Positions 1-53,249 of a stretch of 53,249 bases of DNA are shown piece by piece. Source of the DNA: a virus; the IMG/VR virus record IMGVR_UViG_3300040811_001901, positions 1 to 53,249 of that record. One strand, 5' to 3'. Made by a program: the position numbers and the translations under genes. Position 1 is the stretch's first letter; each line of letters begins with the position of its first letter. Below the pieces are notes generated by a model. That model ran no database searches, had not been told where the DNA came from, and was given only the letters and a program-made list of their open reading frames with translations.

Positions 1-89
1 ATACTTATGTAGTTAGTCATGGATGGACTCATCCTCTATTAGAAAAAATTGAAGTCGTAAAACGAGAAAATGTGAGCGCACTTGAATGA
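1..89 (+). CDS. C-terminal end of an unidentified protein (partial)
   Basis: An open frame enters from the left edge (codons begin at base 3) and ends at TGA 87-89. The visible tail is 28 residues, starting TYVVSHGW and ending ENVSALE. It runs in the same direction as the downstream nucleotide-metabolism genes and is probably part of the same operon. A possible short gene starts at an ATGA overlap with this stop. I do not recognise the family from so short a fragment. Confidence 0.5.
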   Translation, partial: TYVVSHGWTHPLLEKIEVVKRENVSALE

Positions 90-259
90 GAAACAATAGG
101 TTGGCAGCACAACGAAGAATGTGGCTATTAGTCAAATCTAAGAAGGAGGAATTAAAAAGTGAGAAAGATGAGTACGAGAGAAAGTACGGAAAATGCTCTG
201 AGACTATATCTCTCAGGAAAAATGCAGTATCATGCAGCAAACGTAAAAATTTATCTTGA
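86..259 (+). CDS. Possible small basic coiled-coil protein (57 aa), doubtful
   Basis: An open frame of 57 codons starts at ATG 86 in an ATGA overlap with the stop of the upstream partial gene, an arrangement typical of coupled phage genes. The product is rich in Lys, Arg and Glu, and a charged helical stretch (KSKKEELKSEKDEYERKYGK) could form a coiled coil. Against it, the last 101 bases overlap the better-supported 72-aa gene in another frame, and the strong ribosome site at 143-150 inside it clearly serves that gene. It could be real, or only a frame left open by chance. Confidence 0.27.
   Translation: MRNNRLAAQRRMWLLVKSKKEELKSEKDEYERKYGKCSETISLRKNAVSCSKRKNLS
143..150 (+). promoter_or_regulatory. 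Strong ribosome binding site deciding a GTG start
   Basis: AAGGAGGA lies 8 bases before GTG 159. The next in-frame ATG, at 168, would have a 17-base gap, so GTG is the likely start of the 72-aa gene. Confidence 0.7.
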
Positions 260-377
260 AAATCCAGTAGGAATTGGAGAGCATCCAGACGTATTGGGAG
301 CTTTAGAGGATGAGTTAGGTAAAGTTGCTGAATATAAGGAAAAGATAGATATTTTAAGAGAAATATGTGATGGTTGA
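159..377 (+). CDS. Conserved small phage protein (72 aa)
   Basis: The product carries a central pattern, QYHAANVKIYLENPVGIGEH followed by PDVLGALEDELGKVAEY, that I recognise as a recurrent small protein of marine phages, often near replication or nucleotide genes. Its function is unknown. It looks mostly helical, with a Glu/Lys-rich C-terminal helix and no membrane segment. The GTG start is chosen from the AAGGAGGA site 8 bases upstream. Its end overlaps the nuclease gene by a few bases (TGTGATGGTTGA holds both the next start and this stop), so the two are probably translationally coupled. Confidence 0.75.
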   Translation: MRKMSTRESTENALRLYLSGKMQYHAANVKIYLENPVGIGEHPDVLGALEDELGKVAEYKEKIDILREICDG

Positions 378-828
378 CAGTAGAGCAAAAGGAGCGAGAG
401 GTGAATACCTTGTTCGAGATATGCTTCGTACTGCTACTAACTTACAATTCGAAAGAGTCCCTAATTCAGGGGCTCTTGAGTATTTAAAGGGCGATCTATA
501 TGTTCCGAATGAGAAAAATAGATTTTGTATCGAAGTAAAAAATTACTCAGAATCACCTCTCTCAGATAAGATATTTACTGCGAAAAAGACAAATAATCTT
601 ATTCGCTGGTGGAGAAAAGTAGAAAAACAAGCCGCAGGAGGGGAGCAAGAGCCTCTGCTGTTTTTTAAGTATAATCGCTCTCCGGTATTTGTTGTAACAA
701 ATTTACAGCCAAATGCAACAGACGAGTGGATGTACATACAATTTTTAAATTGTTTTATATTATTAGCCGAAGATTGGCTAGAGAATGAAACAGTGGAGTT
801 TTTAAGAAATGGCATTCAGTTTCAGTGA
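370..828 (+). CDS. PD-(D/E)XK nuclease, possible Holliday-junction resolvase type
   Basis: A protein of about 152 aa with the signature of a PD-(D/E)XK nuclease: an N-terminal KGARGE (Glu about residue 12), GDLYVP with the metal-binding Asp (about 42), and IEVKNY with the Glu and Lys of the E-x-K pair (about 55 and 57). The overall size and KGxRGE start resemble archaeal or phage Holliday-junction resolvases and related endonucleases. The likely role is cleaving branched or damaged DNA during phage replication or before packaging. ATG 370 is preferred over the adjacent GTG 367. The gene overlaps the previous stop and, by 20 bases, the 5'-3' exonuclease gene, so it belongs to the same operon. 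The exact substrate cannot be told; a restriction-like nuclease is an alternative. Confidence 0.7.
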   Translation: MVDSRAKGARGEYLVRDMLRTATNLQFERVPNSGALEYLKGDLYVPNEKNRFCIEVKNYSESPLSDKIFTAKKTNNLIRWWRKVEKQAAGGEQEPLLFFKYNRSPVFVVTNLQPNATDEWMYIQFLNCFILLAEDWLENETVEFLRNGIQFQ

Positions 829-1654
829 AAAAATAGTGAATCCAAGTGATAAAACTACACTTATAGTAGATGCGCTAAACTTAGCATTTCGATGGAAGCA
901 TCAAGGACGTACAGACTTTCGATATGATTATCAACGTACTGTAGAGTCTCTTGCAAAGTCTTATGACTGTAAAAATTTAATTATTGCAGCAGACTGGGGG
1001 TCTTCTAGCTATAGAAAAGGTATTAATTCTGAGTACAAGCAAAATCGAAAAGAAAAGTTTGCAGAACAAACTGAAGAAGAACGAATCGCATTTGAAGAGT
1101 TTTTCGAAGAATTCGAAGCATCACTAGAAGTATTAGAAGAAGCAGGATACCCTGTTCTTCGATACAAAGGTGTAGAGGCAGATGATATTGCCGCTCACTT
1201 GGTAAAAGAAAGAAATAAGTATGGTTTAGAATATATTTGGCTTATTTCGAGTGATAGAGATTGGGATTTACTCATTCAAGAAAATGTTGGACGATTCTCA
1301 TATGTGACGAGGAAGGAAGTCACGCTTGATACATGGTCTGACCATTATGAATGTTCTCCCGAAGAATACATCTCTCTTAAATGTCTCACAGGAGACAAAG
1401 GCGACAATGTCCCAGGCATACCTGGAATAGGGCCAAAGAGAGCTGTACAGCTAATTCAAGAATATGGGGATGCAATGAGTATTTATGATGCAACTCCAAT
1501 TGATAGTCGATATAAGTTTATTCAAGCATTAAATGAAAATGCAGAACAAATTTTAGAAAACTATGAACTTATGGATTTAATGACTTATTGCGATGATGCG
1601 ATTGGGCCTGATAATATATCAGATATACAAGGGAGAATGTTAAGTGTCGTTTAA
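809..1654 (+). CDS. FEN-like 5'-3' exonuclease
   Basis: A 281-aa flap endonuclease/5'-3' exonuclease like T5 D15, T4 RNase H and the Pol I N-terminal domain. Visible motifs: VDALNLAF (Asp21), AADWG (Asp62), the clamp region YKQNRKEK (76-83), GVEADDIAAH (Glu123, Asp125, Asp126), SSDRDWDLL (Asp149, Asp151), and GDKGDNVPGIPGIGPKRA (Asp196, Asp199) leading into the helix-hairpin-helix that grips DNA. All two-metal-site acids are present, so the enzyme should be active. It would remove RNA primers or 5' flaps and degrade DNA in the cytoplasm during phage replication. It starts inside the end of the nuclease gene, and its stop overlaps the GTG start of the reductase gene. Confidence 0.93.
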   Translation: MAFSFSEKIVNPSDKTTLIVDALNLAFRWKHQGRTDFRYDYQRTVESLAKSYDCKNLIIAADWGSSSYRKGINSEYKQNRKEKFAEQTEEERIAFEEFFEEFEASLEVLEEAGYPVLRYKGVEADDIAAHLVKERNKYGLEYIWLISSDRDWDLLIQENVGRFSYVTRKEVTLDTWSDHYECSPEEYISLKCLTGDKGDNVPGIPGIGPKRAVQLIQEYGDAMSIYDATPIDSRYKFIQALNENAEQILENYELMDLMTYCDDAIGPDNISDIQGRMLSVV

Positions 1655-3425
1655 TGTAACAGTAGATTATCGACGAGATCGATATCTATCAGAGTTTAGT
1701 AAGAAAACTCTGCAAGACAGATATTTAATTGATGGAGAAATATCTCCTCAAGACGCGTTTGCACGAGCAGCAAAGGCTTTTGCTAATGATGAAGCTCATG
1801 CACAGCGATTGTATGATTATGCTAGTAAACTCTGGTTTATGTTTAGTACCCCTATACTTTCTAATGGAGGCACTACTCGCGGCCTTCCTATTAGCTGCTT
1901 TCTCAACTATGTGGATGATAGCAGAGAAGGTCTTACAAATCACTACACCGAGAATGCTTTCCTTAGCAGTGTTGGTGGGGGTATTGGCGGGTGCTGGAAC
2001 GGGGTCAGGAGCGTAGGCTCGAAAACGAGCAATGGCTCCGAAAGTACGGGTGTTATTCCCTTTTTGAAAGTAGTAGATGCAGAAATGTTGGCGTTCAGCC
2101 AGGGTGTTACTCGTCGAGGAAGCTACGCTGCATATCTTGACATTTCACATCCTGAAATTGAAGAATTTTTGGATGTTCGTAAGCCGACTGGTGGTGACGT
2201 AAATCGTAAGTCTGTAAACTTGCATCATGGAGTAATTATTCCAGACGCTTTTATGGAACTTATCGAAGGTGCTACGAGAGAAGAAGGGTTTGATGACTCC
2301 TGGGACTTGATTGATCCTCATTCTGGCAGAGTTACAAAGACTGTATCCGCTAAAACACTTTGGGTAAAACTTATTCAAAATCGTGTAGAAACTGGCGAAC
2401 CTTATATTATGTTTAATGATACTGTGCAAGATGCTTTGCCTCAGTGTCAGAAAGATAAAGGATTACAAGTTCATCACTCAAATCTTTGTAGTGAAATTAC
2501 TCTTGCAACAGACGACGACCGTACAGCAGTATGCTGTCTATCAAGTGTAAATTTGGAAGAATTTGATGAGTGGCAGCACGACCCGCATTTTATCCCTGAC
2601 CTAGTAGCAATGCTTGATAATGTTCTTACACACTTTATTGAGAATGCACCAAACGAGCTGTGGAGAGCAGCACATAGTGCAGAACAAGAAAGAAGTATTG
2701 GTCTCGGAGCAATGGGTTTTCATGCCTATCTTCAGAGACACCATACGCCACTCGAAGGGGTAATGGCGAAGAGCGCAAACATGAGAATGTTTCGCCACAT
2801 AAAAACGGAGGCGCTAGATGCAACTCGTAAATTGGCTGAAGAAAGGGGCGAAGCTCCTGATGCAGTGGGTTATGGCGTTCGCAATGTTCATCTCTTGGCT
2901 GTTGCTCCTAATGCTAGTAGTAGTATTATCTGCGGTAACACTAGCCCTAGTATTGAGCCTTACAGAGCTAACGCGTTTACTCAGAAGACTAAATCCGGAT
3001 CCAGTCTTCAAAAAAATGAGTACCTTGAGCACATTCTTCAAGAGATAGGAGAAGATAACGATGAAGTATGGAAAAGTATTGTTACAAACGGCGGTTCAGT
3101 TCAGCATCTTGACTTTCTTGATGACTTTACAAAAGACGTCTTTAAAACCGCAGTTGAAATTGACCAAAGATGGCTTATTGATTTTGCAGCCGATCGACAA
3201 CAATATATCTGCCAAAGTCAATCCCTAAATGTTTTCTTTCCTGCAAACGTATCAAAGCAGGAACTTCATGCTATTCATATGATGGCTTGGAAGAAAAAAG
3301 TAAAAACTCTATACTATTTGCGAAGTGAAGCGTATAAACGTGCGGAAAATGTATCTGATGAAGCTCTTCGACAGTATATTTTTGAAAGCATAGATGATGA
3401 AGGATGCCTTGCCTGTGAAGGATAA
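1644..3425 (+). CDS. nrdA: Ribonucleotide reductase class I, large (alpha) subunit
   Basis: The 593-aa alpha subunit reduces ribonucleotides to deoxyribonucleotides with NrdB. Seen: redox Cys85 in PISCFLNY, the NLCSEI active site (Asn280, thiyl-radical Cys282, Glu284), partner Cys about 297 in AVCCLSSVNL, the APNASSSIICGNTSPSIEP phosphate-binding stretch, the radical-transfer Tyr pair YYLRSE (557-558), and a C-terminal CLAC (588-591) that exchanges electrons with glutaredoxin. It is shorter than the usual 750-aa class Ia form and starts without an N-terminal ATP-cone, so dATP feedback inhibition is probably absent, which would suit dNTP overproduction in infection. The GTG start at 1644 has GGGAGA about 7 bases upstream. 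Coupled with the exonuclease, glutaredoxin and nrdB. Confidence 0.95.
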   Translation: MSFNVTVDYRRDRYLSEFSKKTLQDRYLIDGEISPQDAFARAAKAFANDEAHAQRLYDYASKLWFMFSTPILSNGGTTRGLPISCFLNYVDDSREGLTNHYTENAFLSSVGGGIGGCWNGVRSVGSKTSNGSESTGVIPFLKVVDAEMLAFSQGVTRRGSYAAYLDISHPEIEEFLDVRKPTGGDVNRKSVNLHHGVIIPDAFMELIEGATREEGFDDSWDLIDPHSGRVTKTVSAKTLWVKLIQNRVETGEPYIMFNDTVQDALPQCQKDKGLQVHHSNLCSEITLATDDDRTAVCCLSSVNLEEFDEWQHDPHFIPDLVAMLDNVLTHFIENAPNELWRAAHSAEQERSIGLGAMGFHAYLQRHHTPLEGVMAKSANMRMFRHIKTEALDATRKLAEERGEAPDAVGYGVRNVHLLAVAPNASSSIICGNTSPSIEPYRANAFTQKTKSGSSLQKNEYLEHILQEIGEDNDEVWKSIVTNGGSVQHLDFLDDFTKDVFKTAVEIDQRWLIDFAADRQQYICQSQSLNVFFPANVSKQELHAIHMMAWKKKVKTLYYLRSEAYKRAENVSDEALRQYIFESIDDEGCLACEG

Positions 3426-3645
3426 AATAACAGTATGGGGTATGGAAGATTGTCGATTTTGTCACTTGGCAGTAGATTTGGCAAAAAGTAAGGGGTTTGA
3501 AGTCGAAAAGATCGAAGCAAGCCATGATATGTTAAAATTTAGTAAATTATTTCCCAATGTAAAAACAGTACCTCAGATACTTATTGGGGATACTTGGATC
3601 GGGGGATATAGCGACTTAGCACAAGTCTTAGAGAGCATTGAATGA
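3394..3645 (+). CDS. Glutaredoxin
   Basis: An 83-aa thioredoxin-fold protein. The dithiol active site is CRFC in WGMEDCRFCHLA, the cis-Pro loop is KTVPQILIG, and the glutathione/substrate loop is GGYSDL. It would re-reduce the C-terminal CxxC of the adjacent ribonucleotide reductase large subunit in the cytoplasm, as phage T4 NrdC and bacterial NrdH do. The reading frame opens with ATG-ATG at 3394 inside nrdA. A later GTG at 3415, with GAAGGA 10 bases upstream, is a credible alternative start giving 76 aa and a shorter overlap. Its stop overlaps the nrdB start (ATGA at 3642-3645). Confidence 0.92.
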   Translation: MMKDALPVKDKITVWGMEDCRFCHLAVDLAKSKGFEVEKIEASHDMLKFSKLFPNVKTVPQILIGDTWIGGYSDLAQVLESIE

Positions 3646-4601
3646 ATTTATTGACAGAAAGAGAATATTACAAGCCTTTTAATTACCCTTGGGCTTTTAA
3701 ACACTATAAAACTCAACAGCATATGCACTGGCTTCCTGATGAAGTCAATCTTGCAGATGACTTACGAGACTATCGAGATAAGTTGACTCCTGAGAATCGT
3801 CGACTTATCAATCAGATTTTTAGATTCTTTACACAAGCTGATGTAGATGTTTGTTGTGGATATGCAAAGCATTATCTACCAACATTTAAGCAGCCTGAAG
3901 TAAGAATGATGCTATCTGCTTTTGCAGCAATGGAAGCAGTGCATCAAGAAGCATATTCATTATTGTTAGAAACTCTTGGTTTTGGTGACGACGAATATCA
4001 AAAGTTTTTTGAGCACAAAGCAATGATGGATAAACACGAGCATCTTTCCAACTTTGGAATGGATACTCCAATGAATATCGCTAAAACAATGGCAATTTAC
4101 TCTGGATTTACAGAAGGAGTACAATTGTTCAGTAGTTTTGCTATTCTACTTAACTTTCCAAGACATAACTTGATGAAAGGTATGGGACAGATTGTTACAT
4201 GGTCGATTCGTGATGAAACATTGCACGTTGAAGGTATGTCACAACTATTCCGTACTTTTATTCAAGAGAATCCAGAGCTATGGAACGATGATCTAAAGTA
4301 TGAGATTTACTGTGCCGCAGAGCGCACTGTGGAGCTTGAAGATGCTTTTATTGACTTATGTTTTGAAGGTGCGGAAGTGCCTGATCTAACAGCGGAGGAA
4401 GTAAAAGAGTATATTCGATATATTGCAGATCGTCGACTTCTTGGTCTAGGAATGAAGAAAATTTTTGGAAGTGAAAATAATCCTCTACCTTGGCTTGACT
4501 ATATGTTGAACGGGGTAGAGCACACTAACTTTTTTGAAAACCGTGCCACCGAGTACGCTCGAGCTAGTACTACGGGTAACTGGCAAGATATATTTAAATA
4601 G
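3642..4601 (+). CDS. nrdB: Ribonucleotide reductase class I, small (beta) subunit
   Basis: The 319-aa ferritin-like beta subunit makes the radical used by NrdA. Predicted metal ligands: Asp67 (FFTQAD), Glu98 and His101 (MEAVHQEAY), Glu158 (SGFTEG), Glu192 and His195 (RDETLH). Tyr105 lies four residues after His101, the position of the radical Tyr in class Ia enzymes, so a di-iron/tyrosyl type is likely. The C-terminal tail (EYARASTTGNWQDIFK) includes a Tyr suited to subunit radical transfer. The length is slightly below the bacterial norm, as in many phages. The start is coupled to the glutaredoxin gene by ATGA. Confidence 0.95.
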   Translation: MNLLTEREYYKPFNYPWAFKHYKTQQHMHWLPDEVNLADDLRDYRDKLTPENRRLINQIFRFFTQADVDVCCGYAKHYLPTFKQPEVRMMLSAFAAMEAVHQEAYSLLLETLGFGDDEYQKFFEHKAMMDKHEHLSNFGMDTPMNIAKTMAIYSGFTEGVQLFSSFAILLNFPRHNLMKGMGQIVTWSIRDETLHVEGMSQLFRTFIQENPELWNDDLKYEIYCAAERTVELEDAFIDLCFEGAEVPDLTAEEVKEYIRYIADRRLLGLGMKKIFGSENNPLPWLDYMLNGVEHTNFFENRATEYARASTTGNWQDIFK

Positions 4602-4610
4602 GAACCTATT

Positions 4611-4793
4611 ATGGCGAATGAAAATATCAATCTCGACCTTTCTCTAGAAGAGATCAATGTAATTCTAGGCGGATTGGGAGAGCTCCCCGCGAAAGCAAGT
4701 ATGGGAGTAATTACTAAAATTCAACAGCAAGCGAGCCCGCAGGTTCAACCAGAACCTCAGCCCGCACCGGCTGAAGAAGGAGAGGAGGCGTAA
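4611..4793 (+). CDS. Conserved small phage protein (60 aa) with Pro/Glu tail
   Basis: A short acidic protein. The N-terminal part (NLDLSLEEINVILGGLGELP) followed by KASMGVITKIQQQ is a pattern I recognise from small proteins recurrent in marine phages. The C-terminal third is a low-complexity Pro/Gln/Glu tail (QVQPEPQPAPAEEGEEA). Its function is unknown. It follows nrdB by 9 bases, with AGGA before the ATG, and is the last gene of the left operon. Its TAA stop sits exactly in the loop of the transcription terminator. Confidence 0.75.
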   Translation: MANENINLDLSLEEINVILGGLGELPAKASMGVITKIQQQASPQVQPEPQPAPAEEGEEA

Positions 4794-4805
4794 GCCTCCT
4801 TTTTT
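4783..4805 (+). terminator. Rho-independent terminator of the left operon
   Basis: A perfect 7-bp stem AGGAGGC / GCCTCCT with a GTAA loop, followed by TTTTTT. The loop contains the TAA stop of the 60-aa gene. The T run is only on the plus strand, so it should stop plus-strand transcription before it meets the convergent minus-strand genes. Confidence 0.9.
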
Positions 4806-4824
4806 AATACCTTATATAGTACCA

Positions 4825-5058
4825 TTACGGGGTCTCAACGGGGTCTTCTGCCAGAGCAGTAATTACACCAACAGCAATCTTGTGTTCAACACCTCTCGCT
4901 ACTTCAGAAACACGAATTTCTGTAGCTTCCGCATCGTATGCTCCATCAGTAAAGACTGCATTTACGCCGCGAGTGTGTGTAATTGTTCCATCTGTAAAAG
5001 TTACCTCTACAGTTGTATTTTCACCTTCTGGTGCGTTATATGTATATGTTACGCTCAT
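4825..5058 (-). CDS. Small unknown protein after the collagen-like fiber (77 aa)
   Basis: A 77-aa acidic protein rich in beta-type residues ([12 protein letters not shown] at the start, [10 protein letters not shown] at the end), without a signal or membrane segment. Its start overlaps the stop of the collagen-like fiber gene by ATGA, so it is translated with it. It is the last gene of the minus-strand run. By position it may be a small virion or fiber accessory protein. I do not recognise a family. Confidence 0.65.
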
Positions 5059-6965
5059 TTTAATTTATCCTTTAGTTCTTCAATTTGAGCTTGTTGCTCT
5101 TTGATTGCTTCGACTAGCAAAGCACACACCCTATCGTATTGAATAGTTTTGTAATTCTCACCAGACTTAGATGTACCCATTTTGTGTGATTGGTCTTCTT
5201 TGCTATTCGGCTCCGGTGAAAACGTATCGAACGGGGCTAACTTAACTAGTTGCGGCATAACCTTTTCTACGTCTTGTGCTATCAAACCGACATCATTAAA
5301 CTTTGTCTCTGGCTTAAAACCCAATTCGTCTGCCTTATCATTCCAGTCAAACGTTACACCTTTTATTTGTTTAACTTTATCTATTGCATTTTCAATAGGC
5401 TTGATGTTGGTTTTTAATCTTTCATCCGATGAGTAAGCAGTAATATTATACTGAGCGGTGATGTTACCCCCAAAAATAGCATCGTTATTTGTTAGGTTCC
5501 AATACACCGGCCACATGTTGTTAACGGTACCCCAAGACGTAGAATCCGTAGCCTGGTTTCCGCGTAATATGTACATTAGATTACTGTTATTATGAAGCAT
5601 AGCACCGCGGTGATTGGTATCGCGGAAGTATATTGTCGGTGCATCGTTACGAATCCAGATAGCGTTGCTATCAGTAGAGCTGTTGGTTTTTATAGCAGAA
5701 AGTTCTGTACCATCTAACAAATCAGCATCCAAGCCAGAGCCAGAGCCGTCGTTTCCTGAATCCCATAGAGTATGTGTATTATCCCGCGTAAAAGAACCGC
5801 TATCTGGAAGTTTCAATCTCCATGCGTATGCTGAACTTAAAAATCCTTGAGAGCCGCCGCCTCCATAAACCAAAAACTGTTGAGCCCCGGTGCTATCTAA
5901 ACCATGTATAGAAGCTTCGTTATTATCCCCAGCATTTTGAATAGTTAATGTTTTCCAAGAGTGTGAAGTAGAGTGGGTTAAAGTAGCATCACCAAGAGTT
6001 AACGAGCTAAGAGTAATATTCGTGCCCGTGTCATTAGCATCGCTACGCAAAAAGCTAGAAGCCTGTAGCCCATCAACAGTATCAGCATCTAAACCTGAGC
6101 CAGCGCCGTCGTTTGTAGCACCCCAAAGAGTTCCTTGAACATCAGTAGATAGAGAGCCAGCAGTAGTAAGCACGGCCCTTTGAGTAGCATTACAAACAAA
6201 TGATAATTGATGGTTGGTGTACGTACCTACATGCCCCATGGTACCACCATGCCAAGAGTCATGTGCGTAAATACCCATTCGTACATTAGCTGTTTTTACA
6301 TTAACTCTTGCATGGCCGCTACCATGAATATTTAACTGCCTATTCCACCCGTCATAATTGGTATTTGCTTCTCCAATGGAAATACCTCCGTAGGTAGCAC
6401 CCGTAACTTGAAGATTTCCGCTGGTAACATCATTAGCATCGGAGCGTAGAAACTGAGAAGCACTTAAACCGCCTACAGTTCCTGCATCATAAGAAGTAGA
6501 ACCCGCGGGTCCAGTAGGTCCAGTAGGGCCAGTAGGTCCTGTTGGCCCAGGCGATCCATTACTTCCAGCAGGTCCCGTAGGTCCCGTAGGTCCGGTAGGT
6601 CCGGTAGGTCCATCTGCTCCATCAACTCCTATACTTCCATCCGCTCCAGCGGGTCCCGCAGGTCCGGTAGGTCCGGTAGGTCCGGTAGGTCCGGTAGGTC
6701 CACTTAAAGTTTGACTTGCTACATAATCAATTACAGCAGCGGAAGTAGGAAGAGCAGTATCAGTATCATGATTTGCAATTTCTTCTGACGCAGTAACTAC
6801 TGCATCATTGTGCAGTTTTGCAAAAGTAACACTCTCATCTTTAATTGCAGCAGTTTCAACAGAGGCATCTCGAAAAGTATTCTTACCCGCTTTTACATTT
6901 CCAGATACATCTGTTTCTAGCCCACGAAGCCATTCTGCTAGTTTTCTTCCTTTAGATTTTGACAT
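5055..6965 (-). CDS. Tail fiber with collagen-like shaft and S74 self-cleaving chaperone domain
   Basis: A 636-aa fiber. After an N-terminal part (1-85) comes a collagen-like Gly-X-Y region (about 87-156, many GPT triplets), expected to form a trimeric shaft. Beta-rich parts follow, with repeated units ([20 protein letters not shown] and close variants). The C-terminus (about 512-636) is a peptidase S74 intramolecular chaperone: [10 protein letters not shown] with Ser513 and Lys518 at the spacing of the catalytic dyad of endosialidase-type domains, then [15 protein letters not shown] and a coiled-coil end ([18 protein letters not shown]). Such domains assemble the trimer and then cut themselves off. 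It probably forms a side or tip fiber that binds the host surface. Confidence 0.9.
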
Positions 6966-6968
6966 TAA

Positions 6969-7526
6969 TTACTCCGGTTGAGTCGGCCATACTATATTAG
7001 TAGGGAATCCTGCTTGAGCGGGTATATCTCGTAGTGCTTGTCTATAGTCTAGCCACGCTTGGGAAGCCTCTGGAGTATCAGAAAATACTAAATAATCTGT
7101 TTCTCTTAAGAGATAAAAACGCTTTCCTCGTGCTCTATCAGCTAACTCTTCTTCTGTTAAATCTACGACTTCCCAATACTCTATAATATTGTCCTCTGTT
7201 TGTCGAACCGCCGAAACTAATTTTTGAGTATCAAAATTATACTCAGGCTCTGGCTCAGTAAGTATTTCTTTTAGCTTTTCTCGCACAGCCGGTTGAGGAC
7301 CAGTTAAAGACTCTGCAAGCATAGGAGGGGCATTTACAGATTTTTCCCATGTATCACAGATAACATGAGCAAAAGTTTCTATTTGATCTCTAACTGCCTC
7401 TTCCGATAAATCCCCTAATCTAAAACTTTGTACTAGCTCTTGATGATTTTCGTTATCTGAAGTATATCGTACTGATATAGAAAGAGTGTTTGCGTTATAT
7501 TCTATTATTTCATAAGTATAGTTCAT
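6969..7526 (-). CDS. Tail fiber assembly chaperone-like protein
   Basis: A 185-aa protein whose C-terminal part (AWLDYRQALRDIPAQAGFP, then NIVWPTQPE) matches the pattern of phage tail-fiber assembly chaperones (the W-x-x-YRQALRDI...FP..I.WP motif). Such proteins help fibers or adhesins fold, and some stay on the virion. The N-terminal 110 residues are acidic and not recognised. It lies directly downstream of the Gly-rich adhesin (overlapping by 4 bases) and upstream of the collagen-like fiber, so it may serve one or both. A second, different copy of this family is at 48908-49426. Confidence 0.75.
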   Translation of the reverse strand: MNYTYEIIEYNANTLSISVRYTSDNENHQELVQSFRLGDLSEEAVRDQIETFAHVICDTWEKSVNAPPMLAESLTGPQPAVREKLKEILTEPEPEYNFDTQKLVSAVRQTEDNIIEYWEVVDLTEEELADRARGKRFYLLRETDYLVFSDTPEASQAWLDYRQALRDIPAQAGFPTNIVWPTQPE

Positions 7527-8521
7527 GCCGTATAAGTTCCTGAGTTTGCTGAGGAGCCGCTAGACGTTACATTCTTTACTAGAGTTGCTCCGATGTAAAT
7601 ATAAATATATCCTACGCCATTTCGTGAGCCATTACTGCCCGTAACTGTCACAGTAGAAGAGCCGCTATAGGCAGAAGTTCTTCCGTAGCCTCCACCACCT
7701 CCACCTCCGCCTCCGCCGGCGTTGCCGCCTCCTCCACCGCCGCCTCCGTAGCCTCCGCCGCCACCGCCACCAAAACCGTCGCCTGCAGAAGCCCCGTTTC
7801 CGCCGTAACCACCATTATATCCTAGACTATTTGCTCCATAAGCATAGGAAGTAAGAGGATTCTTTCCGCTTCCTCCTGCTGTAGATGTTCCTGCATTGCC
7901 GGGATTTCCTCTTGTCGATGCTCCTGCAGAGCCTCCTGTACCGCCGGAGCCACCGCCACCACCACCGCCAATCCATACGCTATTATCACCCGAGCCCGCG
8001 TTTCCTCCGCTATTTGCGCCACCTCCGTTGCCCCCTCTTCCATCTGAAGGATCTGCATAGCCATAACCTTCTCCACCGCCACCGCCTCCTCCACCGGCAA
8101 TTCCGAGAATTACACCTCCGCTTGTCCAGCGAACTACAGAAGCGCCGCCTCCAGGGGCTCCCCAGTCTATTCTACCACCATTACTGGGAACATTGGTACC
8201 TCGTCCTCCAGAATATAATTGAAATTGCGTGCCTCCGGGAACGGCTACTTGACAACGAGTATAGCCGCCATAACCTCTTCCTGATTGAGCGTTATAATTG
8301 CCGCTAGTATTTGCAGCACCTCTGCCCCCATAAATACGAAAATCAAGAGATACTGAAGAAGAAGCTCCGTACCACTCATTAAAGCTCATTTGAACGCCAG
8401 AGGCTTTACTAATAAGTGCTCGAATATCTGCATCATTAATAGTGCAAGTTGTACCAGAGACTCCACCAGCCTCTACATGAATATCGTTAAGACTAATTGA
8501 TCCGCTAGTCTGAATAGCCAT
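7523..8521 (-). CDS. Gly-rich tail adhesin
   Basis: A protein of 332 aa. The N-terminal domain (about 1-60, MAIQTSGSISLNDIHVEAGG ... ADIRALISK ... SFNEWYGA) is a common phage tail-tip attachment domain. The rest is dominated by long Gly-rich runs (GGGGGGGG and YGGGGGGGG), interrupted by short Ser/Asn-rich loops. This layout resembles adhesins with a polyglycine-helix sandwich, where the loops contact the host receptor. The start at 8521 is chosen because AAAGGAG lies about 6 bases upstream; a longer frame to 8545 would begin inside the repeated leader. The assembly chaperone is the next gene. Confidence 0.8.
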   Translation of the reverse strand: MAIQTSGSISLNDIHVEAGGVSGTTCTINDADIRALISKASGVQMSFNEWYGASSSVSLDFRIYGGRGAANTSGNYNAQSGRGYGGYTRCQVAVPGGTQFQLYSGGRGTNVPSNGGRIDWGAPGGGASVVRWTSGGVILGIAGGGGGGGGEGYGYADPSDGRGGNGGGANSGGNAGSGDNSVWIGGGGGGGSGGTGGSAGASTRGNPGNAGTSTAGGSGKNPLTSYAYGANSLGYNGGYGGNGASAGDGFGGGGGGGYGGGGGGGGNAGGGGGGGGGGYGRTSAYSGSSTVTVTGSNGSRNGVGYIYIYIGATLVKNVTSSGSSANSGTYTA

Positions 8522-8523
8522 TC

Positions 8524-8566
8524 TTTCTCCTTTGGTTCGCCCCAATCTCCGAGTGAGGTAATTATT
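8524..8566 (-). repeat. Leader repeat A between fiber and adhesin genes
   Basis: About 42 bases, almost identical to 46231-46271 (two differences by eye). On the minus strand the order is fiber stop, then TAATTACC, the hairpin CCTCA-CTCGGAGAT-TGGGG, then ACCAAAGGAG (ribosome site) and the next ATG. The two copies differ inside the stem by C versus T opposite G, which keeps pairing as C-G or U-G. Confidence 0.8.
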
Positions 8567-10700
8567 ACGCCGGTACTATAATTATGCCAAAGCCTATTAA
8601 ACGGCTACTACTTGAATGAAAATTATTATTTGTTAAAACATAATCATTGCCGGTGCTGCCGCCTTCCATAAGATAGCACAGGCTGCCACTTATATAAGCC
8701 AATATTGGTTCAACGAGACCTGATCCCCAGCCGCTTGAATATGTTGTAACAATACCACCTCCAACATTAGCACCATCTCCTGAAAAAGGTAATCCACCTA
8801 AAACCATATAAGTTCCACTAATTGATCCAGCATTAGTTAATTGAACATCAAATGTAATATGGACTACATTTCCAATTTTTCTATATCTTCCTCTTTGCGT
8901 AGAATAACTTTGCCCAGAAGCTCCACTATTTCCTGTGATCGTTGGATCCCAAGTCCCTTCCTCGTAATCGTCTAAATGATTAGCTGACCCAGTACCGCCG
9001 AGATATGCGCCGCCTGATAGGTAGAGGTCTTTAAATCTTCTACTATCTTGACCTAAATCAATCGTAGCATCGATGGAAGCGCCGTTTCTAACTGGCAATA
9101 TTTTTGCCGCCGCGCCATGACACAATAAACCAGCACCAGCAGTAGTACCTCCTTGAATATATAAACTATCTCCACCCTCAATACCAATACTACCCAAAGT
9201 GGTACCATCTTTGCGTAGAAGTACAACAGCTCCGTCATCCGTCTTTCGATTGAAAGTTGCCGCAGGGTTAGATGCTACGGTGCTTCTGACACCGCCTGTA
9301 TTAGACAGTTCTACACCGGCATCATTGACACCTGCGCTGGTAGGGTTAGCATTAGTAGTACCAACCAGCAAGTTGCCGCTGGAGTCGATGCGCATACGTT
9401 CGTTAGCGTTAGTATAAAACGCCATTGGGTAGGCACCATCAGAATATATAACTCTTGCGTAAGCACCTGAGCTAAAGCCAGCACCAGTGCTGTTGTCTAT
9501 CATGTGATAAAAATTACCACTAGAGTTTTTGTTGTGTAGACCAGCAAAACCTGTAGTAGCTTCGCTTCTTATCTGAGCCGCTGTTGTGCCATTAATATGT
9601 AACGGTGTAGCAGGACTCGCGGTGCCAATACCAACGCTGCCGCTAGAGTCAATAACCATTCTGCTGCTGACTGTTCCATTGCCTGTATAAAATTTAAACC
9701 CACCACCATTTATTCCTTCAAGCAAACCGTATTGAGTCGTTGTAGAGCCAAACGATATTGAAGGTGCGCCGGTAGATTTTCCTAAAATTAACTGTGATCC
9801 TGCTGCAGAATATACTTGTAACGGGCCGCCGCCGCCTTGAGTCATTCCAGTAGTGCCAATACCAACGTTGCCGCCGTAGGTCATGTTTAAAATATTACTA
9901 TTAACAGCGGAAGCAAAAGTATGAGCTATCTTGGTTGTATCGCTTGTTACGCCCGAGTAATAAGTAATTCCATATGAATCACTAGACTTGCCTATGGTAT
10001 ATGCAGAGATAGCGCTGTTATAAGAGAAAGCTAACTTACCATCAACCACTAATTTTTGGTCTGGACTCGTAGTGCCAATCCCAACGTTGCCATTAGTATG
10101 AATTCTCATTCTTTCGGTATAAGAACCTCCGCCCATAAATTTAACTGGACCGGCACCACTCCACCCATACTCGGCTTCATTAGAAGAGTTAATTCGAACT
10201 AGCGTTCTAGCATTAGCACTAGTATCATAAGATCTAAGGTCATAATTATTATCTACAAAAACATGCCCAGCAGATACATTTAAACCTTTATTAAAATTCC
10301 AATCGTCATTCGTACCATTGTAAGTCAGCGTAGCACTTGCACCATCAACTGTAATACCAGCACCATTTGCAGCGGCTGCGTTTGCCGCGCCACTTGCAAG
10401 AGTAATATTCAAATCATCAACTGTCATTGTAGTCGAGTTGATAGTCGTAGTAGTACCATCGACTTGTAAATTACCCGCAACTACTAAAGTTCCAGTATTA
10501 TCGCCTACGGCCGCAGGGTCGATAGTAAATGTAGAAGGCCCAGCAATATAGCCAGTAGTAGTAATATTTCCAGAAGTTAGCGTGGTTACTGTAGCAGCGG
10601 ACGCAGTTGTTGCCCCAATAGTAACACCATCAATGGCTCCTCCATCAATGTCTACTTCTGGGTCTACAATCTGTGTTGGAAATTTTCCTAAAAATGGCAT
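8565..10700 (-). CDS. Tail fiber without S74, mosaic type
   Basis: A 711-aa fiber. The N-terminus starts MPFLGKFPTQIVDPEVDIDG. Residues about 35-130 (YIAGPSTFTIDPAAVGDNTG and TINSTTMTVDDLNITLASGA) are shared with the fiber at 46270-48192. Repeated GNVGIGTTSP and RMRIDSSGN units follow, typical of beta-structured phage fiber shafts. After LDDYEEGTW the C-terminal tip (about 125 aa) differs from that of the paralogue and lacks the S74 SDxRLK motif. It is therefore a non-cleaved fiber whose tip is the likely receptor contact. Two bases separate it from the next fiber. Confidence 0.85.
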   Translation of the reverse strand: MPFLGKFPTQIVDPEVDIDGGAIDGVTIGATTASAATVTTLTSGNITTTGYIAGPSTFTIDPAAVGDNTGTLVVAGNLQVDGTTTTINSTTMTVDDLNITLASGAANAAAANGAGITVDGASATLTYNGTNDDWNFNKGLNVSAGHVFVDNNYDLRSYDTSANARTLVRINSSNEAEYGWSGAGPVKFMGGGSYTERMRIHTNGNVGIGTTSPDQKLVVDGKLAFSYNSAISAYTIGKSSDSYGITYYSGVTSDTTKIAHTFASAVNSNILNMTYGGNVGIGTTGMTQGGGGPLQVYSAAGSQLILGKSTGAPSISFGSTTTQYGLLEGINGGGFKFYTGNGTVSSRMVIDSSGSVGIGTASPATPLHINGTTAAQIRSEATTGFAGLHNKNSSGNFYHMIDNSTGAGFSSGAYARVIYSDGAYPMAFYTNANERMRIDSSGNLLVGTTNANPTSAGVNDAGVELSNTGGVRSTVASNPAATFNRKTDDGAVVLLRKDGTTLGSIGIEGGDSLYIQGGTTAGAGLLCHGAAAKILPVRNGASIDATIDLGQDSRRFKDLYLSGGAYLGGTGSANHLDDYEEGTWDPTITGNSGASGQSYSTQRGRYRKIGNVVHITFDVQLTNAGSISGTYMVLGGLPFSGDGANVGGGIVTTYSSGWGSGLVEPILAYISGSLCYLMEGGSTGNDYVLTNNNFHSSSSRLIGFGIIIVPA

Positions 10701-10701
10701 T

Positions 10702-12666
10702 TTATGCTCCTTTCAATGCTGCTACTTCGGCTTTGAGTTCTTGAATCATTGCTTGTTGTTCTTGGATGGCTCCGGTCAAAACTGCCACAAACTTCATGTA
10801 GTCAACGCCATACATCGGATCGTCCAAATCATCATCAATAGGGTTTACACGATTAGCAAACTCAGGTGTTTCCATCAATTCCTGAGCAATAAAACCGCTG
10901 TCCTCTGCCCCATTAGATTTCCATGAATACTTGCGAGGCTTTAGCTTCATTACATCAACAAGCGCGTTGTCATAATCTCTGATGTTTTCTTTTAGGCGAG
11001 CGTCTGAGGATGGGTTATAGGAAGTAGTTGAAGTTGTAGCGCGAATGCTACCTACTGCTACGCCATCAAAGCGCTCAAAACTAATCAAGGTTCCTGTATT
11101 TCCGCCAGTAATATAATCGTTGTGAATTAACACAGGAGTAAAGTTGGTTCCAGAGCTATTTTGAAGAACATAAACCCCAGTACCACTGCCGCCGTTACTT
11201 GCAGTAATTTTTCCTGAAGCTGAAGTAGTACCAACCAGCAAGTTGCCGCTGGCATCAAGTCGCATCCTTTCTGTTAGCTCATCAGTAGTCGTAATAGCTG
11301 TGCCGTGGGTATAGAACCTGATCTGCGTACCCCAATCGCCTCCGTTCTGACGAGCAAAGCCGATACCAGCGGAAAGAGTATCTTCCGCGCCAGCTAATAT
11401 CGCCATTTCTGAGTTTGTTCCTGATAGGCCACTAGTAGACGTTAATCTTATAGCGCCCCCATCAAAAGCAGAGCCAGAAGTTTTTGAGTTAGTGTTTGGA
11501 GTTAACTTAACAGTAAGAGGATTGAAAAGCGTCGTCGTACCAATACCAACGCGGCTGCTGTCATCGATTTTTACCGCAACATTCGGGCCATTTAGAAATG
11601 AGTAAATGTGTTTATTTGCGGCAGTAGTTTGAATCTGAAATCCGTTAGAAACCCCAGAAATACCACTAAAAAGAGATGAACTTGCCACTCCAGATGCAGA
11701 TACCTGCGTTATATTTCCGTCTTGATCTATTGAGCAGGAACCGGCTTGACCGAAGTAAGTTCCTCCAACTATCACGTTGCCCAACGTGTCGAGACGCATA
11801 CGTTCGGTTAGCGTGGAAGTGCCGCTTTGTCTTGTGTAAAGTTTGAGTGCTGGATCGCCCGTTCCTTCAATAGCGGCGTTAACATTTCCTGAGCCAATAG
11901 TTCCGTCATACCATTGAATTTTTTGTCCTCTATCTACGCTAACGTTGCCGCTGGAGTCTATGCGCATGGCCTCAGTGCTATTAACAGTAAACCTCATGTG
12001 ATTATCACTATGGAAATACTGCAACATGCCAATATTGCTACTGTCTGCGTCGGCAAAGTTAATCTGAGAGTTCCCTGCTGTATTTGTGCTCGTAAGAATT
12101 AACTGAGCTAAGTCACCGCCAGAGGTAAGTCCAATTTGTGCATTACCTGATCCTGTTCGTGCATCAATCAAATAAGCAGGACTCGCAGTGCCAATACCAA
12201 CATTCTCTGACGCATCAATCGTAATCGCAGTAGATGTAGCGTTGTCATCAATACCCGTCGAAGCAAAACTCGAAATACTGCCACCATTTATAACATCACC
12301 CGAGATTTGATCATTTGCAAAAGTTAAAGTTTTACTTGACAAGTCGAGAGCAGCTTTGAGTTGTGCGTCTCCAACTGTATTGTCCGAAGGAGTACCAATA
12401 TCTACTGCGTCTCCAATTACAAGTATATAATCAATTACATCACTTGCTGTAAGTGCTGAAGCAAATACAATATTCGAACCGGATACAGTGTATGCGCTTT
12501 CAGGGGCCTGGGTTACGCCATTTAGAGATACAATTAAATTTCTTGCACTTTCAGGAATATATGCCGAGCCGCTTACTGTCAGAGCATAGGTATCCGTAGC
12601 TGACGTAGTAATTGAATCTATCAGCTGAAATGCTCCGACTTGTGGGGATTTTCCTATGAATGGCAT
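10702..12666 (-). CDS. Tail fiber with S74 chaperone domain
   Basis: A 654-aa fiber. The N-terminal domain (MPFIGKSPQVGAFQLIDSIT, then LIVSLNGVTQAPESAYTVSG) is shared with the 528-aa protein at 14710-16296 (ALIVSLNGITQEPGDSFTIS) and is probably a shaft or attachment unit. The middle carries repeated FSSTGIDDN-type, VGIGT and RMRIDSSGN motifs. The C-terminus (about 553-654) is an S74 intramolecular chaperone: SSDARLKENI with Ser554 and Lys559, GFIAQELMETPEF, then a coiled coil EQQAMIQELKAEVAALKGA. Self-cleavage after trimer formation is expected. It is the middle of a run of tandem fiber genes. Confidence 0.9.
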   Translation of the reverse strand: MPFIGKSPQVGAFQLIDSITTSATDTYALTVSGSAYIPESARNLIVSLNGVTQAPESAYTVSGSNIVFASALTASDVIDYILVIGDAVDIGTPSDNTVGDAQLKAALDLSSKTLTFANDQISGDVINGGSISSFASTGIDDNATSTAITIDASENVGIGTASPAYLIDARTGSGNAQIGLTSGGDLAQLILTSTNTAGNSQINFADADSSNIGMLQYFHSDNHMRFTVNSTEAMRIDSSGNVSVDRGQKIQWYDGTIGSGNVNAAIEGTGDPALKLYTRQSGTSTLTERMRLDTLGNVIVGGTYFGQAGSCSIDQDGNITQVSASGVASSSLFSGISGVSNGFQIQTTAANKHIYSFLNGPNVAVKIDDSSRVGIGTTTLFNPLTVKLTPNTNSKTSGSAFDGGAIRLTSTSGLSGTNSEMAILAGAEDTLSAGIGFARQNGGDWGTQIRFYTHGTAITTTDELTERMRLDASGNLLVGTTSASGKITASNGGSGTGVYVLQNSSGTNFTPVLIHNDYITGGNTGTLISFERFDGVAVGSIRATTSTTSYNPSSDARLKENIRDYDNALVDVMKLKPRKYSWKSNGAEDSGFIAQELMETPEFANRVNPIDDDLDDPMYGVDYMKFVAVLTGAIQEQQAMIQELKAEVAALKGA

Positions 12667-12669
12667 TGT

Positions 12670-14373
12670 TTATGCTCCTTTTAGTGTTGCTACTTCGGCT
12701 TCAAGTGTTTCAATTCGTGTTACTGCTTCTTGTAGAGCCGCAGTCAGCAGAGGTACCAGCTTAGACTGGTCTATGCCTTGATACTCTGGGTTGCCTTCAT
12801 CGTCTACTGCATCCTTAGCGCCTGTAATAGCTTCTGGCACAACGTCTTGAACTTCGTGTGCAATAAAGCCGTCTACGGTCTTATCTGGATCAGCAATGAA
12901 GTTAAAGCGGTGTACAGGGATTTGCTTGAGACGATCAATGCCGTTATCAAGGTTAACTACGTTTTCTTTGAGGCGGTAGTCTGATAAACTCTGGTATGCG
13001 GTAGTAGAGCCATTTGTTACTATTTGCCCAACCTTGCCGTTTGGATTATAAAAAGCAGCTACGGCATCTGCTCCAGATAATGTAGTGGCAGCTTTGAGGA
13101 TGCCTCTGTTGTTGTCTTTGTATAGCACTATTCCGTTTGATGGAGTTCCTGAATTTGTTGTACCAACCAGCACGTTGCCGCTGGAGTCTATGCGCATACG
13201 TTCTGTGGCGCTAGTACCAAAGCTCATAAAGCTGGCTTCTCTGTTCCAAATATACGCCGCGCTGGCAAAAGTAATTAACTCTAAACCATCACTAGCTGTT
13301 GACCCTGTTACGCTGTCTGTAATGTGTACTGAAGACCCGCCACCAGCCGCACTATGAACCTGTAGTTTTCTTCCGTATCCAGCAACGGGGGCAACACCAA
13401 TACCAACATTGCCGCTGGCGTCGATACGCATACGTTCTGGAGTTGTTGGTCCTGTATAAAACCGCGTAAAACCATGCGACAAAATATTTAAAGCATCGGG
13501 AGCGTTGTGCTGAAAACCTATGTATCCACGATATGCCTCGTTGCCTGAAGTACCATCCGCAAACATTAGATAGTTTGCATCGGAAGTAGCACTAGCCGCT
13601 ATGGTAATACCGCCTTGGTCGGGGGCGGCAACCACCAAGTTATCAGCGTAGTAAGAGCTTGGACTCGTAGTGCCAATCCCAACTTTGCCGCTGGCGTCGA
13701 TACGCATTCCTTCTGTAAAGCCAGATTTAAAAAAGCGTAATGCGTTGTCAGCGTTGTTGAATAAAACACCGCCTACTAAATCTGCATCTGAATCACCAAA
13801 TGTTATGCCAGCGTTTCCTGTATTACCGCTTACAACTGAAATATAAGTGCTTGTGTTGGTTGCGGTAATATCTTCTACTTGAAGTTTTGAAACAGAGTTA
13901 GGACTCGCAGTGCCAATACCAACGTTGCCGCTGGAGTCGATACGCATACGCTCTGTAGAGGCTGTATTAAACGTAAAGGCTCTACGGTTCGCTGTTGTTG
14001 CGTGTGATTCATGGTAAAACTTTAAGTGAAAATCCTTTTGTCCATTAGTGCCAGGATTACCAAAATAAATTCCACTTTCGCCGGTTGAAGCAGTTAATAA
14101 ACTAAGACCAACATTGCCGCTGTTTTCTAAAACAAGTTCATCAGCATCGGCATCCGCACTAACACTGCCTGCACTTGCAGAAAACACATTTAGTTTTCCG
14201 TCTGGACTCGCAGTGCCAACACCAACATTCTCACTAGCATCAATCGTAATCGCCGTTGAAGTTGCATTATCATCAATACCCGTCGAAGAAAAATTAGTAA
14301 GCGGATAGGAAAGATCCGCGGTTTCGACTGTACCCGCTGGAATTGCTAGACTGTTGAGGCGTGTGATTGCCAT
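12670..14373 (-). CDS. Tail fiber with S74 chaperone domain
   Basis: A 567-aa fiber. The N-terminus (MAITRLNSLAIPAGTVETAD, LSYPLTNFSSTGIDDN) is closely related to that of the distant fiber at 46270-48192 (MARTTINSLGIPDDTIVSAD). Repeated VGIGTASP / RMRIDSSGNV units form the shaft. The C-terminal S74 domain (about 463-567) has LSDYRLKENV with Ser464 and Lys469, DGFIAHEVQDVVPEAI and a coiled-coil end similar to the neighbouring fiber (RIETLEAEVATLKGA versus ELKAEVAALKGA). Its TAA stop is followed closely by the next fiber's start. It is likely trimeric and self-cleaved. Confidence 0.9.
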   Translation of the reverse strand: MAITRLNSLAIPAGTVETADLSYPLTNFSSTGIDDNATSTAITIDASENVGVGTASPDGKLNVFSASAGSVSADADADELVLENSGNVGLSLLTASTGESGIYFGNPGTNGQKDFHLKFYHESHATTANRRAFTFNTASTERMRIDSSGNVGIGTASPNSVSKLQVEDITATNTSTYISVVSGNTGNAGITFGDSDADLVGGVLFNNADNALRFFKSGFTEGMRIDASGKVGIGTTSPSSYYADNLVVAAPDQGGITIAASATSDANYLMFADGTSGNEAYRGYIGFQHNAPDALNILSHGFTRFYTGPTTPERMRIDASGNVGIGVAPVAGYGRKLQVHSAAGGGSSVHITDSVTGSTASDGLELITFASAAYIWNREASFMSFGTSATERMRIDSSGNVLVGTTNSGTPSNGIVLYKDNNRGILKAATTLSGADAVAAFYNPNGKVGQIVTNGSTTAYQSLSDYRLKENVVNLDNGIDRLKQIPVHRFNFIADPDKTVDGFIAHEVQDVVPEAITGAKDAVDDEGNPEYQGIDQSKLVPLLTAALQEAVTRIETLEAEVATLKGA

Positions 14374-14705
14374 TAGGTAATCTCCATTACTCCGAGAACA
14401 ACGTCAATAGCACTTGCAGTTCCTGCCTGTACCTTGAGTGCATCTGATGCTTCTAATATGTATTTTTGCCCTGCGAGCGTTTCCAAGGTAGTATTTCCTG
14501 GAATTGAAACATTTTCTAGTAATTGATGAGTAGTGCTCGCAGAATTATCTGAATATTGCACCTGTACTGTAACTGCCTGAGTGTTTTTGTTGGCAATTGC
14601 CAAACCCAATACTACAGAAGTTGTAGCCGAGGGAGCAGTATAAAGCGTATCATACGCTGAATTACTTACATCTGCCAAGGCTGCGTTTTTAAATGTATTT
14701 GCCAT
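14373..14705 (-). CDS. Small virion or fiber-associated protein (110 aa)
   Basis: A 110-aa beta-rich protein (MANTFKNAALADVSNSAYDT, LYTAPSATTSVVLGLAIANK, ending DVVLGVMEIT). It resembles small structural proteins of marine phages found among fiber genes, but no exact function is known. No membrane segment or signal peptide. The start overlaps nothing, the stop abuts the 567-aa fiber start, and it follows the 528-aa fiber protein by 4 bases. A capping or connecting subunit is possible but unproven. Confidence 0.7.
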   Translation of the reverse strand: MANTFKNAALADVSNSAYDTLYTAPSATTSVVLGLAIANKNTQAVTVQVQYSDNSASTTHQLLENVSIPGNTTLETLAGQKYILEASDALKVQAGTASAIDVVLGVMEIT

Positions 14706-14709
14706 AATT

Positions 14710-16296
14710 TTATCCTAAAGCGATTGCCAAAGCTGTTGCATCGTCTACTGAAGCATAACTACCAAAGTCACTAATCTGTGACTCAGTAATACTTAAAGCT
14801 GCTTGGTGCTGGGTTACGCTTGATTGCGTGATATTTGTGTCCGGTACGTTCGCCCAAGTTACAGACGCAGACAGATCATTAGTTTCTGCCGTCAAGTAAG
14901 ACTGCAAATCACTAATTTGAGATTCAGTGATCGACAGGGCCGCTTGATGCTGGGTTACGTTGCTTTCTGCTATTCGCGCATCAGCAAAGGTGCCTGACTG
15001 TATATCTGCTGCTGTTAGCGCCCTAGCCGCCGCCTGATTGCTGGCATTACCGATAAAGACGTCGCCATCATCAAGATTTGGAACAGCATTTGTTCGTCCT
15101 GCACCCCCTACCTTAATAACACCATTACTACTAGCACTTCTTATAATTTTACCAATATTTTGAAGTAAGTTGTTTTCTCCGGTTGGAGGCGTTGATGTAA
15201 AACCTCCGGCGGTAGTAGCACTTACATATAAAGTGTCTCCTACAGTGAAAGCACTTGTATCTAATGCAGCACCTCCACTACCATATAGATTGCCAAAAGT
15301 TACAACTTGACCCGAGGCGCCATTTGCAACATCGGATAGCATGAGTCCAAAAGCAGGCATTGTAGAAGCACTGTTTGCTTGAGCTTTTGATACTATAGTG
15401 TTGTCTCCGGCAGCGCCACTAATATAAACAACGTCGCCTTTGCTTAAAGCTTCCCCCGCTTGAACTGTAAATCGGATTCCTCCGTCTAAATCTCCTTTTA
15501 TTTCATAAGAAGATTCTGGAAATCCAGACATTGTAATATCGCCTGAAAATGTGGATTCCCCGCCAACGGTTAAGTTTCCGCCAACTGCTAAATCTCCGCT
15601 ATACTCACCAATTGTAACGGCTCGACCCATATCTACGATATAGTCGACCACGTCGCCTGTTACAAGTGCGGGACTGAATGTAATTGTAGAGCCAGAAATT
15701 GTAAAAGAGTCGCCAGGCTCCTGGGTTATGCCGTTGAGAGATACTATAAGAGCATTTTGAGAAGAAGGAGTATACGCAGACGAATTTAAAGTAAGACTAT
15801 ATGCAGCCTGAGCATTTACAGTAGTAATTGCATCAAGTTTTGTAGGATCTTGTAAGCTGCCGCTAGTTGTTACATTTGTAAATGCAGCTATTCGTACTTC
15901 ATCATTTGCGGTAAGTGAGTTTGTAAATACTACCGAAGTGCCGTTTGTTGCAGTATAGTCAACTCCGTCATCTTGAAATACTCCATTGAGAAATACAAGT
16001 ATAGAGCCCGCGGTGTAAGAAAGAGTAGCAGAATTATTGTCAGAGCCAGAAAAAGTAGTTTGATTGGAAGTTGCAGTATATTCATACTCAATCATTCCAG
16101 CTTCTAGATAAGAAACTGTATTTCCACCTACACCACCACCACCAATTTCTACAATAGACTCAATACCGTTAACAGCCTTTTTGATGTACATTTTACCATC
16201 ATAGGTGTTAATTGCAACTTCGCCAAGTGCTAAATTGGATGTAGTAGGTGTAGCGCCCGAAGTAGCCGAGCGCTTTAGTTTAATCGTCTGTGCCAT
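14710..16296 (-). CDS. Tail fiber/virion protein with repeated shaft units
   Basis: A 528-aa protein. The N-terminal module (MAQTIKLKRSATSGATPTTS, then LALGEVAINTYDGKMYIKK) is a widespread phage tail-fiber attachment module, also seen in the next gene (MATTQTIQIKRSSTTAAPSS). A LIVSLNGITQEPGDSFTISG unit is shared with the 654-aa fiber. The C-terminal part repeats ITESQISDLQSYLTAE, NVTQHQAALSITESQISD and near copies, typical of a repetitive shaft. No S74 domain. Probably a fiber or fiber-connecting protein. Confidence 0.8.
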   Translation of the reverse strand: MAQTIKLKRSATSGATPTTSNLALGEVAINTYDGKMYIKKAVNGIESIVEIGGGGVGGNTVSYLEAGMIEYEYTATSNQTTFSGSDNNSATLSYTAGSILVFLNGVFQDDGVDYTATNGTSVVFTNSLTANDEVRIAAFTNVTTSGSLQDPTKLDAITTVNAQAAYSLTLNSSAYTPSSQNALIVSLNGITQEPGDSFTISGSTITFSPALVTGDVVDYIVDMGRAVTIGEYSGDLAVGGNLTVGGESTFSGDITMSGFPESSYEIKGDLDGGIRFTVQAGEALSKGDVVYISGAAGDNTIVSKAQANSASTMPAFGLMLSDVANGASGQVVTFGNLYGSGGAALDTSAFTVGDTLYVSATTAGGFTSTPPTGENNLLQNIGKIIRSASSNGVIKVGGAGRTNAVPNLDDGDVFIGNASNQAAARALTAADIQSGTFADARIAESNVTQHQAALSITESQISDLQSYLTAETNDLSASVTWANVPDTNITQSSVTQHQAALSITESQISDFGSYASVDDATALAIALG

Positions 16297-16315
16297 TTGG
16301 CTTCCTCTTTAAACT

Positions 16316-16327
16316 GCGTATATACGC
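16316..16327. other. 12-base palindrome between fiber genes
   Basis: GCGTATATACGC is a perfect palindrome in the 46-base gap between the 445-aa and 528-aa genes, about 20 bases before the latter's start. A small hairpin or protein site is possible; no T run follows. Function unknown. Confidence 0.3.
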
Positions 16328-16342
16328 GAAGGATTATATTGT

Positions 16343-17680
16343 TTAGAATGTTCCGCCGTCGAGTACCGTAATCTGAGTCTGGAAGTTGACAGTTGTCAAC
16401 AAGTTAGCAGTAGTCAAAGTATTGCTATTATTGGGATCGGGCTCAAATACTTGCCAAATGTCAGAAGTCTCATTCCAACGCAAGTAAACATTTGTTGCTG
16501 TGCCTCGCTCAATTTCAATACCTGCATTCTGAGAAGGAGTACCAGTTTCATCACGATTGAGAAGAATAATATTATCTCCAATCTCAACAGTGTTTGAATT
16601 TACTGTAGTAGTTGTACCATTTACAGTAAGGTCGCCCGCAATTGTAACTGCACCATCATCTGCAATAGTCATCACAGAAGAGAAAGAGTTTACACCAGTT
16701 CCGCTCGTTGTGCCATCAGCAGTTTGGAAAATAATTGAACCACCTGCCCCAGAACCTGTACCTGCACCGGCTTGGAAGGTAAGATCTGTACCTGCTACGT
16801 CTGTACCAGAGCCATCAATACCGTGTAGAGTATTCAACCCGTCAAGACTTGCAGCAGTTGTACCTAGGTCAATTTCTGTAGAGCCAACTGTTACAGAATC
16901 ATTTACGAGCATTGCATTTGTAACGCCTAGAGCTTTAATTCTTAGAGTATCAGCATTAGTTTCAATTGAAGAGTTATCTACATTTACTGCAAGAACGCCG
17001 CTAGTTGCTCCAAGACCGTCTCCAGCGATTGCAGTAATTAAATCTGCTACAGCTTCTTTTTTATTGTTATTACTGTCATCCGAATCGATAAATACAAAAC
17101 TATCATTCGCTACATCAATTGCAGTATCAGTAACTTCATTAAGAGATAGTGTAAAAGTTACATCATCACCTACGTTACTAGTTACTATTCCTTCTCCACC
17201 AAGAAGTTTTAGTTTATCTAAAGTGAGGTCTACTCCATTATCTACAGCATCATCGCTCTGAATTGTAAGAGTTGTAGAAATTGCTACTGAGCCCGCTGCG
17301 GTTAATCGACCTTGTTGGTCAACTGTAAAAGTAGGAATAGCAGTAGTAGAGCCATACGAGCCAGGAGTTACAGCAGTATCGTCAAGATCTATATTAAGAG
17401 TAGCTGTTGTTCCGGCTTTAGCAATAGTGGTAGTAATACCAGTATCACCAACAATATCAAGAAGATCCTGAATATTAATAGTTACATCAGTGCCTGAGTC
17501 TCCTCCAACTGTAAGAGGCGCGGTAGATGCAATTACAATATTGCCAGTAGTTCCGTCGGGATGCCCGATAAAAAGTTTATCTGAATTACTTGAATATGCA
17601 AGTTCACCTGCCGCAAGGCTTGAAGACGGAGCGGCTGTGGTGGAACTGCGCTTAATTTGAATAGTTTGAGTAGTGGCCAT
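16343..17680 (-). CDS. Tail fiber/virion protein with KRS-type N-terminal module
   Basis: A 445-aa protein. The N-terminal module (QIKRSSTTAAPSSSLAAGEL, AYSSNSDKLFIGHPDG) is a common fiber attachment domain. The shaft is beta-rich with Asp/Asn/Thr repeats. The C-terminal third (VTIAGDLTVNGTTTTVNSNT, VEIGDNIILLNRDETGTPSQ) carries a unit related to the shared block of the 711- and 640-aa fibers. It ends VTVLDGGTF-like, as the 115-aa upstream gene ends RLDGGAF, suggesting a common assembly end. Likely a fiber or baseplate-proximal protein. Confidence 0.8.
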   Translation of the reverse strand: MATTQTIQIKRSSTTAAPSSSLAAGELAYSSNSDKLFIGHPDGTTGNIVIASTAPLTVGGDSGTDVTINIQDLLDIVGDTGITTTIAKAGTTATLNIDLDDTAVTPGSYGSTTAIPTFTVDQQGRLTAAGSVAISTTLTIQSDDAVDNGVDLTLDKLKLLGGEGIVTSNVGDDVTFTLSLNEVTDTAIDVANDSFVFIDSDDSNNNKKEAVADLITAIAGDGLGATSGVLAVNVDNSSIETNADTLRIKALGVTNAMLVNDSVTVGSTEIDLGTTAASLDGLNTLHGIDGSGTDVAGTDLTFQAGAGTGSGAGGSIIFQTADGTTSGTGVNSFSSVMTIADDGAVTIAGDLTVNGTTTTVNSNTVEIGDNIILLNRDETGTPSQNAGIEIERGTATNVYLRWNETSDIWQVFEPDPNNSNTLTTANLLTTVNFQTQITVLDGGTF

Positions 17681-17700
17681 TTAAATGGTCTCCAGCAGCC

Positions 17701-18048
17701 TTAAAAGGCCCCTCCGTCTAATCGACTATCTACTTGGGTTGCAAGTAGGGGGTACCAATCTAAAGTACCATTGATTGTCCGGTAAACGTAAAAAATATCA
17801 TTTAAAGTATCGTACCAAGTATCGCCCTCTTCTACATTTGTAGTTGGGGTAATACTACCACGAAAACTTTGGTCTGCAAGCTGTTCCAAAGCTGTTTGCA
17901 AATTTGTTGATGTAATAGTATTGTAAGGCGTTACAGCTATTTGATCCGCACTTACATCAGGAAGAATTAGGGCAGCTTCTACTACCGTAACTTCCTGAGA
18001 TACTTCTACTTCCGTGATATACGGAGCAACTGTTATTGTAGTAGACAT
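17701..18048 (-). CDS. Small fiber/baseplate protein (115 aa)
   Basis: A 115-aa protein with a beta-rich N-terminus (MSTTITVAPYITEVEVSQEV) and a C-terminal part (NLQTALEQLADQSFRGSI, GDTWYDTLNDIFYVYRT) that looks like a fiber-shaft module: the TALEQLAD and GDTWYDT segments recur in phage fiber and baseplate proteins. It ends DSRLDGGAF. Start and stop are coupled to neighbours: its ATG overlaps the stop of the 113-aa gene (TAATG). Function inferred only from context. Confidence 0.7.
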   Translation of the reverse strand: MSTTITVAPYITEVEVSQEVTVVEAALILPDVSADQIAVTPYNTITSTNLQTALEQLADQSFRGSITPTTNVEEGDTWYDTLNDIFYVYRTINGTLDWYPLLATQVDSRLDGGAF

Positions 18049-18389
18049 TATCGCGTAACTTCCTGAGAAACAGTTGCTTGGCCTTCCATAAGTCTATAAA
18101 CTATTGGATTTGCCCCGGAAGTATAAAGTTCTAAATCATAATAATATAATCCTGCTGCAATGCCTTCTGTTACAGTATTTGACAGTTGCATTTTTAATAC
18201 TCCCCCTGTAGGGTTAGTAACAGTGCAGGTAAAAGTAGCCGTTATATCGGCGGCAGTTTTTGTTGAACGCATTTGAGCCCGAGCAGAGTAGCCCGACAAG
18301 TTTTTAATGGATCCGTCTTCCTTTACAGTAAGCTGAAGGGCATAGTCGGATCCTTGGTCAATGAATAAGTTGTAACTTCCTGCGCTCAT
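18048..18389 (-). CDS. Baseplate/fiber-proximal small protein (113 aa)
   Basis: A 113-aa beta-rich protein (MSAGSYNLFIDQGSDYALQL, NLSGYSARAQMRSTKTA, GLYYYDLELYTSG, GQATVSQEVTR). This pattern resembles the small N-terminal domain of baseplate upper-type proteins that hold receptor-binding proteins. It is the first gene behind the consensus promoter at 18410-18438, with GGAGAG 7-12 bases before ATG, so it leads the whole fiber operon. Adapter between J and the fibers is a reasonable guess. Confidence 0.7.
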   Translation of the reverse strand: MSAGSYNLFIDQGSDYALQLTVKEDGSIKNLSGYSARAQMRSTKTAADITATFTCTVTNPTGGVLKMQLSNTVTEGIAAGLYYYDLELYTSGANPIVYRLMEGQATVSQEVTR

Positions 18390-18409
18390 TTAAATCTCTC
18401 CATGATGAA

Positions 18410-18438
18410 ATTATAACAAAGGGGACATTTTATGTCAA
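18410..18438 (-). promoter_or_regulatory. Consensus sigma-70 promoter for the fiber operon
   Basis: On the minus strand TTGACA (18438-18433), 17-base spacer, TATAAT (18415-18410): a perfect consensus. Upstream is an A-rich tract and ATAACCAGC, as at 48869-48897. It lies in the only gap between J and the fiber genes and starts about 21 bases before the 113-aa gene. Confidence 0.9.
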
Positions 18439-18456
18439 GTTTTATTTTTTTGCTGG

Positions 18457-21400
18457 TTATAGCTTTCCTAGTTTAACTCTTAAAACGCTACCGTCATAGA
18501 TATAAATTGCATTCGCACTTCCTGAAGTATCTAATATAATTGCATTTTCAACAACAGTGTGACTACTATCTGCATTGTCAAAAAGAACGCCAGATGTGCC
18601 AAGAGTAATCTTTCCTGCTTGTACAACTGTAGAGGAGAGACCTATAAAATCTAGATTTGCTTCATTTTGAGTCGCTAAATCTCCAAGACCCGTAATGTAG
18701 CTACTAGTAGCCGAAATACTGTCTAGAGAAGCTAAATCTCCGAACGCAGTAGTCGCAGCTATTCCATTTGCTAAAGCCGTAAGATTACTATAGCTATTTC
18801 CTGTTCCACCGCTTGTAGTAGGTAAGTTTCCTGATATATCATTTACTAAATCAACAGTGTTTTGACTTGCTAAGCTTCCTAAGTCCTGAGTAAGAGATAA
18901 TCCTGCACTACTTAATTGTGCTGTAGAAATACTCGAACCAGTCACACCTGCAACAGAAGTAACGGGAGTAAAGTTAAGTTTTGAAGCAATAATTGTATTT
19001 GTTCTAATTAATCCGCCATCAATAGTGGTAGTATTACTTGTACCTGTAGTTGCTCCATTATCATTAATCCATTCTATAGGATTAAATCCATCAATATTAT
19101 TTGTACTTGAAAAAGTTACTAATCCAGTAAACCCAATTCCTTGTATTGCTCCAGAGCCTGCGGAAGGACTAGAATTTTTAGTAACACTTGGATAGCCATT
19201 ATTATATGTTCCACTTTCTGTCGCCGTAAATGTAAAATACCAGTACTTATTCGTATTTCCGGCAACAAAAGTAGGACTGTTTGTACTCCAATTACCATCA
19301 CTGCTGGCTACACTTCCATCTGTAAAATTAGGAGTAAAGGTACTTAAAGCTGGAATAGTTGGCGCAGAAGTAGAGCTACTTTGATAATAAATATACGCAA
19401 AAACAGATCGAGGACCGGGGTTACCATCTACACCTACTGAACCCTGAATAGTTGTAGGGACTTTTACAGTAGCGGTGCCTAAATTAACCCCGGTTGTTCC
19501 ATCTGAAGTTGTGCCCGTTACTGTAACACTTACTGTTACAGAAGCTTTTGCTGCAGCCTCTGTTAGATTATTAATAAAAGTAAGAGTTTTATCTCCAATT
19601 CCTATAGAAGAATTTAAACCAGCATTTGAGTTGTTTAAAGTCCAACTTGCTCCAGTAGCAGTAGCACCGTTTACATTTAAAGAAATAGTAGAAGTACTAG
19701 TCGGATCATAGGCACTTCCATCATAGTCAAAACTTACAGGTTCTGCAGTTAGAGAAAGCGCAACACCATCAATACCTTGAACTCCTTGTAGCATTAAGGG
19801 TACAGTAGAAGTATCCATAACAGTAGTACTAGTACTATCAGTAAATACTTTAAGAGTTGTAGAGTCTGCAACTACAGGGTCAGGAGCACTAGATGTAAAA
19901 TCTTTTGAAGGAGCAGTCGTACTTGCAAGCGTTCGAGTTCCTCCATCTAGCTCATAGTAATAATTTGTTACACTTGCTTCTTCTCCATTTTCCGTTATTC
20001 TATTAACAGCAAATGTAACAGTACCAGTAGAGGGGCCATAAGTATCTGAATCGGGGTCATAAGTTACAACATCGACACTTGGAATAATTTTAAGTTGAAC
20101 ACCTCCAAAGAGTCTTTGAAGAACAAAAATGGCATTTTGAGTAGCATAAGCAGCATTAGTTTTATGGGTCGCAGAGATTGTAATTGCACTTCTAAGAAAT
20201 TGGTCGCTACCTAAATTTGTAATATTTAGTTGATTTGTGTTTGTAGAATCAAATGCTAGTGTAGCAGTACTAGTAGAAGTGGTTCCTCCTATAAGAGTTG
20301 TGCTTTGAGATACAGAAAAGTTCCAGTCATCAGGATCTTCCAAGACTCCATCTTTATATATATTTGCAGTTGTAGATACTGTTACAGCTAATTCTGAAGA
20401 ACCTTCTCCCTGTGCAAGACGAGGAACCACAACTGCGTCATAGTCATTTGTTAAATCTATAACAAGACTATCTGGGGTGCTTCTACTTAATGAAATTGTT
20501 ACAGCATCCTCTGCTAGAACAGTGTCATTATTAGTATCTTGAGAATCATATAACTTTACTGTATAAGTATACTCGTTTACATCATTGTTTGAATCATAAT
20601 AAGGTAAATTAGAAGTATTAGGAACACTAATTGCTGTTACAACCCTACTTCCTGAGCCCCCTGCAGTACCTGTTAGAGGACTACTTAGAGCACCTCCTGT
20701 AATTTCATATTTCCAAGTTGCTTCATCTCCTATAAAACCCCTTAAACTAAAAGTATGATTAGTTGCAGGGCTTTGAGTAGTAGTATCTTGATCGTAAACA
20801 TAATGAGAAGGAGTTGCAAAAATACTAACATATGCTCCGGAAGTATTTTTAGTAAACTGTTGAGTAACTTCAAGCTCTTCTTCTACAAATCCACCATCTC
20901 CTCCACGAATAAATAATCCTGCAGTAAACTCAATACTACCTTTAGAGGCTGTTTTTGGAAATGCTGTAATATTTCCAAAAGAAACTGCGGCAGTACTTCC
21001 ATTAGAAGGATAAGTAGGATTACTGTCCGCTGTTACATTTGTTGGATTTATAGTCTTTAATCTCCAAAAAGCATTAACATTGGAAGGAATAGTTGCTCCG
21101 GAAGCGTAGTAAGGCAAATTAAATCCGGTTAAGAAACAATTAACAGTAGTACTTGTACCAGCAAAACTCTGTGGAATTAATGAAGCATTTGAAGAAACTT
21201 CTTGTGAAGGGTTACTTAGTACTAATCGAGCTCCTCCAAATCCTTGCTTTGATTTTGTAAACGGCTGAGTAATTCGAATAGCATTGTCAGACCCTGTATC
21301 CTCTATATCAATTATATACTGAATACCTGCTGTTTCTTGTGTCCAGCCAGTTTTAGAAAATTTATGATCGGCATAAGTAACAATATAGTCGCTATTTTCA

Positions 21401-24400
21401 TCTCCACCAGTTTGAGCACCTACTTGAAGTGCAGAGCTTGAAGGCACTACATTAGTGCTTATATTGTAATAACCTAACTTACTTGAAGGAGCTGCAGCAT
21501 CCCAAGTAGCTGTACTTAAATTAGTAAGCTCTAGAATTTCGGCACCTTTTCCGACTTCAATAGTTGTTCCAGTATCCAGTACAGTAACGAATCCATTTGC
21601 ATCAGCGGTTCCTACAACTTCACCGTCAAAATCCGTAGGAATAGAGTTACCTGAAGCATTACTCATCGCTACCCAATAACCGCCTTTTAGGGCATGAACA
21701 CCGATGATAGTAACTTCATCTGTTGATGTAAATGGCCCCGTTGAACCTTCACGAGCTTCTACAGTTACAAGGAAAGTTTTTTGATTTTTATTATCTCCCC
21801 AATTCCCCTCATATGTTGTTGGAACTGTAACGGTTGCTGTAGCAACAATACCGTCTTCAACATCTACTTCCTTAGTGGTTCCCCAAACGTATGTTGCTCC
21901 CGGAGTAGTATTATCATATCCGGGGTCTCCCGCTAATGTAAAAGCTGTAGTATCGGAAAGATTTTGACCATTAAATATGAACTTAAATTGAGGATCATCA
22001 TAATTTCTTGCAGTAGCAGTAAAAGTTAGAACTCTATCCCCATTTCCTCCAATAATAGGATTTGCTCCAGCCTCATCATAAATAATACTATAGTCTTCAG
22101 CTCTTAGTTCTACGGTTTTTCCATCTATACCGGTAGCACCAGAACTGGTTTTAAGTATATAGCCTTCTCCAGTTGTATTGACTCCGGTGTTATTTGATTC
22201 TCTTACTTCTGCAGTAATTTTTATTTCTACACCATCTTCCCAACTAATCGCATTTGCTTCTGTAGCTGTGAAAAGATCTTCAGTATAGTCTAGTGCTCCA
22301 TTATTTCCCACAAAAGGAATATCAAGATTGTCATCCTCCATATCAAAGTCGAGAGCAGATCCCGCGCCTTCAACCTTTATAATTCTAAATTGGGGATTGT
22401 TAAATCCAGAAGCGATAAGAGTAACAGTGAGGGGGCTAGTAAATTGAGTTTCTTGAGTTGTTCCATTTTCGCTGTATAAAATCGAGCCTACATCTGGTCG
22501 TACTAAAACATCTAAAGCTCCTACATTTAGTCCTTCGTTTACCTCTATGAAACTATCTACAATAAAAGTATGAACATCATCCGTATTATTATACCCATTC
22601 CATTTTACACGACCAAACACAGCATCATCATTGTAGTCTGGACGATAGTTTAATTTATAAAGTCTACTTACAGAAATTGCTTCACTAAAACTTCTATCTA
22701 AAATTGCGGTGCTATCGTCAATTACAGCAATTACTTTTGCTGCTTTGACTTTTGCACGCGTAACGAAACCTGTTAGAAGGGTATAAGTTCCTCCTAGCTC
22801 TGATGTAATCAGTGGATCTGTTAAAGCAGCATCATGATAAAGTTGATATCTTTCGACTGAACCAGTCTGTTTTACATAATAATACTGCCCATTTACATTT
22901 GTAGCCCCACTAACTCTTTCAAAAGTAACAATATCTCCATCAAGCCAGTCAGGGTCAGTAGCTACTCCTACATTCTCCCATTCTCGTAGTCTTACGGATA
23001 CTACACCTTCAGAATTATAGTCCGATAGCTGTTCCACTTTGTACATTTCGAAACTTTGTGCTTTTCCGTCAAAGTGTACAATATCTCGAATTCTTAAATC
23101 AGATAAAAAGTCTCCATTTGCAGTTGCAACTAAGCGATTAGATCCAGCAGCTACGCTTGCGGCTGTATAACCTCCGCCGAATAATGTAGTCCAACTCTGT
23201 TCGCTTCCTCTCCAACCAAAACCGTTTGTATTAATTTTATGATAAAAAGGAACATTGTCTAATGTTCTAGTATTCCAATAGCTTAAGCTAGTGCTGCCAT
23301 CATAGTGTAGATAGTGCCATTCAGAGTCTCCGGTCCACCCATCGGGTCTATCGGTTGAAGTTCCCGCATTATTTGCAACATATACTAAAGGTCCAGATAC
23401 TGCTAAGCCAAATAACCCTACACTCTGTAAATTTGTAGCGATACCAGTAGTACCACCAAACATAGAATTAGCAATAGAAAAGCCTCTAGCGGCAGTATCT
23501 CTTTTCCATATAAGTTTATACCTATCTTCTTCATCGACAATTTCTGAATTATGTACATTGTATGCAGTAGAGTTTGCAATTATACCTTTTGGAAGACCAC
23601 CAACCACTCTACGTACATTTGTACCGAAAGGATCATTTACGTCATAAGTTACAGATACATAGTCTGAGTAGTTTCCTTTATTTGAACGAGTACGCACTCT
23701 AAAGATGTAAATACCATCAGCTAACCCTTCGAAACGATAAGAGTTTTTTGTAGTAAAAAGAGGATTATCTAAATCAGGAACTGTATGATAAATTTCATAA
23801 GAATCTAAAAATTGATATTCTCGCTCTCGTGTATCTCCATTTCCGTCTGTGTAAGTTTCTTGAGGAATATCCCACTCTATTCTAAGTTCATCTCCGGGCT
23901 TGGAAGAATCAGTTTCACTAACTACATATATATTACCAGGAGCCGGAACATTTGCATCAGGATCTTCAATATCCGCGTAAGTATTATCAGGAATCACTCC
24001 AAGTGCATAGTCTTTATCTACAGCATCATACTTTGAGTTATAATGCTCTACAGCAGAAATACCATAAATATTTTTAGAATCTTCAAAAGAGATTCCTAAT
24101 ACCCTATATTGTTTTGAAGATCCTAATATACCTACATCATTTGAATTTTTTGCAACAAGAGCAAATATAGTTCCCTCTGCAGGAAGTTCTGCTGATGAAT
24201 ACCAAGATTCCCCAGATGCCATACTTACAGCAGTAATTCCATCACTAGTATTTAAAGTGACATCTTTTGTAACAACATAACTATAAGGCTTCCAATCTAA
24301 AGGAAGAGGAGTTCCTGAAGAATCGGCAAAAGCATTTGAAGCTTTTTCTTCACTATTTACAGTACCTAAAGCGAGAGTTGTGCCCACTCCATCACCGTCT

Positions 24401-26850
24401 GTATCAAGGTATACTCGAGCTGTTATTCGATCGCCTCTTTGATAAGTTTTGCCGTCTAAAGTAAGAGGATTTAACCCAGCATAAAAAGCAGCATAGCTAG
24501 TAACAAGAGTGCTTAATTCATAAGTAATAGCTAGTCCATCTGAATCTGTTATATTTGTTATGGCTCTGTCTAATAGTAGTCTATTATCTACTGTAATGTC
24601 TACTATTTTACCGCTAAAATCTATTCCGTATCGGTCTCGGTCTTGTACATTTATAATATCCCCGGGACGAATATATGCGCCTTGTAGACCTGTTTGAAAA
24701 CTTACAACTTCTTTTTGATTCTGAGCAGTCCAAAGTTTCCATCGTCCATATCGAATAGCCTGACCTTCAGAAGTTGCTCCAAATGCGACAGCCTTTTGAG
24801 ATATAATTTTTCTTTGTGCAACTATATCTTCCCTATCTTCTACAATTAGATTTACTGGCTCATAGTTACGAGTAGGGTCATTCCAAGTAACTACTACTTG
24901 GTTGCTTCGAGTTTTTCTACCTGTACTTTCATAGTTGAATTTTCCATCTATAACGTTTGCTTTGGAAAAAGTATAAACAGGCTCTCCGGGTACATCTTGT
25001 ATAGGAGAAAGTTTGCCATCCAACCAATAAAGCATTCCGGTAAATAAACTTGCAAAATCTTTAAGAACTTTATAAACATCTGTTGCTTTTGCAAGATATA
25101 TGTTTGCTCGAAAACGGGGCTCAGTTCCTCCATTTCCATCGTCAACAAGTTCATCACAATATTTTGCAATTCTATATAAGGCAAACTTATCTATGTTATA
25201 TTCTTCTAGCCAGTTGCCTGCCCCATATCTAGCATTAGTAACAATGTCATAAAATACCCACGCAGGATTATCAGTATAATAAAGTTCTGTTTTAAAAGTT
25301 CCATCCCACCAAGAGTCATATTCAGCAACCCCTGTAGATGAGTATTCTCGAGGAGTATAAGCTGTAGGAATCTCAACCATTAACCCTTTAAGTAAGTAAC
25401 TTCGACTTGGTAATTGATTATAGGTTTTAGAAGAAAAACTAATTGCAGCAATTGCAGTATGTGGATAAATAAAACTATCTTGAATAGTGGAACTTAGATT
25501 AGCGCCTCCAGTAGAAGCAGTAGCTTGAAGATTCCATTTATCAACATCAGTTTCTCCACCATTTGAACCATCTGCCCTTACAGGGAGTCCCGCATCACGA
25601 GTTAATCGAGTCAGTCTAAGTTCAAAATCGTCAAAAGGCTTAAACCTATCCAGTCCTATTGTATGATCGAAGGAGACTGGTGCTGTTGTTCTTCCACGAT
25701 GTACAATAAAAGTACCATACTGGCTAAATAATTTTCTGAAAGGACTCCATGTATTATTTATTTTTGTTCTTACTTCAAAAACATATATTGCATATGCATC
25801 TTCTTTATCTCCATTTTCAGTATTATAGAGAATAAGAGAATTATAATTTATTCGAACATTTATTTCATTAACTTGTGAAGGAGCAGAGGCTCCAAAAGCA
25901 GAAGAATTAAATAATTGTTGAGCTCCAGAATTTTGAACATAAGACTGCCCCGTAGGATAACCAAAAGTGCTTATACCAGAATAAGGGCTGCCAGATTTGT
26001 AGTTATTTAATTCCGTGGAATTACTAAATTGCTTTAAAGATACAACAGTAGTATTGCCTGTTTTTGTAACCCCTCCAGAGACTCCATGCACTTGTGAGAT
26101 TGGAGACTGCTCTAATAATCCTTGTCTAAATTGTAAAGTTGAACCCTCTACTTTCGATGTTGAAGCATTTGGATCGGGATTATCAGGAGTTGTTGTTATT
26201 GAAGCCGAAACAGTAAAATTAGCATTTGTTAAATTACTATAGTTATGTAAAGCATCTACTAAAGTAAAAGAAGTATCGGAAACATATGTTGCTATTTTTG
26301 CGGCTTGAAAGAGAACTAACTCCCAATTTGCTGCGGATCCAAAACCCCGTCGTATAGGAAGACTGTACATTGTGATTGTATTAGTACTACTATTCCAATA
26401 ACTATATCCACCATATTTTCTACCAGTAACGGTATTTCTAACTATGGTATAGTATTTATCTAATTCATAGTTCTGCCAATTACTATTTAGAGTAGTTGAA
26501 GGAGTAATTGTAGTTACCGTAACAGGCACATAACTACCACTAGCTGCTTGAGTTATAGATGAAACACTAGATGTCTCTACTTCTATATGAGCAATTTTAC
26601 CTACATCTGTTTCTTGTATTGTACCATTAGTTACTGTCATTGCAGTAGAGGAAGTAGGAGTTAAAGTAAGAGAAAGAGCACTTCCTGAATCTGTAAGACT
26701 TCCTACTAGAGTTGCATTTTCAAAAGGAACATCATTAATGTAAACATCATTCATACCTTTTTCAAGGCCATAAATAGGGCCTTCACAAAGCATATCAACA
26801 ACACCAATGTACTGTTTACTAGATCCTGTTAAGTTGGTTGTATTTGCCAT
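18457..26850 (-). CDS. Tail tip J-like central fiber / host-specificity protein (2797 aa)
   Basis: The largest gene. The N-terminal region matches lambda J: EGPIYGLEKGMNDVYINDVP (about 33-52), the conserved hub part with RANIYLAKATDVYKVLKDFA, FASLFTGMLYWLDGKLSPI (about 600-625) and FNYESTGRKTRSNQVVVTWN. A fibronectin-III-like segment follows (about 965-1070, with FRVRTRSNKGNYSDYVS). Beyond residue 1100 lie many beta-sandwich-like repeats rich in Ser/Thr/Asn, and the C-terminus (SGNLPTTSGGTGN, GLGDLATQNEANLDFIG) forms the distal end. It is 2.5 times lambda J. It forms the tail-tip hub and central fiber that recognises the receptor. It follows gene I by 13 bases and ends just before a promoter. 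Confidence 0.92.
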   Translation of the reverse strand: MANTTNLTGSSKQYIGVVDMLCEGPIYGLEKGMNDVYINDVPFENATLVGSLTDSGSALSLTLTPTSSTAMTVTNGTIQETDVGKIAHIEVETSSVSSITQAASGSYVPVTVTTITPSTTLNSNWQNYELDKYYTIVRNTVTGRKYGGYSYWNSSTNTITMYSLPIRRGFGSAANWELVLFQAAKIATYVSDTSFTLVDALHNYSNLTNANFTVSASITTTPDNPDPNASTSKVEGSTLQFRQGLLEQSPISQVHGVSGGVTKTGNTTVVSLKQFSNSTELNNYKSGSPYSGISTFGYPTGQSYVQNSGAQQLFNSSAFGASAPSQVNEINVRINYNSLILYNTENGDKEDAYAIYVFEVRTKINNTWSPFRKLFSQYGTFIVHRGRTTAPVSFDHTIGLDRFKPFDDFELRLTRLTRDAGLPVRADGSNGGETDVDKWNLQATASTGGANLSSTIQDSFIYPHTAIAAISFSSKTYNQLPSRSYLLKGLMVEIPTAYTPREYSSTGVAEYDSWWDGTFKTELYYTDNPAWVFYDIVTNARYGAGNWLEEYNIDKFALYRIAKYCDELVDDGNGGTEPRFRANIYLAKATDVYKVLKDFASLFTGMLYWLDGKLSPIQDVPGEPVYTFSKANVIDGKFNYESTGRKTRSNQVVVTWNDPTRNYEPVNLIVEDREDIVAQRKIISQKAVAFGATSEGQAIRYGRWKLWTAQNQKEVVSFQTGLQGAYIRPGDIINVQDRDRYGIDFSGKIVDITVDNRLLLDRAITNITDSDGLAITYELSTLVTSYAAFYAGLNPLTLDGKTYQRGDRITARVYLDTDGDGVGTTLALGTVNSEEKASNAFADSSGTPLPLDWKPYSYVVTKDVTLNTSDGITAVSMASGESWYSSAELPAEGTIFALVAKNSNDVGILGSSKQYRVLGISFEDSKNIYGISAVEHYNSKYDAVDKDYALGVIPDNTYADIEDPDANVPAPGNIYVVSETDSSKPGDELRIEWDIPQETYTDGNGDTREREYQFLDSYEIYHTVPDLDNPLFTTKNSYRFEGLADGIYIFRVRTRSNKGNYSDYVSVTYDVNDPFGTNVRRVVGGLPKGIIANSTAYNVHNSEIVDEEDRYKLIWKRDTAARGFSIANSMFGGTTGIATNLQSVGLFGLAVSGPLVYVANNAGTSTDRPDGWTGDSEWHYLHYDGSTSLSYWNTRTLDNVPFYHKINTNGFGWRGSEQSWTTLFGGGYTAASVAAGSNRLVATANGDFLSDLRIRDIVHFDGKAQSFEMYKVEQLSDYNSEGVVSVRLREWENVGVATDPDWLDGDIVTFERVSGATNVNGQYYYVKQTGSVERYQLYHDAALTDPLITSELGGTYTLLTGFVTRAKVKAAKVIAVIDDSTAILDRSFSEAISVSRLYKLNYRPDYNDDAVFGRVKWNGYNNTDDVHTFIVDSFIEVNEGLNVGALDVLVRPDVGSILYSENGTTQETQFTSPLTVTLIASGFNNPQFRIIKVEGAGSALDFDMEDDNLDIPFVGNNGALDYTEDLFTATEANAISWEDGVEIKITAEVRESNNTGVNTTGEGYILKTSSGATGIDGKTVELRAEDYSIIYDEAGANPIIGGNGDRVLTFTATARNYDDPQFKFIFNGQNLSDTTAFTLAGDPGYDNTTPGATYVWGTTKEVDVEDGIVATATVTVPTTYEGNWGDNKNQKTFLVTVEAREGSTGPFTSTDEVTIIGVHALKGGYWVAMSNASGNSIPTDFDGEVVGTADANGFVTVLDTGTTIEVGKGAEILELTNLSTATWDAAAPSSKLGYYNISTNVVPSSSALQVGAQTGGDENSDYIVTYADHKFSKTGWTQETAGIQYIIDIEDTGSDNAIRITQPFTKSKQGFGGARLVLSNPSQEVSSNASLIPQSFAGTSTTVNCFLTGFNLPYYASGATIPSNVNAFWRLKTINPTNVTADSNPTYPSNGSTAAVSFGNITAFPKTASKGSIEFTAGLFIRGGDGGFVEEELEVTQQFTKNTSGAYVSIFATPSHYVYDQDTTTQSPATNHTFSLRGFIGDEATWKYEITGGALSSPLTGTAGGSGSRVVTAISVPNTSNLPYYDSNNDVNEYTYTVKLYDSQDTNNDTVLAEDAVTISLSRSTPDSLVIDLTNDYDAVVVPRLAQGEGSSELAVTVSTTANIYKDGVLEDPDDWNFSVSQSTTLIGGTTSTSTATLAFDSTNTNQLNITNLGSDQFLRSAITISATHKTNAAYATQNAIFVLQRLFGGVQLKIIPSVDVVTYDPDSDTYGPSTGTVTFAVNRITENGEEASVTNYYYELDGGTRTLASTTAPSKDFTSSAPDPVVADSTTLKVFTDSTSTTVMDTSTVPLMLQGVQGIDGVALSLTAEPVSFDYDGSAYDPTSTSTISLNVNGATATGASWTLNNSNAGLNSSIGIGDKTLTFINNLTEAAAKASVTVSVTVTGTTSDGTTGVNLGTATVKVPTTIQGSVGVDGNPGPRSVFAYIYYQSSSTSAPTIPALSTFTPNFTDGSVASSDGNWSTNSPTFVAGNTNKYWYFTFTATESGTYNNGYPSVTKNSSPSAGSGAIQGIGFTGLVTFSSTNNIDGFNPIEWINDNGATTGTSNTTTIDGGLIRTNTIIASKLNFTPVTSVAGVTGSSISTAQLSSAGLSLTQDLGSLASQNTVDLVNDISGNLPTTSGGTGNSYSNLTALANGIAATTAFGDLASLDSISATSSYITGLGDLATQNEANLDFIGLSSTVVQAGKITLGTSGVLFDNADSSHTVVENAIILDTSGSANAIYIYDGSVLRVKLGKL

Positions 26851-26863
26851 TTATAATTATTCC

Positions 26864-27592
26864 TTAATCAAACTCTGGACTTGATAATTTATCATCATTA
26901 GGGGATGGTCCGCCTCCGCCTCCGCCGCCTCCGCCGTCGCCATTATTTTGAGGAGGAGTCCAATCTTCACTAGGCTCTACAAAATCAACAAACTGTCTCT
27001 CAGAGTTTTTAATTTCGAAAGATATAGGGCGACCCGGTATTCTTAGTTGTCCATACAAAATGGGAACGGGGTCTCCTTCTAAAATTGTTTGTCCTGAACC
27101 TTGAAATAGGTAGCTTTCGTCTTGTTGTATCCCATCAGTTGATGGATCCGGGGCCATTAATTGTTGAATACCTGCAATTGCTAAGTTTATAGCTAATCCA
27201 ACTACCATTGACCCAGCAAGACTTAATCCTCCACCTGCCGCCATTGCCCAGCCTCCGGCAGCAAATCCTCCTGTAAAGTAAACAACTGCTATAATGGCGA
27301 TTGCTGCAAAAATTTTACCTAAAGCTGATTTTGATCCTGCTGGAATAGCAACAATAGTAAAACTACCTTCATTTTGTTTTAGAAAGAGCTCTTCTTCCAT
27401 TTCTAGAGGCTTTCCTTCTACTGCGCAAGTAAATCCGATTCCTTTTTCATGACACTCAAGCATGTAATCTCTAAAACCTTCTAGATTTGTTTCAAAGCAT
27501 GAGACTGCTTCCTTAAAGGTAGAAACATCCATAGAAAACTCAGAACCGAATTTTTCTGCAATTTCTCCTTCTAAATATACTTTACGCAACAT
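26864..27592 (-). CDS. Tail tip assembly protein I-like
   Basis: A 242-aa protein similar to lambda I. The N-terminus is a ubiquitin-like/beta-grasp part (MLRKVYLEGEIAEKFGSEFS). Hydrophobic segments follow (FAAIAIIAVVYFTGGFAAGG and SLAGSMVVGLAINLAIAGIQ), as in the family. The conserved part YLFQGSGQTILEGDPVPIL, YGQLRIPGRPISFE matches the lambda I motif around GNPVPVCYGR. The C-terminus ends in a Gly-rich tail. It helps assemble the tail tip with J, K and L. It overlaps K by 11 bases, and J follows by 13 bases. Confidence 0.88.
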   Translation of the reverse strand: MLRKVYLEGEIAEKFGSEFSMDVSTFKEAVSCFETNLEGFRDYMLECHEKGIGFTCAVEGKPLEMEEELFLKQNEGSFTIVAIPAGSKSALGKIFAAIAIIAVVYFTGGFAAGGWAMAAGGGLSLAGSMVVGLAINLAIAGIQQLMAPDPSTDGIQQDESYLFQGSGQTILEGDPVPILYGQLRIPGRPISFEIKNSERQFVDFVEPSEDWTPPQNNGDGGGGGGGGGPSPNDDKLSSPEFD

Positions 27593-28268
27593 ATCTATAA
27601 ATTCCTGTTAAATTCTCCGCCCAAAAAGGATATAAATTTTCTCTACAAGAGATTCTATTTTCTGCATGATGAAAGAAAATGTCATTACCCAGGTACACTC
27701 CACAATGATTTGCAACTTTATTTCTTATTGTAAAAATTAACACATCATTTTTCTCTAAAGTGTTTACTTTTTTATGGTTCCAGTTTTTAATATTTTCTTC
27801 TGTAAAATAGTCCAACCCTCTAATCCACCAATCATCTTCAAAAGGTTCTCGAGGTGGAATATGAATATTTTCTTTTGCAAGCCAATCTCTCATTGCTTCG
27901 AAGCAGTCTAGTTTTCCAAACTGGTATTCTCTACCAATAAGAGGATAAGCTTTTGTTTTTGGTTCTATAATATTTAATTCCATTTCTGGATAACTAAATA
28001 TATAATAGGGAATTCCGAGAGCATTGCAACAGTCTATATCGTGTTGAGAAGGCTCATTTGTAGCGTCTGGATGACTATGTACAATTGCAAATATATCTGC
28101 TTTTCTTTTAATATCTAAGTACTCTAAAGAAGACATAACAAAATTTTCATTTGTAGAAGCAGTATTCGTGCAAGGAAACCATTTCTTCTTTCCTTTAACT
28201 ATTCCAATTACTCCACAGCCTTCGCGTGGATACTCTTTTTCAAAATGTTTTTCTATCTCTTCAATCAT
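27582..28268 (-). CDS. Tail assembly protein K-like: JAMM protease plus NlpC/P60 domain
   Basis: A 228-aa two-domain protein. Residues 1-110 are a Mov34/JAMM metalloprotease: Glu16, and HSHPDATNEPSQHD with His64, His66, Ser74 and Asp77, the full metal-binding motif. Residues 115-228 are an NlpC/P60 peptidase: Cys122 in FGKLDCFEAM, His188 in NHCGVYLGND, and a third polar site near His200/His201. This is the domain order of lambda K. It may process a tail protein and cut peptidoglycan at entry. Start overlaps L by 4 bases and stop overlaps I. Confidence 0.92.
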   Translation of the reverse strand: MIEEIEKHFEKEYPREGCGVIGIVKGKKKWFPCTNTASTNENFVMSSLEYLDIKRKADIFAIVHSHPDATNEPSQHDIDCCNALGIPYYIFSYPEMELNIIEPKTKAYPLIGREYQFGKLDCFEAMRDWLAKENIHIPPREPFEDDWWIRGLDYFTEENIKNWNHKKVNTLEKNDVLIFTIRNKVANHCGVYLGNDIFFHHAENRISCRENLYPFWAENLTGIYRYVA

Positions 28269-29209
28269 CTGTACTTCTTCGATCCGGGGAATCCTCCAAA
28301 AGGTAATGGCACAGCTTGGTTTGCTGAAGCTCCATCTCCTTGGAATCGAAGTTTACAAGCTGCCAATGTTTTTTGGCAAAGATCTATACGTTTCCAATAC
28401 TTTCTATAATATCTAGGATCTTTTGCAGAAGTATGCGTAAAGAGAGCTTCCCATACTTCTAGTTTGCCATTAGTCGTTGTTTTACGAATAGCGCCCTGTG
28501 AGTATCCTTGGCTACTCCAAGCAGTTATAGAAGCAGGAGTTCCCAAATCTGTATTCTCTATATCATACAATTTCGTTTGTGTAGAATCATTTGCATAAGT
28601 ACATCCTCCTCCAAGACCGTCTGCTCTTCCTTGATACTGCCAAGAACAATACCTACCAATTACCATTCTTGATGGAATTTGAGCACCTTCTATATCCATT
28701 GGAGAAGCTAATTCAAAAGTTACAACAATATTATTTTCGGAAGCAACTCTATCTATATAATAAGTTTGAGAGGGAAACTCTTCACCAGTACTCAGTTTAC
28801 TTTTTAAAGTTTTTCTGTAGACTATCTTAGTACCAATTAGCTCGTCATTTCTTTCAAACGCATCGACTCCTGCCGTACCCGCTACTCTTAAATCTTGCAA
28901 AACTGCTTCATTATTTGTATCTAAAGTTTTTGTAAGATTAGGTATGTTTGCAATCGCAAGACTAGGTCGAGCATAGGCCCCAGAAGAGTTAAATTCAATT
29001 CCGGTTATTTGAATTGGAATTGCTAAGTAAGTAGTTCCATTGAAAACAATATCTGTATTACCATCATTATTTTGGTCTGTTTCACTATTAGTAAGATAAT
29101 ATTTTCCCGCACCAGACGTAGAAGAATACCCGGGCAAAGTAATATCAAATAATTCTATAAGTTCGTCATCAATTTCTGATAACTGTACTGTATCTATTAA
29201 GTCTGTCAT
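28265..29209 (-). CDS. Tail tip protein L-like with four conserved cysteines
   Basis: A 314-aa protein in the position and size class of lambda L. The C-terminal part holds four Cys in the known iron-sulfur pattern of the family: Cys188 (RYCSWQYQG), Cys203 (GGGCTYAN), Cys278 (DLCQKTL) and Cys285 (AACKLRF). Lambda L binds an Fe-S cluster with such ligands. The N-terminal part is beta-rich (LAIPIQITGIEFNSSG). It forms part of the tail tip hub with M. The start overlaps the M stop at 29209, and the stop overlaps K. Confidence 0.9.
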   Translation of the reverse strand: MTDLIDTVQLSEIDDELIELFDITLPGYSSTSGAGKYYLTNSETDQNNDGNTDIVFNGTTYLAIPIQITGIEFNSSGAYARPSLAIANIPNLTKTLDTNNEAVLQDLRVAGTAGVDAFERNDELIGTKIVYRKTLKSKLSTGEEFPSQTYYIDRVASENNIVVTFELASPMDIEGAQIPSRMVIGRYCSWQYQGRADGLGGGCTYANDSTQTKLYDIENTDLGTPASITAWSSQGYSQGAIRKTTTNGKLEVWEALFTHTSAKDPRYYRKYWKRIDLCQKTLAACKLRFQGDGASANQAVPLPFGGFPGSKKYR

Positions 29210-29655
29210 TAGGGTTCGTAAACCTTTCTAAAATTTCCTGTTAAAGTATGAATATCGTTTTGTCCGTAGTTAATGTCATAGTTTTCGCAAACTACTTTTA
29301 CCGTTTCCTCTGAAATTACTGCGTCAAAATTTAGTCCAGCTTTTACATCTAAGAAAGCACTAAGAACTTCGATCTCTTCCCAAGGACGATTTTTAAAGGC
29401 AAAGTTAAAAGTAGTTTCTTGGGTATTTATTCCGTCTCTTACTCTTTGCTCATACCCATCTCCAAATTTTGCAACTAAAAGTCGATGTTTTACTCTTTTT
29501 GTAAAGCCTCTATCAAATGCAAAAACTTTTGAAGCAGCAGAATTTGGAAAAACTTCGTTTAAAAGTGCTGTTGCTGTTCCTGCACTTGGAAATCTTGCCG
29601 CTATTTCAGTAGATACTTCAGTTTTTAATACATCTATTTTAAATATTCTTGCCAT
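29209..29655 (-). CDS. Minor tail protein M-like
   Basis: A 148-aa minor tail protein. The core RLLVAKFGDGYEQRVRDGIN matches the lambda M family motif (gdGYeqr...GiN), followed by FNFAFKNRPWEEIEVLSAFL and the C-terminal HTLTGNFRKVYEP. It joins the tape measure/tube end to the hub. The stop overlaps L and the start overlaps the tape measure stop, giving tight coupling across the tail-tip genes. Confidence 0.9.
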   Translation of the reverse strand: MARIFKIDVLKTEVSTEIAARFPSAGTATALLNEVFPNSAASKVFAFDRGFTKRVKHRLLVAKFGDGYEQRVRDGINTQETTFNFAFKNRPWEEIEVLSAFLDVKAGLNFDAVISEETVKVVCENYDINYGQNDIHTLTGNFRKVYEP

Positions 29656-32600
29656 TATGCTACTCCGTATGGATTAAGAATTCCACCCGAACGCTTTTGA
29701 TTGAGAAGCTCTTGTTGTACTGCACCTGCAATTACTTTTCCTAAATCCATCCCTTGTTGATCCCCCGAAGCATCTTGATTAGTATTTCCGCTAGAGTCTA
29801 CTGTCACATTTACAGTAACGTTATTATTTTGTTGGCCTGCTCCATTCATTGCAACAGGTATAGCTTTTCCATCAGGAAGAGGTACAATTGCTTCATTATG
29901 TCTGCCCTCTCCAACCATTCCAAGCGTTGGTTTATTTACAACTCCTCCTTTTGCAAATGCTCGGAAGCCGCCTGGGGCATAACCTCCTTTCGCGAAGAAG
30001 AATCCGGCAACCATACCAAGAATATCAGCGAAGCCACCACCGCCGCCACCACCGCCGAAAAGACCCATTATGCCATTAACAATATCTCCAAACATTTGAT
30101 CAAAGCCACTTAAAGCTCCTCCAAACACATCGCCAAGACCTTTTAAGAAAGGAGCTTCTCCGCTAAATAAACGACCTAAAGAATCTACAAAGTTTCCAAA
30201 GATTCCTCCACTCACACCCCTCTCTGCCGTCATCCCCTCTCCAGAAGCGGTCGTTTTGCCCGCCCCAGATTTAAAGAAATAGTCAAAGATACTTCCACTT
30301 TTTACTTTCTCAAAAATGTTTGAAAAGAATCCTCCAATCTTTTCAAAAATTGTTTGCTCAACTCCTGCAGCGCCTCCTCCTGCAGGATCTGTAGTGTCTC
30401 CTCCTGGCAGTCCAGAATCTGTAGGGGGTTTAACTATATCTCCCAACCCTTCTGGGAGTGAGGATTCTGGGCATAGTTTCATACACCCCATTTCTCCCGT
30501 TCCGGGAATAGGAGCACCTCCAGGTCCTGGAACAGAAGTTGTTGCGCCTGAAGCACCTCTTTTCATTGCATTTTCAATATCAGTAGCAACTGTTTTGCCC
30601 GCAGACTCCATATTTGTTTGAATTTGCTGACCTCCGGCTTTTGCTGCTTTAGTCATAGCTTCTTGCATTTCTTCCGCAGGGCTCTTAATTCCTAAGAGTT
30701 TTTTCATTATTTTTGCAGTCATAATTGCTGCAAGTTGATCTGCAATAGACTCTAAAATTCCTTTTGCAATGTTTAGAATCGCATCTTTTAAGCTACTTTC
30801 TTCACCTTTAATAAGAGCTGCAATATTTCTCTGAAGCCCGCTCTCTAATGCTTGGGCGGCTGCATCCCCTATTTGAGCAAGCTCGTCTTTTTGTCTTTTT
30901 AGAGCTTCGGTTTGCTCGTTTAAAACCATTAATTCAGCTTTTGAAATTTCTAAGGTGCGAAGCCTTGCTGCTTGGTTTTCGCTAAGTATTTGCGCTTTTT
31001 CACGGTCTTTTTCGTTAGTACTTGCCCCCAGCTTAGCAATGTCAGCTACTGCATTCTTGGACACAATATTTGCTTGAAAAATTTTCTGTTCAAGAGCATA
31101 CTTTTTGTTTGCATTTTTTAGTAAGTCTGCTTCTATTTTAAGTTCTCTCTTAAGTAGAGAGGTTTTACCTCTAGAAGCCTTTAACTCTCCTGCAGTTATT
31201 AGTAAAGACTGCATAGCAACTTCATGTTCAGTATTAGCCAAGCTTTGTACTAACGCTAATCGTTGTTGTAAGAAAGCTATTCTCTTTTTTTCGGAGTCTA
31301 TAGCGTCCGGATCTCCTTGAGTAGCTAGATTCGCTTTTGTTAATCTTAGTTCCTCATTCATATTAATAAGAAGCTGATCATACTCAGATAACGGAAATAC
31401 TCTTTGTTCCGCCCTATTTATTGCTTGAGAGTTTTCATTCTGTAATCGAGTTAAATGAGTTATTGCAGCAGATAAAGCCATTACTTCGGTTCTCTGCTCC
31501 AATAATTGATCAATATCTACGTCTTGCTTATTATTTAGCTTATCGAGAGTTTCTAAGTAAGCAACTACTGTTTTATTTGCTTGGAATCTTGCATTATCTA
31601 TTCCTACCAAAGCTTTTCTATCTTCTAGCAATACTCCGATACTTGTTTCTACAACATTTAAATTATTTTTATTTGCGTCTAAATAATCTCCTAATGTTTG
31701 TGTAGATCTTTCTCGTATTTGATTTAGTTCTTTTTCAATTACAGCTACTTCCCTTACAACTCTTCCCGAATCAGGGTCTACTGCAACTCCTTCTCTTCTA
31801 GCCTTTCTAGAAGCTGCGGCTGTGCCCGACCCGCTAGTTACTTTTCTGGATCTGTTTAACTCATCTTCTAGTTTCTTTAATTTATTAAGGTCGCGTTCAG
31901 TACTTGCTGCCATCTCTTTTATATACTGATTAACTAATCCATCCCCGGAACCTGCTCCTAAATCTTTTGCTAATTTAAAATTAGATACATTTGCAAGTCT
32001 TTTCCCGAACGCTTCTATTGCTTTATTTCCATTTTCAAACTCAGAGTTCATTATATTTTGCACTTTTATAAACTCTTCTGTTTCGGATTTTAAATCTTCA
32101 AGTTTACTTTTCATATAATCATACTTAGGTGCAGCTTTTTCCGCTTCGTCCCCTGATCGGAAAAAAGAAACTGCAAGAGCTCCTAAACTAATAATTAAGC
32201 TAACCCAAGATAATGCGCCAAGAGCAAGAGAAATTCCTGCAGCAGCTCTGCTTGCAAATGTAACCATACCGGCAAATACTCTCTTTGAAGTAACTCCAAT
32301 GGCGGAGATAGAAGCTCTTACTTTTACTGACATTACAGCAAAAGCTCCCTCTATCTTTTTAGTGGTAAGTTTATTTGCTCGCTCCATTTCATTTAGAGTT
32401 CTATATACTTCTCCTCTAATTTGCTTATTTGCAATTTTGTACCCTCTAACTTGATTTTGAAGATTTAAACGAACTTGAGCAATTTGAGCATCACTTAACT
32501 GCTTACCATCTTTTAGTTTTTGCAATAAACTTCTTTTATGTGCTTGAACATCCTTTAAGCGAGTTTTTGCATTTTCTGCTACTTCTTTTTTTAGAGTTGC

Positions 32601-33644
32601 TTGTAAAAATGCTGAATTTTTTACAACTTCATCTTTTCCTAAGCTTTCTTGTAATGACTTTTTTGCTTTTGCTGAGCTTTTTTCTGCCCTATCTGCTAAG
32701 TCAGATAGACCTTCCCCAAGCTTACTCAAACTCGGAAGAGCCGCAGTCAATATTTGTGCGCCAAAAGGGGCAAATGCTAAAAATATTAATTCAGGAAATT
32801 TTTGTAAAGTTGTTGCAATTGGAGTTAAAAACTTTACTGCAAAGTCTCGTAATTTATTTACAATTTCTTCAAATGCTGTAGAAAGTTTAGCAAACTCATT
32901 TGCGCCCCCTCCTGTAGCTTCAAGCAATTTTCCATACTTTTCTTCTGCTTCTCCAAGAACTTTATTTGCTACAGCTTGGCTTCTCTGAAAAGAATTTAAC
33001 TCTCCGGTAATTCCAAGTGCATCTTTATACTCTTGAGTTGCTTCTTCTAGTCGAAGAATAATACCTAATTCGTCAAGAAGTTCGGGCTCCGCTTTTGTAA
33101 TACCACGAACAAGACGATTAAATGAGTCTGTAAGATCTCTGCCAAGAACAGTCGATGCGTCTTTTGCAGCTTTTGAAATCTGAGTAATTTGAGTAGGATC
33201 AAGGCCTGCTGCGGTTCCGATTGCTGCCGCCTGCGCAGCGTCTCGGAAGCCTAACTGAGCATCTGTTGCGGCCTGAATATCCTTTGTTAAAGAACGAAGA
33301 GAAGTACCTGTGGCTGCAGCGTATGCAGTTTGTCCTTCCTGAAGAAGTTTTAAACTACCAGCATCTTTCAAAAAGTTAAATGCGGCACTTACGGCAAAAA
33401 CCTGAGCAGCAAGAGTAGCATACGCCGGTACAATGCCACCGGAGATACCCTGTGCCATTTTAGAAAAGTTTTTGGTAGAGTTTGCAGAAGCCTGAGCAGC
33501 TCCTTTAAGATTTCGATCAGCAGTTCTAGCAGACTTTCCAGCTTTGTCCAGCCCCGCAGCAGCTTGTTCAGCTTTTTGACCAATAATTTTAAGGTTACCT
33601 TTTTCAGTAACCTTAATAGTTAAATTGATTTCATTTTTTGCCAT
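29655..33644 (-). CDS. Tail tape measure protein
   Basis: A 1329-aa protein that sets tail length; by the usual 0.15 nm per residue the tail should be near 200 nm. The N-terminal part is mostly helical and Ala-rich (KAEQAAAGLDKAGKSARTAD). Two hydrophobic stretches are visible (AYATLAAQVFAVSAAFNFL, near 75-95, and LALGALSWVSLIISLGALAV, near 480-500). The C-terminus carries the family end GFRAFAKGGVVNKPTLGMVG, GEGRHNEAIVPLPDGKAIPV. It is assembled with the G/GT chaperones encoded immediately upstream and is ejected at infection. The ATG is coupled to the T-frame stop (33644). Confidence 0.93.
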   Translation of the reverse strand: MAKNEINLTIKVTEKGNLKIIGQKAEQAAAGLDKAGKSARTADRNLKGAAQASANSTKNFSKMAQGISGGIVPAYATLAAQVFAVSAAFNFLKDAGSLKLLQEGQTAYAAATGTSLRSLTKDIQAATDAQLGFRDAAQAAAIGTAAGLDPTQITQISKAAKDASTVLGRDLTDSFNRLVRGITKAEPELLDELGIILRLEEATQEYKDALGITGELNSFQRSQAVANKVLGEAEEKYGKLLEATGGGANEFAKLSTAFEEIVNKLRDFAVKFLTPIATTLQKFPELIFLAFAPFGAQILTAALPSLSKLGEGLSDLADRAEKSSAKAKKSLQESLGKDEVVKNSAFLQATLKKEVAENAKTRLKDVQAHKRSLLQKLKDGKQLSDAQIAQVRLNLQNQVRGYKIANKQIRGEVYRTLNEMERANKLTTKKIEGAFAVMSVKVRASISAIGVTSKRVFAGMVTFASRAAAGISLALGALSWVSLIISLGALAVSFFRSGDEAEKAAPKYDYMKSKLEDLKSETEEFIKVQNIMNSEFENGNKAIEAFGKRLANVSNFKLAKDLGAGSGDGLVNQYIKEMAASTERDLNKLKKLEDELNRSRKVTSGSGTAAASRKARREGVAVDPDSGRVVREVAVIEKELNQIRERSTQTLGDYLDANKNNLNVVETSIGVLLEDRKALVGIDNARFQANKTVVAYLETLDKLNNKQDVDIDQLLEQRTEVMALSAAITHLTRLQNENSQAINRAEQRVFPLSEYDQLLINMNEELRLTKANLATQGDPDAIDSEKKRIAFLQQRLALVQSLANTEHEVAMQSLLITAGELKASRGKTSLLKRELKIEADLLKNANKKYALEQKIFQANIVSKNAVADIAKLGASTNEKDREKAQILSENQAARLRTLEISKAELMVLNEQTEALKRQKDELAQIGDAAAQALESGLQRNIAALIKGEESSLKDAILNIAKGILESIADQLAAIMTAKIMKKLLGIKSPAEEMQEAMTKAAKAGGQQIQTNMESAGKTVATDIENAMKRGASGATTSVPGPGGAPIPGTGEMGCMKLCPESSLPEGLGDIVKPPTDSGLPGGDTTDPAGGGAAGVEQTIFEKIGGFFSNIFEKVKSGSIFDYFFKSGAGKTTASGEGMTAERGVSGGIFGNFVDSLGRLFSGEAPFLKGLGDVFGGALSGFDQMFGDIVNGIMGLFGGGGGGGGFADILGMVAGFFFAKGGYAPGGFRAFAKGGVVNKPTLGMVGEGRHNEAIVPLPDGKAIPVAMNGAGQQNNNVTVNVTVDSSGNTNQDASGDQQGMDLGKVIAGAVQQELLNQKRSGGILNPYGVA

Positions 33645-34488
33645 TAGCCACGAACATTATGGGTATATGTCTTTCCACCCCCTGCAGCCTTAGTTTTACG
33701 CTGCTCTGCTTTTCTTCTATTTTCTGCTTCTTCTGCTTTATGGTTTACTACTATACCTTCATAAAGCTTTGCAAAGAAAAGTATGGTTTTTACATCTTCT
33801 AAATCGTATATTTTAAATATATGCTCTAAACTTGACCATTCCTTTCCTAGATACGTTCCTGACATTCCATCCCACCGATCTGGCAGAAGTCCAAACACAA
33901 AAAATGCCACTTGAACCTCTTCCGGAAAAGCAGAAGAATCGAGTGGCATTTTTTCTGGATCAGGTTCTTGACCTAATTGTTCACAAATAAGTAAATACTT
34001 ATCTACATCTATTTGTGACGAAGATTCTTTTACTAGCCGTTCAAGTAGCCTTTGTATTTCGGCTACTTGCTGCTGGTAAAATTTTCAAGATCACCTACTG
34101 TTTCAGTTACCCAAGTATCGAAATCTCCTGCATTCTTCATTAGAAGCTCTGCATTCTCTTGAGTGTAGGCAAGCTCGTCATCTGGGTCCTGTTCAGAAAT
34201 ATCTACCAAAAGAAGCTCTTCTAGGTATCGAAATTTCAGTCCCTTCCACCCTTTGATAACTGCTTTGCAATATTCGGTTAAAAACTTTTCTTCATCAAGC
34301 TCTTCTTCAGGCTGTCGAGTTTTCTTGCTAAACTTTGTAGTTACGCACTTTTTGCGTAGCTTTAGTAGTTCTTCTCGTGCCAAGTAGCATAGGTCTACAG
34401 ACATATCAGCGCAGCCAGGGAAGTCGATTGTTACAGTTTTGCTCGGAGTCATAAGACTCGCAAGAGAAACAGGTTTTTTATCCGTCAT
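33644..34488 (-). CDS. GT-type tail assembly chaperone by -1 frameshift (about 281 aa)
   Basis: The frame of the ORF containing MPLDSSAF (Met at 33949) stays open upstream to codon AAA at 34084, inside the G gene. It has no ribosome site of its own in that stretch. A -1 slip at A AAT TTT (34084-34078) joins the first 137 residues of G (ending ENF) to YQQQVAEIQRLLE and on through the T part, giving 281 aa. The T part ends KTYTHNVRG just before the tape measure. This is the arrangement of lambda G/GT and its analogues, where GT binds the tape measure and G keeps the ratio. The T part alone is 101 aa from its own Met if read separately. Confidence 0.87.
34042..34084 (-). promoter_or_regulatory. 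Programmed -1 frameshift site with stimulatory hairpin
   Basis: On the minus strand the heptamer A AAT TTT (34084-34078, form X XXY YYZ) lies in the G frame codons GAA-AAT-TTT. Eight bases later (34069-34061) begins CAAGTAGCC, which pairs perfectly over 9 bp with GGCTACTTG (34050-34042) around a 10-base loop. The G stop TAG lies inside the stem. Confidence 0.87.
34063..34488 (-). CDS. G-type tail assembly chaperone
   Basis: A 141-aa chaperone (MTDKKPVSLASLMTPSKTV, CYLAREELLKLRKK, ELDEEKFLTEYCKAVIKGWK, FRYLEELLLVDI, ending NFTSSK). It lies between the tail tube and tape measure, the place of lambda G, and carries the -1 frameshift site near its end. Its stop (34063-34065) is read when no slip occurs. 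Its promoter lies at 34532-34560, so transcription from there starts with G/GT, then tape measure and tail tip. Confidence 0.87.
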   Translation of the reverse strand: MTDKKPVSLASLMTPSKTVTIDFPGCADMSVDLCYLAREELLKLRKKCVTTKFSKKTRQPEEELDEEKFLTEYCKAVIKGWKGLKFRYLEELLLVDISEQDPDDELAYTQENAELLMKNAGDFDTWVTETVGDLENFTSSK

Positions 34489-34531
34489 ACATTTGTCCTT
34501 AAAAGAAAGTTGTTATTGATTTATACCACAT

Positions 34532-34560
34532 ATTATAACGAAAGGCAGCAAAAATGTCAA
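34532..34560 (-). promoter_or_regulatory. Consensus sigma-70 promoter for the tail operon
   Basis: On the minus strand TTGACA (34560-34555), 17-base spacer, TATAAT (34537-34532): a perfect consensus. Upstream lies an A-rich tract and TCCAGG. It follows the terminator of the tail tube gene and precedes G/GT by about 44 bases. Confidence 0.9.
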
Positions 34561-34584
34561 GAAATATTTTTACCACCTGGAAAG

Positions 34585-34608
34585 AAAAAACCCGCCGAAG
34601 CGGGTTTT
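34585..34608 (-). terminator. Rho-independent terminator after the tail tube gene
   Basis: On the minus strand the 9-bp stem AAAACCCGC / GCGGGTTTT has a TTCG loop and is followed by further T. The core C-TTCG-G gives unusual stability. It lies 17 bases beyond the tail tube stop and just before a promoter, insulating the two operons. Confidence 0.92.
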
Positions 34609-34624
34609 GGTAGACTAAGTTAGA

Positions 34625-36217
34625 TTAGGGGTAGCTAGTTACTGCTCCACTATCCTCATTACCATAGTAGGTAAGTACGATTTCGTCCGCATTGTCGAAG
34701 TCATTCGTATAAGCACCAAATCCAGTCTCAAGAGAAATAACATCTTCTACTGAGTGTACTGGTACATCAATGTGTACTTTCGGCATACTTACATAAAGAC
34801 GTGGATTCCCATCTACTGCTCCACCAATTTGGAAAGTTACTTGGAAATCGTTTACAACTTTATCCAAACCTTCGCCAGAAGTAGTCATGTTGTTAAACAA
34901 TTCTACAGAAGAGCCTTTGTGAGTGCCATTCGCAGGATCTGCGGTAGTGTCAAGCGTCAAGTAGCAGTTAAAGTTACCTGTTACAGTTCGACCACCCGTT
35001 ACACCTTCGATTGGAATGTTTACATTACCAAGTTCTTCCGGTACCAGATAAGTAATGTTATTAGATACTGTTACGTTACCTCCGGTAAGAGTTAGGCTAT
35101 AGTCGCCTGAAGGGAAGGCAGTAGTATCAGTAGTACTTACGATACACTGAGTCAAACGATTTCGAATAAATGCTGAAGTTTGATCAACACCCGCATCGAT
35201 TGCAAAATTAGCTGTAGTAGCCCCGGTAGCAATACCCATCTTCAAGTCAGCACTGCTATCAAGGAAAATATCCCCTGCAGTAGCGCCTGTAATAGTTGTA
35301 CCAGATTGTACAGTTACCACGCCTGCGGACTGCTTATCTACAATATTCTTTGCAAAACCTGACCAGTTAATTGTAGCAATACCATCAACATCGAAGTCAA
35401 TAGAAGCTTCGTTAATTTGAGCATTTTCCAGCTTGTATACCATTGGGTTGGTAGTGCTAGTTTCCATTACAAAATAAAGGTTACAGGTTGCAAGTACCGC
35501 ACGGTTTGACTGACCAAAGTTAATAGTTTGTCCCGCATCGGTAGGCATAGCTACGGCACTGCCAAAGTCTGAGTTTGAATCCGCCTGAGAATTACGATAA
35601 AAACCAGTTGTTGCATCATCATCAATTGCATCAATGTCAATTGTAACAGACCCAGTACCATCACCAATCAAAGAGGCTGGAACAATAAAAGTTTGGGCAG
35701 CAGTATATCCTGTACCACCACTTACTATTTGTACATCGCTTGCATTGCCTGCAGCATTAACAATAATTTGGAAAGTACCTGCAGTACCTCCATGAGTACC
35801 TGTTACAAGTGAGTTATCACTATCAATAATGTAGGTGCCGGGGGTTCGATCGCCTGCACTATCCGCAGAGCTGAAATCAAGAGTAGCCAAAGCACCTTGA
35901 GAGCCAATAGTTCCATACTTATCAGCACCGGCCATTACAGCCCATAGAACTTCTTCTACAGCGTGATGCTCAGTACTCGTGTAGAACGGACGTACATATG
36001 TGCTAAAAGACCACTCAGCCGGAGCCAGAGAGTCTGTAAACAGTCGTCGACCACGACGGCTGATACCGTCTGCACCCTGCATTTCTGCGAGAGTAATATC
36101 AGACGTATTAGTAGACTGTGAGAAACTGAACCCGTCAAGAACTGGAACTTCCCACAACTTACTATCAAACTCTACATAGAGTTTTGAGTCTCTACTAAAG
36201 AATAATTGTTGTGCCAT
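34625..36217 (-). CDS. Major tail tube protein
   Basis: A 530-aa protein in the position of lambda V/the major tail protein, between the tail terminator and the G/GT chaperones. The N-terminus (MAQQLFFSRDSKLYVEFDSK, WEVPVLDGFSFSQSTNTSDI, TLAEMQGADGISRRGRRLF) is a pattern seen in major tail proteins of related marine phages. The middle contains a Gly/Thr-rich inserted stretch (about 150-200, SGGTGYTAAQTFIVP), perhaps an outer decorating domain. It is longer than the 250-aa lambda V. Expected to be abundant: a hairpin-bearing leader precedes it and a strong terminator follows. Confidence 0.8.
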   Translation of the reverse strand: MAQQLFFSRDSKLYVEFDSKLWEVPVLDGFSFSQSTNTSDITLAEMQGADGISRRGRRLFTDSLAPAEWSFSTYVRPFYTSTEHHAVEEVLWAVMAGADKYGTIGSQGALATLDFSSADSAGDRTPGTYIIDSDNSLVTGTHGGTAGTFQIIVNAAGNASDVQIVSGGTGYTAAQTFIVPASLIGDGTGSVTIDIDAIDDDATTGFYRNSQADSNSDFGSAVAMPTDAGQTINFGQSNRAVLATCNLYFVMETSTTNPMVYKLENAQINEASIDFDVDGIATINWSGFAKNIVDKQSAGVVTVQSGTTITGATAGDIFLDSSADLKMGIATGATTANFAIDAGVDQTSAFIRNRLTQCIVSTTDTTAFPSGDYSLTLTGGNVTVSNNITYLVPEELGNVNIPIEGVTGGRTVTGNFNCYLTLDTTADPANGTHKGSSVELFNNMTTSGEGLDKVVNDFQVTFQIGGAVDGNPRLYVSMPKVHIDVPVHSVEDVISLETGFGAYTNDFDNADEIVLTYYGNEDSGAVTSYP

Positions 36218-36246
36218 AGTTTATCTCCTATGAACTTTGAAAAGAG

Positions 36247-36275
36247 GCGAACGTGAATCCTTTGATTCGTGTCGC
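36247..36275. other. Hairpin in the leader of the tail tube gene
   Basis: GAATC and GATTC pair around a 4-base loop, extended with interruptions by GCG and CGC. It lies in the 64-base gap between tail terminator stop and tail tube start. On the minus strand it could slow ribonuclease or act as a partial terminator; a TCTTTTC stretch follows. Confidence 0.4.
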
Positions 36276-36281
36276 TCGTTT

Positions 36282-36743
36282 CTAGTATCGAACCTCTATA
36301 AGTATTTCTCCTACTCCTAAAGGATCTAATACACCTTCATCAGTATCTATGCTGATGATTGTGATTTGGTGGGTAAATTTTAAGTCCCCTCGTCTATCAT
36401 AGTATTCAAATCTACTATTATCTTCTAATACAGTTTCTACATCTTCCAGAAGCTCATCTAATGCTTCTACTGCATCTTCTTGATTCACATAACAACGAAC
36501 AGTTATATTCAAAAAACGGTCTTTATAACCTCCGCCTTGATACTCTCGTCGCTCTGAACCTGCATTGAGATGAATAGCGGGAAACTCTTCTACCTCATCC
36601 CAAAATTTCAGTCTTGGACTTACTTCTGCTACAGAAGTTTGAAAATAACCGGTACCATCTATAAGTTCTAGTTTATTTGCAAGTCCTTGCGTTATAGCGG
36701 CACGTCGGCTAGAAAATTCTCTGTTTTTTGTAACTACCGCCAC
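36282..36743 (-). CDS. Tail terminator protein
   Basis: A 153-aa protein in the place of lambda U (tail terminator), before the major tail protein. Seen: helical start SSRRAAITQGLANKLELI, then a beta part FPAIHLNAGSERREYQGGGY, ITVRCYVNQEDAVEALDELL, EDVETVLEDNSRFEYYD, and the end GVGEILIEVRY. This combination of a repeated helix-pair and beta strands, with the R-E-Y-Q-x-G-x-Y-K pattern, fits the tail-terminator family. It would cap the tail tube and join it to the head connector. The start overlaps the stop of the neck gene at 36743. Confidence 0.75.
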   Translation of the reverse strand: MAVVTKNREFSSRRAAITQGLANKLELIDGTGYFQTSVAEVSPRLKFWDEVEEFPAIHLNAGSERREYQGGGYKDRFLNITVRCYVNQEDAVEALDELLEDVETVLEDNSRFEYYDRRGDLKFTHQITIISIDTDEGVLDPLGVGEILIEVRY

Positions 36744-38086
36744 TAAACTCTCCTAGTATAGAATCTTCCTATTGCCATTTGTGTTGCTAATTCTCTTATT
36801 GACGCATCAATAACCCTTCGAGGGTCTCTTTCAGGCGTTGCCCAGGGGGCTCTACCACTTCCCATTTCAAAAACTTGATAAGGGCTTTTATCGTAAGTAT
36901 ATCCCACACTTGGAAACCCTTTGTTAGTAGTTAATACATCTACTACCCTAACACTACTAGCAAATCTTCCCGTTCTGCTCTCGAGGCCGGGCGCTCTCAT
37001 ATTCTTTTCTACTGTTTGCGGCAATTTTTGATTTAGCATTGCCATTATTGCAAACATACTTCCCATATTCTGTTGTGGGGCTTTTCTAGAGGCTATTCGC
37101 CTTTTCTTTATAGGGCTGCCCGTACTTTTATCCATTACATTTTTACTAGCTATTTTCTTTCTGCCAGGCGGCCCTTCTTTGATTTTTGTAGATTCGCTAG
37201 TAGTTTTTAAAGTTTTCTTGTCTTTAAAAGGGTCTATTAAAACTTTTAGCGTTTTTTTGCGCTGCCCTTCCGCTAAACTATCTGATCCTTGTATTTCTGC
37301 AATATTTAACTTTGCTACTGCTTCTTCTAATTTTTTCGCGAGGGCTTTTTCCTTTCCGCCACCCTGTATAGCGTTAAGAATCTGACTACCTAACACTACG
37401 TCAATTTTTCCGTCTTTTGAGTTTTTATAAATTTCTAAAATCATTCCCAGCCCTTGGGATTCTAACTCTTTTTTAATTTCTGGAGTAATTGTAGAATCTC
37501 CATATGCTTCCATCAAAGCTTCGTGTACTCCATTATTTAAGAATTCTTCAATGTTACTGCTTCCACCTTCATGCTCTAAGTTAAAAACTTGTCCTGCATT
37601 TTTTAAGTCCCGTGTTTCTCCTGGCTTACTGCTACTAGGACGAGTTAAGGGCTCCCCGAGCATTTTTATAAAATCATTATAAAATTTATCAAGAGGCTTT
37701 TTGTACATTTGATAAACTCTATCAAAGTTATTTTTAGAACCTCCGTCTACTTGTTCTACTACTGCTACTACTCCGCCCCTAATATTTTTTACAGTGATTC
37801 CTTTTGAGGGGTTGTGTCTTTTTCCAAAAGCTTTTCTAACATCCGTTGTTAAAGTAGTTATTAGTTTTGCTAACTTAGGCTCTATGTTTTTTAACGCCTG
37901 CCGCCCTTCTGCCGTGCCTCCCGAAGATCGATTTAATAAGTCACGAATTGTCTGCTTAACTTTCGAACCTCTATATGTAAATACATGGGTTCTTTTATTT
38001 GCTACAACTCTTCTATAATCGTCCGAACTTTTTTTAAGCTCAGAATCTAATTTAGTTAAAAACTGCGCTAGTTTAGGGCTACTCAT
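36743..38086 (-). CDS. Head-tail joining or tail completion protein (447 aa), tentative
   Basis: A 447-aa, Lys/Arg/Ser-rich protein between the connector and tail terminator, the site of neck or HK97 gp10-like/lambda Z-like proteins. The C-terminal part (SVRVVDVLTTNKGFPSVGYT, YQVFEMGSGRAPWATPERDP, RRVIDASIRELATQM) resembles the end of such tail-completion proteins. The first 300 residues are helical and charged and I do not recognise them; they are longer than in known relatives, so an extra domain may be fused. Start and stop overlap neighbours by one base (38086, 36743). Confidence 0.6.
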   Translation of the reverse strand: MSSPKLAQFLTKLDSELKKSSDDYRRVVANKRTHVFTYRGSKVKQTIRDLLNRSSGGTAEGRQALKNIEPKLAKLITTLTTDVRKAFGKRHNPSKGITVKNIRGGVVAVVEQVDGGSKNNFDRVYQMYKKPLDKFYNDFIKMLGEPLTRPSSSKPGETRDLKNAGQVFNLEHEGGSSNIEEFLNNGVHEALMEAYGDSTITPEIKKELESQGLGMILEIYKNSKDGKIDVVLGSQILNAIQGGGKEKALAKKLEEAVAKLNIAEIQGSDSLAEGQRKKTLKVLIDPFKDKKTLKTTSESTKIKEGPPGRKKIASKNVMDKSTGSPIKKRRIASRKAPQQNMGSMFAIMAMLNQKLPQTVEKNMRAPGLESRTGRFASSVRVVDVLTTNKGFPSVGYTYDKSPYQVFEMGSGRAPWATPERDPRRVIDASIRELATQMAIGRFYTRRV

Positions 38087-38676
38087 TAAAAGTTTTTATA
38101 CAAATCTAGCACTCTTTTAATATGGTCAGGAAAAGCTACATTATTTCTCTGACTAGTGCTTGCTTGGTTCTGTATACTGGCACCCGCAATAGTTCTTCGC
38201 TCTTTGTGCTCATCTTTTAAATAGTAAGTAACAAGATCTGTAACTGCTAAACGAAGATCAACAGGAATACTTGCGTATCCTGCAGTATAAGTTATACGAA
38301 CTGCTCCTGGGCCACGTCTCCAATTCTTATAACTACTTCCACCTGTTGTGCGAATAACACTATCTGTAACAGAATCAAGATAGTATTCATGCGCAGCAGT
38401 AGTTAAAATATTATAAGAATCTTCGTAAGTATCTCTTTCTTCTACAGATACAATCGTATTTACAGGACTTTCAGTTAGTTGAACAATATGAGTGTCCCAG
38501 TCAATATTAATTGTATCTATTTTATTTGTAGAGTAGTAATCTACAAAACTATTTCCACAATAAGTTTTTACTAATTGACTCACAGAAGGAATCAGATAAT
38601 TTAAGCGCAAATCATCCTTGGGCTTTTCAATGCCTTCAGACTCTTTGTATTCTTCTACTGTTATCAAATTTGCCAT
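38086..38676 (-). CDS. Head-tail connector (gp6-like)
   Basis: A 196-aa protein directly after the major capsid gene in transcription order. The helical N-terminus (MANLITVEEYKESEGIEKP, LNYLIPSVSQLVKTYCGNSF) and the C-terminal AVRITYTAGYASIPVDLRL, AVTDLVTYYLKDEHKER match the connector/adaptor family of HK97 gp6 type (YxaGyxxiPxdlrxAv). It forms the ring below the portal that joins head to tail. The stop meets the next gene at 38086. A 55-base gap with a terminator separates it from the capsid gene. Confidence 0.82.
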   Translation of the reverse strand: MANLITVEEYKESEGIEKPKDDLRLNYLIPSVSQLVKTYCGNSFVDYYSTNKIDTINIDWDTHIVQLTESPVNTIVSVEERDTYEDSYNILTTAAHEYYLDSVTDSVIRTTGGSSYKNWRRGPGAVRITYTAGYASIPVDLRLAVTDLVTYYLKDEHKERRTIAGASIQNQASTSQRNNVAFPDHIKRVLDLYKNF

Positions 38677-38691
38677 ATAGAGTCAATTAAT

Positions 38692-38717
38692 AAAAACTTG
38701 GGGAGGCGAACCTCCCC
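38692..38717 (-). terminator. Rho-independent terminator after the capsid gene
   Basis: On the minus strand GGGGAGG / CCTCCCC with a TTCG loop (7 perfect GC-rich pairs, weakly extended by AACT/AGTT), then TTTTT. It lies 14 bases beyond the capsid stop and 15 bases before the connector start. No promoter follows, so it probably only lowers downstream expression. Confidence 0.87.
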
Positions 38718-38731
38718 AGTTTATGCAGCAA

Positions 38732-40741
38732 TTAAGCTACTACGTCGAGTCGAACTACAGATACGTCAGCTGCAGTATCAGCTACGAGCTGGTTAAAGCC
38801 CAGAGACTGAGTAGCAACAATAACGTTACGCTGGTTCATTACTTCGTAATCTTGCTCAACATTTACACCACGCAGACGTGGGATTGCAAAGTTACGAACG
38901 TTGACTGCGAGACCAACACAAGCATCTTCAGCTTCCGCAGGGAAGTTGTCAGATACGATTACGGGCGTACCATAAATCGCACCTACTTGACCGGTCAGCT
39001 TGGTAGCAACGTCAGAACCTACATCAGTGATATCGGCAAAACCGGCATCAGCGATCAGATCGTAGTAACGCTTCTGAGATACAACATATACCAGCTCATC
39101 AGGCATCATGCCATACTTACCCATCAGCTTACGGGCTGAGAGGAAGTCGGCTGCGTCTACCGCAGTAGAAGCCAGAGCAGCAGCAGATACAGAAGTATCA
39201 AACGTATTCGTGCCAGCAAGCTTAATCAGACCATCAAAGTCATCAGAGCCGCCAGTAGCTACGTGGTTCAGCAGAGCATCGTCTACAGCGCGAGCGTGTG
39301 AACGTGCAACTGATTCTACGAGCATAGGCATCAGATTGATCAGGATTTCCTCGTCAACGTGGTTATCCATCAACGTGGTTGAAATCAATCGGTAAGCCTT
39401 CAGAACTACCTGAGCAGGCTGAGGAGCAGCGCCGCCTCGAGTCTGCAAATTACCTGAAGTAGCTGCACCAGTCTGGAACGTAGCCAGACCTGTATCCTGT
39501 TGGATGGGCAGTACTTGAGCTTGAGAATTGATCTGGATCTCACGGAACGCACGAGCCAGTCGCAGTTCACGCATGATTTCCTTCTCAATTTGGCTAGATA
39601 CTTCAGTAGCGATGTTAGGAGCAGAAGATGAATAAGTTACACCAGCTTTCTCAATGATACCGCGACCATAAGAAGTGCCTTCCATGCCCTTACCAGTCAT
39701 TACACCCAGCAGGTGAGCGTGCATGAACTCTTTGCCCCACTTAGAAATGGTGTCGCCTTCTGAACGATCAGAGAATACACGCTTAGACTCACGCATCTTG
39801 GTGATTTCTTCGCTCTTCTCTTCCAGTTGCTTCTGATACGACAGAATTACTTCGTCGATCTTAGCATCCTTCTCAGACAGCTTAGCTTCGATGTCAGCCA
39901 TCAGGCGCTCAGCACCTGACTCAACACCAACGCTTACAGCAGCCTTGACTTCTTCTTCTTGAGCAGCTTTCTCAGCAGCTTCAGCGGCCGCCTTCTCTTC
40001 TGCTTCTTGAGCTGCCTTTTCTTCGGCAGCCTTTGACTCAGCTTGCTTCATAGCGATCTTAGCAGCAGTCTCCTCTGCTACTTTCTTCGCAAAAGCTTCC
40101 AAGTCGACTTCGGGAGTTTGTACTTCCGACATAATGATCTCCTCTTTCGCGGATTTTTCCGCTTCGTCCGGTGTTTCACTAGCTACCGATGAATTTTCAT
40201 CCTTAGCCAGAGACTGACCGGCTAGATCTACACGATTGGTGAAAGTTTTCTTGAACTCATTATACTCTTCCATAGAGTCAAATGACTTCGCCAGAGAAAA
40301 AGTTGCTGCTTGATTACAGGGTACGGAAACAACCGACACCTCAAACAACTCAGCATCCTTAATCTTTAATCCGTCAGTTTCCGTTAGATAATCAGCATCC
40401 TTGACTCGGAAACCAACAGAAAAAGCTCCAAGAATGCCTTCTTTTACAAGTTGCGCCACATGGTCAGGCGCGGATTTAGAAATTTTCGCCTTTAATTCAA
40501 GACCGTTTTCAGTGACTTTAAGTCCTGTTGCGCGTCCGATCGGCTTGTTATAGTCATGATTGAAAAGAATAATAGGATTCTTTTCAAAGTTGTTCAGACC
40601 ACCCTTAGTCCACGCCTCTGCGTCAATTGTATCTCCAGCACGATCAAAATCACTCGTACTCGCCATACCACAGATGTGAACTCCTCCATCATCCTCATCG
40701 AGAGCTTTGAAAGTGGAGGTAAGATTAAAAATCTTTTCCAT
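38732..40741 (-). CDS. Fused prohead protease, scaffold and major capsid protein
   Basis: A 669-aa polyprotein. Residues 1-150 are an HK97-type prohead protease: NHDYNKPIGR (His62), GAFSVGF (Ser108), ELFEVSVVSVP (Glu134). Residues about 205-320 are an Ala/Glu/Lys-rich coiled coil, as in the scaffold or delta domain of HK97-like capsid proteins. Residues about 325-669 form the major capsid protein (GLATFQTGAATSGNLQTRGG, DELVYVVSQKRYYDLIADAG, QVGAIYGTPVIVSDNFP, ending VRLDVVA). An internal ATG at residue 204 has its own strong ribosome site. GC content looks higher than in the tail genes, consistent with high expression. In most relatives these parts are separate genes. Confidence 0.92.
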   Translation of the reverse strand: MEKIFNLTSTFKALDEDDGGVHICGMASTSDFDRAGDTIDAEAWTKGGLNNFEKNPIILFNHDYNKPIGRATGLKVTENGLELKAKISKSAPDHVAQLVKEGILGAFSVGFRVKDADYLTETDGLKIKDAELFEVSVVSVPCNQAATFSLAKSFDSMEEYNEFKKTFTNRVDLAGQSLAKDENSSVASETPDEAEKSAKEEIIMSEVQTPEVDLEAFAKKVAEETAAKIAMKQAESKAAEEKAAQEAEEKAAAEAAEKAAQEEEVKAAVSVGVESGAERLMADIEAKLSEKDAKIDEVILSYQKQLEEKSEEITKMRESKRVFSDRSEGDTISKWGKEFMHAHLLGVMTGKGMEGTSYGRGIIEKAGVTYSSSAPNIATEVSSQIEKEIMRELRLARAFREIQINSQAQVLPIQQDTGLATFQTGAATSGNLQTRGGAAPQPAQVVLKAYRLISTTLMDNHVDEEILINLMPMLVESVARSHARAVDDALLNHVATGGSDDFDGLIKLAGTNTFDTSVSAAALASTAVDAADFLSARKLMGKYGMMPDELVYVVSQKRYYDLIADAGFADITDVGSDVATKLTGQVGAIYGTPVIVSDNFPAEAEDACVGLAVNVRNFAIPRLRGVNVEQDYEVMNQRNVIVATQSLGFNQLVADTAADVSVVRLDVVA
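40130..40162 (-). promoter_or_regulatory. Internal ribosome binding site and start within the protease-capsid gene
   Basis: On the minus strand AAAGAGGAG (40147-40139) stands 6 bases before ATG 40132, in frame with the protease (residue 204). A small hairpin GCGGA-AAAA-TCCGC (40162-40149) lies just upstream. It would give a 466-aa scaffold-capsid protein. Confidence 0.82.
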
Positions 40742-41052
40742 TAGTCTTCACTCTTTTCTTCTGCCGGAGCAGCCTTGCTCAGAGCTTCTAGTGGATCTTT
40801 TTTAGGCTCTGGTGCAGGTTTCGGAGCAGGTGCTGGCTCCGGTTTCTTACCCAATTCGGGGTGCTTCAATTTAAGTGCATGAGTAAGGAACTTCCATGCC
40901 TTAAAACTTCTTTTTACCGAAATAGCGTGAATAGCATCTTTCGATCCTACAATATTCATATATGATTTGTAGTCAATATCAAGAGGTAGCTCAAACTCTT
41001 TAAAGTGCTTATATGCTGTGTCCAGCACAAGTTGCTTTTGTCGAACTGCCAT
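40741..41052 (-). CDS. Small unknown protein between portal and capsid (103 aa)
   Basis: A 103-aa protein. The N-terminal 65 residues look helical (AYKHFKEFELPLDIDYKSYM, KRSFKAWKFLTHALKLKHPE). A Pro/Ala/Lys linker follows (EPAPAPKPAPEPKKDP), with an acidic end. No family recognised. It lies between portal and the capsid gene and overlaps both by one base (41052, 40741). Scaffold-like, decoration or portal-binding roles are all possible; nothing in the sequence decides. Confidence 0.7.
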   Translation of the reverse strand: MAVRQKQLVLDTAYKHFKEFELPLDIDYKSYMNIVGSKDAIHAISVKRSFKAWKFLTHALKLKHPELGKKPEPAPAPKPAPEPKKDPLEALSKAAPAEEKSED

Positions 41053-42239
41053 TAATCTTCTCCTTCTTCAATAGGGCGACCACCCTCGTCTGGATTTGTT
41101 GCACTTCCTGCAATATTTGCAGGTACTCTTAAGTCATCAAATCCTTCAATCAGCTCGAAGTTAAGTGCTTCACGAGCTTCGTTTGGACTAATAATGCCAG
41201 TATTAACAAGAGCTGAGTAATACTGTGCTTGATCTCGAAGTTCCGGCTGCAGTGCTGGAATTTCAGTCACGTCTTCGGTTAACTCAAAACCAAAATATCT
41301 TTCAAGAGCAAGGTTAATTTTTTGTACTATGGGAAGAATTGTCTCAAGGTAGTACATTCGCATATTTGGGCGAAGATTTGCATTATTACCTGAGTCAAGC
41401 ATGATCGGGGGTATACCCAGAGCTTTTAGAATAATCTTCTCATTTTCAGAAATTGCCGCTTGAAAATCTAATTCTCTGAAGTTTACATTTGAGATGGAAT
41501 CTACTTCAATTCCGCCATCAAGAATAAGAGGTCTACGACCCCCTGCATCAGGACGGTATCGGGCTGTCCAAGATTGAATCATGCGCTCTTTAATTTTTTC
41601 AGACAAGGTGTTAGGAGACTTAAGTACAAGACCCGGAACAGCTCCATTCTTAAAGAAGTTGTCTTGGAAGTCCCGCATATTCTTCATAAGAACCATTGTC
41701 CGGAGCGCAGGCTTCAATCGAGAAACTCCTCTATAGATTGAGTAGAAAGAGTTTTCCTTAATATGAATAATCTCACTTGGAGAATAATTCACAGCTTCAT
41801 TATAAGTAAACTTATCAATATAAGTTGTTTCACTTGCATGAATAGTCATTTTACTTGCAGGCAAGTGATAAAGATGTACTCCATCGAAGTAAATAAAGAC
41901 GTTTCCATCTATAATATAATCTGTAATTAGATTCCGACGAAATGTGCTAATATCCTGAAAAAGGTTTGGTTCTTTGTTCAAAAGAAGATTTACTCTTGAA
42001 CGCTTAATGCCTTTTACTACACTATTCCCAGGAGATTGTAGTCCGACTTTTACATCTATCTCTGCACAATCGTCTACAATCATATTTACGCCACGATTAA
42101 CGATTTCTAAATCTTCATACGCTCGCTCGTAGCTAAACGTAGGCTCTCGTGACGAGATAGTTTTCTCGGTAAAATATGGCTGTGCAGGATTTAACTTTTC
42201 CTCCACATCTTTATTCTGCCAAAAGTTATACCAAGCCAT
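41052..42239 (-). CDS. Portal protein (HK97 family)
   Basis: A 395-aa portal protein. Seen: NRGVNMIVDDCAEIDVKV, VNLLLNKEPNLFQDISTFRR, NLITDYIIDGNVFIYFDGV, ALRTMVLMKNMRDFQDNFFK, NGAVPGLVLKSPNTLSEK, NEKIILKALGIPPIMLDSG, YYLETILPIVQKINLALERY and GIISPNEAREALNFELIEGF, all typical of HK97-type portals. It forms the 12-fold ring through which DNA enters and leaves the head. It overlaps the HNH gene by 14 bases and the 103-aa gene by one base. Confidence 0.95.
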   Translation of the reverse strand: MAWYNFWQNKDVEEKLNPAQPYFTEKTISSREPTFSYERAYEDLEIVNRGVNMIVDDCAEIDVKVGLQSPGNSVVKGIKRSRVNLLLNKEPNLFQDISTFRRNLITDYIIDGNVFIYFDGVHLYHLPASKMTIHASETTYIDKFTYNEAVNYSPSEIIHIKENSFYSIYRGVSRLKPALRTMVLMKNMRDFQDNFFKNGAVPGLVLKSPNTLSEKIKERMIQSWTARYRPDAGGRRPLILDGGIEVDSISNVNFRELDFQAAISENEKIILKALGIPPIMLDSGNNANLRPNMRMYYLETILPIVQKINLALERYFGFELTEDVTEIPALQPELRDQAQYYSALVNTGIISPNEAREALNFELIEGFDDLRVPANIAGSATNPDEGGRPIEEGED

Positions 42240-42591
42240 GCTTTCCTCTTTGAATCTCTACCCAACGTTTTTGTTTAGGCGCTGAATGTAGTGTTGGGTT
42301 ACGCCCATAAATTGAATGCAATTTTAAGTGGTGCGCATGACATATTGTGACAGTTTCATCATACAACTCTTCAATATGCTCGTTAATAAACTCATCTCTA
42401 AAGTCCCGAATATCCTCCATGTGGTAACCTTTTTCTTTAACCCACTTTTGAAGGAGAGGACTCAAACTGTAATAGTGATGAAAGTCGAGTTCAGTATCTA
42501 CGCCACAAATGTAGCACTCTGACCCTTTCTCATACCTTGCTTTTGCTTTGTCCCGAATATACTTTACGGGATCTCGTTTTAGCTCTGTCAT
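42226..42591 (-). CDS. HNH endonuclease next to the terminase
   Basis: A 121-aa HNH nuclease: CYICG (Cys26, Cys29) and TICHAHHLKLH (Cys84, His87) form the zinc site, and DFHHYYSLSPLL (His38, His39) carries the catalytic His. The spacing is close to that of phage HNH enzymes that work with the terminase in cos-type packaging (HK97 gp74). It is the first gene behind the promoter at 42620-42648 and overlaps the portal start. An HNH at this place supports a cos-type packaging strategy but does not prove it; a homing endonuclease is possible. Confidence 0.85.
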   Translation of the reverse strand: MTELKRDPVKYIRDKAKARYEKGSECYICGVDTELDFHHYYSLSPLLQKWVKEKGYHMEDIRDFRDEFINEHIEELYDETVTICHAHHLKLHSIYGRNPTLHSAPKQKRWVEIQRGKHGLV

Positions 42592-42619
42592 CTTTGAATC
42601 TATTACTTTTAATAACGAA

Positions 42620-42648
42620 ATTATATCGTGAGGGAACTAAATTGTCAA
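42620..42648 (-). promoter_or_regulatory. Consensus sigma-70 promoter for the head operon
   Basis: On the minus strand TTGACA (42648-42643), 17-base spacer, TATAAT (42625-42620): a perfect consensus. GACCACAG and AAAAAT lie upstream. It starts transcription of HNH, portal, capsid and connectors, 29 bases before the HNH ATG. Just beyond it lies the TerL stop. Confidence 0.9.
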
Positions 42649-42670
42649 CTACTATTTTTCTGTGGTCCCT

Positions 42671-43975
42671 TCAGAAGCCCGTAGAAGAAGTTTCAAATGA
42701 ATATAACGCATATCGAAGTGCATCTGCCATGTGTGATGCCATATTGTGTTTTGGTTTTTCTCGTGCTAGATTTGGATTGGGGTCCCACTGATACTGGTCA
42801 AGAGCAGAAAGACTTTCCTTGCATCTTTGGTCTACTACCAATTTATCATTGTCAACAATGCCAGCCACATGAGCAATACCATCAAGTACAGACTTCTTGG
42901 CATTTGTGGTAGTAATATCAAAGTTCTGAGCAAAGTCAAATCGAGTTTGCTGAGCCGCTGAGTCAATGAAGATATAATCAATATCCCACTTTTCCATAAG
43001 TCTACGAATCTCTGTCGCGTGTTGTTCAGTAGTTTTTTCAGCATCTAAGTACTCGTCGAGTAAATAGTACTTTTCTTCGTCCCAGTCGTACGCCAAAACG
43101 CAAAAGGCAGTGGGATCTCTATACCCCACATCAAGCCCAGCGAATATATCCATGTTTGAAATTTGGAATTCTTCCAAGTTCTCAATACACTCTTCGTGGT
43201 TAAAGTTCCAAATCTGTCCCTCATAGGTATTGAAATCGGCTTCATATTCTTGTTTGAATTCGGCTTCGGACATACTTTTTCGAGCTTCCGAGATATCGCT
43301 TTCAGACATGCGAGGATTATCCTTATAAGTTGCTCGTATCGAAGCCCACTCTGGAAATTCATCTGTAAACCCCCTATTAAAAAATTCTGCAAACCAGTTA
43401 TTTTTTCCTCGAGGAGTAGAAATAAAAAGTGCTTTTGAATTATCTTTGTCAAGTGTAGGACGTAGTGCAACATTGAAAGCTTCTTTTCCATCTGCCAACG
43501 CTGCTTCGTCAAATATAATAAGATCGTAACTTCTGCCTACACAGGAATCGACCTGATTGATGGATCCCATCCGAATGGTGGAACCGTTAGTTAGCTCAAT
43601 TACTTTATCTTTCGCATTATCCTTTGCAACCTCTAAATCAAAATGTTTGATAAGCTGTCGCTGAAGGTCGAAAGAAATCTGAGACAAGGCGTAGTTCGGA
43701 GACATAATTAATATGTGTGAACCAGGAACTAGTGATACTAGCTGCCCAATTATATTTGCGATATACGTTTTGCCTTGCCTTCGAGAAATAGCTGCCGTGA
43801 CAAAACGGTATTTATTGTTATTAATCGCATTTATGATCGCCATTTGAGACGGAAGAGGTGTAACGCCGAGTAGATCCAAATAAGGATCTACTGGAAGTTT
43901 GAGAAACCTCGTCTCAGATTGAAAATCGACAATGTGCTCGGAGATTAAATCTCTTCTACTTATTTCTACTGCCAT
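42671..43975 (-). CDS. terL: Terminase large subunit
   Basis: A 434-aa packaging motor. ATPase part: Walker A SRRQGKT (64-70), Walker B LIIFDE (152-157), coupling FISTPRG (184-190). Nuclease part: Asp282 (GLDVGYRDPTA), Asp338 (YIFIDSA) and Asp418 (HMADALRY). All catalytic residues are present. It pumps DNA into the prohead through the portal and cuts concatemers. It lies just after a small membrane-protein gene and before the HNH gene. Its partner TerS is far away, at 48400-48861. Confidence 0.96.
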   Translation of the reverse strand: MAVEISRRDLISEHIVDFQSETRFLKLPVDPYLDLLGVTPLPSQMAIINAINNNKYRFVTAAISRRQGKTYIANIIGQLVSLVPGSHILIMSPNYALSQISFDLQRQLIKHFDLEVAKDNAKDKVIELTNGSTIRMGSINQVDSCVGRSYDLIIFDEAALADGKEAFNVALRPTLDKDNSKALFISTPRGKNNWFAEFFNRGFTDEFPEWASIRATYKDNPRMSESDISEARKSMSEAEFKQEYEADFNTYEGQIWNFNHEECIENLEEFQISNMDIFAGLDVGYRDPTAFCVLAYDWDEEKYYLLDEYLDAEKTTEQHATEIRRLMEKWDIDYIFIDSAAQQTRFDFAQNFDITTTNAKKSVLDGIAHVAGIVDNDKLVVDQRCKESLSALDQYQWDPNPNLAREKPKHNMASHMADALRYALYSFETSSTGF

Positions 43976-43984
43976 GTTACCTTC

Positions 43985-44161
43985 TTATTTTTCTTTGGCT
44001 TTTCCGATATTCAATGCAAATACATCAATCCACTTATAAAACTTTGCCCATAGTTTATCATCCATAGGCGTGGGAGTTGTTGCTGCAATTGCAGAACAAA
44101 CACAACAAATTACAGGAAGTGCATATAGTATGTCAAACACTGTTAAAATAAAACTGATCAT
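43985..44161 (-). CDS. Small membrane protein before TerL (58 aa)
   Basis: A 58-aa protein. The first 25 residues (MISFILTVFDILYALPVICC) form a hydrophobic segment, then TTPTPMDDKLWAKFYKWIDV, FALNIGKAKEK is a short amphipathic tail. The ATG overlaps the TGA of the next gene (ATGA, 44161-44158), which strongly supports it as real. The start codon is followed closely by the stop of TerL's upstream region. It could be a holin, a holin partner or a spanin-like protein; the sequence does not decide. No family recognised. Confidence 0.72.
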   Translation of the reverse strand: MISFILTVFDILYALPVICCVCSAIAATTPTPMDDKLWAKFYKWIDVFALNIGKAKEK

Positions 44162-44475
44162 TTCTTACCGCTCCATGCTTGGGCACCAAAAAAGGCAGCC
44201 ACTAAGCCTGCGACAGCGACAAAGTATGTCGGTGCCATATCACCAAGAATGCTGGAAGCTTTTTCTAGCCCAGCAACATCAGCAATAACAACAGCGAAGG
44301 GATACAACAACATACCAGCAAGAGAGAACCAAGCCATATTTCGTTGTGCATCTCGCATTGCATCTTGATCTTCAAGTTCTTTACGTTTAAACTCAAGATA
44401 CAATGCCTCTTCTTCGGGACTTACTTTGCCATCCCCATTTGAATCTGCAGGATGAAAACTTTTTTCTTCACTCAT
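44158..44475 (-). CDS. Holin-like membrane protein with an EF-hand loop
   Basis: A protein of 105 aa. Residues 11-22 are DSNGDGKVSPEE, a complete EF-hand calcium loop (Asp11, Asn13, Asp15, Ser19, Glu22, with Gly16 and Val18 in place). A charged helix follows (ALYLEFKRKELEDQDAMRD), then two hydrophobic segments: NMAWFSLAGMLLYPFAVVIA (about 46-70) and YFVAVAGLVAAFFGAQA (about 83-101). The size and two membrane spans fit holins. ATG 44475 is chosen because it makes a TAATG overlap with the upstream stop. The EF-hand could make its action depend on calcium, which I infer; other membrane roles are open. Confidence 0.72.
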   Translation of the reverse strand: MSEEKSFHPADSNGDGKVSPEEEALYLEFKRKELEDQDAMRDAQRNMAWFSLAGMLLYPFAVVIADVAGLEKASSILGDMAPTYFVAVAGLVAAFFGAQAWSGKK

Positions 44476-44780
44476 TACCACTTCACCTTGTCAGCCCAGT
44501 ATGCTGCCGACATCTTGCCCTTTGCAATGTTTCTACGATGACGAGCCTTAAAAGATGCACGCTTTTTCTTCATTGCTGTAGACTCTCCTTTCCTCGGCTT
44601 TCCTGCAGTTTTTGCTCCCTGCTGACCGAAACGAATAGTCTTAATTTTTGACCCAACTTTTGCCACAACAATATGTGACTTTTTTGGATGGCTAGGAGTA
44701 CGTTTTGGTTTATTAAACCCCGGTACTCCTGCTCTCTTTAAGCGAGGGTCTCGCTTTTTACCTTTTCTTTTTGCCGCCAC
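44475..44780 (-). CDS. Conserved basic phage protein (101 aa)
   Basis: A very basic protein (about 30 Lys/Arg). The pattern PGFNKPKRTPSHPKKSHIVV, KTIRFGQQGAKTAGKPRK, SFKARHRRNIAKGKMSAA, YWADKVKW is one I recognise from a family widespread in phages and without known function. It overlaps the 97-aa gene by 23 bases and the holin-like gene by TAATG. Strong charge suggests DNA or RNA binding, perhaps packaged with the genome; this is inference. Confidence 0.8.
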   Translation of the reverse strand: MAAKRKGKKRDPRLKRAGVPGFNKPKRTPSHPKKSHIVVAKVGSKIKTIRFGQQGAKTAGKPRKGESTAMKKKRASFKARHRRNIAKGKMSAAYWADKVKW

Positions 44781-45051
44781 GTCTCATTCTCGCTTTCCGC
44801 TTGGTGAAAGTTTTCACCATAGTCGGCTTGCCACCTGGGTTACCTGCTGCTCTCTTACGACGAATCGCAGACCTTTTCTGCGCTTTTGTCATGCGAGCAG
44901 CTTTTGAAGCAGGCACACATTTAGGGTACTTTCCTTTTTTCGAAGTTTTACGGCCACAAGGCATATATCCCCCGCCCTTTTTTGGACGAGAGATATCTAC
45001 CCACTTCTCTTTAAACCATTTTGTTAAACCACCACTTGGTTTACGTGCCAT
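44758..45051 (-). CDS. Conserved basic phage protein with Cys motif (97 aa)
   Basis: A 97-aa, strongly basic protein. The core WFKEKWVDISRPKKGGGYMP, CGRKTSKKGKYPKCVPASKA, ARMTKAQKRSAIRRKRAA is a recurrent family in phages and giant-virus genomes; two Cys (CGRK, KCVP) could bind a metal. The Lys/Arg-rich tail ends RMRRGGKKKR. Function unknown. The ATG directly follows the stop of the 52-aa gene (TAAATG). It may bind nucleic acid. Confidence 0.82.
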   Translation of the reverse strand: MARKPSGGLTKWFKEKWVDISRPKKGGGYMPCGRKTSKKGKYPKCVPASKAARMTKAQKRSAIRRKRAAGNPGGKPTMVKTFTKRKARMRRGGKKKR

Positions 45052-45210
45052 TTACTTTTTCCTGCGCTTCTTCATAATGGCTGCACGAAGTGCTGGAGGT
45101 AACTTTTTCTGCTTTGCAGTCAAACCTCCCATAGACTTTTTCTTTTTACCACCGCGCTTTTTGCCTTTCATTGGCTTTTTCTTTTTACCATGTCCATAAT
45201 GTCCTGGCAT
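45052..45210 (-). CDS. Very small basic protein (52 aa)
   Basis: A 52-aa protein of which about half is Lys, Arg or Gly (MPGHYGHGKKKKPMKGKK, LTAKQKKLPPALRAAIMK, KRRKK). Its ATG (45210) overlaps the stop of the 61-aa gene (TAATG) and its TAA touches the ATG of the 97-aa gene, so it fits the coupled chain. The pattern LPPALRAAIMKKR is met in small basic phage proteins. Function unknown; nucleic-acid binding likely. Confidence 0.75.
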   Translation of the reverse strand: MPGHYGHGKKKKPMKGKKRGGKKKKSMGGLTAKQKKLPPALRAAIMKKRRKK

Positions 45211-45395
45211 TATTTACTCCCCATGCGGTATTTACCGCCTCGTGCCTTGTAAGTTTTCACAAGCCACCCATTTGCGTAAGCTGAAGGATATACCTTAAAC
45301 TTCCTCTTTGCTTCCGCTTTCACTCTCGAGTACAACTTCTTGTTTGTCGGCACTGGTTTCTTTTTTGCCGTTTTACGTCTTCGACGAGCTGCCAT
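45210..45395 (-). CDS. Conserved small basic phage protein (61 aa)
   Basis: A 61-aa protein (MAARRRRKTAKKKPVPTNK, KLYSRVKAEAKRKFKVYPSA, YANGWLVKTYKARGGKYRMG). The segment RVKAEAKRKFKVYPSAYANG and the end ARGGKYR form a conserved small family in phages and algal viruses, function unknown. It begins the chain of basic genes; GGAG precedes its ATG. Nucleic-acid binding is likely given the charge. Confidence 0.8.
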   Translation of the reverse strand: MAARRRRKTAKKKPVPTNKKLYSRVKAEAKRKFKVYPSAYANGWLVKTYKARGGKYRMGSK

Positions 45396-45408
45396 CTAGT
45401 TTCTCCAT

Positions 45409-45488
45409 GTAGCAATTATGCTTCTAGGGAAGATAAGAATACTTTTCTTTCCAGTGCTCTACTTCATCTAAGTAGCAATTATGCTTCT
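45409..45488 (-). repeat. 17-base direct repeat around the end of the 69-aa gene
   Basis: GTAGCAATTATGCTTCT is found at 45409-45425 and again at 45472-45488. One copy lies inside the 69-aa gene; the other crosses its stop. This is a local duplication, perhaps a slipped-strand event. Confidence 0.7.
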
Positions 45489-45633
45489 GGCTTTGAGCCC
45501 ACGAAAGCTCTTGAATTAAACGATTATACCATTGTTTATCGTATTCATTATGAGCTTTATTCATATCTTCCGAGAGCTGAGATATGCGAACCTCAAGATA
45601 CTCGTAAATATCTGGTTGCCTACCGCGTCTCAT
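45424..45633 (-). CDS. Small unknown protein (69 aa)
   Basis: A 69-aa protein (MRRGRQPDIYEYLEVRISQL, SEDMNKAHNEYDKQWYNRLI, QELSWAQSQKHNCYLDEVEH, WKEKYSYLP). Mostly helical with charged residues, possibly a coiled coil; no membrane part or motif. No family recognised. It lies next to the basic gene chain and immediately follows the 102-aa gene (45633/45634). A direct repeat at its end hints at a recent duplication of its 3' end. Confidence 0.6.
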   Translation of the reverse strand: MRRGRQPDIYEYLEVRISQLSEDMNKAHNEYDKQWYNRLIQELSWAQSQKHNCYLDEVEHWKEKYSYLP

Positions 45634-45942
45634 TTACCAAGAAACGCCAGTGCCAGACGTAGGTGTAGCTTTCTCTGCGATCTGTGCATCAATAGCCGCC
45701 TCTGTAGCCGCTACTTGCTCGTCACCCAGAGCTGCCTTAGCCCAGCCAACAGCCGTAGCTTCAGTAATGTCAGCCCACTCTACAAACGACTCACCCGGAG
45801 CCTCAAGGCCAACAGTGCCATATGAAGAGCCAGAGTTATCTCCGTCCTCTTTAGATACACGCCAGTGTACGGTATTGACTACGTTGGTGTGTCCGTCTTG
45901 TGAAACGGTGTAGTCCATTGCTGATACAGTCCAGTTAAACAT
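45634..45942 (-). CDS. Conserved virion-region protein (102 aa)
   Basis: A 102-aa protein (MFNWTVSAMDYTVSQDGHTN, VVNTVHWRVSKEDGDNSGSS, ESFVEWADITEATAVGWAKA, ALGDEQVAATEAAIDAQIAE). The pattern W-T-V-x-A-M-D at the start and the helix ending AAIDAQI are typical of a small phage protein found beside tail-fiber genes. Function unknown. It is separated from the 84-aa gene by 30 bases. Confidence 0.75.
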   Translation of the reverse strand: MFNWTVSAMDYTVSQDGHTNVVNTVHWRVSKEDGDNSGSSYGTVGLEAPGESFVEWADITEATAVGWAKAALGDEQVAATEAAIDAQIAEKATPTSGTGVSW

Positions 45943-45972
45943 AGTTTATTCTCCTTTAAATAGCCGCAATAA

Positions 45973-46227
45973 TTAAGGCGTAGGTGCCTCTGCTTGTGCT
46001 GCTTGCCATGCTGAAATAATATCAGCAGTGTGTACAGCGGCGCAGATCGCCTGTACTTCTGCACTTTCATTTGTTGTATCATCGCCTGGATTTATTACGT
46101 GACGATGAAAACTTCTTGAAAGTTCTACATCGTCTCGCTCAATAACCGTAGCTGTTCGTACTTGTACGTGCTTAAATGCGCCTATAATTTCGATTTTATC
46201 TTCTTCTGTTCTCTCTGTTAAAGCCAT
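45973..46227 (-). CDS. Conserved small phage protein (84 aa)
   Basis: An 84-aa protein (MALTERTEEDKIEIIGAFKH, VQVRTATVIERDDVELSRSF, HRHVINPGDDTTNESAEVQA, WQAAQAEAPTP). The pattern IGxxKxVQVRTATVIexDGxElSRsFHRHVi is a small conserved phage protein that I associate with structural regions. Function unknown. It is the first gene after the repeated leader at 46231-46271. Confidence 0.75.
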   Translation of the reverse strand: MALTERTEEDKIEIIGAFKHVQVRTATVIERDDVELSRSFHRHVINPGDDTTNESAEVQAICAAVHTADIISAWQAAQAEAPTP

Positions 46228-46230
46228 TGC

Positions 46231-46271
46231 TTTTCTCCTTTGGTCCGCCCCAATCTCCGAGTGGGGTAATT
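46231..46271 (-). repeat. Leader repeat B after the second mosaic fiber
   Basis: A near copy of 8524-8566. On the minus strand: fiber stop, TAATTACC, hairpin CCCCA-CTCGGAGAT-TGGGG, ACCAAAGGAG, then the ATG of the 84-aa gene. Two differences, one of which keeps the stem paired. Confidence 0.8.
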
Positions 46272-48192
46272 AAGTTCTTTGATATGTTGCATGAAAATCC
46301 AGTCTAGCTCCACTAACATCTGAATATCTTATTGCCTGATCCCCATGTCTATAAAAAAGTACATTTGCTCCAGCGTTTTCAATTACAGATACAAGTGTGT
46401 CACCCATACTATCATTCATGTTAGTATAGCCATGTCCTCCATGGCCCGCATAAAAGCCATTAACATTTGAGGTAAACGGAATATTTAAAGCAACATTAGC
46501 AGTATTTGTTGTAGTTGGAAACACTATAGATGCACTGATATAAACGAGAGATCCTATTTTAATATAATAACTTCTATTCGTAGCCACAGTCAGACCCTGT
46601 CCGCTCGCATCAGCAGCACTCCAAGTCCCTTCTTCGTAATCGTCTAACGCATTAGCGGCGGCTGTGTCGCCATTGAACTTCATCCCGTCTGCGTCAATTC
46701 GTGCTGCCTCACTGCTTCCCGTTACAAATTGGTGCGCTTTGTTGCTTGGAACCGTATATGTAATCGGATAGCCTGAATATAAGTGTAATCCTGTTGTGGC
46801 TCGAGTGTCATAAGGCAAGGTCAGGGAACCGAAAACAGTGGCATCAGTATTGAACATCCATTGTATGCCGCCGTCTGTGCCAGTAGCACCTGACTTCAAT
46901 CTATAATATGCTGTAGTTGAGTCGCCTAAAACTAAATGCCCCGAAGTGTTAAATCTGCCTACCTCTGAGCGCACGCCGGAGTGGTATTTTTGAATGACTA
47001 GTGGTGAAGCAGTGCCTGGTGTTGTATCTGTGTCACCGTATAAGATGATTGACTTAGATACACCATTACCTGACGACAATAATTCTAAAATTGCGCTTCT
47101 ATCATTAACAGAGTCAATAGCTCTTACAGATAGAGTTGTATTACCGCTAGAATTTAATTGTAACGTTTTACTTGAAGAGATTACTGGTGATACTGAAGAT
47201 ACACCAATACTAACGTTGCCGCTGTCGTCGATACGCATACGTTCCGTTGAGGTATTTCCTGTAAAGAATTTTATAGATCGACCACCAACTCCTGGCCTAC
47301 ACTGAAGCACAAGGTCTCCAGAGCTAAAGTCAGTGACATTAGCAGCTGCTGAAAAAACACCTCCTAATCCTGCAGTAGGAACACCCGCAGTTAAATCGTA
47401 GCGAGCGACGACAAATCCTTGATTGTCTATTCCAAATGTTATATTAGAATCCGGAGCCCCTGTACCAATATTAACTCCACCATCAGCGATACGCATGCGT
47501 TCTGTTCTATCGGTCGTAAAAATAACATCGTCTGGGCCGTCTGCGGCTACGTATAAATCGTAACCTGAAGTAGAAACGATTTGCGGCATTCCAGTTGCAG
47601 CACCGGGATTTGTTCTTGTACTACCTGCGCCTCGTATTATTAATTGATTGGCAGAGTCGTTTTTAATTACAAGACCGGTCCCTGTGCTTGCGTCAGGTTC
47701 TTCAATTAAAATATTTCCGTCATAGACATGAAGTAGTTCTACAGGATCTATACCAATGCCTAAGTTTTTATTAAATGACCATGCATCATTCGTAGATCCG
47801 TATGTAAGAGCTGCACTAGCACCATCAACTGTAATACCCGCTCCATTTGCCGCCGCAGCATTTGCTGCTCCAGAAGCAAGAGTAATATTTAAATCATCTA
47901 CAGTCATTGTAGTTGAGTTGATAGTTGTAGTAGTGCCATCAACTTGCAGATTGCCTGCAATTACAAGAGTTCCAGTATTGTCTCCTACTGCTGCAGGGTC
48001 GATAGTAAATGTAGAGGGTCCGGCAATATATCCGGTAACAGTAATATTACCAGAGGAATCAATAGTAAGTGCAGTAGTACTGGCGTTATCATCAATACCA
48101 GTAGAGGAAAAATCAGTAAGAGGGTAGTCTAAATCGGCGGAGACAATTGTATCGTCTGGAATGCCGAGACTATTAATAGTAGTACGAGCCAT
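46270..48192 (-). CDS. Tail fiber without S74, mosaic paralogue
   Basis: A 640-aa fiber. The N-terminus (MARTTINSLGIPDDTIVSAD) is related to that of the S74 fiber at 12670-14373. A block of about 80 residues (YIAGPSTFTIDPAAVGDNTG, TTMTVDDLNITLASGAANA) is nearly identical to the 711-aa fiber at 8565-10700, and the DNA is similar too. ERMRIDDSGNVSIG-type repeats follow, then LDDYEEGTW and a divergent tip ending RLDFHATYQRT. No S74 domain. It sits between TerS and TerL, far from the other fibers. A stop-start overlap at 48192 ties it to the coiled-coil membrane gene. Confidence 0.85.
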   Translation of the reverse strand: MARTTINSLGIPDDTIVSADLDYPLTDFSSTGIDDNASTTALTIDSSGNITVTGYIAGPSTFTIDPAAVGDNTGTLVIAGNLQVDGTTTTINSTTMTVDDLNITLASGAANAAAANGAGITVDGASAALTYGSTNDAWSFNKNLGIGIDPVELLHVYDGNILIEEPDASTGTGLVIKNDSANQLIIRGAGSTRTNPGAATGMPQIVSTSGYDLYVAADGPDDVIFTTDRTERMRIADGGVNIGTGAPDSNITFGIDNQGFVVARYDLTAGVPTAGLGGVFSAAANVTDFSSGDLVLQCRPGVGGRSIKFFTGNTSTERMRIDDSGNVSIGVSSVSPVISSSKTLQLNSSGNTTLSVRAIDSVNDRSAILELLSSGNGVSKSIILYGDTDTTPGTASPLVIQKYHSGVRSEVGRFNTSGHLVLGDSTTAYYRLKSGATGTDGGIQWMFNTDATVFGSLTLPYDTRATTGLHLYSGYPITYTVPSNKAHQFVTGSSEAARIDADGMKFNGDTAAANALDDYEEGTWSAADASGQGLTVATNRSYYIKIGSLVYISASIVFPTTTNTANVALNIPFTSNVNGFYAGHGGHGYTNMNDSMGDTLVSVIENAGANVLFYRHGDQAIRYSDVSGARLDFHATYQRT

Positions 48193-48413
48193 TAGATTTT
48201 ATCCAATAGAGCTACGCCCATAGTGACAACTAGCCCGCTTAGAAAGATAATTACGCCACCAGCAACTTTCATCAGTTTGCCTTCGATTCTTTCTAAAGTT
48301 TCGTCTATTTCTTCAAGCCGATTGAAGGTAGTTTTCCATCGTTCTTCGCATTGTGCATCATGTGTTGACATGAAGACTTCAAGCTTATGAACTTTCTCGT
48401 CAAGATTCTCCAT
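48192..48413 (-). CDS. Coiled-coil membrane protein, possible holin
   Basis: A 73-aa protein. Residues 1-47 are a charged helix (MENLDEKVHKLEVFMSTHDA, ERWKTTFNRLEEIDETLERI), probably a coiled coil. Residues about 48-70 form one membrane span (MKVAGGVIIFLSGLVVTMGV). The layout fits small holin or hemolysin-like proteins of phages with one C-terminal span. It overlaps TerS by 14 bases and the fiber by one base. Holin role is inferred only. Confidence 0.65.
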   Translation of the reverse strand: MENLDEKVHKLEVFMSTHDAQCEERWKTTFNRLEEIDETLERIEGKLMKVAGGVIIFLSGLVVTMGVALLDKI

Positions 48414-48861
48414 TTATTAATTTATCCATCAACTTTCCATAGTTGCCTTGGCCAAATGGAGTACTACCGTCGTTAATCTGAACATTTGTTTGATTACGAA
48501 TATTTGTAGTGGCTTTTTCAGCATCCGCCTGGGCCTTGATCTCATCCATTCTCATTCTATGAGCCATTTGAAGAAGATCGGCTAAGTCTTTATTAGAATA
48601 CATGCCAGTATCCTGTGCTTCTTCAAGTTTGGATTGTATCATCTCATCTAAGGCGGATGCAATATTATTCTTATTGCGAAAGCCCATGTCAAGATAAACT
48701 GTGTCAATATACTTTTTAACTTCGCGTTTATTTAAAGCTTCTACAACCCTGTTTTCAGGAACCTGGAGATGTTCGCAAACGCCGCGAATATTCCCGAACT
48801 GTAAATACGAATTCGCAATTTCAAGTCCCTCTGGGGAAATTGTAGTTACTTCTTTACTCAT
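48400..48861 (-). CDS. Terminase small subunit
   Basis: A 153-aa protein. The N-terminus (ISPEGLEIANSYLQFGNIRG, VCEHLQVPENRVVEALNK) is a helix-turn-helix of the small-terminase type that binds packaging sites, followed by REVKKYIDTVYLDMGFRNK, the oligomer part (ADLLQMAHRMRMDEIKAQAD) and a tail (NYGKLMDKLINGES) for TerL contact. It stands behind its own promoter at 48869-48897, overlaps a membrane-protein gene, and is separated from TerL by a fiber and the basic gene cluster. Confidence 0.82.
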   Translation of the reverse strand: MSKEVTTISPEGLEIANSYLQFGNIRGVCEHLQVPENRVVEALNKREVKKYIDTVYLDMGFRNKNNIASALDEMIQSKLEEAQDTGMYSNKDLADLLQMAHRMRMDEIKAQADAEKATTNIRNQTNVQINDGSTPFGQGNYGKLMDKLINGES

Positions 48862-48868
48862 AATGTGT

Positions 48869-48897
48869 ATTCTACCTTAAGAGGGTTAAAATGTCAA
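48869..48897 (-). promoter_or_regulatory. Near-consensus sigma-70 promoter for the TerS operon
   Basis: On the minus strand TTGACA (48897-48892), 17-base spacer, TAGAAT (48874-48869). Upstream is ATAACCAGC with a 13-base A/T-rich stretch before TTGACA, the same spacing as at 18410-18438. Transcription would start a few bases before the TerS ATG (48861), leaving little leader. Confidence 0.87.
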
Positions 48898-48907
48898 GAA
48901 TTAATTT

Positions 48908-49426
48908 TCAGCTGGTTATAAAACTCGGAGGCGTTGGCCACGGTATTACATTTTCACTTGAATAATTTTCCGGGGTTGCTGCAATCATATTTGGTAGATT
49001 TCTCAGAGCTTGTCTGTATTCTCTTGCTTCTGCGATTTCAAGTTCGGTAAGGTCAGCATCCGGCATTTGTGTCCAATCACATACCGCTAGTTTATTATCT
49101 CTTAGAAATCTTATATAATTTAACCAAGCTGTTTGATCATACGTCCACTCAGACCCCGTCCAGACCCCTGCTATATTTGGGGGAGGCCCTCGATATTCCC
49201 AAGAAGAGGTGGAAAAATCCCAATAATAATTTTTTAGAAATCCACTTTGCTGAGAATCTTCAGGACCAAATACAGGCCAAACAAAATCAGAGTGAATATG
49301 AATAATATACTCTTCAGAGTTTGTTGGCGAAAGACCCTCTTCTGGATTATTGGGCATAGCCATGTCTAGTTGACTTATGTGACCAGTTGTAGGATGTACA
49401 TAGGCTATATGTGTTATATCAGACAT
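48908..49426 (-). CDS. Tail fiber assembly chaperone-like protein, second copy
   Basis: A 172-aa protein whose C-terminal half (FLRDNKLAVCDWTQMPDADL, EYRQALRNLPNM, VIPWPTPPS) matches the phage tail-fiber assembly chaperone motif (R-D..L..cDWTQ.pDa.l....a.YRQALRn.P). The N-terminal half has an unrelated HPTTGHISQLDMA part. It is the first gene after the TerS promoter on the other side, in the right adhesin set, and overlaps the 245-aa gene by 8 bases. A more diverged partner lies at 6969-7526. Confidence 0.85.
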   Translation of the reverse strand: MSDITHIAYVHPTTGHISQLDMAMPNNPEEGLSPTNSEEYIIHIHSDFVWPVFGPEDSQQSGFLKNYYWDFSTSSWEYRGPPPNIAGVWTGSEWTYDQTAWLNYIRFLRDNKLAVCDWTQMPDADLTELEIAEAREYRQALRNLPNMIAATPENYSSENVIPWPTPPSFITS

Positions 49427-50156
49427 TAAAAGTTTCTCCTTTTAAGATATTAGTAAAATTAATAATTGGTATTGTCCCAATAAAAGGCGCAGTATATAGA
49501 TGCTTATAATATACTCCGTTGTAGGGGCCTTGACTACCTCTATAATAATTATTTGCTACTGACCAACCTTCTAAAGAACTGGAGCCAACACCTCCTGAAA
49601 CAAACCTAGACCAGTTTGTGCTATAATATAAAGATGTACCCCCTAAAAGAGCTTCCTGCTGAGCTCCCGTACCATTCTGAGGATCTGTATAAAGTCCATT
49701 TTGAGTGCCCCAACCTCTGCGAGAGTTATACCCAAAATAGCTGGTAGGCTCAAAGTTAGCATTTCCGAAAGTTCTACTATCTAGTACTAAAACATTGTTT
49801 GAGTTATAAACTTGTAGTCCATAAGTTTGATTTGTGTCAGGAGATAGATTAGCCGAAGTAACTCCGTAAGAATTAATCGCGGGTCTTAGAAGCGCATAAT
49901 CTAAAGAGGCTGCTGTTGTCGATCCTGTAAGTCGAATTTGTACTACTTCATTGTTTGTATTATCTGTTACTGTATGCTTATGGTACTCAACATGACTATT
50001 ATTTGAAGGCGTAGGGAATTTTACAAATAAAAGTTCATCATTGTAAACTGTCCAAGAGCTTGCAGTTCCTATTTGAGCTAATTCATACTTCCATCCTTCG
50101 TCTGAGTCAAACTGAAGTATAGTATTGCTTGTGTCTACCCGTAATCCGTATCCCAT
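49419..50156 (-). CDS. Virion adhesin-region protein (245 aa)
   Basis: A 245-aa beta-rich protein (MGYGLRVDTSNTILQFDSDE, YGLQVYNSNNVLVLDSRTFG). Repeated GYGLRVDTSNTILQFDS / YGLQVYNSNNVLVLDSR segments mark two related units. The end of the upstream 759-aa protein (YGLEIRGLNGTAKVFTPGHR) is a third, more distant relative, so the family shares an adhesin-type module. It lies between that adhesin and the assembly chaperone. Receptor-binding or host-contact role is inferred. Confidence 0.7.
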   Translation of the reverse strand: MGYGLRVDTSNTILQFDSDEGWKYELAQIGTASSWTVYNDELLFVKFPTPSNNSHVEYHKHTVTDNTNNEVVQIRLTGSTTAASLDYALLRPAINSYGVTSANLSPDTNQTYGLQVYNSNNVLVLDSRTFGNANFEPTSYFGYNSRRGWGTQNGLYTDPQNGTGAQQEALLGGTSLYYSTNWSRFVSGGVGSSSLEGWSVANNYYRGSQGPYNGVYYKHLYTAPFIGTIPIINFTNILKGETFNV

Positions 50157-50160
50157 AATT

Positions 50161-52440
50161 TTATCCTATTCTATGCACTTGATACCTAAAGGTTTGACTA
50201 TATCCTGATGTATTTTCAAAACCTATGCGGCCATTATTTGCGTCTCTTATAGGTTTTATCATCAATTGACCGTCAAAAGGTGCGAGAACTAATATGCTTA
50301 TTTTTGTTTCGTCGGATACTGCGCTTCCCAAGTTCGTCAACGCTGTGGGGTAAGTAGTAACTCCTGACCCAAGTGTTAGTTTACCTCCAGCAATTACATT
50401 AAAAGTTCTATGCCCCGGAGTAAATACTTTTGCTGTTCCATTTAATCCTCGTATTTCTAGCCCGTAGGCTCCGCTACCAGTACTAAGACTTCCTGAACCT
50501 CCACTTGATGACGATCCCTGAGAAGTGTCAGCAATTGTTACACTAGCTGAAGGGCTACCAGTGCTTGCATTATTACTATCTGTAGATGCTAAAGTTAAAG
50601 TTGCTGTTTCTGAGCCTTCTGTTGTAGCATCATTTGAAAAAGTAACTTGTACCGAACCTGTATTATTATTTATAGTAATAGTTCCTGTAAGGTTTCCTGT
50701 AATGTCTCCCGAAGTAATTCCACTAAGAGTATAGCCTACAGTTGTGCCATTTGCAACATTTGAAGTAGTTACCGTAAATGTTGTGCTTTGTCCTTCATTT
50801 ATAGACGTAGGGCTTGCAGAAACGCTGTAATTTGCGGGAGGCGGCTGTCGTGTTATTATAAAAGAATCGCCCGTATTTTGCCAAGTTCCCGAGCCCCCGT
50901 TAGTTGCAGGTATTCTTGCTTGACTAAAATATGTATAGTAATTTCCTGCGGAGGGTAATTCTGATTCACTATAACTAATTGTAAAACCAGCTTCTCCAGG
51001 GTTATAAGTGGAAACCCATCTAGGAATATCATTTGTGTAGAGTCTGTACTGAGTGCCCGAAGTATCTCCGGTAACATTTACAGTAGGATTAGTTGTTGTA
51101 TCATTATGAGTAAGACTAGTTGTACTTGGAGTTAGTGTAATAGAGGTGTCTGGTTGGTCAACTACATAGCTAGAACCTGTATAAGTCATGATTGTGCTGC
51201 TTTGAATTGTAAAGCCTGTGGCACAAGCCCATATATAAACAGTGTCTGCTGTGCTATTCCCCGGTCCTGATATATTGGTTCCACTTGCAGAAGGTCCATA
51301 AAGTGTTCTACTACTGCTAGTATTATACGTTCTTCCCACTAAGCTTCCTAAGCTGCCATAAGTTGCTGTACTTCCTTGAGAAGCTCCTGCAGTATAAAAT
51401 GCAAAATATCTTGTAGTTGATCCACATCCAGTTAAACTATTTGTATAAGTTGTTGTACTTGAATTTAGAAGAACTGGATCTGTTCCTATAGAGATATTTA
51501 ACTCCAATGTAGGAGTTGTCGAGTCTGTAGTTACAGAAGTGGTCCCCTGGGAGCTAATTGCTACTCCATTTACCTGTCGAGCTCTTAAAGTATAAGTTGT
51601 ACCTGCCGATAATCCTGTAAAAGTTTTTGGTGAAGTATACCAATTTGAGTTATTTATACTTACTTGTAAAGTTCCTACGTTTGGGGAGCCCGCAGTTGCA
51701 GTTCCTACAAAACTTGTTTCTCCAATACTGCTTGCAGCAACACTTGGTTGCCCAGGAGTTTTATCAATAGTCACATATACAGGGCCAGCTACAATAGCTC
51801 CTGAAGTACTCCCAATCCTTAAAGTTGCTGCTGCTGCAGAAGTTTGAGCCCCTGAAAAAGAAGAAGATGCAGTAGCACTAAAGGTTCCCGAAGTTCCAGT
51901 TACTGTGCCCGTAGCACCTCCAAAGAAGGTACTATTATAGTAATATGTGCCACTAGTGGAGGCAGTCCAGCTAAACGTTACATTATTGCCACTAGCTACA
52001 GTAGTTGGGGATGCGCTAAGACTATAAGTAGTAGAAGAGCCTCCATCATCCCACTCTACTTTTACATTTCCTGATGTGCCAAAAGGATTGGAATTACTTG
52101 ACCAATTCCAAGATGTTCGATTATTACTACTATCATAACTATAGGTTGCGGCAGTTCTACTAAAAGTAGTGCTTCCGACTGTCATTGTAGCCCAGCCAGA
52201 ATTAGCTCGATTTCCTGTTAATTGAAGTATAACAGACCCGGTACTACCTCCATCTGTAGTAGCCCAATTGCATATATAAACATCTGCTCCACTATATACA
52301 GAATCTAAATTAACATTTGAAGTACCTCCAGAGGTATTGGAAATAGTTCCTATGCTGGTAGCTGTATTAAAGCCATAGTTAGCTAGGCTACCGTATGTAA
52401 AAGCGCCTACAGCAACATATTTTGTTTGAAGAATTGCCAT
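50161..52440 (-). CDS. Large adhesin with Ig-like, FN3-like and Calx-beta-like domains
   Basis: A protein of about 759 aa. The start at ATG 52440 (MAILQTKYVAVGAFTYGSL) is chosen from the TAATG overlap with the 179-aa gene; a longer frame starts at 52512. Beta-sandwich repeats (Ser/Thr/Gly-rich, about 100-540) include an FN3-like stretch (FTGLSAGTTYTLRARQVNG). Near residues 540-650 is a Calx-beta-like unit (SPTSINEGQSTTFTV, NNNTGSVQVTFSNDATTEGS, ETATLTLAS). The C-terminus (LEIRGLNGTAKVFTPGHRTF) shares a fold with the 245-aa product. Probably a virion adhesin or side fiber. Confidence 0.75.
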   Translation of the reverse strand: MAILQTKYVAVGAFTYGSLANYGFNTATSIGTISNTSGGTSNVNLDSVYSGADVYICNWATTDGGSTGSVILQLTGNRANSGWATMTVGSTTFSRTAATYSYDSSNNRTSWNWSSNSNPFGTSGNVKVEWDDGGSSTTYSLSASPTTVASGNNVTFSWTASTSGTYYYNSTFFGGATGTVTGTSGTFSATASSSFSGAQTSAAAATLRIGSTSGAIVAGPVYVTIDKTPGQPSVAASSIGETSFVGTATAGSPNVGTLQVSINNSNWYTSPKTFTGLSAGTTYTLRARQVNGVAISSQGTTSVTTDSTTPTLELNISIGTDPVLLNSSTTTYTNSLTGCGSTTRYFAFYTAGASQGSTATYGSLGSLVGRTYNTSSSRTLYGPSASGTNISGPGNSTADTVYIWACATGFTIQSSTIMTYTGSSYVVDQPDTSITLTPSTTSLTHNDTTTNPTVNVTGDTSGTQYRLYTNDIPRWVSTYNPGEAGFTISYSESELPSAGNYYTYFSQARIPATNGGSGTWQNTGDSFIITRQPPPANYSVSASPTSINEGQSTTFTVTTSNVANGTTVGYTLSGITSGDITGNLTGTITINNNTGSVQVTFSNDATTEGSETATLTLASTDSNNASTGSPSASVTIADTSQGSSSSGGSGSLSTGSGAYGLEIRGLNGTAKVFTPGHRTFNVIAGGKLTLGSGVTTYPTALTNLGSAVSDETKISILVLAPFDGQLMIKPIRDANNGRIGFENTSGYSQTFRYQVHRIG

Positions 52441-52979
52441 TATTCTACAGCCACATATGCTTTCATTACTTGAGGAATACTCTCTAAGCCATAGTACACT
52501 CCCCAAAGCCATACATCTGGCTCTACTTCAAGAGGTACAGGAAAAGTAATATTATTAGACTCAGCATATTGTTTTGCTTCTTGAATAGAAGTTGCAAAAT
52601 AATAATCTACTCCTACAAGCTCTCCTAGATTGTTGTGGGTAAGTGTTTTTGCATCATAAGTTCCAATGTAAGAACTATCTTCTGTTTTATATAACCTTTC
52701 TTGAGTTACTAGGTCAATTTTTATACCATAAACTGTTGTTGAGCCTTCTAAAGGTGTAATAGGAGATTCACCTAAAAGATATACACTTAAAGTCTGATTA
52801 TTATAAAGTTTATAGGGAGCTGTAGACCCTGTCCAAAGAACAGGACTATCAAAGGTACGCCCTTCTAATAAATCTGCTGATTGCGAGGCGGACTTATCAA
52901 TACGAACGATTTGATTATTTGAATACACATGGTCTATAAAATGACCACTTGTATATCTTGTCATTGAATCCCAGCCCAT
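52440..52979 (-). CDS. Unknown protein of the adhesin set (179 aa)
   Basis: A 179-aa protein (MGWDSMTRYTSGHFIDHVYS, DLLEGRTFDSPVLWTGSTAP, TTVYGIKIDLVTQERLYKTE, NITFPVPLEVEPDVWLWGVY). Beta-rich, no membrane segment, no known motif. It begins the right adhesin set and shares a TAATG overlap with the large adhesin. A Met at position 6 (MTRYTSGHF) is a possible alternative start. Function unknown; a virion attachment protein is plausible by context. Confidence 0.6.
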   Translation of the reverse strand: MGWDSMTRYTSGHFIDHVYSNNQIVRIDKSASQSADLLEGRTFDSPVLWTGSTAPYKLYNNQTLSVYLLGESPITPLEGSTTVYGIKIDLVTQERLYKTEDSSYIGTYDAKTLTHNNLGELVGVDYYFATSIQEAKQYAESNNITFPVPLEVEPDVWLWGVYYGLESIPQVMKAYVAVE

Positions 52980-52982
52980 CTT

Positions 52983-53249
52983 TTAGCCCCACTGATTCGC
53001 CATAGCTAAAGCGATGCCCATATAAGTTAATGAACGTTCTTTTGCGCGGTTAGGGGTGTTTGGTGTGTTGTCCCTACCACAATCATATTGATTAGCCCAC
53101 CTCTGATACTTGCGACCAGAAGGAGACTCGATTATTCGTGGTGGAATCTCATCGGTAGGTTCAAGTTTAGCCAAGCCCCTCATCCATAGCCCTGTCTTTT
53201 TGCTAGCATCATCTCCAAACATATAGGGATGAATATATTGGGGCTTGGG
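52983..53249 (-). CDS. C-terminus of a DNA-methyltransferase-like protein (partial)
   Basis: The frame continues through the right edge: before Met at 53222 the codons read PKPQYIHPY. The visible 88 residues, with HPYMFGDDASKKTGLWMRGL, AKLEPTDEIPPR, and the end RSLTYMGIALAMANQWG, match the C-terminal pattern (IxPxxFGxxxxKxTxLWxxGLxxLxPT ... TFxGIAxAMAxQWG) of a common phage/bacterial protein often annotated as DNA cytosine methyltransferase-like. The catalytic part is outside the window. It may modify phage DNA against host restriction. The gene is 3 bases from the 179-aa gene. Confidence 0.7.
   Translation of the reverse strand, partial: PKPQYIHPYMFGDDASKKTGLWMRGLAKLEPTDEIPPRIIESPSGRKYQRWANQYDCGRDNTPNTPNRAKERSLTYMGIALAMANQWG

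Follow-up and report, generated by a model that had tools for sequence, protein, structure and literature searches.

A conserved internal start predicted at the protease/scaffold junction of phage protease-capsid fusion genes

The fused prohead protease-capsid gene of an uncultured marine phage was found to contain, between its protease and scaffold parts, an in-frame ATG preceded by a Shine-Dalgarno (SD) sequence, and this arrangement recurs throughout its fused relatives. An internal start in protease-capsid fusions is well supported by sequence comparison, although it has not been shown experimentally; very probably, the phage also makes its capsid protein alone and in larger amounts, but no expression data are available. 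When viewed as a single polypeptide, such a fusion poses a puzzle of stoichiometry, namely one protease per shell subunit, which a conserved internal start would resolve. For hundreds of annotated genes, other products would also have to be expected, the true main capsid protein being the short form.

The fused gene and its putative internal start

The stretch of DNA analyzed here, referred to as the window, is the 53,249-nt virus record IMGVR_UViG_3300040811_001901. Its fused gene (38732..40741, minus strand) is an open reading frame (ORF) of 669 amino acids, in which an S78 prohead protease, a scaffold (delta) domain and a T5-type major capsid protein follow one another. These domain identities were observed as profile matches: Peptidase_S78 at residues 33-158 (E 4.9e-15), the PHROGs major head protein phrog_267 at residues 456-660 (E 1.7e-14) and, in a PDB profile search, the mature T5 capsid 5tjt for the C-terminal part (E 6.6e-50) and 8ho3, a T5-type chain of 458 amino acids, from residue 241 (E 3.8e-53). 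Since the capsid part is of the T5 type, Pfam PF05065 found no match over the window's record. The NCBIfam model NF045541 scored 45.9 bits on the window protein, covering the protease and scaffold part only, and its curated cut-off of 525 bits was not reached.

The head module lies on the minus strand in the T5 order, i.e., terminase (42671-43975), an HNH-type protein (42226-42591), portal (41052-42239), a small gene (40741-41052) directly upstream of the fused gene, the fused ORF itself, and then connector and tail genes. A T5-type head module is recognized in the S78-type protease beside the capsid with the portal upstream, and in the homology of the capsid protein to T5 pb8 by the 5tjt and 8ho3 matches; the separate protease and capsid genes of such a module are not found. 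A few other minus-strand genes of the window were noted in passing. The gene of the tail assembly chaperone (34063-34488, phrog_313) carries A AAT TTT at 34084-34078, close upstream of its stop codon; in the -1 frame, no stop is met until about 33644 and no ATG lies near the beginning. The -1 frameshift usual for tail chaperones is therefore probable here. In addition, three small, very Lys/Arg-rich proteins are encoded in a row (44475-44780, 44758-45051 and 45210-45395), possibly serving in DNA binding or condensation. A protein of 107 aa (44158-44481) that has hydrophobic segments and matches the EF-hand model PF13202 only weakly (E 0.0023, under the cut-off of that model) is possibly a holin-like membrane protein.

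The internal SD, AAAGAGGAG, is located at 40139..40147 (core AGGAG at 40139-40143) and is separated by a spacer of 6 nt (atcatt) from the in-frame ATG of codon 204 (40130..40132), both on the minus strand. The original prediction of an SD 6 bases before an in-frame ATG at residue 204 was thus exact. It had also placed this ATG at the protease/scaffold boundary. The S78 match ends at residue 158, and a long scaffold helix was predicted at about residues 214-324 in an AlphaFold model, which was poor (mean pLDDT 48.9) and was used solely for this helix; together, they put codon 204 at the domain boundary, insofar as this low-confidence model can be relied upon. Initiation there would give a 466-aa product (38732..40132, minus strand), which by translation begins with MSEVQTPEVD and comprises the scaffold (delta) domain and the major capsid protein without the protease; its length and domains match those of the separately encoded T5-type capsid precursor (458 aa). 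The further claim that the nested start would yield the shell protein itself is correct, given the T5-type major capsid identity of the C-terminal part.

The full-length start (ATG at 40739..40741, minus strand) overlaps the stop codon of the upstream gene as TAATG and is only weakly equipped, having no SD motif and an anti-SD ΔG of -2.4 kcal/mol, which is consistent with weak coupled initiation. Among the related genes, the anti-SD ΔG averaged -8.2 kcal/mol at the internal start, -4.85 at the full-length one and -1.8 at other in-frame ATGs, and the internal SD was the stronger of the two in 88 of 94 genes. It is to be noted that the anti-SD of the uncultured hosts was assumed to be the usual one. 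Given the stronger internal SD and the weak full-length start, an excess of the short form over the full-length protein is predicted, but not shown, there being no ribosome profiling or mass spectrometry.

Conservation of the junction and its hairpin

Conservation was examined in 176 unique fused genes, i.e., that of the window and those of 175 relatives, about 31-100% identical, which were gathered from a first scan, two further viral scans and one scan of prokaryote genomes. All 80 relatives of the first scan were fused and bore AGGAG-N6-ATG. Over the full set, this motif was observed exactly at the protease/scaffold junction in 174 genes, and the remaining two (L245 and L246, 42% and 31% matches in the scan) had AAGGA or AGGAG 7-8 nt before the ATG. 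A start codon occupied the junction in 176/176, M204 being invariant in the alignment (A2), and a conserved in-frame internal start with an SD at the boundary, as is characteristic of nested protease/scaffold genes, was likewise found in every one. A fused relative lacking the SD-ATG pair had been set beforehand as the case that would refute the original prediction; there was none (0/176) among the unique fused genes of this T5-type-capsid family. An SD of at least 5 nt preceded only 29 of 1321 other in-frame ATGs (2.2%) in the gene family, versus 93/93 at the junction site. Relatives L238-L245 and L247 lie on contigs of mostly marine Gammaproteobacteria MAGs and L246 on a Parcubacteria MAG contig; marine Gammaproteobacteria may be the hosts of the window phage's group, with the proviso that binning errors are likely.

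The SD covers codons -4 and -3 relative to the internal ATG, where the choice of codons is informative. Of 97 distinct contexts, 95 encoded the glutamate at codon -3 by GAG, whose gene-wide share among Glu codons was only 33%. At codon -4, AAG (Lys), CAG (Gln) or GAG (Glu) was found, such that the residue varied and the AG was constant; xAA was never seen at this codon, even though its frequency over the whole gene is similar or higher. On a tree that was built without the linker, codon -4 underwent at least 20 changes. By these comparisons, selection at the internal SD is on nucleotides. Codon bias, spacing and hairpin covariation all fell far outside their respective nulls.

The original prediction had noted a small hairpin just upstream of the SD. 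In the window, it is GCGGA-AAAA-TCCGC (40149..40162, minus strand), a 5-bp stem with an AAAA loop, and it proved to be real. It is to be stressed that this is known only because the comparison shows so; the window sequence alone would not have revealed it, as its single-sequence fold at the junction was unremarkable (z = -0.23). With a stem of 4 bp or more and an end lying 12-20 nt upstream of the ATG as the definition, a hairpin was observed in 93/93 distinct contexts, compared with a mean of 52.8 and a maximum of 66 under synonymous codon shuffling, and the mean pairing score was 13.6 against a null of 6.3 (sd 0.64), the hairpin position having the highest pairing score along the gene. In chimeras with swapped arms, i.e., the left half of one sequence joined to the right half of another, the score dropped to about 6.5 from the native 13.65, and the arms therefore covary. 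On the tree, at least 49 changes were counted in the basal pairs of the stem. Since the codon-shuffle test counts related sequences as separate, its z-value is optimistic, and the arm-swap test and the tree count constitute the safer evidence. RNAalifold on a MAFFT alignment returned a consensus stem of 3 bp only, because differences in loop length misalign the arms; the codon-shuffle and arm-swap nulls were therefore used instead. Altogether, 43 different stems were found and the loops were not conserved, which makes a sequence-specific protein target unlikely; a structural role is likely but unproven. A hairpin as a general feature was considered and rejected, since most separate genes of T5-like phages, and the other fusion families, have either none or a weak one; from the sequences compared, it is particular to the T5-type-capsid fusion family of the window.

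Other fusions and the separate genes of T5-like phages

Four unrelated or distantly related fusions were taken from genomes: L252 and L253 (ClpP plus Phage_capsid_4), L255 (S78 plus Phage_capsid PF05065) and L254 (an N-terminal domain without a Pfam match plus Phage_capsid_4). The groups tested consisted of relatives from the scans and two cultured phages, and the SD-ATG was found at the junction in 63/68 loci of the L255 group, 54/57 of the L254 group and 9/9 of the ClpP group, amounting to 126/134 over the three. An SD at other in-frame ATGs was seen in 3.1%, 5.7% and 4.5%, respectively. The junction was searched over 12, 5 and 30 codons in the same order, which makes the figure for the ClpP group the least stringent. 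Relative to the ATG, the SD of the L254 family is found in each of the three frames, and protein conservation is therefore no explanation for it. In MD8-like phage CF165a and Escherichia phage LLS, the junction likewise has an SD followed by an in-frame ATG, at codons 220 and 211, respectively. The SD-ATG was not found within the junction search range in eight loci (L289, L300, L302, L303, L331, L391, L418 and L426), and hence the rule is not absolute. At the L289 junction, the ATG is present and the SD weak; L300 and L331 have a 686-aa fused gene. L300/L331, L302/L303, L391, L418 and L426 represent either natural negative controls or another solution. Judged by domain make-up, without a tree, at least three separate fusion events are inferred, and the recurrence across different proteases and capsid families suggests repeated selection for a protease-free shell protein.

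In T5-like Demerecviridae and related Vibrio phages, the protease and the capsid protein are encoded by separate neighboring genes that follow one another in the same order. Those of Vibrio phage VCPH and Serratia phage Kamaji additionally share a frame (L081 2125-2151 and L082 2101-2121), and the gap of 15-21 nt between them holds stop codons, an SD and the start codon (ATG) of the capsid gene. This arrangement possibly pictures the state before fusion; the fused genes look, by inference, as if the in-frame stops had been lost and the ribosome-binding site kept. That T5-like genes are generally in frame over the gap was rejected, since gene coordinates supported it for VCPH and Kamaji only. 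Moraxella Mcat21 and Salmonella 118970_sal3 were also suspected as fusions and rejected, their protease and capsid being annotated as separate genes.

Proposed dual starts, competing readings and known systems

The reading we hold with high confidence is that the fused gene has two starts and that its long and short forms co-assemble, although direct evidence for the short protein is lacking. The upstream ATG, weak and coupled to the gene before it, would yield the 669-aa protease-scaffold-capsid protein, and the internal AGGAG-N6-ATG the 466-aa scaffold-capsid protein, an equivalent of the separate T5 capsid precursor and probably in excess. The two would co-assemble via their common scaffold/capsid part, whereby a minority of protease-bearing subunits would be built into the prohead, and the protease would then remove the scaffold and itself to leave a uniform shell. 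The covarying hairpin probably keeps the SD single-stranded within a coding sequence under translation. Initiation itself and the ratio of the two forms are inferences, as are the co-assembly and the role of the hairpin. It is possible, yet rather doubtful, that the hairpin, instead of being a passive spacer, actively sets the long:short ratio during infection, e.g., by refolding behind or being melted by upstream ribosomes, or by being bound by a head protein, and that, more broadly, protease-capsid fusion genes have two starts by default, contrary to the single propeptide of the published descriptions.

Other readings of the junction need to be weighed against this. The SD-ATG could be a mere relic of once-separate protease and capsid genes that is no longer used, and in the T5-like relatives, where the genes are separate, a ribosome-binding site does occupy the same place, the genes of VCPH and Kamaji even being in the same frame. 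As history, this is probably true; as an account of present function it is not, and is very hard to accept, for the SD, the spacing and the hairpin have been kept over deep divergence through compensating and synonymous changes. We consider it just as improbable that the SD-like sequence and the hairpin act as a translational pause for the protease to fold before the capsid part, without initiation. A hairpin with an SD-like element could slow elongation, and the site is exactly at the domain boundary; however, a pause needs no ATG at a fixed distance of 6 nt, yet the start codon is universal in the family, and the SD of the L254 family, in whichever frame relative to the codons, is always at initiation distance from the ATG.

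The SD-ATG might instead serve a separate internal transcript, produced from an internal promoter or by RNA processing at the hairpin, which would then sit near the 5' end and could stabilize the transcript. Promoter-like matches in the region did not exceed those in shuffles (5 as against 3.0, sd 1.8), and none was just upstream on the same strand; no terminator-like site on the strand of the fused gene and no Rfam element were detected at the junction, and this explanation of the short protein is considered improbable.

A dual start of the kind favored here has precedents. Lambda C/Nu3 and Mu-like phages provide known cases of a nested start at the boundary between protease and scaffold, and in the Mu-like PaMx73 a putative internal SD and start were reported to be kept (PMC4378225). 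Protease-scaffold-capsid genes are also already known, having been described without an internal start (PMC8508860), and gp5 of phage MD8, in whose group CF165a is listed, was described as a single propeptide (PMC9855967). In the open-access literature, to which the search was limited, no account of such a start within a protease-capsid fusion was found. NF045540, NF045541 and MD8 gp5 resemble the window protein in having protease, scaffold and capsid in one ORF; the window protein differs from them in its T5-type capsid part and falls below the NF045541 cut-off. The T5 head module (protease pb11, capsid protein pb8) has the homologous protease and capsid and the order terminase-HNH-portal-small gene-protease-capsid, and its prohead contains 775 copies of the capsid protein, from which the N-terminal scaffold domain is removed by a separate protease (PMC5292684). 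T5 differs in having two genes with a stop between them, whereas the family of the window has one ORF in all relatives.

The herpesvirus UL26/UL26.5 pair likewise gives nested protease-scaffold and scaffold products, but from separate transcripts and with a separate shell protein, and is not homologous in the feature studied. The likeness drawn originally to the nested start of lambda C/Nu3 is apt as a mechanism: in lambda C/Nu3 and Mu I/Z, as proposed here, an in-frame start at the boundary leads to two forms with a common C-terminus, a long one that bears the protease and a short one. In lambda and Mu, however, the short form is a scaffold, with a separate gene for the shell protein, whereas the predicted short product of the window carries the T5-type capsid domain and would be the shell protein with its scaffold built in.
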